A DNA stretch of 64,000 bases, from NCBI RefSeq assembly GCF_000397205.1, contig NC_021237.1:3473001-3537000 (forward strand). The letters run 5' to 3'. Numbering within the stretch: the first letter of the stretch is position 1; every line of letters begins with the position of its first letter. The notes under the pieces were generated by a model. That model was not told the DNA's origin and searched no databases. It saw only the letters and a list, made by a program, of their open reading frames with translations. The DNA is from Pseudomonas protegens CHA0 (lineage in GTDB: Bacteria; Pseudomonadota; Gammaproteobacteria; Pseudomonadales; Pseudomonadaceae). Below are positions 1 through 64,000 of the stretch, one piece after another. The position numbers and the translations under genes are program-made.

Positions 1-1
1 C

Positions 2-1168
2 GGCCTGGCCGTGGACCCGGTGCGCGATACCAGCCTGGATGCCTTCACCGACCAGGCGGTCAAGGACCTGAAGATCGGCACCCTGCCCGGCTCCAACGTG
101 ATCTCCATCGTCTACGCCAGCCCCAACGCCGCCGAAGGCACGCGCTTTGTCGAGCGCCTGCTGGCCAACTACCTGAAGAACCGCCAGGACCTGCAATCCA
201 ACGAACTGCCCGAAGCCTTCTACGAACAGAAGAAGGCCCAGTACCAGTCGCGCCTGGATGACCTGGAAGGCAAGCGCCAGGCCCTGCTGGAAGCGGCCCA
301 CGCCTCCGACCCCAAGGAAGAGATCACCTTCCGCCTGAACGCCATCAACACCGAAGAGCAATCGCTCAACGGCTACCGCGACCAGGCCCTGGAGAACCAG
401 CGCCGCCTGGATTACCTGCAGAAGAACCTGGCTGCCGCGCGCAAGGCCGGCCTCACCGACTACACCTTCCCCTTCGCCTTCGCCAACACCGTGGACAACG
501 TTGCCTACGAAGACCGCGAGATCAAGCAACTGGGCGAACAGCTGACCAACCTGGTGAGCCAGTACGGCACCACCGCCGACACCTACCGCGCCGACAGCGT
601 GCCCATGCAGCAGCAGCGCGAGCAGATCGTGCGGGCCCGGGCGCAGTTCCTCAAGGTGGTGGAAAACCGCGTGCGCGAGCGCAGCAGCGACTTGCAGATC
701 ACCCAGTCGGTGATCGCCCAGAAGACCGCGCGGATCAACGACTACAAGGCGCGGGTGCGCGACCTGCAAGAGGTCCTGAGCAAACTGCGCCAGCTGGACA
801 CTGAAATCGATGCCTTGCACAAAGCCTTCTTCACCTACACCCAGCGCTACGAAGAGAGCCGTGGCGAGCGCCTGATCAGTGGCGAGCTGTCCAACGCGCG
901 GGTCCTGAGCCAGCCTTACGAACCCAGCGAAGCGGCGTTCCCCAAGCCGATGCTGATCATTCCCCTGGGCCTGCTCACCGGCCTGCTGCTGGCCATTGCC
1001 CTGGGCTATGTCTACGAGTTCTTCGACCATCGCTTCAAGCACCCGGCCCAGGTCAGTGATCACCTCGGCCTGCCGGTGCTGATGGTGCTCAACGCGGTCG
1101 AGCAGCCCCAGGTCAACCCGTACCCGCGCTGGACCTGGCGCTGGGCCTGGCATTGGGCCAAACAGTGA
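2..1168 (+). CDS. GumC/Wzz-type polysaccharide chain-length determinant (5' partial)
   Basis: The reading frame is open from the window edge, so the N-terminus is missing; 388 residues are visible. The visible part is a long, charged, coiled-coil-rich periplasmic domain (roughly residues 50-300). It is followed by a hydrophobic segment near residues 322-343 (PMLIIPLGLLTGLLLAIALG) and a short cytoplasmic tail, the topology of GumC/Wzz polysaccharide co-polymerases that set chain length with the Wzy polymerase. No Walker motifs follow the last membrane segment, so it lacks a fused tyrosine kinase. It opens the exopolysaccharide operon in this window, and its stop overlaps the next start (GTGA). 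The family call is confident; the polymer is unknown. Confidence 0.85.
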   Translation, partial: GLAVDPVRDTSLDAFTDQAVKDLKIGTLPGSNVISIVYASPNAAEGTRFVERLLANYLKNRQDLQSNELPEAFYEQKKAQYQSRLDDLEGKRQALLEAAHASDPKEEITFRLNAINTEEQSLNGYRDQALENQRRLDYLQKNLAAARKAGLTDYTFPFAFANTVDNVAYEDREIKQLGEQLTNLVSQYGTTADTYRADSVPMQQQREQIVRARAQFLKVVENRVRERSSDLQITQSVIAQKTARINDYKARVRDLQEVLSKLRQLDTEIDALHKAFFTYTQRYEESRGERLISGELSNARVLSQPYEPSEAAFPKPMLIIPLGLLTGLLLAIALGYVYEFFDHRFKHPAQVSDHLGLPVLMVLNAVEQPQVNPYPRWTWRWAWHWAKQ

Positions 1169-2280
1169 GCGACCTGAGCATGGCCGCGCAGCCTATCGTG
1201 CACCTGATCCACAGCGGCGGTTTCTACGGTGCCGAGCGCATGCTGCTGGATCATTGCCTGGGCACCCCGGGGCAGCATCGGGTGGTGTTCATCAATGCCC
1301 CCGATGCGCTGCTGCAGCGTTTCGCCGAGGCCGGCGTGGCGAGCCACAACTGCCACTGCCTGCAGGAACTGCTGGCGCACCTGCGACAACAGCCGGGGCT
1401 GCTCAACGCGCACAACTTCAAGGCCCAGGTGTTTGCCTGGGTCTGCGCCCGGCGCCTGCGCCTGCCCCTGGTCATGACCCAGCACGGCTTCACCCCGCGC
1501 AGCCTGAAACAGAAGTTCTACACCTGGCTCAGCCTGCGCCTGTGCCGCAGCCGCCGGGTGCGCCGGGTCGCCTGCGTGGCCCAGAGCATTGCCCTGCTGC
1601 ACCTGGAGGCGGGGGTCGCCGAGGGCAAGCTGCGGGTGATCCCCAACGGCCTGCCGGAGCCGGCCCTGGAACTGCCGGCGAGCCTGGACGGGCCGCCGCT
1701 GCGCGAGCCCGAAGTACGCCGCGACGAAATGGAACCCTTGGTGGGTTTCGTCGGGCGCCTGAGCGCGGAAAAAGGCCCGGACCTGTTTCTCGATGCGCTG
1801 ATCGACCTGTGCCAGCAGCGCCCTGCGCTCAAGGCCGTGCTGCTGGGCGATGGTGAACAGAACCAGGCCCTGCGCGAGCGCATCAACGAAGCCGGGTTGG
1901 CCACGCGCATCCTGCTGCCGGGCTATCAGAACGACATGCAGCCCTGGCTCAAGCGCCTGAATGTGCTGGTACTGAGTTCACGCACCGAAGGCACACCGAT
2001 GATCCTGCTCGAAGCCATGCAGGCCGGCACCCCGGTGGTGGCCTTTGCCGTGGGCGGGATTCCCGATGTGCTGCAGCACCGGCACAACGGCCTGCTGGCC
2101 AAGCCCCTGGACAGTGCCGGGCTGGGGCGCTGCATCGGCCAGTTGCTGGACGACCCGGTACTGGCCGGGGAGCTGGCCAAGGCCGCCCAGGTCACCCAGC
2201 GCAAGCACTATCACTTGCCCACCCTGGCTCGCCGCTGGGATGAGCTGTACCGCGTCGCCAGAGAGAGCTCCCGAGTATGA
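1165..2280 (+). CDS. glycosyltransferase family 4
   Basis: GT-B fold retaining glycosyltransferase that would add a sugar to the lipid-linked repeat unit at the inner membrane. It has an N-terminal acceptor motif (GGFYGAERMLLDH, about residues 18-30), the donor-domain opening VGFVGRLSAEKGPD (about 193-206), and the E-x7-E nucleotide-sugar motif in EGTPMILLEAMQAGTP (about 275-290). The start is set at the GTG of the GTGA overlap with the upstream stop; an in-frame ATG at 1180 is the alternative, and neither has a strong ribosome site. Its end overlaps the next start by 4 bp. Donor and acceptor sugars cannot be read from the sequence. Confidence 0.88.
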   Translation: MSDLSMAAQPIVHLIHSGGFYGAERMLLDHCLGTPGQHRVVFINAPDALLQRFAEAGVASHNCHCLQELLAHLRQQPGLLNAHNFKAQVFAWVCARRLRLPLVMTQHGFTPRSLKQKFYTWLSLRLCRSRRVRRVACVAQSIALLHLEAGVAEGKLRVIPNGLPEPALELPASLDGPPLREPEVRRDEMEPLVGFVGRLSAEKGPDLFLDALIDLCQQRPALKAVLLGDGEQNQALRERINEAGLATRILLPGYQNDMQPWLKRLNVLVLSSRTEGTPMILLEAMQAGTPVVAFAVGGIPDVLQHRHNGLLAKPLDSAGLGRCIGQLLDDPVLAGELAKAAQVTQRKHYHLPTLARRWDELYRVARESSRV

Positions 2281-3647
2281 TCGCCGCTCCGTTCCTGGGT
2301 TTGCTGCTGGGCCTGGCCGCACTGTTGCTGCTGGCCAGCCCCTGGCCGTTTCTTGCGCCGCTGGTGGTGGTTGGGCTGTTCGGCCTGGCGCTGCTGTACC
2401 GGCGCCCGGGCTGGGGCCTGCTGGGGATCTGCGCCCTGGTGCCCTTCGAAGGCCTGTTCAAGGACAGCGCGTTCTCCGGGGCCAAGCTGCTGGGCGCCTC
2501 GCTGATCCTGATCATGCTGTTCAAGCTGTTGCTGCGGCAGATCCCCGACACCCGCCTGCGCAGCAACCTGTGGCGGGCCCTGGGGCCATTTCTGCTGTGC
2601 CTGCTGCTGAGCATGCTGTACAGCGAGAACCTGCTGGTGTCGCTGGACAGCCTGCGGGAGCTGGCAGTGGGCCTGGTGCTGTTCTTCGTCACCCTGCTGA
2701 TTGCCCGGGAAGTCAACCTGCTGATGCTCTGCCGCCTGCTGGCGGTGAGCGTGGCCATCACCTGTGTGATCGCCCTGGTATCGGCCAAGTACCAGGTGGG
2801 CGGCCGGGCCATCGGCCTGTTGCAGGATGCCAACTACTTCGCCCTGCTGATCGCCATGGCGGTGCCGCCGGCGATCTTCCTCGCCCTGCGTTCGCCCCAT
2901 TGGCCGGTGCGGCTGTTCTGGGTCGGCATCAGCCTGACCCTGATGGCCGGGATGACCAAGACCGACTCGCGCTCGGGCCTGCTGGTGGTGCTGTTCACCA
3001 TTGCCATCGGCGTCTGGCACTACCGCGACCGGCTCAAGGGCCTGCGGCCCAAGCACCTGGGCTTCGCCATGTTCGCCGTGGCCATCGTCATTCCCCTGGG
3101 CATTGCCGTGCTGCCGGCGGAGTACGTGGCGCGGATCCAGTCCCTGAGCATGCTCAAGTCCGGCGCGCACTCGGCGGACACCTCCCTGGGCCGGCGCACC
3201 TCCTACCTGGTGGTGGGCGGCCAGATGATCCGCCAGAACCCGCTGCTGGGCTCGGGCCTGGGGACCTTCCCGATCCACTACGCGCAGACCGGCTTTGCCA
3301 GCAGCTTCTCGGAAAACATGAACGAGCCGGACCTGTTCCGCCGGGCCCACAACACCTACCTGGAGCTGTTCAGCGAGCTGGGCATTCCCGGCGGCCTGAG
3401 CTTCGTGGCGCTGATGCTGATGGGCCTGCGCAACTTCGAACGGGCGCGCCAGGGCTTTCTTGCCCGGGGCCAGCGCGAACAGGCCGATATCGCCACCCAC
3501 CTGGGCCTGAGCCTGTTGGCCATGGCGGTGTTCCTGCTGTTTCTCAGCGCGCCGAACCACAAGTACCTGTGGATCTTCCTCGCCCTGTCCAGCGTCCTGC
3601 GCCTGCAGGCAGAAGACGCTCCCGTACCGCGCCCGGCCCCGGCCTGA
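2277..3647 (+). CDS. O-antigen ligase/Wzy-type polysaccharide polymerase
   Basis: A 456-residue polytopic membrane protein with about ten or more hydrophobic segments and a large periplasmic loop in the C-terminal half. Near residue 356 is RAHNTYLELFSELGIPGG, the signature of the Wzy_C/O-antigen ligase family, preceded by GSGLGTFPIHY. In a Wzx/Wzy system this protein polymerises flipped repeat units in the periplasm. It starts at an ATGA overlap with the glycosyltransferase gene and sits with a co-polymerase and a flippase, so polymerase is more likely than ligase. About 140 bp with a REP-like repeat separate it from the next gene, the largest gap inside the operon. Confidence 0.85.
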   Translation: MIAAPFLGLLLGLAALLLLASPWPFLAPLVVVGLFGLALLYRRPGWGLLGICALVPFEGLFKDSAFSGAKLLGASLILIMLFKLLLRQIPDTRLRSNLWRALGPFLLCLLLSMLYSENLLVSLDSLRELAVGLVLFFVTLLIAREVNLLMLCRLLAVSVAITCVIALVSAKYQVGGRAIGLLQDANYFALLIAMAVPPAIFLALRSPHWPVRLFWVGISLTLMAGMTKTDSRSGLLVVLFTIAIGVWHYRDRLKGLRPKHLGFAMFAVAIVIPLGIAVLPAEYVARIQSLSMLKSGAHSADTSLGRRTSYLVVGGQMIRQNPLLGSGLGTFPIHYAQTGFASSFSENMNEPDLFRRAHNTYLELFSELGIPGGLSFVALMLMGLRNFERARQGFLARGQREQADIATHLGLSLLAMAVFLLFLSAPNHKYLWIFLALSSVLRLQAEDAPVPRPAPA

Positions 3648-3656
3648 CAACGCCGC

Positions 3657-3712
3657 GTGTAGCCACTGCCCCAGGCTGCGACAAGGCCCGAAGGGCCTTC
3701 TGGCCCCCAGGA
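3657..3712 (+). repeat. Pseudomonas GTAGCC-type intergenic repeat with hairpin
   Basis: The gap between the polymerase and the next glycosyltransferase begins GTAGCCACTGCC and contains the perfect short hairpin AAGGCCC-GAA-GGGCCTT (3683-3699). A related element starts GTAGCCGCTGCC at 55025. This is a second intergenic repeat type, distinct from the GTAGGAGC REP. It has no T-run, so it may attenuate rather than end transcription. Confidence 0.6.
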
Positions 3713-3791
3713 GCAGCACCGACAGAACAGCAACACCGCGCCCTCACCCGGCGCCCACGACAACAACGCAATCTGGCCAAGGGAGGCAAAG

Positions 3792-4757
3792 ATGCAAAGG
3801 ATCAGCGTGATCGTGCCCATGTACAACGAGGCGCGTCACATCACCCGCACCCTGGACAGCGTGCTGCGCGCCGCCCGGGCGGCGACCCTGGACTGCGAAC
3901 TGATAGTGGTGGACAACGGCTCCACCGATCAGGGGCCGCAACGGGCCCGGGAGCTGGGCGCGCGGGTGCTGCTGTGCCCGGGCATCGGCATCGGCGCCCT
4001 GCGCAACCGCGGTGCGGCGGTGGCCACCGGCGATAGCCTGGCGTTCCTCGACGCCGACATCGAAGTGCCCGGCAATTGGCTGCAGCTCTGGCAGCAGGCC
4101 CATGCCGAGCAGCGTGCCGAGGTCTTCGCCCTGGACTGCGCGGCACCCGCCAGCGCCCCCTGGTTCGCCCGGGCCTGGCAGCGCCGCAGCCTGGCCGGCG
4201 ACCCGCAACCCCGGCTACTGCCGTGGATGCCCACCCCCAACCTGTGCCTGCAGCGGGCCTGGTTCGAACGGGTCGGCGGCTTCAACGAACAGCTGCGCAC
4301 CGGCGAGGACAAGGATTTCGGCCTGCGCCTGCACGCTGCCGGCGCCCGCCAGTTGAGTCTGCCCCAGCCCCAGGTGCTGCATTGGGGCTACGAGGCCAGC
4401 TGGGCCGAATGGGCCGGCAAGGAACGCTGGCGCCAGGGCAGCCACGTGCAATTGCTCAAGGGCAGCGGCTTCAGCCTGCGCCTGTTGCGCTTTCCCCTGT
4501 TGTGCCTGGCCTGCGCCCTGCTCAGCCTCGTGGCGTTGCTGTGCCTGCTCGCGGGCCTGCCCGGCGCCGCGGGCCTGTGCCTGCTGCTGGGGGCGCTGGC
4601 GCCCCTGGCCCTGGCCGTGCGCCAGGGCCTGCGCCAACGCGACCCGCTGTTCGTCCTGCAACTCTGGCTGCTGCACTGGGTGCGCCTGCACCTGGGCGCC
4701 CTGGCCCTGGTGCAGGCCCTGTTCAACCGTTCTGCCGAGAGACCTGACCGTGGCTAA
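3792..4757 (+). CDS. glycosyltransferase family 2, membrane-anchored
   Basis: GT-A inverting glycosyltransferase. It shows ISVIVPMYNE (4-13), the nucleotide-binding DNGSTD (41-46), the metal-binding DAD at 87-89, and the acceptor-side GEDKDFGLRL near residue 170. A leucine-rich hydrophobic hairpin at about residues 225-275 should anchor it to the inner membrane. The start has a good Shine-Dalgarno (AAGGGAGG) just upstream, as expected because translation must restart after the 140-bp gap. It overlaps the next gene by 8 bp. It probably elongates the undecaprenyl-linked repeat unit; the sugar is unknown. Confidence 0.85.
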   Translation: MQRISVIVPMYNEARHITRTLDSVLRAARAATLDCELIVVDNGSTDQGPQRARELGARVLLCPGIGIGALRNRGAAVATGDSLAFLDADIEVPGNWLQLWQQAHAEQRAEVFALDCAAPASAPWFARAWQRRSLAGDPQPRLLPWMPTPNLCLQRAWFERVGGFNEQLRTGEDKDFGLRLHAAGARQLSLPQPQVLHWGYEASWAEWAGKERWRQGSHVQLLKGSGFSLRLLRFPLLCLACALLSLVALLCLLAGLPGAAGLCLLLGALAPLALAVRQGLRQRDPLFVLQLWLLHWVRLHLGALALVQALFNRSAERPDRG

Positions 4758-5886
4758 AATACTTTTCTGGCTGTGCCTGCTACTGCCTTTCTATGCCTGG
4801 GTCGGCTACCCCCTGCTGCTGGCCCTGCTCAGCCTGTTCGTCAGGCCGCGGCCGGTGCAGGAAGGCGCGCCGCTGTCGGTCAGCGTGATCATCGCCGCGC
4901 ACAACGAAGGCCCGCACATCGAGCACAAGCTGCGCACCCTGTTGCAGCAGGACTACCCGGCCACCGACCTGCAGATCATCCTCGCCAGCGACGGTTCCAG
5001 CGACGACACCGTGGCCACGGCCCTGGGCGTGCGCGACTCACGGATCGTGGTCCTGGACCTGCCTCGGGTGGGCAAGGCCGGGGCGCTGAACGCCGCGGTG
5101 GAACTGGCGCGCAACGATATCCTGGTGTTCACCGACGCCGATAACCAGTGGTCCCACGACACCCTGGGCAAGCTGCTGGCGCCCTTGTCCGACCCGCAGG
5201 TAGGGGCCTGTGGCGGGCACATGATCATCCCCGACCCCGGGCACAACCTGAGCCTGGGAGACAGCCTGTACCGGCACTACGAGGCCTGGTTGCGCCAGGC
5301 GGAAAACCGCACCGGCTGCATGGTCTCCGCCGACGGCGCGCTGCTGGCCCTGCGCCGCGAACTGTTCCAGCGGGTTCCGGCCGAGGTCAACGATGACTTC
5401 TTCATCAGCACCTGCGCCCCGGTGGCCGGCAAGCGGATCGTCTATGTCGAGGAGGCCCAGGTGCTGGACCAGGGCGTGGACGAAGCCGGCAAGCAGTACC
5501 GGCGGCGCCTGCGGGTCACCGTCGGCGGCCTGCAGAGCCTGGCCCAGCGCCGCGAGCTGATGAACCCACTGCGCCACGGCGCCTACGCCATCGCCCTGAT
5601 CAGCCACAAGCTGATCCGCCGCCTGGCCCCGGTGCTGTTGCTGCCGCTGCTGGTCAGCAGCCTGCTGCTGTGGAATGCCGGCGCCTTCTACAGCCTGGCC
5701 CTGCTGGCCCAGGTGCTGGGTTACGGCGCGGGGATCATGGGCCTGCTGGACCGCCGCGGGCGCCTGCCCAAGGTGTTTCGCCTGGCCGGTTTCGTGCTGG
5801 TGACAATGGCCGGCATGAGCATGGGCCTCTGGCAATTTCTCCGCGGGCAGCGCTATGCCCTGTGGAACCCACAACAGAACCGCTGA
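4750..5886 (+). CDS. glycosyltransferase family 2, cellulose-synthase-like topology
   Basis: A 378-residue processive-type GT2 with an N-terminal membrane segment (residues 3-30), a cytoplasmic catalytic domain, and C-terminal hydrophobic segments (about 290-375). Catalytic landmarks are SVIIAAHNEG, ASDGSSDD, VFTDADNQW (DAD near 129), NDDFF (near 215) and an Arg-rich QYRRRLR stretch. The GTG start lies inside the end of the previous gene, giving translational coupling. This topology suits a synthase-like enzyme or a membrane glycosyltransferase acting on lipid-linked sugar. The overall set still points to Wzx/Wzy export, because a flippase and a polymerase are both present. Confidence 0.82.
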   Translation: MAKILFWLCLLLPFYAWVGYPLLLALLSLFVRPRPVQEGAPLSVSVIIAAHNEGPHIEHKLRTLLQQDYPATDLQIILASDGSSDDTVATALGVRDSRIVVLDLPRVGKAGALNAAVELARNDILVFTDADNQWSHDTLGKLLAPLSDPQVGACGGHMIIPDPGHNLSLGDSLYRHYEAWLRQAENRTGCMVSADGALLALRRELFQRVPAEVNDDFFISTCAPVAGKRIVYVEEAQVLDQGVDEAGKQYRRRLRVTVGGLQSLAQRRELMNPLRHGAYAIALISHKLIRRLAPVLLLPLLVSSLLLWNAGAFYSLALLAQVLGYGAGIMGLLDRRGRLPKVFRLAGFVLVTMAGMSMGLWQFLRGQRYALWNPQQNR

Positions 5887-5887
5887 C

Positions 5888-6886
5888 ATGAACCTCAAAC
5901 TCAACCTCAAGCGCCTGCTGGGCAGCGCCTACTTGCACAGCGTCGGCCGCGCCCGCCTCAGCGAAGCCGGGGTGGTGCTGATGCTGCACCGGGTGCTGGC
6001 CGACGAGCAGGCCGCCCGCCGGCCGCACCGGGCGCCACTGTGTGTCGGCCAGCGCCAGTTCGAGCACCTGCTGCGCTGGCTGCGGCGGCATTTCGACTGT
6101 GTGCCGCTCAATCACCTGCTGCAATACCCCGGCGGTGACCGGCCGCGCCTGGCCCTGACCTTCGATGACGGCTGGCGCGACAACGCCGAGGTGGCCTACC
6201 CGCTGCTGGAGCGCTACGAGGTGCCGGCGAGCATCTTCCTCTCCACCGACTTCATCGGCAGCGCCCAGGGCTTCTGGTGGGAGTCCATCGGCGAAACGCT
6301 CTGGCTGCGGCCCGCAAGCGCCGCGGCCCGGCCGCTGCTGGAACAGTTGCAGGCGCTGCAACTGGCACCTGCGGCCGAACTGTTGCAGCCGGGTGACAGC
6401 GACGCCCGCAGCCGGCTCCTGGGGCGCTACCTGCAACGCTTGAAGACCCTGCCCGGGCCCACCCTCCAGGCCCTGGCCGACAGTTGCCCCAACGAGCACG
6501 GCCCCCACAGCCTGGACTGGGCCCAGGTGCAGCGCCTGGAGCGTTCGGCACTGGTGCGCTTTGGGCCCCACGGCGCCAGCCATGCCATTCTCACCGGCCT
6601 TGACGAGGCCGCGCTGAAAGCGGATCTGCAACGCTCCCATCAGGCGTTGCAGAACCATTGCCAGGCGCCGCTGGGGGTCTATTGCTACCCCAATGGCGAC
6701 CACAATGCCCAGGTGCGCGCCGCCGTCGCCGGGCTGGGTTATCGCTACGCCCTGGGCACCCGCCCCGGGCTGATCGAGGCCAGTGGCAACCCGCTCCTGG
6801 CCTTGCCACGCATCGACGTCAGCCACGCCAGCGCCGCCCGCCCCGGCTTGCTGGCCTGGCGCCTGCTGCAGGGAGCCCGGGCATGA
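5888..6886 (+). CDS. polysaccharide deacetylase family protein (NodB/CE4)
   Basis: 332 residues starting one base after the previous stop; an in-frame start further upstream would overlap the glycosyltransferase without need. LALTFDDGWRDN (about 88-99) is the CE4 motif 1 with the catalytic and metal-binding Asp pair. FLSTDFIG and YCYPNGDHN correspond to later active-site motifs. No signal peptide is evident, so it may act on lipid-linked N-acetyl sugars on the cytoplasmic side. It resembles deacetylases of exopolysaccharide clusters. A second, unrelated deacetylase (ChbG/YdjC fold) ends the same operon. Substrate not determined. Confidence 0.82.
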   Translation: MNLKLNLKRLLGSAYLHSVGRARLSEAGVVLMLHRVLADEQAARRPHRAPLCVGQRQFEHLLRWLRRHFDCVPLNHLLQYPGGDRPRLALTFDDGWRDNAEVAYPLLERYEVPASIFLSTDFIGSAQGFWWESIGETLWLRPASAAARPLLEQLQALQLAPAAELLQPGDSDARSRLLGRYLQRLKTLPGPTLQALADSCPNEHGPHSLDWAQVQRLERSALVRFGPHGASHAILTGLDEAALKADLQRSHQALQNHCQAPLGVYCYPNGDHNAQVRAAVAGLGYRYALGTRPGLIEASGNPLLALPRIDVSHASAARPGLLAWRLLQGARA

Positions 6887-8193
6887 AGCGCGGCGGCTAC
6901 CTCTGGCACCTGGCCCTGAGCATGGGCACGCGCCTGGCGATGATCGGCCTGCGGCTGCTGCGCAACGTGCTGCTGGCTCGATTGCTGGGCCCGGCGGATC
7001 GCGGCCTGTTCGCCCTGCTCAGCACCCTGCCGGACCTGATTGCCGCCCTGACCAGCGGCGGGCTGAACACCGCGGTCGGCTATGAAGCCGCGCGCCAGCG
7101 GCCCATGGGCCTGCTACTGACCCAGGTGCTGGTCTACGGCTGCCTGCTGGCCAGCCTGCTGACCCTGGCCGGGCTGGCGCTGATGAACACCCTGGGCAGC
7201 CAGTGGGAACTGAGCCTGCAACTGGGGGACCTGGCCTGGCTGTTGTTGCTGGCGGTGCCCATCACCGTGCTCAAGAGCGGCCTGCTGACCCTGCACAACG
7301 CCGATGGCCGGGTCGAAGCCTTCAATGCCCTGCGCCTGCTGGAATCCCTGGTGCCGCTGCTGCTGTTCGTCGGCCTGTGGTGGATCTGGCGCGACCAGCC
7401 GCTGTCGGCGGCCCTGGTCAGCTGGCTGGGGGGCACCTTGCTGGTGGTGGTGGTTGGCTGGTGCTGGTTGCGACGCTTCCACGACCTGGGCCTGCGCTGG
7501 CAGGCCGGGGAACAGGGCAAGCTGCTGCGCTACAGCGCCCAGAGCCACCCCGGGGTGCTGTCGCAACAATTGATGCTGCGTTCGGACTACCTGTTCATCG
7601 GTGCCCTGCTCGACCCCGCGGCCCTGGGCTGGTACGCCATGGCCAGCGCCGCCGCCGAGCTGCTGCTGATCATTCCCGAGGCGGTGACCACGCCACTGAT
7701 GAAGCGCCTGCTGCAACAGGGGTCGGGCATCGAGCAACTGACCGCCCTGGCCCTGCGCCTGACCGCCACGGTGATGCTCGGCGCCTGCCTGTGCATGGCG
7801 CTGATCGGCCAGTGGCTGATTGTCACCCTGTTCGGCGCCGACTACGCCCCGGCCTACGATGCCCTGCTGGCCTTGCTGCCCGGGCTGTTCGGCCTGTGCT
7901 ACGCGAGCATCCTGCGCCTGGACCTCTTGGGCAAGCAGCGCCCCGGCACGCTGTCGCTGCTGCTGGCCGGTGGCGCCCTGCTGAACCTGGCGCTCAATGC
8001 GCTGCTGATCCCGTCGCTGGGCATCGCCGGCGCCGGCCTGGCCTCGTCCATCGCCTACCTCGCGGTGAGCCTGGCCATGCTCGGCCTGTATTGCCACCTC
8101 AGCGGTGTGGCCTGGTACCGCACCCTGATCCTGTTACCTGGAGACATCGTCTACGTGCGCCAGTTATTGCGCCCTAAGGAAAGGCTTCAATGA
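6883..8193 (+). CDS. Wzx-like polysaccharide flippase (MOP superfamily)
   Basis: 436 residues with about twelve hydrophobic segments and no large soluble domain. The opening RLLRNVLLARLLGPADRGLFALL is typical of MOP-superfamily polysaccharide exporters. The start is placed at the ATG of an ATGA overlap with the deacetylase gene; the longer open frame upstream lies inside that gene. Role: moving the undecaprenyl-linked repeat unit to the periplasmic face, where the polymerase and chain-length protein of this operon act. The next gene again starts at an ATGA overlap. Confidence 0.85.
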   Translation: MKRGGYLWHLALSMGTRLAMIGLRLLRNVLLARLLGPADRGLFALLSTLPDLIAALTSGGLNTAVGYEAARQRPMGLLLTQVLVYGCLLASLLTLAGLALMNTLGSQWELSLQLGDLAWLLLLAVPITVLKSGLLTLHNADGRVEAFNALRLLESLVPLLLFVGLWWIWRDQPLSAALVSWLGGTLLVVVVGWCWLRRFHDLGLRWQAGEQGKLLRYSAQSHPGVLSQQLMLRSDYLFIGALLDPAALGWYAMASAAAELLLIIPEAVTTPLMKRLLQQGSGIEQLTALALRLTATVMLGACLCMALIGQWLIVTLFGADYAPAYDALLALLPGLFGLCYASILRLDLLGKQRPGTLSLLLAGGALLNLALNALLIPSLGIAGAGLASSIAYLAVSLAMLGLYCHLSGVAWYRTLILLPGDIVYVRQLLRPKERLQ

Positions 8194-10118
8194 AACCCTG
8201 TTCCCTGCTCGCCCTGATGCTGATCTCGGCGGCCACTGCCCTGCACGCCGCGCCCCTGCAATGGGGCGATATCCGCGACGGCAGCCTGTACCTGCAAGCC
8301 GAGGCCGGCGACACCCTGCACCTGCGCTGGAGCCCGGCCTGGCAGAGCGACGCCAACCAGGAGCAGCTGTACCTGCTGCGCCCGGACGGCCAGTTGCTGC
8401 AACAGCTGGAGATTCGCGCCGACCAACCCTACGGCCAGCGGGAAGTCCAACTGCCCGCGGCCCAGGGCGACTACCGGCTGCAGGTACCGGGCTACAGCTT
8501 TCGCAACTTCAAGGTCAGCCACGACAGCGCCACCCGGGCCCAGTTCGAACCGGCCAAGGTGCATTTCAGCGCCGACGTGCCCAGTGGCGTGGAGCTGTAT
8601 TTTCGCGTGGCCGCCGGAGAGCAGGCGGTACTGGCGGGCAAGTATTACGGTGGGGTCAGCGTGCTCCAGGCCACGCGCCTGAGTGACCACCAGTTGCTGC
8701 GCCTGAAGCTGGTGGAGCACCCGCAGTACGGTCAGTTCGACCAGATCCAACTGCCGGTGGCCCAGCAGGACGAGGTCTGGCGCCTGTCCCTGGGCGGCTC
8801 GGGCAAGGTGGCGTTCTGGCTCGACGGCACCGCCAACCTGTTCGCCCAGGACCTGCGCCAGTTGCACCCGCTGCAATGGACACCGGGCCGGGTCGAGCTG
8901 AGCCTCAAGCCGCAGATGCGCGGCCCCAGCCCGCACCTGGGGATCGCCCTGCCCTATGCCCAGCCGCCGCAGTCGACCTTTGAACTGCTGCGGGCCCTGG
9001 GGCCGCGGGCGGCCAACTTCTACAGCTTCGTCGATGTGATCCAGCAGGAACCCCAGCGCGAGCTGGGCTTTCGCCGGCTGTACCGCGAAACGTTCAAGAT
9101 CGACCGCGACATCACCCTGCTGGCGGGCACCGGGCGCCGGGCGGTGCTGGCAGCCGACAGCCAGAGCTTCGCCGGCCTCGACGCCTGGCTGGCGGACAGC
9201 GTGCGCCTGGGCAACCAGGGCCTGCACTACCTGGCGTTCGCCGACGAACCCAACCTCAACTACCCCAGCTACGCCGTGTTCGCCAGCTACTTCGGGCGCA
9301 TGCTGGAGCACGTCAAGGCCAACCCCGAGGCCCGGGCCGCAGGTGTGCGCATTGCCATGCCGGTCAGTTCGCGGCTGCTGGACGGGCCGTTTCGCATCGG
9401 TGCCGGGCAGCGCCGCGGCATCGACTGGGCGCGCCAGTTGCTAGAGGCCCACGGCGCCGATATCGACGCCATGGCCTGGCACGAGTGGATGGTCCGCGAC
9501 CTGCTGGCCACCCGCCGCTACCGCGCCAGCGTGCGCGCCGCCGCCGACCTGGTGGGCCTGGATGACCTGGGCCGGCCGCGCAAGGCGCTGTTGCTGAGCC
9601 AGACCAATATCTCCAGCGGCCCGGACCTGAGCCCCTATCAGCAGGACACTCACTACGCCGCCCTGTGGTGGATGTCGGTGGTGGCCAATGCCTCCCAGGA
9701 CGGCCTGCTGGACATGCTCAACTGGTTCCAGGCCGCCGATGAGCCCGAGTACCCCAAGGGCATGCTGGCCCAGCACGACGCCCAGCGCTTCAGCCTGAAG
9801 CCGGTGGCCGTGGCCCAGCAATTCATCCAGCGGCACTGGCTGGGGCAGGTCCAGGCGCTGGACAACCCGGCCTTCGAGGTGGATGCCCTGGCACTGCGCG
9901 ATGGCCCGCGCCACAGCCTGCTGGGCGTGACCAAGACCCCGCGCGCACAAACCATCGACCTGGACGGCGCCGAGCAGATCTGCCAGGCCGGCCCGAGCCT
10001 GGAACTGCTCGGCGCCGACGGGCACAGCCGCTCCGCCGCCGTGCAGTGCAGCAATGGCCGGGCCCAGTTGCAGGTGCCCGGTGAAACCCTGTTTGCCTTG
10101 ACCTGGAAAACCCTATGA
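8190..10118 (+). CDS. secreted protein of exopolysaccharide operon, possible glycoside-hydrolase-like fold
   Basis: 642 residues with a clear Sec signal peptide (cleavage after about residue 21, ALHAA). The N-terminal third is beta-rich. The middle contains FADEPNLNYPS (about 348-358), where an acid before Pro-Asn after a beta strand recalls the acid/base position of clan-A glycosidases. It is followed by AMAWHEWMVRDLLATRRY and a C-terminal beta domain. Periplasmic glycosidases such as PslG or PelA are common companions of polysaccharide export systems, so a trimming role is plausible. I do not recognise a specific family, and the glycosidase idea is inference. Translation is coupled to both neighbours by ATGA overlaps. 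Confidence 0.6.
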   Translation: MKPCSLLALMLISAATALHAAPLQWGDIRDGSLYLQAEAGDTLHLRWSPAWQSDANQEQLYLLRPDGQLLQQLEIRADQPYGQREVQLPAAQGDYRLQVPGYSFRNFKVSHDSATRAQFEPAKVHFSADVPSGVELYFRVAAGEQAVLAGKYYGGVSVLQATRLSDHQLLRLKLVEHPQYGQFDQIQLPVAQQDEVWRLSLGGSGKVAFWLDGTANLFAQDLRQLHPLQWTPGRVELSLKPQMRGPSPHLGIALPYAQPPQSTFELLRALGPRAANFYSFVDVIQQEPQRELGFRRLYRETFKIDRDITLLAGTGRRAVLAADSQSFAGLDAWLADSVRLGNQGLHYLAFADEPNLNYPSYAVFASYFGRMLEHVKANPEARAAGVRIAMPVSSRLLDGPFRIGAGQRRGIDWARQLLEAHGADIDAMAWHEWMVRDLLATRRYRASVRAAADLVGLDDLGRPRKALLLSQTNISSGPDLSPYQQDTHYAALWWMSVVANASQDGLLDMLNWFQAADEPEYPKGMLAQHDAQRFSLKPVAVAQQFIQRHWLGQVQALDNPAFEVDALALRDGPRHSLLGVTKTPRAQTIDLDGAEQICQAGPSLELLGADGHSRSAAVQCSNGRAQLQVPGETLFALTWKTL

Positions 10119-10819
10119 GTCGCTTGACCGGCCTGTTGGCCAGAATCCGCCGCAAGGGCCTGCGTGGCAGCCTGCGGGTGCTGCGTGAACGCTTCTTCTA
10201 TTACCACTGGGAATTGCTGACCCTGGAACGCTCCCTGGCCTTGCCGGTGCCCTGCCCCATCAACCCCGGCCGCTGGCCCCAGGTGCCCATCACCCGCGAG
10301 CTGCTGCCGGCCTTCGACAAGTACTTCAAGGCGCAACTGCCGGCCATTCGCGGCCTGCTGGACAAAGGCAGCCGCGGCAGCGCACACCTGGATGAAGACG
10401 GCAACGTGATGATGATGGTGTGGATCAGTGAGCGCGATTACTACGACGATCAGTTGTACCGCTGCTGGATGCGCATCCCGCCGGGCTGCCTGTATCAGTT
10501 CGCCGGAGAGTGCGCGGTGCCGTATCGCGGCTCGGGGGTGGTGATCCTGGCGCAGAAGCTGCTTTGGGACGAATACCGCGAGCGCGGCTTCAAGGCCACC
10601 CGGGCCCTGGTCAACGTGCGCAACGAGCCGGCGCTGAAGATGCACATGCGCCTGGGGTTCCAGGAAGTGGGTGAATCCCTGCATGTCTACTGCCTGTTGC
10701 GCTGCCTGCACTTCCACCGCCGCCGGCCCTACCACCAGACACGCCTGCACCACCTGCGCCGCGGGCGCCTGGCACAGCAGCCCAGCGGTTCCAGCCCTAT
10801 CGACAAGGAACGTTCGTGA
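10115..10819 (+). CDS. GNAT-like N-acyltransferase
   Basis: 234 residues. The C-terminal half carries a GNAT core: RGSGVVILAQKLLWDEYRER resembles the acetyl-CoA-binding helix, and NEPALKMHMRLGFQEVGE is the classical GNAT ending with N-x-x-A and GF. The N-terminal 90 residues are basic and not recognised. In this operon it is a candidate for acetylating the sugar precursor or repeat unit. The start is at an ATGA overlap and the stop overlaps the next GTG start, so the two acyltransferase-like genes are translated together. Substrate unknown. Confidence 0.7.
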   Translation: MSRLTGLLARIRRKGLRGSLRVLRERFFYYHWELLTLERSLALPVPCPINPGRWPQVPITRELLPAFDKYFKAQLPAIRGLLDKGSRGSAHLDEDGNVMMMVWISERDYYDDQLYRCWMRIPPGCLYQFAGECAVPYRGSGVVILAQKLLWDEYRERGFKATRALVNVRNEPALKMHMRLGFQEVGESLHVYCLLRCLHFHRRRPYHQTRLHHLRRGRLAQQPSGSSPIDKERS

Positions 10820-11940
10820 GCCTGCGTTGGCAATGGTGCGCCAGCCTCTGCACCCAGGACTTTCCCGTGGCGGCCTATGAGCAACTGCACCAGCAAGTGC
10901 CACAGGCCACGCCGTTCAATCGCTTGAGCTGGCTGCAGGGGGCGGAACGGGCCCTGGATCACCGGCACTTGCAGATCCTCCTGGGCTGGCACGGCCAGCG
11001 CCTGGTGCTCTGCCTGCCGCTGACCCTGGGCCGCGAAACCCGGGCCGGCCTGCGCCTGCAGGTGGTACGCCACCTGGGGCATCCGCTGAGCGACCGCCTG
11101 GCGCTGCTGGTCGCGGACCCGGCGCAAGGCGCCATGCCCGAGGTGCTGGAGCAGATCCGCCGGCAACTGCCCCATGACCTGCTGCAACTTCATGAACTGG
11201 TGGACGCCGAGCGCCTGCTGGCGCCCTGGCGCCGGGCCAGCTGGTACAGCGAACAGGCCCTGAGCTGCCGGGCGCCGGAACACCTGATTGTCGACAGCGA
11301 CCGCGAGGAAGCCACCGGCACCTTGCGCTACGAGCTGCGCCGGGCGAAGAAACGCTGCGCGGAAATCGACGCTCGGGTGATCCGCATGGCGCCCCAGGCC
11401 GACGGCATGGACGGGGTGCTGGAAATGCTCCGCGAGGTGGAACAGGCCAGTTGGAAAGGCGCAGACGGGCTGGGGATCTTCTCCGGGGAGCTGCGCTGGC
11501 AATGGATGGCCAGCGCCCTGCGCGGCCTGGCCGCCGAAGGTTGTGTGCGGGTGGTGATGCTGGAACACCAGGGCCGTTGCATCAGCTATCGCCTCGGCCT
11601 GCTGGAGCGCGGCCGCCTGTACGACTACAACATCGCCTTCCTGGCGCAATACAAGAACCTGGGTAGCGGCCGGCTGCTGCTGGATGAGTGGATCCGCTGG
11701 GGGCTGGACGAAGGCTGGCAGTGGGTCGATGCCTCGCGGGTGAGCCTCAGCCGCTCCAGCCATCAGTTGCATGAACGCATGAGCGGCCTGGTGGAACACC
11801 AGCGCTGGAGCTTCTATTCCTGGCGCCCGCGAGCGCTGCTGGCCGGTACCGCCGAACGCATCTGGCAGTGGCTCAAGCCGCGCCTCAAGGCCTGGCGCGA
11901 ACGGCGCCAGGCCAACACCGTACAAGGATCCCGCCCATGA
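10816..11940 (+). CDS. BioF2/CelD-like acetyltransferase (GNAT_6 type)
   Basis: 374 residues beginning at a GTG in a GTGA overlap. The central region, with LRYELRRAKKRC followed by EASWKGADGLGIFSG-like sequence and then YRLGLLERGRLYDYNIAFLAQYKNLGSGRLLLDEWIRWG, fits the acetyltransferase domain shared by CelD/BcsL-type and FemAB-like proteins of polysaccharide clusters. No signal peptide or membrane segments are seen. It would transfer an acyl or amino-acyl group to a precursor in the cytoplasm. It ends in an ATGA overlap with the last gene of the operon. Family assignment is good; chemistry is inferred. Confidence 0.72.
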   Translation: MSLRWQWCASLCTQDFPVAAYEQLHQQVPQATPFNRLSWLQGAERALDHRHLQILLGWHGQRLVLCLPLTLGRETRAGLRLQVVRHLGHPLSDRLALLVADPAQGAMPEVLEQIRRQLPHDLLQLHELVDAERLLAPWRRASWYSEQALSCRAPEHLIVDSDREEATGTLRYELRRAKKRCAEIDARVIRMAPQADGMDGVLEMLREVEQASWKGADGLGIFSGELRWQWMASALRGLAAEGCVRVVMLEHQGRCISYRLGLLERGRLYDYNIAFLAQYKNLGSGRLLLDEWIRWGLDEGWQWVDASRVSLSRSSHQLHERMSGLVEHQRWSFYSWRPRALLAGTAERIWQWLKPRLKAWRERRQANTVQGSRP

Positions 11941-12716
11941 ACCGCCCCCTGACTGCCGCCCGGGCCCACCGGGTCATCGTCAATGCCGACGACTTCGGTC
12001 TCGACCTGGACTACAACCAGCTGACCCTGCGCGCCTTCAAGCGAGAGGTGATCAGCTCGGCGACCCTGATGGCCAACATGCCGGCGTTCAACGACGCCTG
12101 TGAACTGACCCAGCAGCACGGTTTGCTGGGACGCATCGGCCTGCATTTCAACCTCACCTACGGCGCGCCACTGAGCCCGGCGATGCGCCACCAGCCGTTG
12201 TTCTGTGACCCTCAGGGGCAGTTCGACCTGAACCTGCGGCGCTCGGCCCTGCGCCTGCCGGCCGCGGCGGCCGAGGCGGTGCGCGAGGAGTTGCAGGCCC
12301 AGTGGCAGCGCTGTGTCGATCAGGGCGTGCGGCCCAGCCATATCGACTCCCACCAGCACGTGCACAACCTGTGGCCGGTGGCAGCCATCGTCGCTCGCTT
12401 CGCCGCGCAGCAAGGGGTGCCGGTGCGCCTGGCGCGCAATGTGGGGGGCAACATCGGGCCAATCAAGCGGTTGTTCAAGAGCGCGCTCAACCTGCGTATC
12501 CGCTGGTTGTGCGGGGCCGGGGCCCAGAGCGTGTGCACGCCCAGGGACCTGCTGGAAGGTTTTCGCCCGACCGGCGTGATTGAAGTGGTGGCCCACCCGA
12601 CCCAGCTGGCCGAGGGTGATTTCGGTGACGATTACCTGCCGGCGCAGCAGTCTCTGGAGCAACTGCTGCAACAGGCATTGCCCGGGTATCAACGCATTGC
12701 CTACAGCGAGCTGTAA
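11937..12716 (+). CDS. ChbG/HpnK (YdjC-like) carbohydrate deacetylase
   Basis: 259 residues. VIVNADDFGL (13-22) holds the metal-binding Asp pair, IGLHFNLTYG follows, and PSHIDSHQHVHN near residue 135 supplies the His ligands. These are the signatures of the YdjC-fold deacetylases that remove acetyl groups from N-acetylated sugars (ChbG on chitobiose, HpnK in hopanoid glycosides). It is the last gene of the 12-kb operon and overlaps the preceding gene by ATGA. With the NodB-type enzyme upstream, the operon has two unrelated deacetylases beside two acyltransferase-like genes, which suggests controlled deacetylation and re-acylation of an amino sugar. That idea is inference. Confidence 0.82.
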   Translation: MNRPLTAARAHRVIVNADDFGLDLDYNQLTLRAFKREVISSATLMANMPAFNDACELTQQHGLLGRIGLHFNLTYGAPLSPAMRHQPLFCDPQGQFDLNLRRSALRLPAAAAEAVREELQAQWQRCVDQGVRPSHIDSHQHVHNLWPVAAIVARFAAQQGVPVRLARNVGGNIGPIKRLFKSALNLRIRWLCGAGAQSVCTPRDLLEGFRPTGVIEVVAHPTQLAEGDFGDDYLPAQQSLEQLLQQALPGYQRIAYSEL

Positions 12717-12871
12717 AAAACATTAGCTCCCTATGCAATTTAATCGGCAATTAATCCGTCAGGCTAAAAGTGTCATTGACCGCGCTAGTTCAGAACAATC
12801 TGAAGCGCTGCGCGGCAAGTTCTAACGCCTGATTGGCGCGGAACTGACGTAGCCTGCATCGGAGAATTGCC

Positions 12872-13129
12872 ATGAACCTGCGTATCGGTTTGACTGCCAC
12901 CGCCCTGCTGTTGAGTGCCCTCAGTGGCCTGGCCCAGGCAGACAGCACCACCGCCGTGCCCTACCACTATGGAATGCCGCTGCATGTGGGCAAAGTGATC
13001 TCGATGACCGAACCTGCGACCCAGGAGTGCAAAGTGATCACCGCCGACATGAAGTTCATCGACAACCAGGGCAAGCCCGAGGAAATCACCTACAGAAAGA
13101 TGTCGGATGCGTGCACCACCGATAATTGA
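12872..13129 (+). CDS. DUF2790 family small exported protein
   Basis: 85 residues with a Sec signal peptide (cleavage after about residue 23, LAQA-D). The mature part, with YHYGMPLHVGKVIS, two Cys and AxMxFIDNQGKPEEITYRKMSDAC, is the DUF2790 pattern found in many Pseudomonas paralogues, several of which sit near metal-responsive regulators. Function is unknown. The gene has its own upstream region (12717-12871) and a GC-rich hairpin after it, so it is probably monocistronic. GGAGAATTGCC supplies the ribosome site. Confidence 0.85.
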   Translation: MNLRIGLTATALLLSALSGLAQADSTTAVPYHYGMPLHVGKVISMTEPATQECKVITADMKFIDNQGKPEEITYRKMSDACTTDN

Positions 13130-13150
13130 GGCTGTGCAACACGCTCACAC

Positions 13151-13169
13151 GGGGCCGCGCTGCGGCCCC
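13151..13169. terminator. GC-rich hairpin between convergent small genes
   Basis: Perfect stem GGGGCCGC-GCT-GCGGCCCC between the convergent DUF2790 and DUF1652 genes. It lacks a strong T-run on either strand, so terminator function is likely by position rather than shown. Confidence 0.45.
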
Positions 13170-13253
13170 TCATCACGCCCGGTGCCGATCGGCAAGCCGG
13201 GGTTCGCGGCGGCCTGGCGGCCCCCCTGTTGAATTCCCTACTCCCGAAGGCGC

Positions 13254-13517
13254 CTAGAATGCACGCCGCAGAGGGGCAACCTGGCGAGGGTTGTGCGCCA
13301 GGTCGTAGCGCAATTCGGCAATCAGCTCGTTGATTTCCCGACAGCCGTTGAGCTGCGAGGCGTCGATGCCGGTAACCACCAGGTCGACCCGGTCGGTTTG
13401 ATGGTCGCCGAAGACCTTCACGGTCATCGACAGGTCGGGGCTTAGGGTGCATTGGCAGCGTTTGGGCAGAAAGCTGCTTTCAATGATATTTCGCAGTTCA
13501 AGGGCAGATAGAAACAT
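13254..13517 (-). CDS. DUF1652 family protein
   Basis: 87 residues starting MFLSALELRNIIESSFLP, the typical opening of DUF1652, a small family almost confined to Pseudomonas. It continues CTLSPDLSMTVKVF and GIDASQLNGCREINELIAELR. The start is chosen at this ATG because AAGGAGAG lies just upstream on the minus strand; the open frame extends 19 codons further without a ribosome site. It is cytoplasmic with no known function. It converges on the DUF2790 gene. Confidence 0.82.
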   Translation of the reverse strand: MFLSALELRNIIESSFLPKRCQCTLSPDLSMTVKVFGDHQTDRVDLVVTGIDASQLNGCREINELIAELRYDLAHNPRQVAPLRRAF

Positions 13518-14034
13518 GGCGACTCTCTCCTTTGTTCGAGACGGCCAATCAATAGGCAAACAACCTGACAACAATGACGTCCGTGTTCGGTAGTGATCCG
13601 GGCCCGGTCTTGATCCTTGCAGACGGAGCCAAGCTACAGACTAAGCCGCTTTCCCGAGGCTGCTAAATTCGATTTCGCTCTGAGCACCGGGGTTTTTCGC
13701 TGGGTTGGCTGCCAGCCCATACCGGCCGCCGGCCTATCCCTCCATTTGCGTGCAACTGGTCTTGTTTCAAGGTTTTGCTCAATCGCGGGCCTGATTGATA
13801 AGGCAGCAGGAAACGTGCCTGGCCGGCAGCGCCACAGGGCCCTGCGAAATCGGCACGCGGCGTACGAGCAGCCGTGCAAAGTGCAAGAAAGCAGGCAGTT
13901 GGCCTTGCAAAATGCCCTGCTACCCAGGACGTTTGCATTGCGCCTCGGGCGCCGGTCAGAATGCCCGGGCCGGACTTTCCCCAAGGCGCCCACTCAAACG
14001 GGTGTATCGCGCTTTCAATCAGCCAGGAGGCTTC
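13518..14034. other. 517-bp intergenic region without a recognised gene
   Basis: Between the divergent DUF1652 and ecotin genes. It must carry the promoters of both; a ribosome site (CCAGGAGG) precedes ecotin. Open frames crossing it lack coding signatures or continue into ecotin out of register with a real start. I found no RNA gene, REP element or long palindrome. Confidence 0.5.
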
Positions 14035-14511
14035 ATGCGTCTGCTCCCCCTTGCCAGCGTCACCCTGCTTTCGGCTCTCTGCGCCCAGGCCTTTGCCGCC
14101 AAGCTCGAAGACACCGCACCCTACCCCAAGGCCGAAGACGGCTTCACCCGCCAGGTCATCCACCTGCCCAAGCAACAGCACGAAGACCGCTACAAGGTCG
14201 AGATCCTCGCCGGCAAGACCCTCACCGTGGACTGCAACCTGCAGCGCCTGGGCGGCAAACTGCTAGAGAAGAACCTCGAAGGCTGGGGTTATCCCTACTA
14301 CCGCCTGGACCAGGTCAGCGGCCCGATAAGTACGCGGATGGCCTGCCCCGACGGCAAGACCCGCGAGGATTTCGTCCCGGTGACCGGTGACGGCTTCGTC
14401 TTGCGCTACAACAGCAAGCTGCCGATCGTGATCTACGCGCCCAAGGACGTGGAAGTGCGCTACCGCCTGTGGAGCGCCGCGGACAAGACAGAAAACGCCC
14501 GCCAGGAATAA
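14035..14511 (+). CDS. eco: ecotin, periplasmic serine protease inhibitor
   Basis: 158 residues with a Sec signal peptide (cleavage after about residue 21). The mature protein follows ecotin throughout: [17 protein letters not shown], the Cys67/Cys104 disulfide pair, and [22 protein letters not shown] in the dimer/secondary-site region. Ecotin dimers protect the periplasm from trypsin-fold proteases. The reactive-site loop reads [13 protein letters not shown], so the P1 residue is Arg101 where E. coli ecotin has Met. The start is chosen at the ATG just after CCAGGAGG; a longer frame upstream has no role. Confidence 0.93.
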
Positions 14512-14538
14512 GCCATCCCCCCAGCCGGAGTGCCGCCC

Positions 14539-14844
14539 TTGATTACCTGCCATGTCAAATACGTGATCGACCCCTACCAACTGGCCGAGTTCGAAGCCTA
14601 CTCCAAGGCCTGGATCGCGGTGGTGAGGCGGCTGGGCGGCACCCACCACGGCTATTTCCTGCCCTCCGAAGGTGCCAGCAACATCGCCTACTGCCTGTTC
14701 AGCTTTCCTTCCCTGGCGGACTACGAAGCCTACCGCCAGAGCGCCCTCAGTGACCCGGAAAGCGTGGCCCTGGTAGCGGCGGTGGTGCAAAAGCGCTTCA
14801 TCCTCAGCTACGAACGCAGCTTCATGCGCCCTCTGCTGTCGTAG
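14539..14844 (+). CDS. NIPSNAP family protein
   Basis: 101 residues with the alpha/beta-barrel dimer features of small bacterial NIPSNAP proteins: ITCHVKYVIDPYQLAEFE, then a GGTHHGYFLPSEGASNIAY core. The TTG at 14539 is preferred over GTG at 14530 because CCGGAG lies 8 bases before the TTG and homologues begin at MITC. Function is unknown. The stop TAG is supplied by the first bases of a REP element (GTAGGAGCC). It follows ecotin closely and could be co-transcribed. Confidence 0.75.
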   Translation: MITCHVKYVIDPYQLAEFEAYSKAWIAVVRRLGGTHHGYFLPSEGASNIAYCLFSFPSLADYEAYRQSALSDPESVALVAAVVQKRFILSYERSFMRPLLS

Positions 14845-14922
14845 GAGCCGGCTTGCCGGCGAATGGGCCCTTGAGGTCTGCATCGCTGTGCAGGACGCCT
14901 TCGCTGGCAGGTCTGTTCCTAC
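14841..14922. repeat. REPIN (inverted pair of REP sequences)
   Basis: Left REP GTAGGAGCCGGCTTGCCGGC at 14841-14860 and a diverged right REP in inverted orientation ending TCCTAC at 14922. It lies between convergent genes and overlaps the stop codons of both: TAG at 14842-14844 on plus, and TAG at 14919-14921 on minus. Confidence 0.85.
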
Positions 14923-15956
14923 AAGGCGGCGTTGCTCAGGGCGGCGCGTTCGGCGACGTGGCGCAAGCTGTCAAAGTTGATGTTGGCCCCCGAGTCGATC
15001 GCCACCAGGGTCTGGCCGCGGACGCCGCTTTGCGCCACGTATTCCTTGATGCCCGCCACCGCCAGGGCGCCCGAGGGCTCGGTGATGGAGCGGGTATCGT
15101 CGTAGATGTCCTTGATCGCCGCACACAGCTGGTCGTTGCTGACGCTGATCACTTGATCCACGTGATGCCGGCAGATCTGGAAACCATGCTCACCGATCTG
15201 CGCCACCGCAACGCCGTCGGCAAAGGTTCCCACTTCAGGCAGCACCACCCGCTGCCCTGCCGCCAGGGCCTGTTGCAGACAGTTGGAATGTTCGGACTCG
15301 ACACCAACGATGCGGATCTGTGGCCGTAGGTATTTGACATAGGCGGCGATCCCGGCGATCAGCCCGCCACCGCCGACCGGAACGAAGATCGCGTCCAGTT
15401 CGCCCTGCTGCTGGCGCAAGATCTCCATGGCCACGGTGCCTTGCCCGGCAATCACATGGGGATCATCAAAGGGTGAAACAAAGGTACTGCCGGTGCGTTG
15501 GGCCAGATCCAGGGCATGCTCCAGGGCGAAGGGAAAGCTCTGGCCATGCAGGATCGCCTCGGCGCCGCGGCTGCGCACCCCCAGCACCTTGAGTTCCGGG
15601 GTGCTGGCGGGCATCACGATGCTTGCCTTGATCCCCAGTTCCCGCGCCGCCAGCGCCACGCCCTGGGCATGATTGCCGGCGGACGCGGTGACCACTCCGC
15701 GCAGCTTCTGCTCCGGGGTGAGGTGCGCCAGGCGGTTGTAGGCGCCACGGATCTTGAAGGAAAAGGTCGGTTGCAGGTCTTCGCGCTTGAGCAGGATCTG
15801 ATTGCCCAGCCGCTCGGACAGCGCCGGCGCCGCCTGCAACGGCGTACGGATCGCCAGGTCGTAGACCGGCGCCGCAAGAATCATCTTCACGTAGCGCTCC
15901 AGCAACGCCATGTCGGCACTGGGCTGGGGGGTGGCAGAACGGCTGGGGCGACTCAT
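14919..15956 (-). CDS. ilvA: threonine dehydratase, catalytic domain only (no ACT-like regulatory domain)
   Basis: PLP fold-type II enzyme converting threonine to 2-oxobutyrate, the entry to isoleucine synthesis. Lys68 in FSFKIRGAYN binds PLP, SAGNHAQG (92-99) contacts substrate, and GGGG at 195-198 holds the cofactor phosphate. Sequence follows biosynthetic IlvA (E. coli about 514 residues), but the protein stops at 345, right after the catalytic domain (INFDSLRHVAERAAL). The ACT-like domain that senses isoleucine and valine is therefore missing. The start has AGGAGA upstream. A leader peptide and attenuator precede it. The stop lies in a REP end. A full-length paralogue elsewhere is likely but cannot be seen here. 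Confidence 0.88.
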   Translation of the reverse strand: MSRPSRSATPQPSADMALLERYVKMILAAPVYDLAIRTPLQAAPALSERLGNQILLKREDLQPTFSFKIRGAYNRLAHLTPEQKLRGVVTASAGNHAQGVALAARELGIKASIVMPASTPELKVLGVRSRGAEAILHGQSFPFALEHALDLAQRTGSTFVSPFDDPHVIAGQGTVAMEILRQQQGELDAIFVPVGGGGLIAGIAAYVKYLRPQIRIVGVESEHSNCLQQALAAGQRVVLPEVGTFADGVAVAQIGEHGFQICRHHVDQVISVSNDQLCAAIKDIYDDTRSITEPSGALAVAGIKEYVAQSGVRGQTLVAIDSGANINFDSLRHVAERAALSNAAL

Positions 15957-15998
15957 GGTGGATCTCCTGGCTGTGTACGAAGCCCGGGAGACAGAGAG

Positions 15999-16064
15999 AA
16001 AAAACCCGCCTCCAGGGCGGGTTGGGTGCAGTCGTCAGCAAGCCCGCCAATAAGGAATGGCGGT
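15999..16064 (-). promoter_or_regulatory. transcription attenuator of the threonine dehydratase gene
   Basis: Read on the minus strand, three mutually exclusive pairings are visible. Region 1 (16056-16064, CCGCCA core) pairs with region 2 (16042-16050, TTGGCGGGC). Region 2 can instead pair with region 3 (16003-16010, AACCCGCC). Region 3 pairs with region 4 (16016-16023, GGCGGGTT) as an 8-bp stem followed by six T: an intrinsic terminator. The leader peptide's Ile-Ile-Thr codons lie at the edge of region 1. A ribosome stalled there would free region 2 to block the terminator, the classical design for amino-acid control. Confidence 0.8.
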
Positions 16065-16103
16065 AATAATGCTTGGCTGGAAACGATATGCAGGGAAAGT
16101 CAT
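16035..16103 (-). CDS. leader peptide of the threonine dehydratase attenuator
   Basis: A 22-codon frame ATG to TGA ending 12 bases before the terminator stem. It contains consecutive Ile-Ile-Thr codons followed by Ala-Ile (S-I-I-T-A-I), the end product and substrate relevant to threonine dehydratase. Its last codons (Y-W-R-A-C) are built from the region-2 stem sequence. Position, stop placement and codon content match attenuation leader peptides. Expression is inferred. Confidence 0.72.
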   Translation of the reverse strand: MTFPAYRFQPSIITAIPYWRAC

Positions 16104-16201
16104 GGGCTGGAAATTACTCGCGCCAGCAGGCTCCGGTCAACGCTTTTTTCCCGGCCTCCTTGAACGGCGACGTCTGCCATTGGGCACCGTGGCTTGAAGC
16201 C

Positions 16202-16233
16202 AAATATACGAAACATATATGATTCGTATATTT
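16202..16233. promoter_or_regulatory. 32-bp palindromic operator upstream of ParD-like gene
   Basis: Arms AAATATACGAA (16202-16212) and TTCGTATATTT (16223-16233) are perfect inverted repeats, and the centre CATATATG is itself a palindrome; only the base pair 16213/16222 breaks symmetry. This AT-rich block in high-GC DNA sits 18 bp before the ParD-like start. That fits an autoregulatory site for a ribbon-helix-helix protein. Confidence 0.75.
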
Positions 16234-16251
16234 CCTCAAGGGAGGCCCCCC

Positions 16252-16452
16252 ATGGGCATCGTCAAGATCTCCGATGAACTGCACGAGCAGATCCGCGTGG
16301 CCAGCGCCGCCATGGACCGCTCGATCAATGCCCAGGCCGAGTTCTGGATGAAGATCGGCCTGCTGGCCGAACTCAACCCTCACCTGGCCTACAACGACCT
16401 GATCAACAAGCTGTTGCTGAACAAGCCCGACCTGCTCAGGGGGCGCGCATGA
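16252..16452 (+). CDS. ParD-like antitoxin-family protein
   Basis: 66 residues starting MGIVKISDELHEQIRVASAAMDRSI, the ribbon-helix-helix opening of the ParD-like family (predicted antitoxins of type II toxin-antitoxin modules). The start is chosen at the ATG preceded by AAGGGAGG; an upstream in-frame ATG would lie inside the palindromic operator. It overlaps the methionine aminopeptidase gene by ATGA, so the peptidase takes the position a toxin gene would normally occupy. No RelE/ParE-type toxin is present. DNA-binding autoregulation through the upstream palindrome is a reasonable inference. Confidence 0.82.
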   Translation: MGIVKISDELHEQIRVASAAMDRSINAQAEFWMKIGLLAELNPHLAYNDLINKLLLNKPDLLRGRA

Positions 16453-17213
16453 CCCAGGCCCTGATCAAGACCCCGGAACAACTGGCGCTGATGCGCGAAG
16501 CCGGGCGGCTGCTGGCCCAGGTGTTCACCTATCTCGACGGTTTTGTCGCCCCCGGCCTGTCCACCCTGGAGCTGGACGCCGCGGTGGAACACCTGATCCG
16601 CCATGAACTCAAGGCGCGCCCGGCCAGCAAGGGCCAGTACAACTACCCCTACTGCATCAACACCTCGATCAACGAGGTGGTGTGCCACGGCATGCCCCAC
16701 CCCAAGGCCGTGCTCAAGGACGGTGACATCATCAATATCGACATCACCCTGGAGAAGAACGGCTACATCGCCGACTCCAGCAAGATGTACCTGATCGGCA
16801 CTGTCGGGCCCAAGGCCCGGCGCCTGGTGGACACCACGTTCGAGGCCATGTGGGCGGCGATCAAGGTGGTGCGCCCCGGCGCCCGGCTGGGCGATATCGG
16901 CCATGCCATCCAGGCCCATGCCGAAGCCAAGGGCTACAGCGTGGTCCGTGAATACTGCGGCCATGGCATCGGCCGGCAGATGCACGAAGAGCCGCAAATC
17001 CTCCACTTCGGTCGTCCCGGTACCGGCCTGGAGCTGCGCGAGGGCATGGTCTTCACCATCGAGCCGATGCTCAACCAGGGCAGCGCCCGGGTCCGCGGGC
17101 TCAAGGATGGCTGGACCGTGGTCACCCGCGACAACGGCCTCTCGGCCCAGTGGGAACACACGGTGGCGGTGACCCGGGACGGCTTCGAGGTGCTGACCCT
17201 GCAACCGCAATGA
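16449..17213 (+). CDS. map: type I methionine aminopeptidase
   Basis: 254 residues, close to the usual 264. All catalytic residues are present: metal ligands Asp98, Asp109, His172, Glu205 and Glu236, plus substrate-binding His80. They are offset by one from the E. coli enzyme. It removes the initiator Met from nascent proteins in the cytoplasm. Pseudomonas normally has the housekeeping map beside rpsB, so this copy, translationally coupled to a ParD-like gene, is likely a second, separately regulated enzyme; the other copy is not in the window. It is followed within 6 bp by the convergent RimK-like gene. Confidence 0.9.
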   Translation: MTQALIKTPEQLALMREAGRLLAQVFTYLDGFVAPGLSTLELDAAVEHLIRHELKARPASKGQYNYPYCINTSINEVVCHGMPHPKAVLKDGDIINIDITLEKNGYIADSSKMYLIGTVGPKARRLVDTTFEAMWAAIKVVRPGARLGDIGHAIQAHAEAKGYSVVREYCGHGIGRQMHEEPQILHFGRPGTGLELREGMVFTIEPMLNQGSARVRGLKDGWTVVTRDNGLSAQWEHTVAVTRDGFEVLTLQPQ

Positions 17214-17219
17214 AGGCCC

Positions 17220-18806
17220 CTACCAGGCCTGGCCGCGCCGCTTGAGCTCCAGGCGGCGGACAAACTCCTCCAGCACCAGGGCATAGAGATCGTCCTGCAG
17301 GTAGGCATCCTCGATGCCGGCGTCGAGGTTGGGGTTGTCGTTGACCTCGATCACCACCACCTTGTCGCCGGACTGCTTGAGATCGACGCCATACAGGCCG
17401 TCGCCGATCAGGTTGGCGGTCTTCACCGCCAGATCCACCACCGCCCGGGGCGCTTCGTGGATCGCCAGGGTGCGGCACTCGCCGTTGATGTCCTGGCCCT
17501 TGGCCTTGTGGTTGTAGATCTGCCAATGGCCCTTGGACATGAAGTACTGGCAGGCAAAGATCGGTTTGCGGTTGAGCACGCCGATGCGCCAGTCGTACTC
17601 GGTGTAGAAGAACTCCTGGGCCAGCAGCAGTACCGAGTGCTCGAACAGCTCGGCGGTGGCTTCCATCAAGGCCTGCTGGCTCTCGACCTTGATCACTCCG
17701 CGGGAAAAACAGCCGTCGGGGATCTTCAGCACCAGGGGAAAACCCAGGCGCTCGCCGACCCGTTCGAAATCCTGCGGTCGCTCCTTGTAGAGAATCTCGG
17801 TGGCGGGCATGCCCAGTTGATGGCCCTTGAGCAGGTCGCTGAGGTAGACCTTGTTGGTGCAGCGCAGGATCGACGCCGGGTCGTCCATCACCACCAGCCC
17901 TTCGCTCTCGGCCTTCTTGGCAAAACGGTAGGTGTGGTTGTCGACGCTGGTGGTCTCGCGGATCAGCAGCGCGTCATATTCGGCCAGCCGCGAATAGTCC
18001 TTCTTCTCGATCAGTTCCACATCGATGCCCAGGCCCTTGCCCACGCGAATGAAACTCTCCAGCGCCCGAGGGTTGGAAGGCGGCAGCAGTTCCTGGGGAT
18101 CATGGAGAATGGCCAAGTCATAACGGGCCACTTGCCGGGAGCGCGGAACCCGCCAGACCTTGCGGCTGAAACTGTCCAGGGAGTTGGCGAACTGATCTTC
18201 CTGATCTTCGCGCAACTTATGCAGCGCCCCCGACTTGACGCCTTCGATGTGCCAACTGTTAGTTCGCTTGAAATCAACTAACAGGATCGGACAAGGGAAG
18301 AGTTCAAACAATTGCCGAGCCAATTCCTGCAAGGGCTCTATATGAGTTCGACCGAAGTAGAGGGTCAGCGTAAAGCCTTCGGTATCGCGGTAAAGATGAT
18401 TGCTCAGGGCCTTTTCCAGGCTCTTGTCGAGATCGTCCAGGGCCAACCCGTAAAGCGCCTTGCGGGTCAGTTCGCTGATGGTGCGCACCGAGGGAATCAC
18501 CCGGTGGCCGCGGGCTTCAGCCAATAGCGAGCAATAGTAGCCATGCCCCAGGTACTTGTAGCTGCGGCACAGGTTGATCACCTGGACGCGCTTGCCGGGC
18601 GCGCTTTCGCGGCTGTGTTCGAGGTACTCCTGGGCCGTGAGGATGTCGTCGCTGGGAAAGTACGAGGCCCAGTCTTCCTTGCGTTCGACAATAATGATTA
18701 CCTGGCTTGAGGTTTTGTCCAGCCGGGCAATATTAGTTGAGGAAGTGATTGTCGCCGGCAAACTTTGCCCGGATACTTCTCGCCAATGACCTTGTACCGC
18801 TGACAT
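17220..18806 (-). CDS. RimK-like ATP-grasp ligase with RLAN N-terminal domain
   Basis: 528 residues. The N-terminal half matches the RimK-like ATP-grasp N-terminal (RLAN) domain. From about residue 300 there is an ATP-grasp domain: FPLVLKIPDGCFSRGVIKV (ATP-binding Lys and Gly-rich loop) and VVVIEVNDNPNLDAGIEDAY (Mg-binding Glu/Asn). It should join an amino acid to a carboxylate, as RimK adds Glu to ribosomal protein S6; the RLAN form is not RimK itself. It is divergent from a GNAT-C39 peptidase fusion, a partnership already noted in comparative studies of ATP-grasp amidoligases and read there as peptide modification or synthesis. Substrate unknown. Confidence 0.82.
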   Translation of the reverse strand: MSAVQGHWREVSGQSLPATITSSTNIARLDKTSSQVIIIVERKEDWASYFPSDDILTAQEYLEHSRESAPGKRVQVINLCRSYKYLGHGYYCSLLAEARGHRVIPSVRTISELTRKALYGLALDDLDKSLEKALSNHLYRDTEGFTLTLYFGRTHIEPLQELARQLFELFPCPILLVDFKRTNSWHIEGVKSGALHKLREDQEDQFANSLDSFSRKVWRVPRSRQVARYDLAILHDPQELLPPSNPRALESFIRVGKGLGIDVELIEKKDYSRLAEYDALLIRETTSVDNHTYRFAKKAESEGLVVMDDPASILRCTNKVYLSDLLKGHQLGMPATEILYKERPQDFERVGERLGFPLVLKIPDGCFSRGVIKVESQQALMEATAELFEHSVLLLAQEFFYTEYDWRIGVLNRKPIFACQYFMSKGHWQIYNHKAKGQDINGECRTLAIHEAPRAVVDLAVKTANLIGDGLYGVDLKQSGDKVVVIEVNDNPNLDAGIEDAYLQDDLYALVLEEFVRRLELKRRGQAW

Positions 18807-18899
18807 AAAGTTCGCTCTCGCTGAAGAACCTGACCCTTTCTATTAAGCACGAACTTTTTTTGAAGTCTCGTTTCATTACGCAACTTTTACGGCGGTCAT

Positions 18900-20006
18900 A
18901 TGGATCTTGTCTTTCGCACTGCAACCCTCGAGGACTTGCCGGCGCTGGTGGCGCTGGAAGAGCAATGTTTCACCAGCGACCGGCTGACCCCGCGCAGCTT
19001 CCAGTGGATGATCAGCCGCGCCCATGGGCAGCTGCTGGTGGCCGAACAGCAGGCGCAGGTGCTCGGGTATGCCCTGGTGCTGTTTCATCGCGGCACCTCC
19101 CTGGCGCGCCTGTATTCCCTGGCCATCGCCGAAAGCGCCCGGGGCCTGGGGCTGGGCAAGCGCCTGCTGCAACGCATGGAGGCCTGTGCCCTGGCCCATG
19201 ACTGCGCCTACCTGCGCCTGGAGGTACGCACCGACAACCCTGCGGCCATCGCCTTGTACGAGCGCAACGGCTACCGGCGTTTCGCCCTGGTCCCCGACTA
19301 TTACCAGGACCACGCCGACGCCCTGCGCCTGGAAAAGCGCATCCTCCAGCACCGCGAGACCCGTAGCATCCGCGTGCCCTATTACCAGCAGACCACCGAC
19401 TTCACCTGCGGCCCCGCCTGCCTGCTGATGGCCATGGGCGCCCTGCAACCTTCACGGCCCCTGGAGCGTCGGGAGGAACTGCAGATCTGGCGTGAAGCCA
19501 CCACCGTCTTCATGACCTCGGGCCATGGTGGCTGCAGCCCCCAGGGCCTGGCCCTGGCGGCCTGGCGCCGCGGTTTTGCCGTGCGCTTGCAGGTCAACAG
19601 CAGCGGGCCGCTGTTTCTCAACGGCGTGCGCGACGAACATAAAAAGGACGTCATGCGCCTGGTCCACGATGAGTTCTGCAAGGAACTGGATGCCAGCGAA
19701 GTGCAGCAGGTGCTCGGCGGGCCGCTGGACCTGCCCGGCCTGTTGCGTGAAGGCGGCCAGCCCCTGGTGCTGATCAGCAGCTATCGCCTGACCCGCTCCA
19801 AGGCGCCGCACTGGGTGATAGTCACCGACTGCGACCAGGACTTCGTCTACCTCCACGACCCGGATGTCGACCACAGCCAGCACCGCCAGCCCCTGGACTG
19901 CCAGCACCTGCCGGTGAGTCACGGCGAGTTCGCCAAGATGTGCAGTTTCGGCAGCAGCAAACTGCGCGCCGCGGTGATCCTCTTCCCCGCGCGCGCCCAC
20001 CCGTAG
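18900..20006 (+). CDS. GNAT acetyltransferase / C39-like peptidase fusion protein
   Basis: 368 residues in two parts. Residues 1-150 are a RimI-like GNAT domain (RGLGLGKRLLQRM acetyl-CoA loop, DNPAAIALYERNGY). Residues 155-365 are a papain-like C39-family domain with Cys170 in DFTCGPACLL, His304 in APHWVI and Asp320 in HDPD, giving a complete Cys-His-Asp set. No signal peptide, so both act in the cytoplasm. It is divergent (93 bp apart) from the RLAN ATP-grasp ligase gene. The trio of ligase, acetyltransferase and protease suggests a pathway that makes, caps and cleaves a peptide. The stop TAG is provided by a REP element. Confidence 0.82.
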   Translation: MDLVFRTATLEDLPALVALEEQCFTSDRLTPRSFQWMISRAHGQLLVAEQQAQVLGYALVLFHRGTSLARLYSLAIAESARGLGLGKRLLQRMEACALAHDCAYLRLEVRTDNPAAIALYERNGYRRFALVPDYYQDHADALRLEKRILQHRETRSIRVPYYQQTTDFTCGPACLLMAMGALQPSRPLERREELQIWREATTVFMTSGHGGCSPQGLALAAWRRGFAVRLQVNSSGPLFLNGVRDEHKKDVMRLVHDEFCKELDASEVQQVLGGPLDLPGLLREGGQPLVLISSYRLTRSKAPHWVIVTDCDQDFVYLHDPDVDHSQHRQPLDCQHLPVSHGEFAKMCSFGSSKLRAAVILFPARAHP

Positions 20007-20083
20007 GAGCCGGCTTGCCGGTGAAGAGGCCCGCAGCCTTGCGCGGCCCCTGCCAGCGCCTTCGCTGGCAAGCCAGCTCCTAC
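20003..20083. repeat. REPIN
   Basis: GTAGGAGCCGGCTTGCCGG opens at 20003 and an inverted copy closes at 20083 (TTCGCTGGCAAGCCAGCTCC region), with the spacer GAGGCCCGCAGCCTTGCGCG between. It overlaps the stop of the GNAT-C39 gene. Confidence 0.85.
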
Positions 20084-20114
20084 AGCAGCCAGATACGCCT
20101 CGCAGCCGCCCCCC

Positions 20115-20164
20115 GTAGGAGCCAGCTTGCCGGCGAAGAGGCCCGCAGCCTTGCGCGGCCCCTG
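20115..20164 (+). repeat. single REP with shared spacer
   Basis: GTAGGAGCCAGCTTGCCGGC at 20115 is followed by the same spacer (GAGGCCCGCAGCCTTGCGCG) as the adjacent REPIN. The expected inverted right arm is degraded, so this looks like a tandem duplicate that lost its partner. Confidence 0.75.
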
Positions 20165-20189
20165 TGGGCGCCTGCAAGGGAGCCCGGGG

Positions 20190-21341
20190 CTATTGCAGGC
20201 CGACTTTGTACAGCGTGCCCTGGTCCTCGTCGGTGAGGATGTAGAGGTAGCCGTCCGGGCCCTGGCGCACATCACGAATACGCGCCTTGAGCCCGCCCAG
20301 CAGGCGTTCCTCGTGCTCGACCCGATCACCGTTGAACTGCAGCCGGATCAGCTCCTGGCTGGCCAGGGCGCCAATGAACACGTTGTGCTGCCAGGGCTTG
20401 AAGCGGTCGCTGTCATAGAAGGCCATGCCGCTGATGCCGGGGGACTTCTCCCACACATGGTGCGGCGCCACGGTGCCGGGCGCGGTCTGGCCCACGGCCT
20501 CGGGGATCGGCTGGCCGGAATAGTTGATGCCGTGGGTCGCCAGAGGCCAGCCGTAGTTCTTGCCGCGCTCGATGATATTGATCTCGTCGCCACCCTTGGG
20601 CCCGTGTTCGTTCTCCCAGAGGGTGCCGCTCCAGGGGTTGAGCGCCGCCCCCTGGGGGTTGCGGTGGCCGTAGCTCCAGATCTCCGGGCGCACCCCGGCC
20701 TGGCCGACGAAAGGGTTGTCATCCGGCACCCGACCATCCGGGTACAGGCGCACGATCTTGCCCTGGAGCTTGTCCAGGTCCTGGGCGGTGGGCCGGTCGT
20801 TGTTTTCTCCCAGGATCACGAACAGGTAGCCGTCGCGGTCGAACACCAGCCGCGAACCGAAGTGATTGCCCGTGGACAGCTTGGGTTCCTGCCGGAAGAT
20901 CACCTGGAAATCCTTGAGCCCGCTCAGGTCATCGCTCAAACGGCCACGGCCCACGGCGGTGCCGGCAGTCCCGCCCTCGCCGCCACCTTCGGCATAGGAC
21001 AGATACACCATGCGGTCCTGCTTGAAGTCCGGCGACAGCGCCACATCCAGCAAGCCGCCCTGGCCCTTGGCCCAGACCTTGGGCACCCCGCTCAGGGGCG
21101 CCGAGAGCTTGCCGTCCGCGCCGACCAGCCGCAGGTTGCCCGGGCGCTCGGTCACCAGAATGCCCTGGCGGTCCGGCAGGAATGCCAGGGCCCAGGGATG
21201 GTCAAGGCCGGCGGCCACCGGAGTCAGGTTCAGCGTGCCCTGCTCACTGGGAAAAGCCTGGGGTGTGGCGGCCATGGCGGGCACGGCACTGCCCAGCAAG
21301 ACGCTGGAGCACAAGGTGGCGATAAGGGTTTTACGCAACAT
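20190..21341 (-). CDS. PQQ-dependent aldose/sorbosone dehydrogenase family protein (YliI-like)
   Basis: 383 residues with a signal peptide (cleavage after about residue 24, VPAMA). The repeated blades LDHPWALAFLPD, VTERPGNLRLV, GRGRLSDD and GHRNPQG mark the six-bladed soluble glucose/sorbosone dehydrogenase fold that binds PQQ and Ca2+ in the periplasm. It would oxidise aldose sugars and pass electrons to the respiratory chain. Length and motifs are normal for the E. coli YliI/Asd branch. Followed on the plus side by REP elements. Physiological substrate unknown. Confidence 0.85.
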   Translation of the reverse strand: MLRKTLIATLCSSVLLGSAVPAMAATPQAFPSEQGTLNLTPVAAGLDHPWALAFLPDRQGILVTERPGNLRLVGADGKLSAPLSGVPKVWAKGQGGLLDVALSPDFKQDRMVYLSYAEGGGEGGTAGTAVGRGRLSDDLSGLKDFQVIFRQEPKLSTGNHFGSRLVFDRDGYLFVILGENNDRPTAQDLDKLQGKIVRLYPDGRVPDDNPFVGQAGVRPEIWSYGHRNPQGAALNPWSGTLWENEHGPKGGDEINIIERGKNYGWPLATHGINYSGQPIPEAVGQTAPGTVAPHHVWEKSPGISGMAFYDSDRFKPWQHNVFIGALASQELIRLQFNGDRVEHEERLLGGLKARIRDVRQGPDGYLYILTDEDQGTLYKVGLQ

Positions 21342-21418
21342 GCTCGCTTCCTTTTGTCGATCGAGAAAATCCTCGGTAGCAGGTTTCGCACCTGCCGCCA
21401 GGGTGGCAGGACAGTGCT

Positions 21419-21787
21419 TCAGCGCCGGTTGCCGGGATCGCTGTCGCGGGGGCTTTGCACCCGGGGATCAGGGTTGGGTCGCTGCACCCCGCCACGCGGG
21501 TAGCCATTGCCGATGCCACCGTTCTCAAGGGTTGGCGGGCGACCGGTCGGAGCGGTGCTGGGGCCGCGCACGGGCGGGCTGCTGGGCTGGGTGCCCTGCA
21601 TGCTGTTGGGGTTGGCGCGACGGATGGGGTTGCTGTAGGGGTCGTTGTTGCCGCTGCTGGGCAGGTTCTGCGCCAATTGCAGGGGGTGTTGATGGGGGGG
21701 AGGTGCTTCAGGGGCGCCAGCCCAGGCGGCGCCGCTGGTCCAGACCAGCGCGATGAGTGCGGCAAACCCGCGAGCCAGACAGTTCAT
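21419..21787 (-). CDS. small exported Pro/Asn-rich protein, function unknown
   Basis: 122 residues. The start is fixed by AGGAGG on the minus strand just before the ATG; a start 8 codons upstream lacks a site. The signal peptide runs to about residue 23 (SGAAWAG). The mature part is low-complexity, rich in Pro, Asn, Gly, Arg and Ser (for example QPSSPPVRGPSTAPTGRPP), with no Cys and no recognised domain. It is probably an unstructured periplasmic or envelope protein. It lies upstream of the sugar dehydrogenase gene in the same direction with a 77-bp gap, so co-transcription is possible. Confidence 0.6.
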   Translation of the reverse strand: MNCLARGFAALIALVWTSGAAWAGAPEAPPPHQHPLQLAQNLPSSGNNDPYSNPIRRANPNSMQGTQPSSPPVRGPSTAPTGRPPTLENGGIGNGYPRGGVQRPNPDPRVQSPRDSDPGNRR

Positions 21788-21909
21788 GACAAGCCTCCTG
21801 AGGAGCGACAAGGTATCGAATACGATTCCACGCTACGCCCAGGGTTCGGCTTTGTTAACTAAATAATCCTTCAGAACATGTAACACCCGGTATCCACGGT
21901 GCCTTCATC

Positions 21910-21993
21910 TACAAGCGCTGGCTGGCCTGCGAACGGGCCCTTTGGCCATGCCTCTGGCTCGAGGATGCGTTCGCCGGCAAGCCCGCTCCTACA
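21910..21993. repeat. REPIN, left arm diverged
   Basis: Right arm GTTCGCCGGCAAGCCCGCTCC ends at about 21991 with TACA. The left arm near 21914 (GCGCTGGCTGGCCTGCGAAC) is a decayed inverted copy. Located after lpxO. Confidence 0.7.
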
Positions 21994-22009
21994 CCGCGGG
22001 GGTGCAACG

Positions 22010-22921
22010 TCAGATGTAGATGAACAGCAACAGCAGTGCAGCGAAGATCGCCCACTTTTCCAGGTAGTAGCGCGTGCGGTTGCGCTTTTTCAGTTCTTTG
22101 CCCCGCAGGCGGATCTTGTACAGCTTGTTGAAGGCACGGTTCAGGCCACCGGTCTTGTCGCCGGCATCGTTGGGCGCGCCGGCGGCGGACATCACGGTAC
22201 GGCTGAACCAGCCATTGAACGCAGCGGCCCAGCGGTATTTCATCGGCCGCTCGACATCGCAGAACAGAATGATGCGGTTCTGCTCGGTGGTGTTTTCCGC
22301 GTAGTGAATGTAGGTCTCGTCGAACATCACCGCTTCGCCGTCGCGCCAGTGATAACGCTCACCGTCGACCTCGATGAAGCAGCCTTCGTTGTTCGGCGTG
22401 GAAAGACCCAGGTGGTAGCGATAGGAACCGGCATAAGGGTCGCGGTGACGAACCAGGCGCGAACCTGGTGGCAGCTCGGCGAACATCGCAGCCTTGATCG
22501 AACCGATGCTCTGCACCAGCTCGGTGGTGCGTGGGCACAGCTTCATCGCCGAAGGGTGGCTGTCGCCGTACCACTTCAGGTAGAAGCGTTTCCAGCCGGT
22601 CTTGAAGAAGGAGTTGAAACCCACATCGTTGTACTGGTCCGAGCGCTTGATCTCGCCGGCCTGCAGCAGACTCTGGCCTTCGGCACGGATCTCTTCCCAG
22701 TGTTCCTGCAGCTTGTTCATCTCCGGGAAGTCGGCCGGGTCCAGGTACGGCCGATTGGGGTACTTGGAGAACAGATAGAGGAAGCAGTTGATGGGCGCCA
22801 GGAAGGTCGAGTGATCACTGAGCTGGCGGCCCAGTTTATGGCGCACGCGCCCCCGCAGGTGTACGTACGCAATGGATAAAACGTATACAGCGGCAATGAT
22901 GAGTTTCACGGAAATCGTCAC
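22010..22921 (-). CDS. lpxO: lipid A 2-hydroxylase LpxO-type (aspartyl/asparaginyl beta-hydroxylase family)
   Basis: 303 residues with a hydrophobic N-terminal segment (4-20) and a C-terminal one (LEKWAIFAALLLLFIYI), matching the inner-membrane LpxO. The Fe(II)/2-oxoglutarate site shows RHRDPYAGSYRYHLGL (HxD) and a later His in THYAENTT-like context, then an Arg for 2-oxoglutarate (QNRIILFCD). LpxO hydroxylates a secondary lauroyl chain of lipid A and changes envelope permeability. The gene stands alone, with a 347-bp upstream region shared with a divergent hydrolase. Other family members act on peptides, but the twin-anchor topology favours LpxO. Confidence 0.85.
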   Translation of the reverse strand: MTISVKLIIAAVYVLSIAYVHLRGRVRHKLGRQLSDHSTFLAPINCFLYLFSKYPNRPYLDPADFPEMNKLQEHWEEIRAEGQSLLQAGEIKRSDQYNDVGFNSFFKTGWKRFYLKWYGDSHPSAMKLCPRTTELVQSIGSIKAAMFAELPPGSRLVRHRDPYAGSYRYHLGLSTPNNEGCFIEVDGERYHWRDGEAVMFDETYIHYAENTTEQNRIILFCDVERPMKYRWAAAFNGWFSRTVMSAAGAPNDAGDKTGGLNRAFNKLYKIRLRGKELKKRNRTRYYLEKWAIFAALLLLFIYI

Positions 22922-23268
22922 ACGTCAGAAGAGAACATGCTGCGCCTCTGAAAGCCCGGAAGGCCAAAGGCAAATTGCAGCGTCTGAGTTGAAAAAAGCG
23001 TAACCGGCGACACTCTTCGTCGCAGGTTCGACCCTCGGCATCTGGCCGTCGGCTGGCATTTTAGCCACAGTTTGTAACCAATGGTTAACTCATATTTGTT
23101 AAAAGCTGCGCTCCTTTCGTTGAAAGATGCGGGTATTGGGCCGGCTGTTGATTCAGCTCAACAAAAGCCGCTCGGTGCCGGTAGCGACCCGCAAGGGACT
23201 GTGTTGCCGGGCCTTGCCGAGGTATCCTGCGCGCCGCTGCCCTCTCCTCTTCGGCAAGGATTCCCGAC
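22922..23268. other. 347-bp divergent intergenic region
   Basis: Lies between lpxO (minus) and an alpha/beta hydrolase gene (plus). It contains an AT-rich patch around 23060-23110 (TTAGCCACAG, GGTTAACTCATATTTGTTAAAA) suited to a promoter, and AAGGA before the hydrolase. No gene or repeat recognised. Confidence 0.5.
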
Positions 23269-24003
23269 TTGATCGACCCCAATCTCCCGCCAACCCTGGT
23301 GCTGCTGCCGGGCATGGATGGCACCGGCACCCTGTTCGAACCGCTGCTCCAGGCCTTGGACCAGCATTGGCCGGTACAGGTCTTGCATTATCCCGGCGAT
23401 CAGCCCCTGGGCTACCCGGCCCTGGTGGAGCGGGTGATGGCGCAATTGCCGGCGAACCGGCGATTCATCCTGTTGGGCGAGTCCTTTTCCGGCCCGGTGG
23501 CGGTGAGCGTGGCCGCCCGCAATCCCGAAGGGCTGATGGGCCTGGTGCTGTGCAGCAGCTTTGTACGCAATCCGCGCCCGCGCCTTGCGCCTTTGCAGCC
23601 CCTGCTCAAGGTACTGCCGGTGCAGCGCCTGCCGTTCTGGCCCATGGATGCCCTGCTGCTGGGCGGTTTTTCCACCCCGGCACTGCGTCAGGCACTGGCG
23701 GCGGCGATCGCCCAGGTGGCGCCGCAGGTACTGCAGGCCCGGTTGCAGGCGGTGATCGCCGTGGATGTACGCCAGGCCCTGGCTGCCAGCCGGGTGCCGC
23801 TGCTGTACCTGCGGGCCCGCCAGGATCGCTTGGTGCCCCCATCGGCTTCGGCCCTGGTCCGGCAACTGCGCAGCGACGCCCGGCTGGTGGAGATCGAGGC
23901 GCCCCACTGCCTGCTCCAGGCCGCGCCGGCCGCGGCAACGGCGCAATTGCAGCACTTCCTGAACGACCTGCTGGAAGCGGCTGCCATGCCCGTCAGGGGT
24001 TGA
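23269..24003 (+). CDS. alpha/beta hydrolase
   Basis: 244 residues. VLLPGMDGTG near residue 11 forms the oxyanion turn, GESFSGP holds the nucleophile Ser, and RQDRLVP and EAPHCLLQ supply Asp and His, so the catalytic triad is complete. The start is TTG, supported by AAGGA 8 bases upstream and by the conserved N-terminus. There is no signal peptide, so it is cytoplasmic. The PGMDGTG opening resembles BioH-like and small esterase members, but there is no context to name a substrate. Divergent from lpxO. Confidence 0.78.
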   Translation: MIDPNLPPTLVLLPGMDGTGTLFEPLLQALDQHWPVQVLHYPGDQPLGYPALVERVMAQLPANRRFILLGESFSGPVAVSVAARNPEGLMGLVLCSSFVRNPRPRLAPLQPLLKVLPVQRLPFWPMDALLLGGFSTPALRQALAAAIAQVAPQVLQARLQAVIAVDVRQALAASRVPLLYLRARQDRLVPPSASALVRQLRSDARLVEIEAPHCLLQAAPAAATAQLQHFLNDLLEAAAMPVRG

Positions 24004-24252
24004 GCATCGTCTGCCCGCGCTAAAATCCCTGCCCCTGTGTCATACAACTGCTCGTTTACATATGCGACAATGCGCGCAAATTTCAACATGCACCCCGCAC
24101 TCTTCGCTCAGCAACCTGGCCTCTTGGCCGGAATGTTGCGCTCGACGTACGCCCGCTGGCTCAGTTCCACACCCATACCGGTCCGACCTGGAAGGCTCCA
24201 GATCGCGCCCTGTGGATTTAAGGTCGGCGCTAAAACATTGGTAGGTAAGTAA

Positions 24253-25839
24253 TTGATCTCCACAGCTAACATCACCATGCAGTTCGGCGCCAAGCCGCTG
24301 TTCGAGAACGTTTCGGTCAAGTTCAACGGCGGCAACCGCTACGGCCTGATCGGCGCCAACGGTTGCGGCAAGTCGACCTTCATGAAAATCCTCGGTGGCG
24401 ACCTCGAGCCGTCCGGCGGCCAGGTCATGCTGGAACCGAACGTGCGCCTGGGCAAGCTGCGCCAGGACCAGTTCGCCTACGAAGAATTCACCGTGATCGA
24501 CACCGTGATCATGGGCCACGAGGAGCTGTGGAAGGTCAAGGCCGAGCGCGATCGCATCTACTCGCTGCCGGAAATGACCGAAGAAGACGGCATGGCCGTG
24601 GCCGAGCTGGAAACCGAATTCGCCGAGATGGACGGCTACACCGCCGAGTCCCGCGCCGGTGAGCTGCTGCTGGGCCTGGGCATTCCCCTGGAACAGCATT
24701 TCGGCCCGATGACCGAAGTCGCGCCAGGCTGGAAACTGCGAGTTCTGCTGGCCCAGGCGCTGTTCTCCGATCCGGAAGTGCTGCTGCTGGACGAACCGAC
24801 CAACCACCTGGACATCAACACCATCCGCTGGCTGGAAAACATTCTCACGGCGCGTAACAGCACCATGATCATCATTTCCCACGACCGGCACTTCCTGAAC
24901 AGCGTCTGCACCCACATGGCCGACCTGGACTACGGCGAGCTGCGCCTGTTCCCGGGCAACTACGACGAGTACATGATCGCCGCGACCCAGTCCCGCGAGC
25001 AGTTGCTGTCGGACAACGCCAAGAAGAAAGCCCAGATCGCCGAGCTGCAGACCTTCGTCAGCCGCTTCTCGGCCAACGCCTCGAAAGCCAAGCAGGCCAC
25101 GTCCCGGGCCAAGCAGATCGACAAGATCCAGCTGGCCGAAGTCAAGCCGTCTAGCCGCGTCAGCCCGTTCATCCGCTTCGAACAGACCAAGAAACTGCAC
25201 CGCCAGGCGGTGACCCTGGAGCGCATGTCCAAGGGTTTCGACGGCAAGACCCTGTTCCAGAACTTCAGCTTCACCGTCGAGGCCGGCGAACGCGTAGCGA
25301 TCATCGGCCCCAACGGCATCGGCAAGACCACTCTGCTGCGCACCCTGGTGGGCGAGCTGACCCCGGACGCCGGCACAGTGAAATGGACCGAAAGCGCGGA
25401 GCTGGGCTACTACGCCCAGGACCACGCCCATGACTTCGAAGACGACGTCAGCCTGTTCGACTGGATGGGCCAGTGGACCCAGGGCGAACAGATGATCCGC
25501 GGCACCCTGGGCCGGATGCTGTTCTCCAACGACGAGATCCTCAAGTCGGTGAAGGTGATTTCCGGTGGTGAGCAAGGCCGCATGCTGTTCGGCAAGCTGA
25601 TCCTGCAAAAGCCCAACGTGCTGGTGATGGACGAACCGACCAACCACCTGGACATGGAATCCATCGAGGCGCTGAACCTGGCCCTGGAGAACTACCCGGG
25701 CACCCTGATCTTCGTCAGCCACGACCGTGAGTTCGTATCGTCCCTGGCCACCCGCATCATCGAGTTGAGCCCAAGCGGCGTGACCGACTTCAGCGGCACC
25801 TACGACGACTACCTGCGCAGCCAGGGCGTGATGTTCTAA
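24253..25839 (+). CDS. ybiT: ABC-F family ATPase YbiT
   Basis: 528 residues, matching E. coli YbiT almost end to end. Two ABC ATPase domains are present with Walker [10 protein letters not shown] and GPNGIGKTT, Walker [12 protein letters not shown] and [11 protein letters not shown], and ABC-F signature context in the linker ([21 protein letters not shown]). It has no membrane domain; ABC-F proteins bind the ribosomal E site. The start is TTG, as the conserved N-terminus begins at [13 protein letters not shown] 16-bp-stem terminator follows 25 bp after the stop. Confidence 0.93.
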
Positions 25840-25864
25840 AGACAGCGGCAAGCGGTAAGCGACA

Positions 25865-25902
25865 ACAAAAAAGCCCCGTCCAGTGTGACGGGGCTTTTTT
25901 GT
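25865..25902 (+). terminator. intrinsic terminator after ybiT
   Basis: A 16-bp perfect stem ACAAAAAAGCCCCGTC / GACGGGGCTTTTTTGT with a 6-base loop and T-run. The A/T flanks make it work in both directions. Confidence 0.92.
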
Positions 25903-25916
25903 ATGCCCCCTCGCTC

Positions 25917-26038
25917 GCAGGTGCCGGCTTGCCGACGAAAAGGCCCGCCAGCCTTGCATCACTCGGCGGGCGCCTTCGCTGGCAAGCCAGTTCCGGCACG
26001 AACCCACAGGCCTCTGTAGGAGCCGGCTTGCCGGCGAA
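25917..26038. repeat. REPIN plus a single REP
   Basis: A REPIN spans 25917-25999 (left GTGCCGGCTTGCCGACGAA, right TTCGCTGGCAAGCCAGTTCC). A single REP GTAGGAGCCGGCTTGCCGGC starts at 26015. They fill the 331-bp gap between ybiT and the MFS gene, together with the terminator. Confidence 0.8.
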
Positions 26039-26170
26039 CAGGCCCGCAAGACTTGCACCGCTCCTGCCAGCACCTACCGGGTGCGGGGAATAGATAGTTA
26101 GCCTGCTTTCTTTTATGTTCACGGCACGCGATGATGCAGGCCTCTAACCGCCGCCCGCGAACGAGCCTTC

Positions 26171-27358
26171 ATGCCCGAGCCACAAACGCCCGCTCAAAGC
26201 TCCATGGCGATCACCCTGCAGATCGTCTCCATCGTCTTCTATACCTTTATCGCCTTTCTTTGCATCGGCCTGCCGATCGCGGTGTTGCCAGGTTATGTCC
26301 ACGAACAACTGGGCTTCAGCGCGGTGGTCGCCGGGCTGACCATTGGCGCGCAATACCTGGCCACCCTGCTCAGCCGGCCCATGGCCGGGCGCATGTCGGA
26401 CACCGTGGGCACCAAGCGTTCAATCATCTACGGCTTGCTGGGGATTCTGCTCAGCGGGGTGCTGACCCTGGTTTCGGTGCTGCTCGTCCAGTGGCCGCTG
26501 CTGAGCCTTGCCGTGCTGCTGGGCGGGCGCCTGCTGCTGGGGGTAGCCCAGGGCCTGATCGGGGTCGGCACCATCAGTTGGTGCATGGGCCAGGTCGGCG
26601 CGGAGCACACCGCGCGGTCTATCTCCTGGAATGGCATTGCCTCCTACGGCGCTATCGCCATTGGTGCACCGTTGGGGGTGCTGATGGTCCAGCAATACGG
26701 TTTCACCAGCCTCGGCATCGCCTTGTCGAGCCTGGCGATCCTGGCGTTGCTGCTGATCCGCAACAAGCCTTCGGTGCCGGTGATTCGCGGCGAGCGCCTG
26801 CCGTTCTGGGCCGTGTTCGGGCGCATTGCGCCCTTTGGCGCCAGCCTGAGCCTGGCCTCCATCGGCTACGGCACCCTGACCACCTTCATCACCTTGTTCT
26901 ACCTCAGCCGCGGCTGGACCGGCGCGGCCTATTGCCTGACGGTGTTCGGCGTGTGCTTTATCTTTTCGCGGCTGCTGTTCATCTCCTGCATCAGCCGTTT
27001 CGGCGGCTTTCGTTCGGCCATCGCCTGCATGTGCGTCGAAACCCTGGGCCTGGCCCTGCTGTGGCTGGCGCCCTCCACCGGCTGGGCCCTGGTGGGGGCC
27101 GGGTTGACCGGCTTCGGCCTGTCGCTGGTGTACCCGGCCCTGGGAGTGGAGGCCATCAAGCAAGTGCCCAACAGCAGCCGTGGCGCAGGCTTGAGCGCCT
27201 ATGCGGTGTTTTTCGACCTGGCACTGGCCATCGCCGGGCCGTTGATGGGCGCGGTGGCGTTGAACCTGGGGTATTCGTGGATTTTCTTCTGCGCCGCCCT
27301 GCTCTCGCTGACCGGCCTGGGCCTGACCCTGATGCTCAAGCGCCGGGCCGGCGCCTGA
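26171..27358 (+). CDS. MFS transporter, YhhS/YfcJ family
   Basis: 395 residues with about twelve membrane segments. The loop motif RPMAGRMSDTVGTKRSI (MFS motif A) follows segment 2. SWNGIASYGAIAIGAPLG and GFGLSLVYPALGVEAIK are characteristic of the YhhS/YfcJ branch, presumed drug or metabolite exporters of the inner membrane. It starts at the ATG after GAGCCTTC, with no strong ribosome site. It converges on a hydrolase gene with a single base between the stops. Substrate unknown. Confidence 0.82.
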   Translation: MPEPQTPAQSSMAITLQIVSIVFYTFIAFLCIGLPIAVLPGYVHEQLGFSAVVAGLTIGAQYLATLLSRPMAGRMSDTVGTKRSIIYGLLGILLSGVLTLVSVLLVQWPLLSLAVLLGGRLLLGVAQGLIGVGTISWCMGQVGAEHTARSISWNGIASYGAIAIGAPLGVLMVQQYGFTSLGIALSSLAILALLLIRNKPSVPVIRGERLPFWAVFGRIAPFGASLSLASIGYGTLTTFITLFYLSRGWTGAAYCLTVFGVCFIFSRLLFISCISRFGGFRSAIACMCVETLGLALLWLAPSTGWALVGAGLTGFGLSLVYPALGVEAIKQVPNSSRGAGLSAYAVFFDLALAIAGPLMGAVALNLGYSWIFFCAALLSLTGLGLTLMLKRRAGA

Positions 27359-27359
27359 G

Positions 27360-28397
27360 TCATTGATCGGCGGTCTGCATCCCGGCCCGGCTTGGCCGAC
27401 CCAGCGTATGGGCGAAGAAGTTGCCGGCTTCGAGAATCAGGTTGCGGTGGATGTCTTCACGGTCGACGCCGTCGGCATCGGTGCACAGCGCCGGCATCGC
27501 GGCCATCTGCTGTGCGGAACAAGGCGCCATGAACACGAAATGCCCGGCGCCGGCCAGCAGCTTGAAGTCCGGGGCCACCGGCAGTTTGCGCGCCAGGGCC
27601 GCGGCGTTCTTGTCCAGCGCCACCAACTGGTCGCCATCACCACTGTAGAGCAGCACCGGCACATGCACCCCGGCCAGGGTCTGGCGGCCGAACTTGAGGC
27701 TCAGGGGGGCCAGCAGCATCAAGGCATGCACCCGGGGGTCGGCCACCGGTTGCAGGTCGTCGCGGTCGACGATCAGTTCGCCCTGGGTGTTGCAGGCATC
27801 CCGGTCATTGGGGCGCTCCTGGCAGTAGCGCCGCAAGCGGTCCAGGTCCGGCGTGGCGCCGGAGAGAATCAACGCAGTCTCGCCACCGGCGGAATAGCCG
27901 ATCACCCCCACCTGGTCGGCATTGACGAAGGGCGACAGCATCGGGTCGCCGAGGGTTGCGGTGATGGCTTCGGAAATCTGGATCGGCCGTCCGTACAGAT
28001 TGCTCAGGGTACCCAGACGGCTGTGGTCCTTGGAGTTGTCGCCGGGGTGAATCACCGCCACCACGACAAAGCCCTTGCGTGCCAGAGAGGTGGCCAGGTC
28101 ATGCAGGGCCAGAGGGGTGCCAGTGTTACCGTGGGACAGCATCAGCATCGGGAAGCGGCCGATGGCGATCTTGGCATCCCGCGAAGCCGCGATCTGATAG
28201 CCCTCAAGCTGGCTGCCGTGCTCGATACCGGTGGATGGGTAGAAGGCGATGGCGCGCATCGGTTGCCGGTCCAGGGGGTCGAGAAAACTCATCTCGTGAA
28301 AGCCCACGCTCCAGTGCGGATGCGGCCCAGGGGCGGCCTGCACCGAAAGCAGGCTGCTGAGCAGGCAGATCAGTAACATTGCACAAAGACGTTTCAT
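27360..28397 (-). CDS. exported alpha/beta hydrolase (dienelactone/PAF-acetylhydrolase-like)
   Basis: 345 residues starting MKRLCAMLLICLLSSLLS, a Sec signal peptide (cleavage near 22). The start is chosen here because AAAGGTGGG precedes it and the open frame further upstream codes for nothing recognisable. MLSHGNTGTP forms the oxyanion loop, GYSAGGETAL carries the nucleophile Ser, SGDGDQLV the Asp and GAGHFVFM the His. It contains several Cys that may form disulfides in the periplasm. Family members cleave short esters; a specific role cannot be given. Confidence 0.78.
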   Translation of the reverse strand: MKRLCAMLLICLLSSLLSVQAAPGPHPHWSVGFHEMSFLDPLDRQPMRAIAFYPSTGIEHGSQLEGYQIAASRDAKIAIGRFPMLMLSHGNTGTPLALHDLATSLARKGFVVVAVIHPGDNSKDHSRLGTLSNLYGRPIQISEAITATLGDPMLSPFVNADQVGVIGYSAGGETALILSGATPDLDRLRRYCQERPNDRDACNTQGELIVDRDDLQPVADPRVHALMLLAPLSLKFGRQTLAGVHVPVLLYSGDGDQLVALDKNAAALARKLPVAPDFKLLAGAGHFVFMAPCSAQQMAAMPALCTDADGVDREDIHRNLILEAGNFFAHTLGRPSRAGMQTADQ

Positions 28398-28651
28398 CGC
28401 ACGCCCACCTTTGCCGCCGGATCGAGAAAGCCGTTCTCCCCTGCCATCCCTTGCCGCCAAGGCCTTGCAGCTGTACCACGCCGTAGCCAGGGATGCACAA
28501 GCCGGGAGCCTTGCTCCGTGTGTTGCATAACCCGGGCCAGAAACCCTTAACACCACAATAAAAAAACTCCGCACCCTGCCCACTTCATGCGGTGAGCAGA
28601 ATACAGAGTTTAGTGGCCCTTGCCGTGCAGCAAAGGCTCTTTACACAAGCC

Positions 28652-29263
28652 TTACGCGGCAGCGAAGAGTTGCTGGCTGATCTGCGCCTGGGCGTCGCTC
28701 ATGGCTTTGCTGCGTACTTCCTCGCCGTAGGCCAGGCCATGGGCGCGAACGAATTCGACATCGGTGATGCCGAAGAAGCCGAACAGCACTTTCAGGTAGT
28801 CCTCGTGAGCCACGCCAGTGGCCTGGCCCACGTGCAGGCCGCCGGAAGTGGACACCACAATCACTTTCTTGCCGCCGCACAGGCCTTGCGGGCCGGCTTC
28901 GGTGTAGCGAAAGGTCTCGCCAGCCACGGCGATGCGGTCGATCCAGGCCTTGAGTTGGGTGGGAATGGTGAAGTTGTACATCGGCGCGGCGACTACCACG
29001 GTATCGGCAGCCTTGAATTCGGCCAGGGCCTGAGCGCTAAGCTGGGCCTCATGCTTCTGCGCGGCGTCACGCAGCTCCGCGGCGGTACCGGCAGCCACCA
29101 GGGTGGCGGCGGAGAAGTGGCTGATGGCGTCATTGGCCAGGTCGCGGTAGGTCACCACGGTGGCCGGATGAGCGGCTTTCCAGGCCTCGACCACACTGTG
29201 GCTGAGCTGACGGGAGGCCGAGTTGTCACCAAGAATGCTGGAATCGATATGCAAGAGTTTCAT
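28652..29263 (-). CDS. azoR: FMN-dependent NADH-azoreductase
   Basis: 203 residues, the usual AzoR length. The flavodoxin-like fold shows [20 protein letters not shown] (phosphate loop for FMN), [19 protein letters not shown] and STSGGLH. It reduces quinones and azo compounds with NADH in the cytoplasm. The start is the ATG after GGAGAT; the longer open frame extends into the divergent promoter. It is divergent from a LysR regulator gene 133 bp away, a frequent arrangement in which the regulator controls the reductase. Confidence 0.9.
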
Positions 29264-29396
29264 CTGGGATCTCCAAGTGAGGACCGCCACTGGGCGATCG
29301 GATGTGGGCAATCCTACAGATGAAACCAATAGCTGATTAGCCGGTATAAATGCGATAGTTCGTCCCATCAGCAGGACAGTCGAGCGAAAAACCATC

Positions 29397-30305
29397 ATGC
29401 AAGACCTCAACGACCTCTATTACTTCGCCAAGGTGGTGGAAGCCGGTGGCTTCGCCGCCGCCGGACGCCTGCTGGGCATTCCCAAATCGCGGCTGTCACG
29501 GCGTATCGCCGAGCTTGAAGAACGCCTCAACGCCCGGCTGCTGCAACGCACCACCCGGCAACTGAGCCTGACTGCCGTGGGCGAGCGTTACCTGCGCCAC
29601 TGCCAGGCCATGCTGCTGGAAGCGGAGATGGCCGACGAAGCCGTGGCCAGCATGGCCAGCGAACCCCGGGGGCGCCTGCGGGTGTCGAGCCCGGTGGGCC
29701 TGGCCCACGAACTGCTGACACCGCTGGTCAGCAGCTTTCTGGAGAAGTACCCCCAGGTGCAGCTGGAAATGCTCCTGCTCAACCGCCGTGTCGACCTGAT
29801 CAACGAGGGTGTGGACGTCGCCCTGCGGGTGCGCGAGCTGGGCGACGAAGACCCGCTGCTGGTGACCCGGCGCCTGCGCCGGGCCCAGACGGCGATCGTG
29901 GCGACCCCAGACTTCCTCCGGCAGTACCCGGTGGAGCATCCGGAAGACCTGCGGCGCGTGCCGATTCTCGGCGCCCTGGAGGCCGACCGCCTGGTGCACC
30001 TGCGCCTGCTGGACCAGCAAGGCCAGGCCTGCGACCTGGCCCTGGAGGCACGCCTGGGCATCGACGACTTCATCGTGCGCCGTGCCTGTGCCCTTGCTGG
30101 CCAGGGCTGCACTGTGCTGCCCATGCTGTATTGCGAGGAGGAACTGGCCAGCGGCCAGTTGGTGCAGATGCTGCCGCAATGGTCATTGCCCGGCGGCTGG
30201 CTGCAGGCCGTGTATCCTCACCGCCGGGGTGTGATGCCGGCCGTGCGCGCCTGGATCGAGCACTTGAGTGAATCCTTCGAACGCTGCGGAGAACGACTGT
30301 TGTGA
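29397..30305 (+). CDS. LysR family transcriptional regulator
   Basis: 302 residues. The N-terminal winged helix-turn-helix ([32 protein letters not shown]) is followed by a linker helix and a periplasmic-binding-protein-like effector domain starting near residue 90. It belongs to the AphB/DmlR-like branch with [11 protein letters not shown]. Divergent from azoR, so it probably controls that gene and itself. It overlaps the next gene by GTGA. Confidence 0.88.
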
Positions 30306-30661
30306 AAGCCCGAACCTTGAATGAAAAGCAAGTGGCGCAATTCTGCCTGGGCCTGCCGGGTGCGCGGGAAGACTACAAGTGGGGCGGTGTGCGGGTGTTC
30401 TCGATTGCCGGCAACAAGATGTTCGCCGTGCAGCACCTGCGGGGCGACTCGCTGGCCTTCAAGGTCGATCAGGAGCTGTTTCTCGGCCATGTCGACCGCC
30501 CGGGCATTGCGCCGGCGCCCTACCTGGCCCGGGCGCACTGGATCATCATGAACACCCCCTACCCCCTGGGCGCCTCGGAGCTCGAGGCGCTGCTGCAGCG
30601 CTCTCACCAGTTGGTAGTGAGCAAGCTGCCCAAGCGGGTTCAGGTGGGTTTGCTGCTCTAG
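30302..30661 (+). CDS. MmcQ/YjbR family protein
   Basis: 119 residues with the family pattern FCLGLPGAREDYKWGGVRVFSIAGNKMFAV and a C-terminal helix after RAHWIIMN. The family has a double-wing fold and is annotated as DNA-binding-like, with no settled function. GTG start in a GTGA overlap with the LysR gene. Its stop overlaps the stop of the convergent DUF1294 gene at the CTAG sequence. Confidence 0.8.
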   Translation: MKARTLNEKQVAQFCLGLPGAREDYKWGGVRVFSIAGNKMFAVQHLRGDSLAFKVDQELFLGHVDRPGIAPAPYLARAHWIIMNTPYPLGASELEALLQRSHQLVVSKLPKRVQVGLLL

Positions 30662-31080
30662 AACAGGCTCAGCAGGCTGCTTTCCAGAAACAGCCGGTCG
30701 ATCCAGAACACCTGGTGCAAGGCCACGATCAGCCAGAACACCAACTGGTAGGAGACCTTGCGGGTCTTGTGGCGCAACAGCTGCTGGGCCAGCAAGGCCC
30801 CGGGCCAGCCACCGGCCAGTTCCAGGGCATGCAGGACGTTCTCCGGGGTGCGCCGGCCCTCGGCCTGGGCCCGGCGCTTGTCGTGCCAGTAGACCAGGAA
30901 GGCCAGCAGGCTGAGCGCGCCATAGGCGATCAGGGGAATGAGCGAAATCCCCTTCCACCACAGCGACAGCGAACCGAACAGCGGCAACCCGCACAGCAGT
31001 ACGAACGCCAGCAGCTTGGCCCTGGGGTGCTGGAGCCGCGCAGCACTGGCCGAGGGCGCCGGGCGCCGGGCCGTACTCAT
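30658..31080 (-). CDS. DUF1294 membrane protein
   Basis: 140 residues. About three hydrophobic segments (residues 23-40, 45-63, 113-125) surround the family motif [36 protein letters not shown]. Some relatives carry an N-terminal cold-shock domain; this one has only a short basic N-terminus. Function unknown. It overlaps the upstream uppP gene by 4 bp, so the two are translated together. Confidence 0.8.
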
Positions 31081-31907
31081 GGCTTGGCCGCCGTCCAGTC
31101 GACCCAGCCGAACTGCCAGGTCGCCAGGATCAACAGGCCGAAGGCAATGCGATACCAGGCGAAGGCCGCGTAGCTGTGGCTGGCGATGAACTTCAGCAGG
31201 CCCTTGACCGCGATCATGGCGAAGACAAAGGCGGTGACGAAGCCGATGGCGAACACCGGGAAGTCATCGGGCTGGAACAGATGGCGGTACTTGTAGCCTG
31301 AATACACCGCGGCGCCGACCATGGTGGGCATGGCCAGGAAGAACGAAAACTCGGTGGCGGTCTTGCGCGACAGGCCGAACAGCAGGCCGCCGATGATGGT
31401 GGAGCCCGAGCGCGAGGTGCCCGGGATCATCGCCAGGCACTGGGCGCAGCCGACCTTGAGCGCGTCCTTCCAGGTGATGTCGTCCACTGTCTCGGCATGC
31501 ACCTGGTGCTGCCGGCGCTCGGCCCACAGCATGATGAGGCCGCCGACCACCAGGGCCGTGGCCACGGTAATGGGGTTGAACAGGTAGGCATGGATCAGGT
31601 CGGCGAAGATCACCCCCAGCACCACCGCCGGCAGGAAGGCGATCAACAGGTTGATCGTGAAGCGCTGGGCCTTGGGCTGGGTCGGCAGGCCGATCACCAC
31701 ATCGAGGATCTTGCGGCGAAATTCCCAGACAACCGCAAGGATCGCCCCCAACTGGATAATGATGTTGAAGGCCATCGCCCGCTCGCCGCCAAAGTCGAGC
31801 AAGTCGGCCACAATGATCTGGTGCCCGGTGCTGCTGATGGGTAAAAACTCGGTCAGGCCTTCGACAATCCCGAGTATCAATGCCTGTGCGGCGGTCCAAA
31901 GATCCAT
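31077..31907 (-). CDS. uppP: undecaprenyl-diphosphatase (UppP/BacA)
   Basis: 276 residues with about eight membrane segments. Motif 1 ([14 protein letters not shown], about 16-29) and motif 2 ([10 protein letters not shown]) are both intact. It dephosphorylates undecaprenyl diphosphate to recycle the lipid carrier for peptidoglycan and surface polysaccharides and confers bacitracin tolerance. The start is set at the ATG after GGGGGAATTG; an ATG 4 codons upstream lacks a site. Not linked to the exopolysaccharide operon, though both use the same carrier lipid. Confidence 0.92.
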
Positions 31908-32047
31908 CAATTCCCCCATGAGGCGATGCTCGTGGCATGCCTCTTTTTAATTGGTCAAAGCATTTGCTGCGTCGAGCGTAGCCGAGAAATCGGCGCTCGT
32001 AAGATCAACACAAGCCCATGAAAATTATGTGAAAAGTTCAGAAAGGT

Positions 32048-32074
32048 TCAGGTTTTCGGCAAAGGCGCCGAAAT
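32048..32074 (+). promoter_or_regulatory. FliA (sigma-28)-type promoter for the chemoreceptor
   Basis: TCAGGTTT (32048-32055), an 11-base spacer, then GCCGAAAT (32067-32074). This matches the flagellar sigma consensus TAAAGTTT-N11-GCCGATAA at 12 of 16 positions with the exact spacing, 125 bp before the receptor start. Confidence 0.65.
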
Positions 32075-32198
32075 CCTAACAGACAGGCGCAAAACACGCC
32101 GCGATGTTATTGGACTTCCGTAGGGTTGGCGCTGGAAGGCCAGCGTGCTTGGATGCTCCGGGCCTTTTATGACAAGAACAAGAATCTGGAGTGACCGG

Positions 32199-33836
32199 AT
32201 GATGAATAGCTTACGCAAGATGTCCATCAGTCAGCGCCTGTGGCTGATCCTGATCGTGGCGGTGCTGACCCTGGTGACCCTGGGCGTGATGATGCTCAAG
32301 CAGATTCATGGGGACCTGTACCTGGCCAAGGCGCAGAAGACCCAGCACGTGGTGCAGACCGCCGCCGGCGTACTGAATTACTACCAGGGCCTGGAAGCCG
32401 CCGGCAGCCTGACCCGCGAGCAGGCGCAGAAGCAGGCGCTGCAGGTGATTCGCGGGCTGCGCTACAACCAGAATGACTACTTCTGGATCAACGACCTGAC
32501 GCCGGTGATGATCATGCACCCGGCCAACCCCAAGCTCGACGGGCAGAACCTGGCCGCGGTCAAGGACCCGGACGGTTTCGAGGTGTTCAACGAGATGGTG
32601 ACCCTGGCCAAGGCCAAGGGCGGCGGCATGGTGGACTACCGCTGGCCCAAGCCCGGCGCCGAGCAACCGGTCCAGAAGACCTCCTACATCCAGCTGTTCC
32701 AGCCCTGGGGCTGGATCATCGGCTCCGGAGTCTATATCGACGACCTGCAGGACGAGTTCTACGCCCAGGTACTGCGCGCCTCCTCCATCGGCCTGGTGAT
32801 TGCCCTGCTGATGGCCGCCCTGGTGGTGCTGATCGTGCGCAGCATTGTCAGCCCGCTGCGCGAAACGGTGCACGCCATGGCCAACATCGCCAGCGGCGAA
32901 AGCGACCTGACCCGCAGCCTCGACACCCACGGCCAGGACGAGGTCACCGAACTGGCCCGGCACTTCAACGGCTTTACCGCCAAGTTGCGCGGTGTGGTGA
33001 TGCAGCTGCAATCCAGCGCCGCAGCCCTGGAACAGTCCTCCAGCGAACTGGGTAGCAACGCCAACGACGCCCAGGAGCGCAGCCAGCAGCAATCCCAACA
33101 GATGGAACAGGTGGCGGCCGCTATCAGCCAGGTCACCAGCGCAGTCCAGGATGTGGCGCGCAACGCCGAGCATGCCGCCACCGAGGTGTGCGAGGCCGAG
33201 GCCCAGGCCCAGCAGGGCCAGGTCAACATCGACGGCAGCTTGCAGCAGATCGACCAGCTTTCGGTGACCATCGACCAGGCGGTGGAAGTGATCCGCACCC
33301 TGGCGGCAGAAAGCACCCAGATCGGCACGGTGCTGGAGGTGATCCGCTCGATTGCCGAACAGACCAACCTGCTGGCCCTGAACGCTGCTATCGAGGCGGC
33401 CCGGGCTGGTGAGCAAGGGCGCGGCTTTGCCGTGGTGGCCGACGAAGTGCGCCTGCTGGCCCAGCGTACCCAGCAGTCCACCGCGGAAATCCAGGGCATG
33501 ATCGAGCGCCTGCAAAACCACTCCGAAGCGGCGGTCAAGGTCATCGGCGATAGCAGCCGAGCCTCGCAACTGACCATCGAGCAGGCCGGGCTGGCCGGCG
33601 CCAGCCTCAACGCCATCGGCCAGGCACTGCGCAACCTCAACGGCCTGAACGCGACGATTGCCAGCGCCACCCTGGAACAGGCCCATGTGGTGGAAGACAT
33701 CAACCACAACGTCGGCCAGGCAGCCGGCCTGTCCCAGGGCACGGCCCTGGCGGCCCAGCACTCCAGCGCCGCCAGCCGCCACCTCAAGGAGCTGTCGGAG
33801 CAACTCAACGGCCTGTTGCGCCAGTTCCGCGTCTGA
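32199..33836 (+). CDS. methyl-accepting chemotaxis protein with single-Cache sensor
   Basis: 545 residues. Membrane segment at about 14-32, then a periplasmic sCache_2 domain ([18 protein letters not shown] and [13 protein letters not shown] are hallmark stretches), a second membrane segment near 190-210, a HAMP domain, and a long signalling coiled coil. Its hairpin tip is [20 protein letters not shown] near 385-405. Such receptors usually sense small organic acids. The start is the first of two adjacent ATGs, 7 bases after GGAG. A FliA-type promoter lies upstream, consistent with flagellar co-regulation. Confidence 0.9.
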
Positions 33837-33853
33837 CCCCTCGCTGAACCCAA

Positions 33854-33877
33854 GGCCCCGGACTGACGCCCGGGGCC
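33854..33877. terminator. GC-rich hairpin after the chemoreceptor
   Basis: 8-bp stem GGCCCCGG / CCGGGGCC with an 8-base loop, 17 bp past the receptor stop and before pnuC. It has no T-run, so it may only reduce read-through. TACAAT at about 33887-33892 follows and could be the -10 element of pnuC. Confidence 0.5.
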
Positions 33878-33925
33878 GACTCTGGGTACAATCGCCCCCC
33901 TCCTCCATTTCCCCAAGGAACCGCC

Positions 33926-34489
33926 ATGTCCGGGCTTGAACTGTTTGCCGCCGCCCTCGGCGTGATCGCCGTCTGGCTGACGGTCAAACAGAACCCCTGG
34001 TGCTGGCCCATCGGCCTGGTCATGGTGCTGCTGTACAGCTGGATCTTCTACGAGGTCAAGCTCTATTCCGACATGCTCCTGCAGGTGGTCTACGCGGTGC
34101 TGCAGCTCTATGGCTGGTGGCAGTGGACCCGGGGCGGCGAACAGCACCAGGGGCGGCCGGTCAGCCAGTTGCAGTCCAGCGGACTGCTACAGGGGCTGGC
34201 CCTGGGCGCAATGGGCAGCCTGCTGCTGGGGGCTGCCATGGCCCACTGGACCGACGCCGCGCAGCCCTGGCTGGACGCCGCCTTGACCGCCTTCAGCCTG
34301 GTGGCGCAGTGGTGGATGGCGCAGAAGCGCGTGCAATGCTGGCCGCTGTGGATTGCCGTGGACGTGATTTTCGTCGGGCTGTTCGTCTACAAGGAGCTCT
34401 ACCTGACGGCGGCGCTGTATGCCCTTTTCACCCTGCTGGCCGTCCAGGGCTGGCGAGCCTGGCGCGCCGACCCGGCCCTGCAGTCGTGA
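33926..34489 (+). CDS. pnuC: nicotinamide riboside transporter PnuC
   Basis: 187 residues with about seven hydrophobic segments and the PnuC motifs WLTVKQNPWCWPIGL, LYSDMLLQVVYAVLQLYGWWQW and a third Trp-rich stretch (AQWWMAQKRVQCWPLWI). It facilitates uptake of nicotinamide riboside, trapped inside by phosphorylation. The next gene encodes a NadR-like kinase and overlaps by GTGA, giving a compact NAD-salvage operon. AAGGAA precedes the ATG. Confidence 0.9.
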   Translation: MSGLELFAAALGVIAVWLTVKQNPWCWPIGLVMVLLYSWIFYEVKLYSDMLLQVVYAVLQLYGWWQWTRGGEQHQGRPVSQLQSSGLLQGLALGAMGSLLLGAAMAHWTDAAQPWLDAALTAFSLVAQWWMAQKRVQCWPLWIAVDVIFVGLFVYKELYLTAALYALFTLLAVQGWRAWRADPALQS

Positions 34490-35010
34490 AGGTCCTGGTA
34501 CTGACCGGCCCCGAATCCAGCGGCAAGAGCTGGCTGGCGAGCGAGCTGCAAGCCCACTTCGGTGGCATCCAGGTGGGCGAATACGTGCGCCACTTCATCG
34601 AGCAACAGGGCCGCGACACCTGCCTGGCGGACATTCCCGAGATCGCCCGGGGCCAGCTCGCCTGGGAAGATCAGGCCCGCGCCCAGCAACCTGGACTGCT
34701 GATTCTCGATACCCACCTGTTAAGCAACCAACTCTGGAGCCAGACCCTGTTCGGCGACTGCCCGCCGTGGCTGGAACCCCAACTGCTGGCCCGCCACTAC
34801 GACCTGCACCTGCTGCTGTCGCCGGAAGATGTGGCCTGGAGCGACGATGGCCAGCGCTGCCAGCCACAACTGGCAGAACGCCTGGCGTTCTTCGAGGCTA
34901 CCCGCCATTGGCTGGAGCAACACCGCCAGCCGTACCGCATCATTGGCGGCGACTGGCAAGCCCGCCGGCAACAGGCCTTCGAGCAGGTCCGGCAACTGCT
35001 GCAAGCGTGA
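34486..35010 (+). CDS. NadR-like AAA ATPase, probable nicotinamide riboside kinase
   Basis: 174 residues. VLVLTGPESSGKSWLA at the N-terminus is a Walker A P-loop of the NadR kinase type; GEYVRHF and LILDTHLLSNQLWSQ match later NadR-kinase motifs. It lacks the helix-turn-helix and adenylyltransferase parts of E. coli NadR, so it is a stand-alone ribosylnicotinamide kinase. GTG start overlapping the pnuC stop. Coupling with PnuC supports transport-linked phosphorylation of nicotinamide riboside. Confidence 0.82.
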   Translation: MKVLVLTGPESSGKSWLASELQAHFGGIQVGEYVRHFIEQQGRDTCLADIPEIARGQLAWEDQARAQQPGLLILDTHLLSNQLWSQTLFGDCPPWLEPQLLARHYDLHLLLSPEDVAWSDDGQRCQPQLAERLAFFEATRHWLEQHRQPYRIIGGDWQARRQQAFEQVRQLLQA

Positions 35011-35036
35011 TCGGTGCAGTGCCGCAGGGCCACAAG

Positions 35037-35208
35037 TGTCCATCCCTGAAACACCTGCCCGGCCATCAGGCCGCCATTTTCCGCGGTGGCGCCCACGGCC
35101 GGGCAAACTGTTAAGCCCCTGATACACCCCCGCAGCAACCCCTGTTCCAGAGCGTTGCCCCGGTTATGGCCAATGGCCGTCGGGGGTAGGTGTCTCATCC
35201 CTGAAACA
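35037..35208 (+). promoter_or_regulatory. three direct copies of an 18-bp motif upstream of fap (candidate activator sites)
   Basis: TGTCCATCCCTGAAACA (35037-35053), TGTTAAGCCCCTGATACA (35109-35126) and TGTCTCATCCCTGAAACA (35191-35208) share TGT-N-CCCTGA-W-ACA. The outer parts of copies 1 and 3 are partly inverted (TGTYTC...GAAACA). They precede the sigma-54 promoter of fap by about 62-235 bp, the distance range of enhancer sites. The 328-bp region otherwise holds no gene. Confidence 0.6.
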
Positions 35209-35270
35209 GTCCCGAAAGCCGACGCCCCGCAGCGTTCGCAAGCCGTTGAATCTTAAAAACAAACAAAAAG

Positions 35271-35286
35271 CGGCACGGCTTCTGCT
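35271..35286 (+). promoter_or_regulatory. sigma-54 promoter of the fap operon
   Basis: CGGCACGGCTTCTGCT matches the -24/-12 consensus TGGCACG-N4-TTGCW with GG and GC in the required phase and only two non-core mismatches. It lies 53 bp before the fapA start. A sigma-54 activator gene directly follows the operon. Confidence 0.72.
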
Positions 35287-35338
35287 CTCTTCCTCGCAAC
35301 GCCGGCTAGGGCCAGCACTGAGAAGAAGGAATACCGCC

Positions 35339-35785
35339 GTGGGGACGCTGAATAAAAGTTTCACCCGCCTACTGCTGATCGGCTGCGCCGTCAGCGCGGT
35401 GTACAGCCTTCCGGTGATGGCTGCGGGGAATGGCGAAATCATCATCCAGCGCACCGTCCAGGCGCAGCCCATCGGCCGCGCACCTTTGCAAAAGGATCCC
35501 AACCCCGTCGAGGTCAACACCAACCCGTCGGTCCTGGTCAATCAGATGACCAGTAATGAAATGAGCGATGGCGACTTTGCCGGAATCAAGACCGGAGCGC
35601 TGGTCCGCGGCACGGTGCTGTCCGGCAGCGCCGGTGTACCCGGCATGAATGTGCTGACCAACAACAACGGCCTGCCCGGCATGTCCGCCGGCCATGGCGG
35701 CGGTGCGGGCGCCAGTATCTCCAACTCGATCAACCGCAGCATCAGCTCCGGCATGGCTCCCTTGAGCAACATTGGAGGGCAATAA
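35339..35785 (+). CDS. fapA: FapA, functional amyloid accessory protein
   Basis: 148 residues. GTG start 8 bases after AAGGA; an upstream ATG frame would place the sigma-54 promoter inside the gene and is rejected. A signal peptide (residues 1-28, LPVMA) is followed by a Gly/Asn/Ser-rich mature protein ending SISNSINRSISSGMAPLSNIGGQ. FapA is a periplasmic protein that affects the fibre composition of FapB and FapC. It is the first gene of six in the order fapABCDEF, and 1 base separates its stop from the fapB ATG. Confidence 0.88.
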   Translation: MGTLNKSFTRLLLIGCAVSAVYSLPVMAAGNGEIIIQRTVQAQPIGRAPLQKDPNPVEVNTNPSVLVNQMTSNEMSDGDFAGIKTGALVRGTVLSGSAGVPGMNVLTNNNGLPGMSAGHGGGAGASISNSINRSISSGMAPLSNIGGQ

Positions 35786-35786
35786 C

Positions 35787-36365
35787 ATGAGTCGCTCCCT
35801 GCTGTTCCTCGCCTTGCTGACCTGCACCGGGGCCATGGCCGACTCGGCCAGCCCAGTCACCGATACCTCGAACATCCAGAACTCCGGCGCAGGCTATACC
35901 GGCAACTTCAACGTCAACCAGGCCGCCGGCGACCAGCAGCAACAGACCAACGTACGGGCCATTGCCATCGGCACCAACGCCACGGCAACCACCAGCGTGA
36001 CCCAGAAGATCACCACCGCCGCCAGCCGCGCGGTCAACGCCAGCAGCACCATCGGCGGCAACTCTTTCAGCAACGGCAACGGCGCACTGGGCGTGAACCA
36101 GTCGGCCGGGGCCAACAACCAGATGGCCAATGCCCTGCGGATCAGCATCAGTGCCAATCCGCAAAGCATTGACGACAGCGCCCTGTCGCAACAGAACGTG
36201 GCGCTGTTACCAGACTCAGGAGCAACTGGCACTCAACAAGGCAGCCGCCAGGTCGTTACCAGCGACCAGGCCTTCACCGGCAGCCGTGGAGTGATTCAGG
36301 TGAACCAGAGTGCCGGGGTGGGGAACCGAATGGCTAACACCCTGAGCATCCGGGTCGCAGATTGA
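35787..36365 (+). CDS. fapB: FapB, minor functional amyloid subunit
   Basis: 192 residues with a signal peptide (1-20, GAMA). Three imperfect repeats carry the amyloid-forming core: FNVNQAAGDQQQQTN, LGVNQSAGANNQMAN and IQVNQSAGVGNRMAN, each ending in an alternating hydrophobic strand. FapB is the minor fibre component and likely nucleator on the cell surface. ATG after GGAGGG. FapC has the same repeat logic with longer linkers. Confidence 0.9.
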   Translation: MSRSLLFLALLTCTGAMADSASPVTDTSNIQNSGAGYTGNFNVNQAAGDQQQQTNVRAIAIGTNATATTSVTQKITTAASRAVNASSTIGGNSFSNGNGALGVNQSAGANNQMANALRISISANPQSIDDSALSQQNVALLPDSGATGTQQGSRQVVTSDQAFTGSRGVIQVNQSAGVGNRMANTLSIRVAD

Positions 36366-36428
36366 CCCCTCGTAGTGCAATTAGAAAGTACCAACACTTA
36401 ACCAACTAATAAGCACCGGAGAAACACC

Positions 36429-37418
36429 ATGAAACCTACAATGGCTCTCAAACCACTGGTTTTCGCACTGGCCGCCGTCATGGCAATGGCTGCTCAGGCA
36501 GGTGGTAACGATCATGGTAACAACGGCGGTCATGGCAACGGCCATGGCGATCACGATCAAGGTCCGGACCTCAGCACTCTGCTGCAAATCACCGCTGGAG
36601 CCGGTGCCGCAGTCATCGATGTGCAGAACAGCAACACCAACGTAGTGAAAAACCAGGGCACCAACAACAACGCCAAGGCCGACAACTCCCTGAACAACTC
36701 CAACGGCAACATGGGTGCCAACGTCGCCGCCGGCGACGGCAACCAACAAGACAATGCCGCTGCCCTGGCAACCGCTGACGAAAGCTTCATCTTCGGCAGT
36801 GCCGTGGCCGCTTCCAGCGCCACCCAGGTCAACAACAACAACTACGTGAAAAACTCCTCGACTCAGAACAACGCCGTGCTCAACAACTCCGGCAACAACG
36901 GTTCCGGCAACATCGGCATCAACGTGACCGCCGGCGACTTCAACCAACAGAAAAACAACCTGGCCATTGCCGTTTCCGGTGGCCGCGTAGCCACTGCCGC
37001 TGCTTCAGCCAACCAGCAGTCGACCAATCTGGTCGTGGATAACAAAGGTGTCCAGGCCTACAAAAAAGACACCCTCTCTGGCGGCTTCGTTGCCTCCGGC
37101 ACCTACAAAGGCACCGGCAGCGGCAAAATCGAAGGTGGCGACGATCACAGCGGCCATGGCTATGGCGACAACAAAGGCCACGGCAACGACGATCAAAAAT
37201 TCACCTTCAAAGAACAAGGCACCATCGAACTGGCTGGCTACTGGACCCAGCAAGTGCTGACCAAAGACGGCTGGAAAAACCCAGTGGTCAACAACGCCAG
37301 CATGACCAACTCGATGAACGGCTTCTCCGGCAACGGCGGCGCCAACGTCTCGGCCGGTGTGGGCAACCAACAAAGCAACTCGCTGTCCATCGCTGCTGGC
37401 TGCAAAGCCTGCATGTAA
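36429..37418 (+). CDS. fapC: FapC, major functional amyloid subunit
   Basis: 329 residues, signal peptide to about residue 24. Three amyloid repeats (GNMGANVAAGDGNQQDN, GNIGINVTAGDFNQQKN, GNGGANVSAGVGNQQSN) are separated by variable linkers; linker 2 is long. The C-terminus ends with the CxxC pair (CKAC) conserved in FapC. Before repeat 1 and in linker 2 there are short His/Asp/Gly/Asn-rich tracts. It is the main fibre protein of the biofilm matrix. A 63-bp gap and its own ribosome site (CCGGAG) precede it; a GAAA-loop hairpin follows. Confidence 0.93.
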   Translation: MKPTMALKPLVFALAAVMAMAAQAGGNDHGNNGGHGNGHGDHDQGPDLSTLLQITAGAGAAVIDVQNSNTNVVKNQGTNNNAKADNSLNNSNGNMGANVAAGDGNQQDNAAALATADESFIFGSAVAASSATQVNNNNYVKNSSTQNNAVLNNSGNNGSGNIGINVTAGDFNQQKNNLAIAVSGGRVATAAASANQQSTNLVVDNKGVQAYKKDTLSGGFVASGTYKGTGSGKIEGGDDHSGHGYGDNKGHGNDDQKFTFKEQGTIELAGYWTQQVLTKDGWKNPVVNNASMTNSMNGFSGNGGANVSAGVGNQQSNSLSIAAGCKACM

Positions 37419-37431
37419 TCGCGATCGTAAC

Positions 37432-37455
37432 GAAAGCCCCGGAAACGGGGCTTTT
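37432..37455 (+). terminator. intercistronic hairpin between fapC and fapD
   Basis: Stem AAAGCCCCG / CGGGGCTTT closed by a GAAA tetraloop and ending in a short T tract, 14 bp after the fapC stop. As a partial terminator it would give more fapABC than fapDEF transcript; as a 3' stabiliser it would have the same effect. Confidence 0.75.
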
Positions 37456-37482
37456 CCACAGTCCGACCAAGGCGTAACGATC

Positions 37483-38163
37483 ATGCGTACTGCGATCCTC
37501 TCTCTCTTGCTTTGCCTCTGTGCTCCCGTCCAGGCTGCGCAGATGGCCGTCGCCGGCCTGCCCGGTGGCAACCTGATCTTCAAACAGGTGCAGAGCGTGC
37601 GCGAGCGCAAGTTCAGCGACATCGTCGAACAGAAGACCGACTTCAGCTGCGGTGCCGCCGCACTGGCGACCATTCTGCGTCAAGCCTACTGGCTTGATGT
37701 CGATGAGGAGCACGTCATCAAGGGCATGCTGGTCAATTCGGATCAGGGCCTGGTGCGTACCCAGGGGTTCTCCATGCTCGACATGAAGCGCTACGTGGAA
37801 AGCATCGGCATGCGCGCCCGGGGCTACCGGATTCCGCCAGACAAGCTCGAGGCGGTGACCATCCCGGTGGTGGTACTGATGGAGATTCGCGGCTACAAGC
37901 ACTTCGTGGTGATGCAGCGGGCGCAGAAAGGCTGGGTCTATATCGGTGATCCAGTGCTGGGCCACAAGCGCTACACCCATGATGACTTCGTCAAAGGCTG
38001 GAACGGTATCGTGTTCGCCATCATCGGCCCTGGCTACGACAAGGCCAACGCCTTGCTCGACCCGCCAGCCCCACTGACCGCGAAGAACAAGCTCGATAAC
38101 TTCTACCCGGTCAGGGACGCGGACTTGATGGACTTCGGCTTCATCCAGAGCGACTTCTTCTAG
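37483..38163 (+). CDS. fapD: FapD, C39-family cysteine peptidase of the fap system
   Basis: 226 residues with a signal peptide (1-19, PVQAA). The C39 peptidase core has Cys56 in DFSCGAAALATIL, His140 in GYKHFVVM and Asp156 in IGDPVLG, a complete set. FapD is the periplasmic protease needed for fibre secretion in Fap systems. The ATG follows a weak AAGG site, fitting a lower level than the subunits. The downstream gap to fapE is 48 bp. Confidence 0.9.
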   Translation: MRTAILSLLLCLCAPVQAAQMAVAGLPGGNLIFKQVQSVRERKFSDIVEQKTDFSCGAAALATILRQAYWLDVDEEHVIKGMLVNSDQGLVRTQGFSMLDMKRYVESIGMRARGYRIPPDKLEAVTIPVVVLMEIRGYKHFVVMQRAQKGWVYIGDPVLGHKRYTHDDFVKGWNGIVFAIIGPGYDKANALLDPPAPLTAKNKLDNFYPVRDADLMDFGFIQSDFF

Positions 38164-38211
38164 AAGCGCAAACACTATAAAGGGGCAGGATGCTCCGGGA
38201 GCAGCAAGCAG

Positions 38212-38946
38212 ATGAAGACTTCATACTGGCTGGCCGCCGCCTGCCTGGCAGCAGCTCTTCCAGCACATGCTGGTTTCAAGCCCGAACTCATCCAGGATCA
38301 GGAACTGTCGCAGTTGCGGGGCCGTTACGTCATGCCGGGGCGGATCATCAGCTTCGGCATTGTCATGAGCAGTACCTGGCGCAACGCCAGCGGTGACCTG
38401 ATCGGCGCGTCCACTTCGCTGCAGATCCAGCAAGCCACGATCAAACCGCAATTCTACGTCTCCACCATCAGCCAGGCCGGCAATGGCACTACGCCCCCGC
38501 CCGGGACCGGCAACGTGATCGGCGGCGCAGGGCTGGCCAGCGGCCAGGGCGTAACCCAGAGCGTAAGGGCCGCCGGCGACGGCAACTCGGCCTACAACAA
38601 CATCAATATCAATGTCACAGAAGCCAATCAGGCGCCGGCACTGGCGGCCGGTGTGGGGCAGGCATTGATCAGCGGCCAGACCATCACCGGCAGCAACGCC
38701 GCCGGCAGTGTGGCGGTGTCGGCCCTCAACGGTGGCATCCAGATGGCCATTCAGGCCAGCGGCAACCAGGGCAATGCCTTGCAGCAAGTGGCCCAGGGCA
38801 ATTTGCTGCAGAACACCCAGTTGATGGGTAACAGCAACCTGGTGAACAACATGACACAGCTCAATGTGGTGCTCAGGAACAACGGTCCCAGCACCGGTGC
38901 TTTGGACTGTAATTTGAGTACGCTCAACGCTCTACGCAAATTCTGA
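38212..38946 (+). CDS. fapE: FapE, minor fibre-associated protein
   Basis: 244 residues with a signal peptide (1-20, PAHAG). The middle and C-terminal parts are rich in Asn, Gln, Gly and Ser with amyloid-like alternation (QATIKPQFYVSTISQAG; QASGNQGNALQQVAQGN) and a single Cys near the C-terminus (ALDCNLS). FapE is found in small amounts in Fap fibres and may act as an extracellular chaperone or cap. Position five of six in the operon. Confidence 0.88.
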   Translation: MKTSYWLAAACLAAALPAHAGFKPELIQDQELSQLRGRYVMPGRIISFGIVMSSTWRNASGDLIGASTSLQIQQATIKPQFYVSTISQAGNGTTPPPGTGNVIGGAGLASGQGVTQSVRAAGDGNSAYNNININVTEANQAPALAAGVGQALISGQTITGSNAAGSVAVSALNGGIQMAIQASGNQGNALQQVAQGNLLQNTQLMGNSNLVNNMTQLNVVLRNNGPSTGALDCNLSTLNALRKF

Positions 38947-39000
38947 TCTTGAACTACGCTGATTCTCGACCATTGGGGTTCACAAGGGACGGTTTATTTC

Positions 39001-40296
39001 ATGTATCGATCGGTTTCACTGCGCGCAATAGTCTGTTTAAGCACTCTATTCCCGGCGGCGCTGGTACAAGCGGCGCCGGACGCCGATGTAGAGACCCTGA
39101 AACGAGAGCTTCTGGAACTCAAGCAACGTTACGAAGTACAGCAGAAGGCCCTCGCGGTGCTGGAACAACGGGTTCGCCAAGTGGAGGATCAACCGGCGGC
39201 TCCGCCCCCCAAGCGCCTGGCCAAATCACCTGCTGACCTGAAGGGCAATCAACAGGTCGCCGGTACTGGGGCCGGTGCCGCTTCCGGAGGCGCTGCAGGA
39301 GGCGCTTCCTATGGCCAGTCCCTCAAGGATGATTCGGAACCGGCACAAAGCGTCAGCAACCTCTACGACGAGGCCAGTGGTTTCTTTGGCGGCGGCAAGT
39401 TCAGCGTCGAGACCGGCTTGACCTATGCCCGCTACGATGCCCGCCAACTGACAGTCAACGGCTTCCTGGCGCTGGATTCGATCTTTCTCGGCAACATCAA
39501 CCTGGACCGGATCAAGTCCGATACCTGGACCCTCGACCTGACCGCGCGCTACAACCTCAACAACCGCTGGCAATTCGATATCAACGCACCCGTGGTCTAT
39601 CGCGAATCCACCTTCCAATCCGGCGGTGGCGGCGGCTCAGGCACCCAGACCACCGAAGAGTCGGTCACCCGCGACCCGACCCTGGGTGACGTGAACTTCG
39701 GCGTGGCCTACAAGTTCCTCGACGAGTCCGAGTTCTGGCCCGACGCGGTGGCAACCTTGCGCGTCAAAGCCCCTACCGGCAAGGACCCATTCGGCATCAA
39801 GCTGGTGCGGTCCTCTGCCAACAACAACCTCTACGTGCCTGAAAGCCTGCCCACCGGTAACGGCGTCTGGTCGGTCACCCCCGGGATCTCCCTGGTCAAG
39901 ACCTTCGATCCGGCCGTGCTGTTCGGGACCCTGGCCTATACCCACAACCTGGAAGAGTCCTTCGATGACATCAGCTCGACAGTGGGCAGCAAGACCCCCG
40001 GCAAGGTGCGCCTGGGCGACAGCTTCCAGATCGGCGCCGGTGTCGCCTTTGCGCTCAACGAGAAGATGAGTATGTCCTTCTCGGTTTCCGACCTGGTGCA
40101 GCGTAAAAGCAAGCTCAAGCAGGACGGTGGCGACTGGCAGTCGGTGGTCTCCAGCGATGCCAACGCCGGCTACTTCAACGTCGGCATGACGATTGCCGCA
40201 TCCGACAACCTGACCATCGTACCCAACCTGTCCATCGGCATGACCGAGGATGCTCCGGCCTTCACCTTCAGCCTGAAATTCCCCTACTACTTCTGA
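39001..40296 (+). CDS. fapF: FapF, outer-membrane amyloid secretion pore
   Basis: 431 residues with a signal peptide (1-24, LVQAA). A short coiled coil follows (about 29-65, heptads in [19 protein letters not shown]), then a Pro/Gly/Ala-rich linker, then a beta-barrel from about residue 115 with alternating strands and a C-terminal aromatic (FPYYF). FapF forms a trimeric pore whose plug helix gates export of unfolded Fap subunits. It is the last gene of the operon, followed by a 22-bp-stem terminator. Confidence 0.93.
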
Positions 40297-40308
40297 CCCA
40301 CCGGCAAA

Positions 40309-40356
40309 AACGCCAAGGCCCGCTGCGATTCCCCAATCGCAGCGGGCCTTGGCGTT
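40309..40356. terminator. bidirectional terminator between fapF and the sigma-54 activator gene
   Basis: A 22-bp perfect stem (left arm AACGCCAAGGCCCGCTGCGA..., 40309-40330; loop CCCC; right arm 40335-40356) between two convergent genes. This is unusually long for the window. Confidence 0.88.
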
Positions 40357-40366
40357 TCTCCCCGCC

Positions 40367-41692
40367 CTAGCGGATCTGGTGCTTGTGCAGCAAACGGTAG
40401 AAGGTCGGGCGCGAGATCCCCAGGACCCGCGCCGCCACGCTGAGGTTGTCGCTGTGCCGGTTCAACACGTCGCACAGGGCCTGACGCTCGGCGCGGTGCT
40501 TGTAGTCTTCGAGGGTGCCCATGGGTAGGTCCTGGGCCTGCAGGCTGAGCAGGCCCAGGTCGCTGGCCTGGATCTGCCGCCCCTCGGCCAGCACCAGGCC
40601 GCGCCGCACCCGGTTGGCCAGTTCGCGGACATTGCCCGGCCAATCATGCTTGCCCATGGCCACCAGGGCATCCTCGCTGAAACTGCGGGGCCGGCGCCCG
40701 GTTTCCTGGCTATAGAAGTGGGCAAAATGGCTGGCCAGCATGCCCAGGTCGCCATGGCGCTCGCGCAACGGCGCGGTGATCACTTGCAGCACATTCAGGC
40801 GGTAGTAGAGGTCCTCACGGAAGCGCCCGCTGGTAATGGCCGCTTCCAGGTCGACGTGGGTGGCCGCCAGAACCCGAACATCCACCGGAATCGGCTGGCT
40901 GCCCCCTACCCGTTCGATGTGCTTTTCCTGCAGGAAGCGCAGCAGATTGGCCTGCAGCTCCAGCGGCAGGTCGCCGATCTCGTCAAGAAACAAGGTGCCG
41001 CCATGGGCCGCCTCGATGCGCCCGACCTTGCGTTGATGGGCGCCGGTAAAGGCGCCCTTCTCGTGCCCGAACAGTTCGGACTGGATCAGGTGTTCGGGAA
41101 TCGCCCCGCAGTTGATTGCGACAAAGGGTTTGTCGTGGCGCTGGGACTGACGATGCAGGGTACGCGCCACCAGCTCCTTGCCGGTGCCGCTTTCGCCTCG
41201 GATCAGCACGGGCGACTCGGTGGGCGCCAGCTTGCCCAGCAGCTTGCGCAAGTCGCGGATCGGCCGGCTATTGCCCAGCAACTCATGCTCGGGCTGATCC
41301 ACATGGATCGAGCCCTGGCCCCGCAGGCGCGCCATGCCGAACGCCCGGCCGAGGGTCACCTGGACCCGCGACACGTCGAACGGCAGGGTGTGGAAGTCGA
41401 AAAACCACTCGCAGACGAAATCCCCGACCTTCTGCAGGCGCAGCACTTCCTGGCTCAATACTGCGATCCACTCGGTGCCGCTGCGGCTGATCAGGTCCTT
41501 GACCGCCTCCGGGCGCTCCAAGTGAAAAGGCTGCAGGCGCAGCAGGCCGACATCGCAGGAGCGTTCGCGAGCGGACTCCAGGTCACAGCTGTCGACATCC
41601 CAGCCAATGGTGCGCAAACCGGGTAACAGGCGATGGCAATCGTCACAGGGATCGACCACCAGCAAACGGCGCTGCACAGGGGCTTCGAGCAT
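40367..41692 (-). CDS. sigma-54-dependent Fis-family regulator, VpsR-like
   Basis: 441 residues. The N-terminal 120 residues resemble a degenerate receiver (VpsR-type), with VVDPCDDCH where a phospho-acceptor pocket would be. The AAA+ domain has Walker A GESGTGKE (166-173), the sigma-54-contacting GAFTGA (213-218) and Walker [11 protein letters not shown] (232-241). A Fis-type helix-turn-helix ends the protein ([21 protein letters not shown]). VpsR binds c-di-GMP and drives biofilm matrix genes. Its place beside fap, and the sigma-54 promoter there, make it the likely fap activator; this is inference. Confidence 0.88.
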
Positions 41693-42045
41693 GACTGTTC
41701 CTTGGCGCCAGGGTATGGAAAAGTTATTAGAAACAGTGATTTGGAAAACCTGGCTGTAACATTAGCAAGAACTTGACGGTGGAATGTATCAATTGCTTAT
41801 AGCGCTGATTACCAAAGGAACTAACGTGGGACTCCAAGCTGTTCACGAGCGACTGATTGTCGCAGTTGTTTTATCCAGCCCCCGCAACTAAGGGCCCGGC
41901 CACAAGGCCTATGCACGAAAGTTGTAAAAACTTGTTTTTCAGTGTGACCCGAGTGCTACCTCGGTGCATCAGTACAAATGACCAGCCGAACGGTAAGCCC
42001 AACCGACGGCACATCATTTGATTGGGCACACAGAGAGAAGACCCC
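41693..42045. other. 353-bp intergenic region without a gene
   Basis: Divergent region between the sigma-54 activator and a small conserved gene. It is less GC-rich than the surroundings and contains a short hairpin CCGAG-TGCTAC-CTCGG around 41948-41963. The TGT-CCCTGA-ACA motif of the fap promoter is not repeated here. No promoter can be assigned with confidence. Confidence 0.45.
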
Positions 42046-42312
42046 ATGAACGCCCCGCTCCGTATCAACGAAGCACTTTTGATCGCCGACCGCGCATTCC
42101 AGCCTTTTCAATGCGTGGCCTGGGCTCCACAGGACGGTAATGGCGAACTCAGCCTGACCGTCATCGACCGCACCAGCACCCGTATTGGCCACACCCAGAT
42201 TCCCAGCAGTGCCTACTCCGATCCAGCCCAGCTGGAAGACCTGCTCAAACAGGCCCGCGCCGAACTGAGCCAGGACGGTTATACCTTGCAGTCCTGGGCC
42301 ATGCCCAAGTAA
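42046..42312 (+). CDS. small conserved protein, function unknown
   Basis: 88 residues, no signal peptide or membrane segment. It looks like a compact alpha/beta protein: QPFQCVAWAPQDGNGELSLTVIDR, then RIGHTQIPSSAYSDPAQLEDLLKQARAEL. The start is taken at ATG 42046, downstream of AGAGAAG. It has a strong terminator 12 bp after the stop and a 353-bp upstream region, so it is monocistronic and probably well expressed. I do not recognise the family. Confidence 0.65.
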   Translation: MNAPLRINEALLIADRAFQPFQCVAWAPQDGNGELSLTVIDRTSTRIGHTQIPSSAYSDPAQLEDLLKQARAELSQDGYTLQSWAMPK

Positions 42313-42323
42313 GCGATGCTGTT

Positions 42324-42351
42324 AACGGATCACCCGAAGGGGTGATCCGTT
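42324..42351 (+). terminator. intrinsic terminator of the small conserved gene
   Basis: 12-bp perfect stem AACGGATCACCC / GGGTGATCCGTT with loop GAAG and a following ATTT. Confidence 0.85.
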
Positions 42352-42490
42352 ATTTAAAGCAAACAACTAAGCACCCTATCTATCCTGCCCTCCTCTACAA
42401 CTTCTACCTTCCGGGTATTAGTTGCTCTTGTCGTTATCCAGCCCGGCTTCCGGTTTCACTTCGAAAGCGCCCTCATTTTTGCCAAGGTCT

Positions 42491-44638
42491 TCATGCCCGG
42501 CCCATCAAGGGGTCGCTGATGCTGTGTGCTCCGGTTTCCAGGCGCCCGGCGATCCGGCGCAGCCAGCCGCCGTCGCTGCGCAGCGTCAGGTCGTACCAGC
42601 CGCCACTGCCCTCGCAGGCAAACACCTGGCGCACCTCGCCCCGGGCCGGTACCGCCAAGGTCCATGGGCCCTGCTGGGTGTAGGGGCAGCGATCGATACT
42701 GATGACCACCCCGTGTTCCCCCGGATTGCTCAGGGTCAGTTGCAACTGGCTGTTGCTGGTGGTCACCAGCAGTTCGGGCTGCAGGGTTTTCAGGTCGCCG
42801 TGGAAACTGCGGTGAAACCCGTTGGGGCCTAGGACCCAGAGCTGATAGCGCTCCACCACCGGCCAGCTGTCCTGCAGGGCCTTGCCGGCTTCCACGGTAT
42901 AACGGCGGGGAATCTCGCTCAGGTGCAGGCCATCGTAGACATGCAATACCGCCCCTTGCTCCCCAGTGTTCTGCAGGCTCAGCGACAAGGTGCGAGCCTT
43001 GGGATCGGCCTGGCTGTCCACATGCAGCCGATAGGGCAAGGCCCGGGAAGGCCGGGCCAGGCGCTGCTGCTGCGGCGCCAGTTGCTGGCCGGCCGAGGGC
43101 AGCGGTACCGGCAGCAGTTTCTCCTGGCGCTGGCGCAGGCTGTCGGCGGCCTGGCGGGTAGTGGTCTGCAGCGCGGGAAGGGTTTCATGGTTGGGGTCGG
43201 CAAAGTTGAACGCCGAGGTCAGGTCGCCGCAGACTGCCCGCCGCCAGGCGCTGATGTTCGGCTCTCGCACGCCAAAGCGTTTCTCGAGAAATTGCAGCAC
43301 CGAGGTATGGTCGAACACTTGCGAGTTGACCCAGCCACCACGGCTCCAGGGCGACAGCACCAGCATCGGCACCCGCGGCCCCGGCCCGTATACGCCGCCA
43401 TCGGGCAAGGGTTGCTGGGTCGAGCCCGCCGGGGCCGGATGGGTGAACAGTTCGTTGTCGAAACCCAGGGTGGACTTGCCGGCAAAGCTGCCGTCCTTGC
43501 GCCGCGAAGGCGCCGAGGGCGACGGCATATGGTCGAAGAAGCCGTCGTTTTCATCGTAGGTCACCAGCAGTACCGTCTTGCTCCAGACCTCGGGGTTGCT
43601 GGTCAAGGCCAGGAGAATTTCCTGGGTGAACCAGCCGCCCTGCACCGGGCTCGAAGGCCCGGGATGCTCGGAATAGGCTGCCGGCGCGACAATCCAGCTG
43701 ACCTGGGGCAGCTTGCCGGCCTGCACGTCGTTGCGAAACCCGCCAATGATGGTCGAAAGGTTGCTGCCGCTGCTGGCCGGCAGGGTGTTGCCATTGCCCT
43801 TGTACAGCGGCGCCACGGCGTTGAGCCCGTCGCTGTAGGGCACGAAGGCATTGAAATCCTTCGGCGGCTGGGCCGGGTTGCCGACCTGCACGCTGGCGGC
43901 CCGGTACTGCCGGAACCCCGCCAGCGGGTTGTCGCCGAAGTTGTCCGGCAGGTGCTGGTACACCTTCCAGCTCACGCCCTGCTCTTCCAGGCGCTCGGGG
44001 TAAGTCTTCCAGCTGTAGCCGACATTCACCGGCCCCGGGCCGTCCCATTCGTTGACCACCGCCGCCACCTTGGCTGCGCTCGCGCCATTGCTGCCAGTCC
44101 AGAGGAACAGCCGGTTGGGGTTGGTGCCGGCGTGCACCGAGCAGTGGTAGGCGTCACACAGGGTGAAGGTGTTGGCCAGGGCGAACTGGAAAGGCAGTTC
44201 CTGCTCGCGGTAGTAGCCCATGGAGGTATTGGTCTTGTAGGTCGGCCAGGCGCTGATACGCCCCTCGCCCCAGGCCGAGTGGGCGTCCGCCCAGGAATGC
44301 GGGGTGCCGCTGACGCGCTGGGCGTTGCCCTTGCTGCTGTCCAGGTGATAAGGCATCACCAGCCGGCCCTTGCCCTGTTGCTCCCACACTTCCCGTTGAC
44401 CGGTCTGGGGGATGGTGAAGCGGTCACTGAAGCCGCGTACCCCGGGAAAGGTGCCGAAGTAGTGGTCGAACGAACGGTTTTCCTGCATCAGGATCACCAC
44501 GTGCTCGACGTCCTTGATGGTCCCGGTCCGATTGTTCGCCGGTATCGCCAGGGCCTGGCGGATGGATGCCGGCAATGAGGAAAAGAAAGTACCGATGGCG
44601 GCCGCTTGCAAGAGCTTCCTGCGTGTAAGACTGGGCAT
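42491..44638 (-). CDS. plcN: phosphocholine-specific (non-hemolytic type) phospholipase C
   Basis: 715 residues. The N-terminus TRRKLLQAAAIGTFFSSLPA is a twin-arginine signal, as known for the Pseudomonas PlcH/PlcN family. The catalytic phosphoesterase domain starts HVVILMQENRSFDHYFGTF, with the nucleophile Thr expected downstream and a metal site around YDENDGFFDHMPSP. Two C-terminal beta domains (DUF756-type) follow from about residue 510. It hydrolyses phosphatidylcholine or phosphatidylserine after export. No PlcR-like partner lies beside it. PlcN fits better than PlcH by size and missing PlcR, but activity type is inferred. Confidence 0.88.
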   Translation of the reverse strand: MPSLTRRKLLQAAAIGTFFSSLPASIRQALAIPANNRTGTIKDVEHVVILMQENRSFDHYFGTFPGVRGFSDRFTIPQTGQREVWEQQGKGRLVMPYHLDSSKGNAQRVSGTPHSWADAHSAWGEGRISAWPTYKTNTSMGYYREQELPFQFALANTFTLCDAYHCSVHAGTNPNRLFLWTGSNGASAAKVAAVVNEWDGPGPVNVGYSWKTYPERLEEQGVSWKVYQHLPDNFGDNPLAGFRQYRAASVQVGNPAQPPKDFNAFVPYSDGLNAVAPLYKGNGNTLPASSGSNLSTIIGGFRNDVQAGKLPQVSWIVAPAAYSEHPGPSSPVQGGWFTQEILLALTSNPEVWSKTVLLVTYDENDGFFDHMPSPSAPSRRKDGSFAGKSTLGFDNELFTHPAPAGSTQQPLPDGGVYGPGPRVPMLVLSPWSRGGWVNSQVFDHTSVLQFLEKRFGVREPNISAWRRAVCGDLTSAFNFADPNHETLPALQTTTRQAADSLRQRQEKLLPVPLPSAGQQLAPQQQRLARPSRALPYRLHVDSQADPKARTLSLSLQNTGEQGAVLHVYDGLHLSEIPRRYTVEAGKALQDSWPVVERYQLWVLGPNGFHRSFHGDLKTLQPELLVTTSNSQLQLTLSNPGEHGVVISIDRCPYTQQGPWTLAVPARGEVRQVFACEGSGGWYDLTLRSDGGWLRRIAGRLETGAHSISDPLMGRA

Positions 44639-44969
44639 GGGTTATTGAGTCCTTATGGTTGCAGCGCGATATATAACGCTGCCCCCAAGGTATTGGTCGC
44701 AAATAACAATGCAGTGACATTGCCATTGCAGTTGGTTCATGAAACGTACAACTACCCGCCACTGCCCTACCTTGCCAGTTCGGCAATAACGCATTGCCAG
44801 GTAACGCAGGAAGAATATTTCATGAATAAAACACCCGAGTTCAAGAAACGCCCGGTACATTTCGCCGGCGCCTTAACTTTGCGCTGGCGAAATGCACTAT
44901 TGAATGGGCCAGAAAACAGGCTTCGCACACTCCCTGGGCTGTATCCGTTTTACCGGAGAAAGCACAATG
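44639..44969. other. 331-bp intergenic region, AT-richer
   Basis: Holds the plcN upstream region (minus strand) and the downstream end of a hydrolase gene. A 65-codon frame beginning ATGAATAAAACACCC at 44821 runs into the hydrolase gene's end on the opposite strand; it has no recognised family and I do not call it. No clear Pho box or terminator. Confidence 0.45.
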
Positions 44970-45980
44970 CTATTGAAGGCTATCGGCTACTTCATTGCGC
45001 TGGACCCGCAGCGGGTTGAATAGCAGGCGAATGAACTGCGGATCTCGGGCCAGTTTGTAATCTTCACCGACAAAGTATTCTTTGGCGGCCGGGTCATTCT
45101 TGCCGATATATAAGATCCAGGCCGTGGTAATACCGGCAAACTCATCTTCCCTGACGCTTCTGACCGGGCTGAAATGGGTGGCGTTATGGGCGGTTGCGCT
45201 CCAGCCCGGCACGGCCTTGATCAGCCCGCCCTGCCACAGCCTTGGCCAGGCCCAGGCCGGGACCACTACGTCCGCTGCGCCGGTGAGCACCAGGGTCGGT
45301 GTCTTTACCGTGGAGCCAAGGCCGATCGGCCCGGGTTCGATCGGCAGCGAGCCGATATAGCGCAACTGCGGGTCGATGCCCTTCAAGGTCTCTGGCAAGA
45401 GGCTTGCCGATAGAATCGATGCGCCTCCTCCCGCCGAATGCCCCGCCACAATGGTGCGCGACAGGTCGACCTTGCCGAACAGTGGCGAGGTCGGGTCCTG
45501 GTTGAGCTTGCTCAGTTCCAGGGCGCCGAGCACATGCATGGTGGGGGCGGTGTTGATGAAGTCCGAGGAGATGATCACGATGAAGCCGTAGCTCGCCCAC
45601 AGCCGCAGCAGATCTGTGTACTGCCCCTGATTGGAGAGAATACCGCCAACGAAGTTGACCACTGGCAACTTGTCCAATTGCTTGATATTGGACGGGTAAT
45701 AGACACTGGTGGAGATCGGATTGGAGAATCCGTAAGGAAAGGACTGATTGCATTGCAGGCTGTTATCCAACAGCATGATCCGCGCCAATACCCCCAACAA
45801 CCCACGGCAATCACTCAGAACAGCATTGGTGCTGACTGCATAGGGCCCTGGAGACTTAGCATATTGATCATTGGCCAGCCCAAATGCCGGAACCAATTGC
45901 GAAGCAATAGCCAACTTGCCCCAAATAACCAACATCATGGCCAGGCCGAACTTTGTAGCCAGGTTGCGAATCCACTTCAT
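44970..45980 (-). CDS. exported alpha/beta hydrolase
   Basis: 336 residues. An N-terminal hydrophobic segment (residues 10-26) looks like a signal peptide. AGHSAGGGASI carries the nucleophile Ser, GAADVVVP the Asp and ATHFSP the His, with VVNFVGGILS as the likely oxyanion region. Two Cys pairs are possible in the N-terminal region. The architecture resembles cutinase/dienelactone-type polyesterases, but the substrate is unknown. Codon use is less GC-rich than in its neighbours (many AAT, ATA, TTG codons), hinting at later acquisition. It lies 331 bp from plcN in the same direction. Confidence 0.75.
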   Translation of the reverse strand: MKWIRNLATKFGLAMMLVIWGKLAIASQLVPAFGLANDQYAKSPGPYAVSTNAVLSDCRGLLGVLARIMLLDNSLQCNQSFPYGFSNPISTSVYYPSNIKQLDKLPVVNFVGGILSNQGQYTDLLRLWASYGFIVIISSDFINTAPTMHVLGALELSKLNQDPTSPLFGKVDLSRTIVAGHSAGGGASILSASLLPETLKGIDPQLRYIGSLPIEPGPIGLGSTVKTPTLVLTGAADVVVPAWAWPRLWQGGLIKAVPGWSATAHNATHFSPVRSVREDEFAGITTAWILYIGKNDPAAKEYFVGEDYKLARDPQFIRLLFNPLRVQRNEVADSLQ

Positions 45981-46268
45981 CGATAATTCCTTTATCTGTC
46001 TGCTTTCCCTGCAGGACCGAATACCTGTACCTGGCCATGCTCCCTATATTGCAAATATCTTCAAACTTGCAGTGCACGTCATTCAACTGCAATAGCGCTG
46101 AAACATTCTCTGCTTAGTTGCATTGAATACGTTCGCGACCCTAGATCAGGACAAATTCGCAGGTCAATGACTATTTAACATCCGGGCCGTGATAAAACCG
46201 GCTGCAACGCCCGGGGCCGCCCCCCCCTGGCCTCGGGCATCACAGCTGGCACCCCGTGGATGAGCGGG

Positions 46269-47192
46269 CTAGACCAGCCCGCCAAAACGCCGATAGTAGC
46301 TTTCGCCGACATCCGGCAACGGGCCATCGGCGTTCTCCAGGGCAGTGGCCAGCCATTCTTCGGCCCGGGCCTGGATCAGGCGATAGATGTTGCGACACAA
46401 CTGGCGCGCCGCGCGGCCTTCCCAATCCCCGGGCAGCAGTTCGTCGGGCAGTTGCGGATCGCGCAGCAGCAGCTTGCGGTACTCATGAATCAGCAGCAGC
46501 CGGGCCAGGAAGCAATCCTGGGGCTGCAACTGCTCCTGCTCGCGCAGGGCCTGCCAGAGCGGGCGGAACAGCTGGATGAACTCGCTGTAGTGGGCTGCCA
46601 GTTCATCGATGTTCCAGCTTTCCCGCACTTGCAGGCGCAGGGCCCTGGAACCCAGGACATCCTGGGGCGTGGTCTCGAAGACGATGGTGTCTTCCTGGGC
46701 ACCAAGCTCCGCCAGGGTGGCGTTGATATCGGCCCGATCACTGCGCGGGCAGGCCAGCAGTACCGGCGACATGGCGCCGAACCCCTGCCATTCCAGCTCT
46801 TCGCGCACCTGCTTGCGCAACTCGACAGACAGTTGCGAGAGCATCACCAGGCACCAGGCGCCGTCCCAGGCCGGCACTCCGGCGCTGTACACGCGCTTGA
46901 AGGCTTTGTCGAAGCGCCGGCGCCCGGTCAGGGTCAGGCTGTAGTAACTGCGCCGGCCGACCTTTTCAGCGCTCAGCCAGCCCTCTTTGCTCAGGCGGAA
47001 GATCGAGGTGCGGATCAAGCGCTCGTTGATCCCCATGGGCTCCAGCAACTGAATCAGGCTGCCCAGCCACACCGTGCCGCCGTGGGGCTCGATGGCATCG
47101 CCGTACAGGGTGATGATCAGCGAACTGGCGCGGATCGGAGTCTGCTCCTGGAAACGTTTGATCAGGTGGTTCAGTGGCGCTAGGGACGACAT
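46269..47192 (-). CDS. paaX: PaaX, phenylacetyl-CoA-responsive repressor
   Basis: 307 residues, the usual PaaX length. A GntR-like winged helix near the N-terminus (RLIRTSIFRLSKEGWLSAEKVGRRSYYSL) is followed by the PaaX core (AWDGAWCLVMLSQL) and the PaaX C-terminal domain. It represses paa promoters until phenylacetyl-CoA binds. It is transcribed with paaY, 64 bp upstream in the same direction, and divergently from the catabolic genes. Candidate operators precede paaG and paaA. Confidence 0.92.
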   Translation of the reverse strand: MSSLAPLNHLIKRFQEQTPIRASSLIITLYGDAIEPHGGTVWLGSLIQLLEPMGINERLIRTSIFRLSKEGWLSAEKVGRRSYYSLTLTGRRRFDKAFKRVYSAGVPAWDGAWCLVMLSQLSVELRKQVREELEWQGFGAMSPVLLACPRSDRADINATLAELGAQEDTIVFETTPQDVLGSRALRLQVRESWNIDELAAHYSEFIQLFRPLWQALREQEQLQPQDCFLARLLLIHEYRKLLLRDPQLPDELLPGDWEGRAARQLCRNIYRLIQARAEEWLATALENADGPLPDVGESYYRRFGGLV

Positions 47193-47256
47193 GGATGTAC
47201 CGGTAAAAAAGGAAGGAATATAGCGGGTTTCAGGCAGCTATAACGCCCGGGCAGGT

Positions 47257-47850
47257 TCATGGGCGAGCCTTGGGGCGCAGCGCACTGTTGCCGATTCGCG
47301 GGCGTCCGGGCTCTGCCTCCCGCAGCGGCTCGCAAGGCCGCATCTGCGCCAGGCAACGCCTGGCCAGCTGTTGGTATTCGCGGGTCCCCGCCTGCTTCCA
47401 GGCCAGCTCCGCATCACTGAGCGGGCGGCTGACCCGGGCCGGCGTGCCCATGATCAGCGACTGTGGCGCACACTCGAAGCCGGCCTTGACGAAGGCTGCC
47501 GCGGAAACGATGCAACGGGGCGCGATATGCGCGTTGTCCATCACCACCGCATTCATGCCCACCAGGGCGTCGGCGCCAATTCGACAGCCATGCAGGACAG
47601 CGCCATGACCTATATGGCCGTTGCGCTCGACCACCGTATCGCTGTCGGGAAAACCATGCATCACACACGTATCCTGCAGGTTTGCCCCCTCCTCCAGAAC
47701 GATCCGCCCAAAATCGCCCCGCAAGCTGGCCAACGGGCCGACGTAACAATGGGCGCCGACAATCACATCACCAATCAGCACCGCTGAAGGGTGCACATAA
47801 GCGCTGGGGTCGACCACCGGGGTCAATCCATCGAGGCTGTAACAGGTCAT
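47257..47850 (-). CDS. paaY: PaaY, gamma-carbonic-anhydrase-fold thioesterase
   Basis: 197 residues. Left-handed beta-helix hexapeptide repeats run from about residue 15 ([36 protein letters not shown]), with His ligands in MHGFPDS and [13 protein letters not shown]. PaaY hydrolyses 2-hydroxycyclohepta-1,4,6-triene-1-carboxyl-CoA, a dead-end product of the paa pathway. ATG preceded by AAGGAA; nine further upstream codons are dismissed. Divergent from the paaF stub/paaG. Confidence 0.88.
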
Positions 47851-48073
47851 GGAGAGGTTCCTTGAAGAACACGTCATCTGAAAGCAGGAAATACGATGAA
47901 CTGCGGATGGCAGTTTGTATCAGATTATTGGCCACGCACAAGACCGGCGCCGCCGCAGTCAGCCAGCCTGGCTGCTCCACAAAGACTTGTCAGTCCCGTA
48001 TTTATCAACGCTTTAGGCAGCCTGGAGGCTTTTGTCGTGAGCCTGGGGCCACAAAAAAAGCTGGACCGACACT

Positions 48074-48124
48074 CAAAATCAAGACACATTAAATTCACGT
48101 CGCTATTGTTTTTATGTATCACAT
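48074..48124 (+). promoter_or_regulatory. candidate PaaX-controlled promoter of paaG
   Basis: CAAAATCAA (48074-48082) and GTATCACAT (48116-48124) recur in the same order and similar spacing (42 versus 45 bp) before paaA (51164, 51209). The reverse complement of the first contains TTGATTTTG, similar to known PaaX half-sites (TGATTC core). It lies in the 355-bp divergent region between paaY and the paaF stub, which otherwise holds no gene. Confidence 0.5.
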
Positions 48125-48205
48125 TGGCGATATACTCGACGAAAACCGGCCAACCAGCCGACCCGACAATCGAGCCGACCACCGGCCACCCCGAGGACAT
48201 TCACC

Positions 48206-48280
48206 ATGCCTCAACGCCTTGCCTCCACGCCTGTCGGTGGTGTTCGCCTGATCGCCCAGCACAGAGCGCCCCGCCCATGA
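48206..48280 (+). pseudogene. paaF: paaF remnant (N-terminal stub of enoyl-CoA hydratase)
   Basis: A 24-codon frame starting MPQRLASTPVGGVRLIAQHR. Its first part aligns with the PaaF N-terminus of Pseudomonas (M-P-...-GVRLI...RP), at the position paaF occupies in other Pseudomonas paa clusters. The remaining roughly 235 codons are gone. The stub keeps its ribosome site (GAGGA) and its stop overlaps the paaG ATG (ATGA), so it may now only serve to couple translation into paaG. Normal PaaF hydrates 2,3-dehydroadipyl-CoA. Confidence 0.7.
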
Positions 48281-49068
48281 ACTTCACCACCATCCTGTTC
48301 TCCATCAGCGAGGGCGTGGCCCTTCTCAGCCTCAACCGCCCCGAACAGCTCAACAGCTTCAACCCGACGATGCACCGCGAGGTTCAGGCAGCCCTGGACC
48401 TGGTGCGCAATGACCCGCAGGTGCGGGTCCTGCTGCTGACCGGGGAAGGCCGGGGCTTCTGTGCCGGGCAAGACCTGGGCGAGCGCACCGTGGCACCCGG
48501 CGTCGCCGCGCCGGACCTGGGGGCCTCCATCGAAACCTTCTACAACCCCCTGGTGCGGGCCCTGCGGGACCTGCCGCTGCCGGTGATCTGCGCGGTCAAC
48601 GGGGTGGCCGCCGGGGCCGGGGCCAACCTGCCCCTGGCCTGCGATCTGGTACTGGCCGCACGCTCGGCAAGCTTTATTCAGGCCTTCTGCAAGCTCGGGC
48701 TGGTTCCCGATTCCGGCGGTACCTGGCTGCTGCCGCGCCTGGTGGGCATGGCCCGGGCCAAGGCCCTGGCCCTGCTCGGCAACCGCCTGAGTGCCGAACA
48801 GGCCGAGCAGTGGGGCCTGATCTACCAGTGCGTGGATGATGCCCAACTGCGGGACCAGGCCCTGAGCCTGGCCCGGCACCTGGCCACCCAACCCACCTAC
48901 GGCCTGGGCCTGATCAAGCGCAGCCTCAATGCCAGCCTGCACAACAGCTTCGATGAGCAACTGGACCTGGAGCGCGACCTGCAACGCCTGGCCGGTTGCA
49001 GCGAGGACTACCGCGAAGGCGTCAGCGCCTTCATGGAAAAACGCAGCCCCGTGTTCAAGGGCTGCTGA
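48277..49068 (+). CDS. paaG: PaaG, 1,2-epoxyphenylacetyl-CoA isomerase
   Basis: 263 residues (E. coli 262), crotonase fold. GRGFCAGQDLGER provides the oxyanion and catalytic Asp region, and GVAAGAGANLPLACDLVLAA the second oxyanion loop. It converts ring 1,2-epoxyphenylacetyl-CoA to oxepin-CoA after PaaABCE. The ATG overlaps the stop of the paaF stub; a longer upstream frame is out of family. In other Pseudomonas clusters paaH follows; here only 27 bp with a ribosome site (AAGGAGG) separate paaG from paaI. Confidence 0.9.
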   Translation: MNFTTILFSISEGVALLSLNRPEQLNSFNPTMHREVQAALDLVRNDPQVRVLLLTGEGRGFCAGQDLGERTVAPGVAAPDLGASIETFYNPLVRALRDLPLPVICAVNGVAAGAGANLPLACDLVLAARSASFIQAFCKLGLVPDSGGTWLLPRLVGMARAKALALLGNRLSAEQAEQWGLIYQCVDDAQLRDQALSLARHLATQPTYGLGLIKRSLNASLHNSFDEQLDLERDLQRLAGCSEDYREGVSAFMEKRSPVFKGC

Positions 49069-49095
49069 CCACGGCGACTCCAAGGAGGCCCCTGC

Positions 49096-49545
49096 ATGAC
49101 TGAACATGACGCCATGGAACTGGCCCGGCGCTGCGCCCGGACCCTGTTCGAACGTGACCCGGCAAGCAACGCCCTGGGCATGCGCCTGTTGTCGGTGGCG
49201 CCCGGTGCGGCGCGCCTGGGCATGAGCGTGCGGGCCGACATGCTGCAGGGCCACGGCACCTGCCACGGCGGCCTGATCTTCACCCTCGCCGATTCGGCCT
49301 TCGCCATTGCCTGCAACAGCCATGACCGGGCCACAGTGGCCCTGGGTTGCAGCATCGAGTACATCGCCCCGGCGCAGTTGGGCGACACCCTGACCGCCGA
49401 CTGCCATGAACAGAACCGCGGCGGCCGCACCGGCCACTACGCGGTGCGCGTGGAAAACCAGCAGGGCCGGCTCATCGCCCTGCTCCAAGGCAAATCCTAC
49501 CAAGTGCACGGCCCGGTGCTGACACAGGAGACCTCCCATGAATGA
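49096..49545 (+). CDS. paaI: PaaI, hydroxyphenylacetyl-CoA thioesterase
   Basis: 149 residues, hotdog fold. GHGTCHGGLIFTLADSAFAIACNS contains the active-site Asp and long helix of PaaI. It rescues CoA from stalled ring-hydroxylated or off-path phenylacetyl-CoA products. The ATG follows AAGGAGG. Its last codons overlap the start of the paaJ remnant (ATG at 49538), as expected if paaJ was originally coupled to it. Confidence 0.9.
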   Translation: MTEHDAMELARRCARTLFERDPASNALGMRLLSVAPGAARLGMSVRADMLQGHGTCHGGLIFTLADSAFAIACNSHDRATVALGCSIEYIAPAQLGDTLTADCHEQNRGGRTGHYAVRVENQQGRLIALLQGKSYQVHGPVLTQETSHE

Positions 49546-49671
49546 CCCACTGCTCATCGATGCCGTCCGTATCCTCATTGGCAGCGCCGGGGCCGCTACG
49601 CGCTGTGCACCATGTGCATCGGTGTCGACCCGGGCATCGCGCTGATCAGCGAGCGGCTGCAAGCACAGTAA
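49538..49671 (+). pseudogene. paaJ: paaJ remnant (internally deleted, frameshifted thiolase)
   Basis: The first codons read MNDPLLIDAVRI, like the thiolase N-terminus. The last 26 codons (49591-49668, frame +2 relative to the start) read GRYALCTMCIGVDPGIALIS..., the conserved C-terminus including the active-site Cys region. About 360 codons between are deleted and the two ends are out of frame. Both start and stop are preserved (TAA at 49669). PaaJ normally performs both thiolysis steps of the lower pathway. Confidence 0.85.
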
Positions 49672-49764
49672 AAAGACTCCCCCGGGGCTCGCCTGCGCCC
49701 CGGGGCATGCACTCAGAGCCCGCCCGCCGGCGGGCTACAAGACAACAACAATTCGAGTGACACC

Positions 49765-51087
49765 ATGAACATGCCGATTGCCGGAACCGTGCCCGACGCG
49801 CTGCTGGACCCGATGGAAACCGCCAGCATCGACCACCTGCGCCAGCACCAGCTGGAACGCCTGCGCTGGAGCCTGAACCACGCCTACGACAGGGTCCCGC
49901 TGTACCGCCAGCGCTTCGACCAGCTCGGGGTGCACCCCCAGGACATCAAGCGCCTAGAAGACCTGGCGCACCTGCCCTTCACGACCAAGGCCGATCTGCG
50001 CGACCACTACCCCTATGGCATGTTCGCCGTGCCCATGGACCAGGTGGTACGCCTGCACGCCTCCAGCGGCACCACCGGTAAGCCCACGGTGGTCGGCTAC
50101 ACCCGCAACGACATCGACACCTGGGCGCAGGTGGTGGCGCGCTCGATCCGCGCCGCCGGCGGCCGGCCCGGGGACAAGGTGCATATTTCCTACGGCTATG
50201 GCCTGTTCACCGGCGGCCTGGGGGCGCACTACGGCGCCGAACGCCTGGGCTGCACGGTGATCCCCATGTCCGGCGGCCAGACCGAGAAGCAGGTGCAACT
50301 GATCAAGGATTTCCAGCCGGACATCATCATGGTCACCCCCTCCTACATGCTCAACATCGCCGACGAGATCGAGCGCCAGGGCCTGGACCCGCACCAGTTG
50401 GCGCTGCGCCTGGGAATCTTCGGTGCCGAACCCTGGACCGACGAACTGCGCAGTGCCATCGAACAGCGCCTGGGCATCACCGCCCTGGACATCTACGGGC
50501 TGTCGGAAATCATCGGCCCCGGGGTGGCCATGGAATGCGCGCAGACCCGCGACGGCCCTACCCTCTGGGAGGATCACTTCTACCCGGAAATCATCGACCC
50601 GATCACCGGCCAGGTACTGGCCGATGGCGAACTGGGCGAGCTGGTGCTCACCTCCCTGACCAAGGAAGCGCTGCCGATGATCCGCTATCGCACCCGCGAC
50701 CTGACCCGGCTGTTGCCGGGCACGGCGCGGCCCATGCGGCGCATCGACAAGATCACCGGGCGCAGCGACGACATGCTGATCATCCGCGGGGTCAACGTGT
50801 TCCCCACCCAGGTCGAAGAACAGGTGCTGAAGGTCGGGCAACTGGCCCCCTGCTACGAGATCCACCTGTACCGCCACGGCAACCTCGACAGCGTTGACAT
50901 CCACGTCGAGCTCAAGCCTGAGCACCAGCAACTGGGGGACGAGCAGCAGCGGGCCCTCTGCGGCGATCTCAGCCGCCACATAAAGACCCATATCGGTATC
51001 AGCTCGCGTATCGTTTTGCAGCCGGCATTCAGCATCAAGCGCTCCGAAGGCAAGGCCTGCCGGGTAATCGACAAACGCAACCGCTAA
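49765..51087 (+). CDS. paaK: PaaK, phenylacetate-CoA ligase
   Basis: 440 residues, usual length. The adenylating motif SSGTTGKPTVVGYT (about 95-108), the structural motif DIYGLSEIIGPGV and the C-terminal hinge/lysine region GRSDDMLIIRGVNVFPTQVEE are all intact. It activates phenylacetate to phenylacetyl-CoA, the true inducer and first intermediate. It follows the paaJ remnant by 93 bp and ends in an intrinsic terminator, so paaABCDE have their own promoter. Confidence 0.93.
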   Translation: MNMPIAGTVPDALLDPMETASIDHLRQHQLERLRWSLNHAYDRVPLYRQRFDQLGVHPQDIKRLEDLAHLPFTTKADLRDHYPYGMFAVPMDQVVRLHASSGTTGKPTVVGYTRNDIDTWAQVVARSIRAAGGRPGDKVHISYGYGLFTGGLGAHYGAERLGCTVIPMSGGQTEKQVQLIKDFQPDIIMVTPSYMLNIADEIERQGLDPHQLALRLGIFGAEPWTDELRSAIEQRLGITALDIYGLSEIIGPGVAMECAQTRDGPTLWEDHFYPEIIDPITGQVLADGELGELVLTSLTKEALPMIRYRTRDLTRLLPGTARPMRRIDKITGRSDDMLIIRGVNVFPTQVEEQVLKVGQLAPCYEIHLYRHGNLDSVDIHVELKPEHQQLGDEQQRALCGDLSRHIKTHIGISSRIVLQPAFSIKRSEGKACRVIDKRNR

Positions 51088-51101
51088 TCCATCCTTCCTG
51101 G

Positions 51102-51129
51102 AAGCCCCGCTGATGCGGGGCTTTTTTTT
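51102..51129 (+). terminator. intrinsic terminator after paaK
   Basis: Stem AAGCCCCGC / GCGGGGCTT with loop TGAT and eight T. It separates the paaG-paaI-paaK unit from paaABCDE. Confidence 0.92.
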
Positions 51130-51167
51130 GCCTTGGCAAAGGCCCAGGGGCGCAATGCGATACCAAA

Positions 51168-51217
51168 ATCAAACATGACACGTTATATTATGTTTGATAT
51201 TAATTTGCGTATCACAT
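51168..51217 (+). promoter_or_regulatory. candidate PaaX operator and promoter of paaA
   Basis: Perfect inverted repeat ATCAAACAT (51168-51176) - 13 bp - ATGTTTGAT (51190-51198) in a strongly AT-rich patch. GTATCACAT (51209-51217) also occurs before paaG. It lies 48-97 bp before the paaA ATG. Confidence 0.6.
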
Positions 51218-51264
51218 ATAAACATTCCCATGCCCAGCCACACCTTCACACCGGGAGACGCCAC

Positions 51265-52254
51265 ATGTACGCACAGCTGGTAGAAACGGGGGTCAAGCGC
51301 GTCACGCCACTGGCCGAGATGTCCGAACAGGAACGCAGCTTCCAGCAAAGGATCGACGACGAGATCAAGATCGAAGCCAAGAACTGGATGCCCGAGGCCT
51401 ACCGCCAGACCCTGATCCGGCAGATCTCCCAGCACGCCCATTCGGAAATCGTCGGCATGCTGCCCGAAGGCAACTGGGTCACCCGTGCCCCGACCTTCAA
51501 GCGCAAGCTGCAACTGATGGCCAAGATCCAGGACGAAGCCGGCCACGGCCTGTACCTGTACAGCGCCATGGAAACCCTGGGGGCCGACCGCGACGAAGAA
51601 GTGGCCCGGCTGCACAGCGGCAAGGCCAAGTATTCGAGCATCTTCAACTACCCGACCCTGAACTGGGCCGACATGGGCGCCGTGGGCTGGCTGGTGGATG
51701 GCGCGGCCATCGTCAACCAGGTGGTGCTGCAACGCACCTCCTACGGCCCCTATTCCCGGGCCATGGTGCGCATCTGCAAGGAAGAGAGCTTCCACCAGCG
51801 CCAGGGCTACGAAATCCTCCTGACCATGATGCGCGAGGGCAACCAGGCACAGCGGGACATGGTCCAGGACGCCATCAACCGTCTCTGGTGGCCGGCCCTG
51901 ATGATGTTCGGCCCCAGCGACGAACACTCCCCCAACAGTGCCCAGTCCATGGCCTGGAAGATCAAGCGCCAGAGCAACGACGAACTGCGCCAGCGCTTCA
52001 TCGACCAGACCATCCCGCAACTGGAGCTGCTGGGCTGCACCTGCCCCGACCCGGAGCTTGCGTGGAACGCCGAGCGCGGCCATTACGACTTTGGCGAAAT
52101 CCAGTGGGAAGAATTCTACGAAGTGCTCAAGGGCAACGGCCCGTGCAACCAGGAACGCCTGGACACCCGCCGCCAGGCCACCGAGGACGGCGCCTGGGTG
52201 CGGGCTGCCGCCGTGGCCCACGCCGCCCGGAAGGCCGCTCGCGACGCCGCCTGA
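51265..52254 (+). CDS. paaA: PaaA, oxygenase subunit of phenylacetyl-CoA 1,2-epoxidase
   Basis: 329 residues. A ferritin-like diiron protein with ligand motifs EEVARL...Glu and DEAGHG (EXXH-type) and [12 protein letters not shown] in the second half. It is the catalytic subunit of PaaABC(D)E, which inserts one oxygen across the ring of phenylacetyl-CoA. The ATG is supported by GGGAG; the open frame upstream passes through the operator and is rejected. First gene of paaABCDE. Confidence 0.94.
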
Positions 52255-52323
52255 GAGCCCGTTCACCCCCGGTCATTGCCCCCAGGGGCAATGGCCCTCC
52301 AGCCCTGATGTGGAGTCACTGCA

Positions 52324-52605
52324 ATGTCTGAATGGACCCTCTACGAGGTTTTCGTGCGCAGCAAGCACGGCCTCAACCACAAGCATGTCGGCAGCGTGCA
52401 CGCCGCCGATGCCCCGATGGCCATGGCCAACGCCCGCGACCTCTACACCCGGCGCAGCGAAGGCGTGAGCCTGTGGGTGGTGCCGTCGGCGCAGATCGTC
52501 GCCTCCTCGCCGGACGAAAAGGAGCCGCTGTTCGACCCGGCGGACGACAAGGTCTACCGCCACGCCAGCTTCTATCAGTTGCCCCCCGAAGTCGGACACA
52601 TGTGA
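52324..52605 (+). CDS. paaB: PaaB, structural subunit of phenylacetyl-CoA epoxidase
   Basis: 93 residues, normal length. WTLYEVFVRSKHGLNHKHVGSVHAADA and YTRRSEGVSLWVVPS are typical PaaB stretches. It bridges the PaaAC heterodimers in the epoxidase complex. Confidence 0.93.
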   Translation: MSEWTLYEVFVRSKHGLNHKHVGSVHAADAPMAMANARDLYTRRSEGVSLWVVPSAQIVASSPDEKEPLFDPADDKVYRHASFYQLPPEVGHM

Positions 52606-52613
52606 GGCCGGCC

Positions 52614-53375
52614 ATGAACCCTGCAAACGATCTGCTCAACCACCTGCTGCGCCTGGGCGACAGTGCCCTGGTCCAGGGCCAGCGCCTGTGCGAATGGTGC
52701 GGCCGGGCCCCGGCCCTGGAAGAAGAACTGGCACTGATGAACGTCGGTCTCGACCTGGTGGGCCAGGCCCGCAACTGGCTGGACTATGCCGCCGAACTGC
52801 TGGCGGATGGGCGAGATGCCGACCATCTGGCCTTTCGCCGCGACGAACGCGCCTACCGCAACCTGCTGCTGGTGGAACAACCCAATGGCGACTTCGCGGT
52901 GACCATGCTCAAGCAGTTCTTCTACGACGCCTGGCACCTGGAAACCCTCCGTGGCCTGTGCCTGTCCGGCGATCCACGCATCGCCGGGGTCGCCGCCAAG
53001 GCGTTCAAGGAAGTCACCTACCACCTGCGTCGCTCCAGCGAATGGGTCGAGCGCCTGGGGGATGGCACCGAGGAAAGCCACCGGCGCATGCTCCAGGCCC
53101 TGCCGCGGCTGTGGCGCTTTACCGGGGAACTGATCGCCACCGATCCTGCGGAGAACGCGTTGCACCAGGCCGGGCTGCTGGCAGACCCGGCTCAGGTCGC
53201 CACCGCCTGGCAGGACAGGGTCGCCGCGGTGTTCGCCCGGGCCACCCTGCCTGTGCCCGAAGCGCCCAGCCACTTCTACCTGGATGCGCGCAAAGGCCTG
53301 CATACCGAACACCTGGGCCTGCTGCTGGCCCAGATGCAATCACTGCCGCGAGCCTATCCCGATGCGGTCTGGTGA
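52614..53375 (+). CDS. paaC: PaaC, structural subunit of phenylacetyl-CoA epoxidase
   Basis: 253 residues. A ferritin-like helical bundle related to PaaA but without a full diiron set, as usual: LMNVGLDLVGQARNWLDYAA and FKEVTYHLRRSSEWVERLGDGT are diagnostic. It forms the PaaAC heterodimer that binds substrate CoA. It starts 8 bp after the paaB stop and overlaps paaD by 14 bp. Confidence 0.93.
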   Translation: MNPANDLLNHLLRLGDSALVQGQRLCEWCGRAPALEEELALMNVGLDLVGQARNWLDYAAELLADGRDADHLAFRRDERAYRNLLLVEQPNGDFAVTMLKQFFYDAWHLETLRGLCLSGDPRIAGVAAKAFKEVTYHLRRSSEWVERLGDGTEESHRRMLQALPRLWRFTGELIATDPAENALHQAGLLADPAQVATAWQDRVAAVFARATLPVPEAPSHFYLDARKGLHTEHLGLLLAQMQSLPRAYPDAVW

Positions 53376-53892
53376 GCTGATCGGCAGCGACCTGGGGGCA
53401 CGCGACCCGTTGCCCGGGGACCTGGACACCGCCTGGGCCACCCTCGACCGGGTCATGGACCCGGAAGTGCCGGTGGTCAGCGTGCTCGACCTGGGCATCG
53501 TGCGCCACCTCGACTGGCACCAGGGGCACCTGCAGGTGACGGTCACCCCGACCTACTCCGGCTGCCCGGCCACCGAGGTGATCGAAAGCGACATCCGCCA
53601 GGCCCTGGAGCGCGCCGGCTTCAAGGCACCCAGGCTGCTGCGCCAGCTGACCCCGGCCTGGACCACCGACTGGATCACCGAGCGCGGGCGCCAGCGCCTG
53701 CAGGCCTACGGCATTGCACCGCCCTCGGGCAGCAGCAAGCGCAGCCTGCTGGGAGAAACGCCCCAGGTGCTCTGCCCGCAATGCGGCAGCGCCCACAGCG
53801 AGCGCCTCAGCGAGTTCGGCTCCACCGCCTGCAAGGCCCTGTATCGCTGCCGTGATTGCCTGGAACCCTTCGACTACTTCAAGTGCATCTGA
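53362..53892 (+). CDS. paaD: PaaD, iron-sulfur assembly factor for the epoxidase
   Basis: 176 residues. An N-terminal MIP18/DUF59 domain (MDPEVPVVSVLDLGIVR, TPTYSGCPATEVIE) is followed by a C-terminal zinc-ribbon (CPQCGS ... CRDC). It helps insert Fe-S or mature the reductase PaaE and is required for activity in vivo. The ATG inside the paaC end gives coupling; no good alternative start exists. Confidence 0.88.
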   Translation: MRSGELIGSDLGARDPLPGDLDTAWATLDRVMDPEVPVVSVLDLGIVRHLDWHQGHLQVTVTPTYSGCPATEVIESDIRQALERAGFKAPRLLRQLTPAWTTDWITERGRQRLQAYGIAPPSGSSKRSLLGETPQVLCPQCGSAHSERLSEFGSTACKALYRCRDCLEPFDYFKCI

Positions 53893-53921
53893 GCGGCCCG
53901 GCGCCGCAGTGGAGAACCACC

Positions 53922-54998
53922 ATGAGCCAGTTCCACCGCCTGACCATCAAGGACCTGCGCAATGAAACCCGCGACGCGGTGTCCATCGCCTTCGAGGTTC
54001 CCCCGCACCTGCAGCAGCACTTCCACTTCACCCAGGGCCAGCACCTGGTGCTGCGCACCGAGCTTGAAGGCGAGGAAGTGCGCCGCTCCTATTCGATCTG
54101 CACCGGGGTCAACGACGGTGAACTGCGCATCGCGGTCAAGCGCGTGGCCGGCGGGCGTTTCTCGGCCTTCGCCAATGAACGATTGCAGCCCGGCCAAAGC
54201 CTGGACGTGATGCCCCCGGCCGGGCGTTTCCATGTGGAGCTGGACCCGGCGCGGCGCGGCCATTACCTGGCGGTGGCGGCCGGCAGCGGCATCACGCCGA
54301 TCCTGTCGATCATCAAGAGCACCCTGCAAACCGAGCCCCACAGCCGGGTCACCCTGCTCTACGGCAACCGCTCCAGCAACTCGGCGCTGTTTCGCGAACA
54401 GCTTGAGGACCTGAAGAACCGCTACCTGCAGCGGCTGAACCTGATGTTCGTGTTCAGCCGCGAACGGCAGGACATCGACCTGTACAACGGGCGCATCGAC
54501 CAGGACAAGTGCCAGCAGCTGTTTTCCCGCTGGCTCGACGTCCAGCAACTGGAGGCCGCGTTCATCTGCGGCCCCCAGGCCATGACCGAAACCGTGCGCG
54601 ACAGCCTCAAGGCTGCCGGCATGCCGGCCGAGCGCATCCACTTCGAGCTGTTCCACGCCGGCAGCGACGGGCACAAGCGCCAGGCCCGGGAAACCGCCAG
54701 CGCCCTGGATGCCCGTCACAGCCGGGTCACCGTCATCAGCGACGGCCGCGCCCTGGCCTTCGACCTGCCGCGCAACAGCCAGAGCATTCTCGACGCCGGC
54801 AACGCCCAGGGCGCCGAACTGCCCTACTCATGCAAGGCCGGAGTCTGCTCCACCTGCAAATGCAAGGTCATCGAAGGCGAAGTGGAAATGGACAGCAACC
54901 ACGCCCTGGAAGACTACGAAGTCGCGGCCGGCTACGTCCTCTCCTGCCAATCGTTCCCGCTCAGCGACAAGGTGGTACTGGACTTCGACCAGCTCTGA
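53922..54998 (+). CDS. paaE: PaaE, reductase of phenylacetyl-CoA epoxidase
   Basis: 358 residues. FAD-binding (RRSYSICTG), NAD-binding (AAGSGITPILSIIKSTL), then a plant-type [2Fe-2S] ferredoxin domain with Cys304, Cys309, Cys312 and Cys342. It passes NADPH electrons to the PaaA diiron centre. ATG follows GTGGAGAACC; longer frames are shadows. Last of the paaABCDE genes; a repeat follows. Confidence 0.94.
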   Translation: MSQFHRLTIKDLRNETRDAVSIAFEVPPHLQQHFHFTQGQHLVLRTELEGEEVRRSYSICTGVNDGELRIAVKRVAGGRFSAFANERLQPGQSLDVMPPAGRFHVELDPARRGHYLAVAAGSGITPILSIIKSTLQTEPHSRVTLLYGNRSSNSALFREQLEDLKNRYLQRLNLMFVFSRERQDIDLYNGRIDQDKCQQLFSRWLDVQQLEAAFICGPQAMTETVRDSLKAAGMPAERIHFELFHAGSDGHKRQARETASALDARHSRVTVISDGRALAFDLPRNSQSILDAGNAQGAELPYSCKAGVCSTCKCKVIEGEVEMDSNHALEDYEVAAGYVLSCQSFPLSDKVVLDFDQL

Positions 54999-55021
54999 CT
55001 CCGGCGCTCCCCGCAGCCGCC

Positions 55022-55075
55022 CGTAGCCGCTGCCGAGCTCCAGCGAAGCTGCGAAAGGCCGCGCAGCGCCTTCAC
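55022..55075 (+). repeat. Pseudomonas GTAGCCGCTGCC-type intergenic repeat
   Basis: GTAGCCGCTGCCGAG...GAAGCTGCGAAAGGCCGCGC between paaE and the DUF485 gene, related to the element at 3657. Contains internal inverted parts (GAGCTCCAGCGAAGCTGC). Confidence 0.6.
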
Positions 55076-55108
55076 GTGCCACCAACAACAAAAACAAGAG
55101 AACGCGCC

Positions 55109-55417
55109 ATGACCCCACAACAGATCGCCCGCATCACCCGCCATCCGGACTTCATCCAGCTGGTGCGGCGCAAGCAGCGCCTCTACTGGTCGCTGACCCT
55201 GATCATGCTCCTGGCCTACTACGGCTTCGTACTGCTGGTGGCTTTCCACCCCGGGCTGCTGGGGCGCTCGTTGGCCGGCGGAGCCACCAGCGTCGGCATG
55301 CCGGTGGGCGTGGCTATGATCGGCCTGGCCTTTGCCCTCACCGGCTTCTACGTCTACCGCAGCAACCGCCTGCTGGACCCGCTGAACGACAAGCTCAAGC
55401 GCGAGTGCCAGCCATGA
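55109..55417 (+). CDS. DUF485 membrane protein, symporter partner
   Basis: 102 residues with two membrane segments (about 27-47 and 64-86). Family pattern [26 protein letters not shown] start. DUF485 proteins are encoded beside ActP-type symporters, as here (ATGA overlap). It probably assists the transporter; exact role unknown. Confidence 0.85.
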
Positions 55418-57060
55418 AGCGCCCGCTCGCTCTATTCCTGCTGCCCTGCCTGCTGGCCACCGACCTGGCCCTGGCGGCCGACACGCCGGCGCGGCCATTG
55501 AACTGGAACGCCATCGGCATGTTCCTGGTGTTTGTCCTGATGACCCTCGGCATCACCCGCTGGGCCGCCCGGCGCACCCGCTCCGCCAGCGACTTCTATA
55601 CCGCCGGTGGCGGCATGAGCGGCTTGCAGAATGGCCTGGCGATCGCCGGCGACATGATTTCCGCGGCGTCCTTCCTCGGCATCTCGGCAATGATGTTCCT
55701 CAATGGCTACGACGGTCTGTTGTACGCCTTGGGGGTGCTGGCCGGCTGGCCGATCATCCTGTTCCTGATCGCCGAACGCCTGCGCAACCTGGGCAAGTAC
55801 ACCTTCGCCGACGTGGTGTCCTATCGCCTGGCCCAGACGCCGGTGCGCCTGACCTCGGCCTTCGGCACCCTGAGCGTGGCGCTGATGTACCTGGTGGCGC
55901 AGATGGTCGGCGCCGGCAAGCTGATCGAGCTGCTGTTCGGCATCAGCTACCTCTATGCGGTGATGCTGGTGGGCCTGCTGATGGTCTGCTACGTGACCTT
56001 CGGCGGCATGCTGGCCACCACCTGGGTACAGATCATCAAGGCGCTGATGCTGCTCTCGGGCACCAGCTTCATGGCCTTCATGGTGCTCAAGCACTTCGGC
56101 TTCAGCAGCGAGGCGCTGTTCGCCCAGGCCAGCGCGGTGCACGCCAAGGGCAGCGCGATCATGGCCCCGGGTGGGTTGCTGTCGAACCCCATCGATGCCA
56201 TTTCCCTGGGGCTGGGCATGATGTTCGGCACCGCCGGCCTGCCGCACATCCTCATGCGCTTCTTCACCGTCAGCGATGCCCGGGAAGCGCGCAAGAGCGT
56301 GTTCTACGCCACCGGTTTCATCGGCTACTTCTACCTGCTGCTGATCATTGTCGGCTTCGGCGCCATCGTCATGGTCGGTACCGAGCCCCAGTACCGCGAT
56401 GCCGGCGGCGCGATCATCGGCGGCGCCAACATGATTGCCGTGCACCTGGCCCAGGCGGTGGGCGGCAACCTGTTCCTGGGCTTCATCTCGGCCGTGGCCT
56501 TCGCCACCATCCTGGCGGTGGTGGCCGGGCTGGCGCTGTCCGGCGCCTCGGCGGTCTCCCACGACCTGTACGCCTGCGTGCTGCGCAAGGGCCAGGCCAG
56601 CACCCGGCAGGAAATGCGCGTCTCGCGGATCGCCACCCTGTGCATCGGGGTGCTGGCGGTGCTGCTGGGGCTGTTGTTCGAATCGCAGAACATTGCCTTT
56701 CTCTCGGGGCTGGTGCTGGCCATCGCCGCTTCGGTGAATTTCCCGGTGCTGTTTCTTTCCATGTTCTGGAAAGGCCTCACCACTCGCGGCGCGGTGGGCG
56801 GCAGCCTGGCTGGCCTGGTCTCGGCGATTGTGCTGCTGATGCTCAGCCCGGCGGTCTGGGTCAATGTGCTGCATCACCCCCAGGCGCTGTTTCCCTATGC
56901 CAACCCGGCGCTGTTTTCCATGAGCCTGGCGTTCTTCTGTGCCTGGGCCTTCTCCGTCAGCGACCGCTCGCCCCGGGCCGAACTGGAGCGCGGGCGCTAC
57001 CTGGCGCAGTTCATCCGTTCCATGACCGGCATTGGCGCATCCGGCGCCACTCATCACTGA
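55414..57060 (+). CDS. sodium:solute symporter (ActP/PaaL type), likely phenylacetate permease
   Basis: 548 residues with a signal peptide-like start and about thirteen membrane segments, SSF family. Diagnostic stretches are [28 protein letters not shown] and [12 protein letters not shown]. By sequence it resembles acetate permease ActP; by location inside paa it matches the phenylacetate permease of Pseudomonas (PhaJ/PaaL). Start at the ATG of the ATGA overlap with DUF485. Substrate inferred from context. Confidence 0.82.
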
Positions 57061-57120
57061 CCCCATCCATGAGCGCGGGCTGCCGCGCTCGAACCCGGTT
57101 CACCCTCTGGAGGAATCCCC

Positions 57121-59175
57121 ATGCCACAGGCTCCTACTCTGCAAAGCTTCATCGCCGGCCGCTGGTTCGGCCAGCATCCGGCCCAGTCACTGCGCAGCGC
57201 CATCGATGGGCATGAAGTGGCGCGCACCCACGAGGAGGCCCCGGACTTCGCCGAGGCCCTGGCCTTTGGTCGCCATCAGGGCGGCAAGACCTTGCTGGCC
57301 CTGGATTTCCAGCAGCGGGCCCAGCGCCTCAAGGCCCTGGCGCTGTATCTGAGCGAGCGCAAGGAGCAGCTCTATGCCCTGTCCCATCACAGCGGCGCGA
57401 CGCGGGCCGACAGCTGGATCGATATCGAGGGCGGCAACAGCACCCTGTTCAGCTACGCCGGCCTCGGCGCCCGGGAACTGCCGTCGGGCAACCTGTTGCA
57501 CGAAGGCCCGGCGCAATCCCTGAGCAAGCTCGGCAGCTTTGCCGGCAGCCACATCCTGGTGCCCCGGGGTGGCGTGGCCGTGCACATCAATGCCTTCAAC
57601 TTTCCGATCTGGGGCATGCTGGAAAAATTCGCCCCGTGCTTCCTCGCCGGCATGCCCTGCATCGTCAAGCCGGCCAGCGCCACCAGTTACCTGACCGAGG
57701 CCGCGGTGCGGCTGATGCATGAATCCGGGCTGCTGCCCGAAGGCAGCCTGCAATTGGTGATAGGCGCTACCGGCGACCTGCTGGACCGCCTGCAAGGCCA
57801 GGACCTGGTGACCTTCACCGGCTCCGCCAGCACTGCCGGACGACTGCGGGCCAACCCGAACCTGATCCGTCATTCGGTACCCTTCAATGCCGAGGCCGAC
57901 TCGCTGAACTGCGCGATCCTGGCCCCGGACGTAAGCCCGGACGACGAGGAGTTCGAGCTGTTCATCAAGGAAGTGGCACGGGAAATGACGGTCAAGGCCG
58001 GGCAGAAGTGCACCGCCATCCGCCGCGCCATCATCCCCGCCAAACAACTGGATGTGGTGGCCACCAGGTTGCGCGAACGCCTGTCGAAGGTGGTGGTGGG
58101 CGACCCGGCGGTGGAAGGTGTGCGCATGGGCGCCCTGGCCTCCCATGAACAGCAGCGCGATGTGGCCGAGCGCCTGCAAAGCCTGCTGCACAGCAGCGAC
58201 CTGCTGTTCGGTGCCCGGGACGGCTTCGAGCCCCGAGGCACAAACGTCAGCCAGGGCGCGTTCTTCGCCCCGACCCTGTTGCTGGCGCGCGATCCCATGG
58301 CCGAGGGCGGCGCCCACGACATCGAAGCCTTTGGCCCGGTCAGCACCCTGATGGCCTATGACGACCTGGACCAGGCACTGGAGCTGGCCTCTCGCGGCAA
58401 GGGCAGCCTGGTGGCCAGCCTGGTCACCAAGAGCCCGGCCATTGCCGCCCAGGTCATTCCCCGGGCTGCGGCCTGGCACGGTCGCTTGCTGGTGCTGGAC
58501 CGCCACTGTGCTGGCGAATCCACCGGCCACGGCTCGCCCCTGCCACAGCTCAAGCATGGCGGCCCGGGCCGCGCCGGGGGTGGCGAAGAGTTGGGCGGTC
58601 TGCGGGCGGTCAAGCATTACCTGCAACGGGCGGCGATCCAGGGCTCGCCAAGCATGCTGGCGGCGGTAACCGGCGAGTACGTGCGCGGTGCCCAGGTGAT
58701 CGAAACCGAGGTCCACCCCTTCCGCCGGCACTTCCAGGACCTGCAGATCGGCGAATCCCTGCTGACCCACCGGCGCACCGTGACCGAGGCCGACCTGGTG
58801 AACTTCGGTTGCCTGTCGGGGGACCATTTCTATATGCACTTCGACGAGATTGCCGCCAGGGAGTCGCAGTTCGGCAAGCGCATCGCCCATGGCTACTTCG
58901 TGCTCTCGGCGGCGGCCGGGCTGTTCGTTTCCCCGGGCCCCGGCCCGGTGCTGGCCAACTACGGCCTGGACACCCTGCGCTTCATCACCCCGGTGGGCAT
59001 TGGCGACACCCTGCAGGCGCGCCTGACCTGCAAGCGCAAGATCGACCAGGGCAAGCTCAGCCCCCAGGGCACGCCGCAAGGAGTGGTGGCCTGGGATGTG
59101 GAAGTCAGCAACCAGCTGGGCGAGGTGGTGGCCAGCTACGACATCCTGACCCTGGTGGCCAAGCGTACTGAGTGA
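57121..59175 (+). CDS. paaZ: PaaZ, bifunctional oxepin-CoA hydrolase / semialdehyde dehydrogenase
   Basis: 684 residues. N-terminal aldehyde dehydrogenase domain with Glu258 (FNAEADSLN) and catalytic Cys297 (AGQKCTAI). C-terminal MaoC-like enoyl hydratase domain with Asp568 and His573 in SGDHFYMHFD. Both active sites are intact. It opens the oxepin ring and oxidises the semialdehyde to 3-oxo-5,6-dehydrosuberyl-CoA. That product then needs PaaJ, whose gene here is a remnant. Good ribosome site (GGAGGAATCCCC). In Pseudomonas it is also called paaN. Confidence 0.93.
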   Translation: MPQAPTLQSFIAGRWFGQHPAQSLRSAIDGHEVARTHEEAPDFAEALAFGRHQGGKTLLALDFQQRAQRLKALALYLSERKEQLYALSHHSGATRADSWIDIEGGNSTLFSYAGLGARELPSGNLLHEGPAQSLSKLGSFAGSHILVPRGGVAVHINAFNFPIWGMLEKFAPCFLAGMPCIVKPASATSYLTEAAVRLMHESGLLPEGSLQLVIGATGDLLDRLQGQDLVTFTGSASTAGRLRANPNLIRHSVPFNAEADSLNCAILAPDVSPDDEEFELFIKEVAREMTVKAGQKCTAIRRAIIPAKQLDVVATRLRERLSKVVVGDPAVEGVRMGALASHEQQRDVAERLQSLLHSSDLLFGARDGFEPRGTNVSQGAFFAPTLLLARDPMAEGGAHDIEAFGPVSTLMAYDDLDQALELASRGKGSLVASLVTKSPAIAAQVIPRAAAWHGRLLVLDRHCAGESTGHGSPLPQLKHGGPGRAGGGEELGGLRAVKHYLQRAAIQGSPSMLAAVTGEYVRGAQVIETEVHPFRRHFQDLQIGESLLTHRRTVTEADLVNFGCLSGDHFYMHFDEIAARESQFGKRIAHGYFVLSAAAGLFVSPGPGPVLANYGLDTLRFITPVGIGDTLQARLTCKRKIDQGKLSPQGTPQGVVAWDVEVSNQLGEVVASYDILTLVAKRTE

Positions 59176-59193
59176 AACCGTTGAAGGCTGCGC

Positions 59194-59457
59194 AAGGCTC
59201 CAGGCCCTCTTCGCCGGCAAGCCGGCTCCTACAACAGTTTCGCGCCGCCAGCCCCCCCCGTAGGAGCTGGCTTGCCAGCGAAGGCGTGCTTGAGGACTGC
59301 GCAAGACTCAAGGCCCTCTTCGCCGGCAAGCCGGTTCCTACAACAGTTTTGCGCCGCCAGCCCCCCGTAGGAGCTGGCTTGCCAGCGAAGGCGTGCTTGA
59401 GGACTGCGCAAGACTCGAGGCCCTCTTCGCCCTCTTCTCCGGCAAGCCGGCTCCTAC
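59194..59457. repeat. tandem REPIN array
   Basis: Two near-identical units of about 109 bp (TTCGCCGGCAAGCCGG at 59210 and 59319, each followed by AACAGTTT...GTAGGAGCTGGCTTGCCAGC) and a partial third with an internal CTCTTCGC duplication. Each unit holds an inverted REP pair. It fills the 405-bp gap between paaZ and nhaB, whose promoter must lie in the last 120 bp. Confidence 0.88.
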
Positions 59458-59580
59458 GTAAGGTCGTGCACTGGCGACCGCTGGGGCGCTGGCGAAGTTT
59501 GTCGCAAAAGATTTCATCAATTCTTGATTCTCAATCCGCCATGGGGCAAGTTGCGCGCTTCTCACTACAAGGAGCCGCCA

Positions 59581-61083
59581 ATGTCCGGTTCAATGGCCCA
59601 GGCGTTCGCCCACAATTTTCTCGGCCAATCACCCCGCTGGTACAAGGCAAGCATTGTCGCGTTCCTGTTGCTCAACCCTCTGCTGTTCTTCGCTGTCAGC
59701 CCGGCCGCCGCCGGCTGGTGCCTGGTGATCGAATTCATCTTCACCCTGGCCATGGCCCTCAAGTGCTACCCCTTGATGCCCGGCGGCCTGCTGCTGGTAC
59801 AGGCACTGGTGCTGGGCATGACCACGCCCCAGGCGCTGTATGACGAGCTGGTGCACAACTTCCCGGTGATCCTGCTGCTGATGTTCATGGTGGCCGGCAT
59901 CTATTTCATGAAGGAGTTGCTGCTCTACCTGTTCTCCCGGCTGCTGCTGGGGGTGCGCTCCAAGGCGCTGCTGGGCCTGCTGTTCTGCTTTCTCTCGGCC
60001 TTCCTCTCGGCCTTTCTCGACGCCCTGACCGTCACCGCGGTGATCATCAGCGCCGCGGTAGGCTTCTATTCGGTGTATCACCGGGTGGCGTCCGGCAATG
60101 ACCCGCGCCAGGACAGCGCCTTCGCCGACGACCAACAGTTGCCTGCCCTGCATCATGACGACCTGGAGCAGTTCCGCGCCTTCCTGCGCAGCCTGCTGAT
60201 GCATGGCGCCGTGGGCACCGCCCTGGGCGGTGTGTGCACCCTGGTGGGGGAACCGCAGAACCTGCTGATCGGCCATGAAATGGGCTGGCACTTCGCCGAT
60301 TTCTTCAGCAAGGTGGCACCGGTTTCGATGCCGGTCCTGGCGGCTGGCCTGGTGACCTGCGTACTGCTGGAGAAGCTGCGCTGGTTCGGCTACGGCACCC
60401 TGCTGCCGGACAACGTGCGCCAGGTGCTGGCCAACTACGCCGCCGAGGACGATGCCCAGCGCACCTCGCGCCAGCGCGCGGCCCTGCTGGTGCAGGGGCT
60501 GGCGGCACTGATCCTGATCGTCGCCCTGGCCCTGCATGTGGCCGAGGTCGGGCTGATCGGCCTGCTGGTGATCGTACTGATCACCGCCTTTACCGGGATC
60601 ACCGACGAGCACCGCCTGGGCAACGCGTTCAAGGAGGCCATGCCTTTCACCGCCCTGCTGGTGGTGTTCTTTGCGGTGGTGGCGGTGATTCACCAGCAGC
60701 AGCTGTTCACCCCGCTGATCCAGTGGGTGCTGGCGCTGCCGGCGGACCAGCAGCCGGGCATGCTGTTCATTGCCAATGGCCTGCTCTCGGCCATCAGCGA
60801 CAACGTGTTCGTGGCCACCATCTACATCACCGAAGTGAAACAGGCCTTCATCTCCGGGCAGATGAGCCGCGAGCACTTCGAAACCCTGGCGATCGCCATC
60901 AATACCGGTACCAACCTGCCGAGCGTGGCCACGCCCAACGGCCAAGCGGCCTTCCTGTTCCTGCTGACCTCGGCGATTGCGCCGCTGGTACGCCTGTCCT
61001 ACGGACGGATGGTGTGGATGGCCCTGCCCTACACCGTGGTGATGGGGCTGCTGGGCTGGTACGCGGTGAGCTACTGGTTGTAA
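59581..61083 (+). CDS. nhaB: Na+/H+ antiporter NhaB
   Basis: 500 residues with about 12 membrane segments. Characteristic stretches are [44 protein letters not shown] and [21 protein letters not shown] near the C-terminus, with the conserved Asp residues. It exports Na+ in exchange for protons and helps at alkaline pH. AAGGAG precedes the ATG; a longer frame through the REP array is rejected. Monocistronic; ends near a large hairpin. Confidence 0.93.
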
Positions 61084-61138
61084 CCGCTGCTTGGGGCGCC
61101 CCGGGACTGCAGATGGGGCGCAATGGGTGCAGGACTGG

Positions 61139-61173
61139 GGGCCGCGGCCCGGCGCGATGCCGGGCCACGGCCC
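61139..61173. terminator. bidirectional GC-rich terminator between nhaB and the HAD gene
   Basis: A 15-bp stem GGGCCGCGGCCCGGC / GCCGGGCCACGGCCC with one mismatch and a 5-base loop between two convergent genes. It lacks a T-run. Confidence 0.6.
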
Positions 61174-62010
61174 TCAACGCATGAGGATATAGCGCTCGAT
61201 GGCTTCGGCGGCGCCGTCTTCCAGGTTGCTGCCGGTGATCACATCAGCCTGGCGCTTGACCTGTTCTTCCGCCTGGCCCATGGCAATCGACAGGCCGGCA
61301 CGCTGGAACATCGCCGGGTCGTTGCCGCCATCGCCCAGGGCCGCGGTGCGCTCCAGCGGCACCCCCAGGTATTCGGCCAGGGTCACCAGGGCCTGCCCCT
61401 TGTCCGCCTGCAAGGCAGTGAGATCGAGGAACCTGGGTTGGGAACGGGACGCCTGGGCCTGCCCTGCAGTGGCGGCCTGCAGGCGGGCCTCCAACTGCAC
61501 CAGCAAGCGGTGATCGCTGCTGGCGGCGACGATCTTGTCGATGCGCGGCAGGTATTCCTCGAAGCTGTCCACCACCTTGGGGGCGTAACCCAGCGCCTGG
61601 CGCTCCAGGGGCATCAGGGCACCGTCCAGGTTGCGCAGCAGCCATTCGTTGTCGGCAAACACCCAGGTCTCGACCTGTGGGCAGGGTTCGAACAGCAGCA
61701 AGGCGGTGACCGCCGCTTCCACCGGAACATGGTGACGAGCCAGGAAACTGCCATCGGGCTTGACGATACTGCCGCCGTTGAAGCCGGCAGTGGGCAGGTC
61801 GACGCCCAGGGCCTCGATCTGCTGCAGCATGGCCCGCGGCGGCCGTCCGGTGGCCAGGCTGAAGGCCACCCCGGCCTCGCGCAGCGCACGGACCGCGTCC
61901 AGGGTGCGGGGGCTGAGGCTGTGGTCGGGGCGCAACAGGGTGCCGTCCATGTCACTGAGGAGGAACTCGACAGGCCGCGCCTGCACGCCACTCACCCCAG
62001 GGGTCGCCAT
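61174..62010 (-). CDS. Cof-type HAD-IIB family phosphatase
   Basis: 278 residues. FLLSDMDGTLL (HAD motif I, nucleophile Asp), SLATGRPPRAM (motif II Thr), Lys in ALQADKGQAL and ALGDGGNDPAMFQRAG (motif IV Asp pair). The C2-type cap marks Cof/YidA-like sugar-phosphate phosphatases. It overlaps the zwf stop by 19 bp, so it is the last gene of gnd-zwf-HAD. Position suggests dephosphorylation of pentose-phosphate intermediates, but the substrate is unknown. Confidence 0.85.
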   Translation of the reverse strand: MATPGVSGVQARPVEFLLSDMDGTLLRPDHSLSPRTLDAVRALREAGVAFSLATGRPPRAMLQQIEALGVDLPTAGFNGGSIVKPDGSFLARHHVPVEAAVTALLLFEPCPQVETWVFADNEWLLRNLDGALMPLERQALGYAPKVVDSFEEYLPRIDKIVAASSDHRLLVQLEARLQAATAGQAQASRSQPRFLDLTALQADKGQALVTLAEYLGVPLERTAALGDGGNDPAMFQRAGLSIAMGQAEEQVKRQADVITGSNLEDGAAEAIERYILMR

Positions 62011-63509
62011 ACGCGGCCATCCCGGGCCAGCAGTTCATCCCCGGCTGCCGGGCCATCCACGCCCGCCGGGTAGCTCTGCAAGCTGGCGTCCTGTTGCCAG
62101 GCATCGAGGAAGGGTTGCACCGCGCGCCAGCCGTTCTCGATGTTGTCGGCGCGCTGGAACAGGGTCTGGTCGCCGATCAGGCAGTCGTAGATCAGGGTTT
62201 CGTAGCCGGTGGAGGGCTGCATCTCGAAAAAGTCGCGGTAGGCAAAACCCAGTTCGATGTTGGCCATGTCCAGGCTCGGCCCGGGCTTTTTCGCCAGCAG
62301 GTCGAACCACATGCCTTCGTTGGGCTGGATCTGGATCCGCAGGTAGGTCGGCAACAGGCGCTCGACCTCGGTATCGCGGAACTGTGCATAGGGCGCCGGC
62401 TTGAAGCAGATGACGATCTCGGTGTCGCGCACACTCATGCGCTTGCCGGTGCGCAGGTAGAACGGCACCCCGACCCAGCGCCAGTTGTCGATCATCACCT
62501 TCAGCGCAACGTAGGTTTCGGTGCTGCTGTCCGGCGCCACGTTGGCTTCCTCGCGGTAGCCCGCCAGGGCCTTGCCGGCCACTTCACCGGCGCTGTACTG
62601 GCCGCGCACCGAGTTGGCCCGGGCCTCTTCCACGGACCAGGGGCGGATAGCCCCCACCACCTTGGCCTTTTCGCCACGTACCGCATCGGCGCCAAAGGCA
62701 GCGGGCGGCTCCATGGCCACCATCGCCAGCAACTGGAACAGGTGGTTGGGCACCATGTCCCGCAGGGCACCGGTGTGTTCATAAAAGCTGCCACGGGTTT
62801 CCACGCCGACGGTTTCCGCCGCGGTGATCTGCACGTGGTCGATGTAATGGTTGTTCCAGAATGCCTCGAACAGGCTGTTGGAAAAACGGCTGACCAGGAT
62901 GTTCTGGACCGTTTCCTTGCCCAGGTAATGGTCGATGCGATAGATCTGCTTCTCGCTCATGACCTTGAGCAGGCAGCCGTTGAGGGCTTCGGCGGTCTGC
63001 AGGTCGGAGCCGAAGGGTTTTTCGATCACCACCCGGCGAAAAGCCTGCGGCCCCTCCTCCAGCAACCCGGCGCTGCCCAGGCGGCGCACCACTTCACTGA
63101 AGAAGCGCGGTGCGGTGGCCAGGTAGAACACCGCGTTGCCGGTGCCGCTGGCGGCAATCCGCGCCGCCAGTTCGGCATAGGTGGAGTCGTCGAGAAAATC
63201 GCCCTGGACATAGCTGATGCCCCGGGTCAGGCGGGCCCAGACGGCGGCATCCACCGCCGCCCCCTGGTCTTGCTTGTTGAGCACTTCATCGCGAAGGAAG
63301 TCTTCCAGCAGCGTGGCGAACTCGGCGTCGCTCACCGCGTTGTGGTCGACGCCGACAATCCGCAGCCCCTCATCCAGCAAACCGTCGCGGCTGAGGTTGT
63401 ACAGCGCCGGCATCAGCAGGCGCTTGACCAGATCACCGCGGGCGCCGAACAGGAACAGCGTGGTCGGCGGCGCCGGCAACGCCTTGGACTTCTTTCGCGT
63501 GGTGGTCAT
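61992..63509 (-). CDS. zwf: glucose-6-phosphate 1-dehydrogenase
   Basis: 505 residues, usual length. [18 protein letters not shown] is the NADP-binding fingerprint. [13 protein letters not shown] contains the substrate-binding Lys and catalytic His region. It makes 6-phosphogluconolactone and NADPH. It overlaps the gnd stop by 4 bp (ATGA) and the following HAD gene by 19 bp. In Pseudomonas other zwf paralogues usually exist near edd; this copy is with gnd. Confidence 0.92.
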
Positions 63510-64000
63510 TTTTTCCCGGTCTCCACATGGCCGCCAAAGCCGAAGCGCATGGCCGACAGCAGCTTGTCACCGTAGGTGCCCTGGCCGCGGGAGCGGTAGC
63601 GGGAGAACAGCGAGTTGGACAGCACCGGCACCGGCACCGATTGCTCCATGGCCGCTTCGATGGTCCAGCGCCCTTCGCCACTGTCGGCCACCGAGCCGGA
63701 GAAGCCGTCGAGCTTCGGATCGCCCGCCAGGGCATCGGCGGTCAGGTCCAGCAGCCAGGAGGACACCACGCTGCCACGGCGCCAGACTTCGGCGATATCG
63801 GCGACATTGAGGTCGAAGCGCTGGTCTTCCGGAAGGCTTTCCGAGGCCTTGGTCTTGAGGATGTCGAAGCCCTCGGCGAAGGCCTGCATCATGCCGTACT
63901 CGATGCCGTTGTGGATCATCTTGACGAAGTGCCCGGAGCCGGCCGGGCCGGCGTGGATGTAGCCGCGTTCGGCGCGGTCGTCATCGGCGACCCGGTCCTT
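63506..64000 (-). CDS. gnd: 6-phosphogluconate dehydrogenase, decarboxylating (5' part outside the window)
   Basis: The visible 164 residues are the C-terminal half of a short (about 330-residue) 6-phosphogluconate dehydrogenase. [33 protein letters not shown] is the catalytic stretch with the Lys and Asn of the active site, and [25 protein letters not shown] follows. The frame is open to the window edge. It produces ribulose-5-phosphate; the short form usually prefers NAD. Overlaps zwf, forming an operon gnd-zwf-HAD. Confidence 0.92.

Follow-up and report, generated by a model that had tools for sequence, protein, structure and literature searches.

A phenylacetate cluster in Pseudomonas protegens CHA0 that keeps ring cleavage and has lost paaF, paaH and paaJ, with a pim-like operon and PcaF as candidate providers of the lower steps

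The window analysed here is a stretch of 64,000 nucleotides from Pseudomonas protegens CHA0, corresponding to bases 3,473,001-3,537,000 of a single 6,867,980-base contig. It carries a cluster for breakdown of the plant compound phenylacetate (paa cluster) in which paaX and paaY, on the minus strand, are followed on the plus strand by a paaF stub, paaG, a short gap, paaI, a paaJ remnant, paaK, paaA-E, a DUF485 gene, a permease gene and paaZ. The repressor gene paaX (46269-47192, 307 aa) is identified by the Pfam domains PaaX, PaaX_M and PaaX_C, while its neighbour at 47257-47850, defined by position and conservation in relatives, is what we take to be paaY from the general makeup of the paa operon. 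Both paaG (48277-49068, 263 aa; TIGR02280, 416.9 bits, cut-off 345.15) and paaI (49096-49545, 149 aa; TIGR02286, 155.8 bits, cut-off 118.9) are intact, as is the phenylacetate-CoA ligase gene paaK (49765-51087), which is orthologous in relatives and encodes the motif SSGTTGK. The epoxidase genes lie in the same locus as the ligase gene and comprise paaA (51265-52254), paaB (52324-52605), paaC (52614-53375), paaD (53362-53892, its start codon assigned by visual inspection) and paaE (53922-54998). They are followed by genes for a DUF485 small membrane protein (PF04341; 55238-55417, the true start lying further upstream), a sodium:solute symporter-type (SSF) permease (PF00474; 55414-57060) and an intact bifunctional ring hydrolase/aldehyde dehydrogenase, PaaZ (57121-59175), which scores 810 bits to PaaZ 6jql. 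E258, C297 and the hydratase motif SGDHFY of this protein align with 6jql, the first two being residues that we take to be catalytic in the dehydrogenase. In agreement with the original prediction, paaX, paaY, paaG, paaI, paaK, paaA-E, the SSF permease gene and paaZ are full length, and the expected motifs were found in all four proteins checked (PaaK, PaaA, PaaG and PaaZ), with the catalytic residues of PaaG and PaaZ in place. Near the cluster, on the minus strand (44970-45980), lies a gene whose 336-aa product contains a PET-hydrolase-like domain (PF12740, 48.3 bits).

The lower genes paaF, paaH and paaJ survive in this locus only as two stubs and a gap, as had been predicted and as coordinates and alignments bear out. 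The paaF stub (48206-48280, plus strand) opens with an ATG at 48206 and closes after 24 aa with a stop at 48278-48280 that overlaps the paaG ATG at 48277; alignment to the intact paaF of a sister species (G061), together with the junctions in relatives, resolves it into roughly 16 codons from the start of paaF fused to the former paaF-paaG spacer (score 58 against the G061 5' end, the maximum of 300 shuffles being 31). Where the G-H-I order of relatives would place paaH, 27 bp (49069-49095) separate the end of paaG at 49068 from the start of paaI at 49096; GGAGG is kept before paaI, and no trace of paaH rises above shuffles in this gap (score 17 versus 27). The paaJ remnant (49538-49671, plus strand), recognised by alignment to the intact paaJ of G061 and by tblastn over residues 376-402 of 403, consists of a 5' part that starts with an ATG at 49538 and whose frame closes at 49645, and of the last ~82 bases of the gene, recognisable in a different frame to the TAA at 49669-49671 (score 89; maximum of 300 shuffles, 30). 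Remnants of paaF and paaJ thus beat all 300 shuffles, whereas the paaH gap does not.

According to the available parts of two studies, the 3-oxo-5,6-dehydrosuberyl-CoA formed by PaaZ is cleaved by a thiolase to dehydroadipyl-CoA, in which PaaG moves the double bond; hydration and oxidation then give 3-oxoadipyl-CoA, which a thiolase splits into succinyl-CoA and acetyl-CoA (PMC4498308, PMC9493321). These lower steps represent ordinary kinds of beta-oxidation, and the losses fall after the PaaZ step, as anticipated. The further claim that all lower-pathway genes are gone holds for paaF, paaH and paaJ and is otherwise slightly too strong, because PaaG also acts in the lower pathway, as described in the same two sources, and paaI is kept.

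Most of the clusters fetched for comparison follow the order X-Y-F-G-H-I-J-K-ABCDE, and canonical Pseudomonas paa clusters, such as those of P. donghuensis HYS (L067) and P. taiwanensis (L066), comprise the same enzyme families in the order F-G-H-I-J; CHA0 departs from them in the deletion of F, H and J and in a paaF stub that ends at the paaG start. Upper-only ("UP") paa configurations have already been named in Gammaproteobacteria, including a subclade with Pseudomonas, in the accessible portion of a survey (PMC13186573). CHA0, with its upper genes present and its lower set incomplete, resembles the configurations described there in having the upper genes and PaaX with no full lower set (PMC13186573, same portion), but differs in its retention of paaG and paaI, in the visible traces of the deleted genes and in the coincidence of the loss with particular redundant operons. 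That portion of the survey contains no mention of P. protegens that we could find (PMC13186573), and among the titles and abstract openings listed in searches of open-licence PMC papers none described the P. protegens loss, its visible traces or the correspondence of lost genes to redundant operons. This correspondence is the main addition here.

Searches of the rest of the 6.87-Mb genome revealed no orthologue of PaaF, PaaH or PaaJ, and hence none of the three genes has merely moved. The nearest protein to PaaF is a 52% hydratase that occurs alike in species with intact paaF (at 51-52% in 13/13 genomes searched, whether or not they lack F and H). PaaH has no match in the genome at E<=1e-90, its nearest relative among the fetched loci being a 44% 3-hydroxybutyryl-CoA dehydrogenase-like protein, present in all five protegens-group genomes compared. 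The nearest to PaaJ is PcaF (66-68%), encoded intact at ~1.51 Mb (TIGR02430, 740.6 bits, cut-off 597). A relocated paaF/paaH/paaJ set, looked for elsewhere in the genome and not found, was accordingly rejected. A hydratase at ~3.447 Mb was considered as paaF and is not so called, because it fails the PaaF model (293.2 of 371) and passes the general enoyl-CoA hydratase model PRK05862 (436.4, cut-off 396). FadB-like frames are also shared within the protegens group, one of 835-860 aa in 5/5 genomes and another of 736 aa in 4/5. The genome thus holds PcaF and beta-oxidation paralogues, as the original prediction had guessed.

A genome search for 3-hydroxyacyl-CoA dehydrogenases uncovered an operon at ~1.69 Mb that encodes a 706-aa hydratase-dehydrogenase fusion (1,692,891-1,695,011), adjoined by a thiolase gene and followed by genes for two acyl-CoA dehydrogenases. 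The pim dicarboxylate operon, to which pimD (TIGR03203) and pimC (TIGR03204) belong, likewise combines a fusion hydratase-dehydrogenase, a thiolase and two acyl-CoA dehydrogenases. PimCD of Rhodopseudomonas palustris is named in the available part of one report (PMC12543098). In CHA0 the best models for the two acyl-CoA dehydrogenases are pimC (461.6 versus a cut-off of 623.85) and pimD (327.5 versus 652.7); because both scores fall well below the curated cut-offs, the operon is referred to here as pim-like. It further differs from pim in that its substrate is putative and in that three of the six genomes with a close fusion also have a full paa cluster. The fusion resembles solved bifunctional enzymes (best match 6ium, 643.6 bits) and, in its motifs GGGLE, LPEV and HFF, retains two glutamates and one histidine with presumed functional roles; judged from sequence, the operon is a candidate for activity on dicarboxylyl-CoA.

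At >=77% identity the fusion occurs in 6/398 genomes of the genus (CHA0, G377, FD6, G354, G272 and G073), that is, in all three protegens-type species whose clusters lack F and H and in three relatives with full clusters; seven further genomes have it at 48-60%, and the full-cluster genome G061 has none at the >=77% threshold. The thiolase and the pimC/pimD-like neighbours are conserved in G377 (whose larger dehydrogenase is split in the draft), FD6 (whose fetched stretch lacks the ligase side), G354 and G272, while the fusion of G073 has no adjoining thiolase. A strict PaaX-type operator pattern, derived from one promoter, was not found at the pim-like, pcaF and other paralogue loci. A looser PaaX half-site occurs twice in the pim-like stretch, once within the gntR gene, and means little.

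PaaA was detected at E<=1e-60 in 103 of 398 Pseudomonas genomes. The comparison covered 101 clusters, namely 100 that were fetched and CHA0's own, with G031 and G316 left out. In ten of them the contig ends before F or H is reached (L154, L163, L164, L166, L169, L172, L174, L184, L212 and L238); among the 91 that can be judged, 81 have F, G and H, and 10 are without F and/or H. Six of the 91, together with a seventh split over contigs (G048), are without F and H yet possess the ring-opening genes. In the protegens group, CHA0 is without F, H and J, G377 without F, H, I, J and the permease, and P. protegens FD6, the closest named relative found (PaaG 92% identical), without F, H, I and J. In a second group, G261, G059 and G339 are without F and H and keep I and J, while the cluster of G048 is divided between a contig with X-Y-G-I-J and one with A-E-permease-Z, so that F and H are gone here too. 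The cluster of P. spelaei (L056) belongs to this type as well, with paaZ truncated where the fetched stretch ends. The F/H-less species of either group have K, A-E, G and Z, with one exception: no K was seen in G048, at the contig break. G359 is without F and has many frameshifts, its assembly being probably poor. The cluster of G339 (L180) also contains an extra ~2.3 kb (7631-9928) between paaK and paaA.

The losses recur in relatives, with differing ends, as the same locus in related species reveals. The leftovers of paaF amount to about 16 codons in CHA0, 13 codons plus ~36 codons near the end in G377, and four codons in frame with paaG in FD6. The G-K spacers of G377 and FD6 can be aligned by eye, which suggests that the loss from H to J is probably common to both. 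A concatenated PaaA-E tree was discarded as a stand-in for the species tree since it places FD6 beside G061, probably through recombination, and gyrB was used instead. In the gyrB tree of 26 genomes, G377 and FD6 form a pair (support 0.997), CHA0 groups with the full-cluster genomes G354 and G061 (0.91), and the second group stands apart with G067 as its sister (0.998). The F/H-less clusters form two groups and probably represent three loss events, the simplest count being either three losses or two losses and one regain by recombination, for which the recombination seen in paa gene trees leaves room. Within the cluster of FD6 (L146), compared with L144 and L145, paaA-E and the permease gene resemble those of G061 while paaX, paaY, paaG and paaK group with G377, making recombination there likely.

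Several other clusters in the genus are incomplete in different ways. Among the 81 clusters with F, G and H, L214 (G051), L219 (G287) and L239 (G161) have no J at the locus, so that J can go without loss of F and H; L226 and L239 have no I there. The otherwise complete cluster of G354 (L145) has a paaK (7997-9312) that an apparent frameshift around residue 391 divides in two. P. rubra/G096 (L215) and G104 (L235) keep paaG and paaA-E (G104 also H and I), with paaF, paaJ, paaK, the permease and paaZ missing at the locus and a best PaaF match of 51%. The G046 cluster (L242, 2747-15208) has paaG, paaK and paaA-E, flanked by genes for an HpcH/HpaI aldolase, a thioesterase, an acyl-CoA dehydrogenase and an indolepyruvate-decarboxylase-like protein (557 bits, cut-off 946); by eye, two further neighbours resemble TetR and SDR genes. 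This cluster may channel oxepin-CoA into a product instead of serving catabolism. No PaaZ was found at E<=1e-60 in the whole genomes of P. rubra/G096, G104 and G046, which complete the ten clusters without F and/or H and are a different matter from the F/H-less clusters with ring-opening genes.

A second set of lower genes also accompanies the loss in the second group. G261, G059, G339 and G048, the four genomes of this group that were searched (P. spelaei being left out), carry an adjacent pair, F2 (47%) and H2 (38-39%), next to CoA transferase, acyl-CoA dehydrogenase, IclR and MFS genes, with no paaJ-like thiolase within the fetched 19.5 kb. The same set is found in G283, which has no PaaA, and in the sister G067, where paaF, G, H and J share a contig; two other genomes with full clusters, G361 and G264, have other versions that include a thiolase. 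Among the F/H-less lineages, loss of J therefore goes with a thiolase in the redundant operon, and retention of J with the lack of one. When a second set is defined as the fusion at E<=1e-200 or a PaaH-like protein below 60% identity at E<=1e-90, it occurs in 18 of the 103 PaaA-positive genomes, including all seven F/H-less genomes with ring-opening genes (one-sided Fisher 1.6e-6, a statistic that ignores kinship); only three (PaaH) and two (fusion) candidates were scored per genome, and the count may therefore be too low. Outside these seven, the remaining 11 genomes with a second set, G361 and G264 among them, retain paaH, and these relatives with both systems indicate that redundancy does not force loss. 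The observed link between lost genes and redundant operons, spanning two or three events in two groups, is suggestive, not proven.

The retained genes are under purifying selection. Nei-Gojobori estimates of dN/dS for paaK, paaA-E, paaG and paaZ in species pairs range over 0.00-0.22 in F/H-less pairs and 0.03-0.38 in two full-cluster pairs. The second group provides the cleanest test because its species share the loss, and its pairs with the same junctions (G261/G059 and G261/G339) give 0.00-0.135 for the same genes. In the G377/FD6 pair, values of 0.046 for G and 0.084 for K should be post-loss, while those for A-E are not purely so, owing to the recombination in FD6. Recurrent loss combined with constraint on the retained genes makes simple decay of the whole cluster unlikely, in line with the earlier view that random decay would not predict the pattern.

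Taken together, we consider it fairly probable that the upper pathway works, that the lower genes dedicated to it were deleted after becoming redundant, and that the pim-like fusion and thiolase finish the route together with PcaF. PaaK, PaaABCDE, PaaG and PaaZ would make 3-oxo-5,6-dehydrosuberyl-CoA, and the thiolysis, hydration and dehydrogenation of the resulting dicarboxylyl-CoA would be carried out by enzymes coded elsewhere, the likeliest providers being the fusion and thiolase at ~1.69 Mb, before PcaF cleaves 3-oxoadipyl-CoA; PaaG would retain both the ring step and double-bond isomerisation. Action of the pim-like enzymes and PcaF on phenylacetate intermediates is put forward here from gene content. 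Another strain, P. protegens Pf-5, grows with phenylacetate as sole carbon source according to the available text of a study that lists paaCYBDFGHIJKWLN for Pf-5 and others (PMC3390384), and in the accessible part of another, paaABCDEFGHIJKLNWXY is listed for all P. chlororaphis group strains (PMC4767706); these lists may speak against the loss, the gene letters differing between naming schemes. In the consulted part of a report on P. putida and P. taiwanensis engineered with dcaAKIJP, the lower paa enzymes serve adipate through 2,3-didehydroadipyl-CoA, the intermediate shared with the phenylacetate route (PMC12337976). There, paa enzymes serve a diacid, and the proposal for CHA0 is the reverse.

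Housekeeping enzymes (FadBA-type proteins, a valine-type enoyl-CoA hydratase and a 3-hydroxybutyryl-CoA dehydrogenase) might instead finish the route with PcaF, leaving the pim-like operon a bystander. The 44% dehydrogenase, the FadB-like frames and the 51-52% hydratase are indeed present in all or nearly all genomes compared, and derepressed beta-oxidation without derepressed paa supported weak growth on adipate in P. taiwanensis with dcaAKIJP, the authors stating likewise for P. putida in the part of the report available (PMC12337976). However, enzymes so widely shared leave unexplained both the restriction of the loss to a few lineages and the fact that, among F/H-less lineages, J disappeared only alongside an extra thiolase operon, and we regard this route as unlikely. 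A cluster on its way out, with lower genes going first, would fit the staged erosion with different ends in the protegens group, the missing permease of G377 and the further paa losses, including PaaZ, in G104 and G096; yet dN/dS of the retained genes matches the low level of full-cluster species, K, A-E, G and Z persist in both F/H-less groups (with K of G048 hidden by the contig break) and FD6 apparently received an intact paaA-E block by recombination, all of which renders progressive decay quite improbable.

Diversion of intermediates to a tropone-type product or another metabolite, raised in the original prediction, gained no support and appears very improbable. Tropone/tropolone biosynthesis relies on a PaaZ-type protein without aldehyde dehydrogenase activity, but the PaaZ of the cluster keeps its hydratase motif as well as E258 and C297, presumably of the aldehyde-removing dehydrogenase, and no second PaaZ was found at E<=1e-60. 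The branch point does lie immediately before the missing steps, and a side product of the pathway is a proposed tropone precursor in the accessible text of one source (PMC9493321); nevertheless, PaaX and PaaY are kept, and none of the ten locus and flank ORFs scanned with Pfam (three of them without any hit) matched a tropone-type enzyme. That the three deletions are artefacts is scarcely credible: a single assembly of this species was examined, but the separately assembled genomes of FD6 and G377 carry related losses with different ends, so this is not an error peculiar to one genome.

As a tentative generalization, a second dicarboxylyl-CoA set may make the matching paa genes dispensable (F, H and J where it includes a thiolase, F and H where it does not), with probably three such occasions in Pseudomonas, each leaving PaaG without its usual partner PaaF. 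The CHA0 cluster offers a testable case of a catabolic pathway cut down to its unique chemistry, the generic steps being handed to another operon, and it puts in question the necessity of the known PaaF-PaaG complex. Pathway-completeness calls based on paaF, paaH and paaJ could wrongly score such soil bacteria as non-users of phenylacetate.
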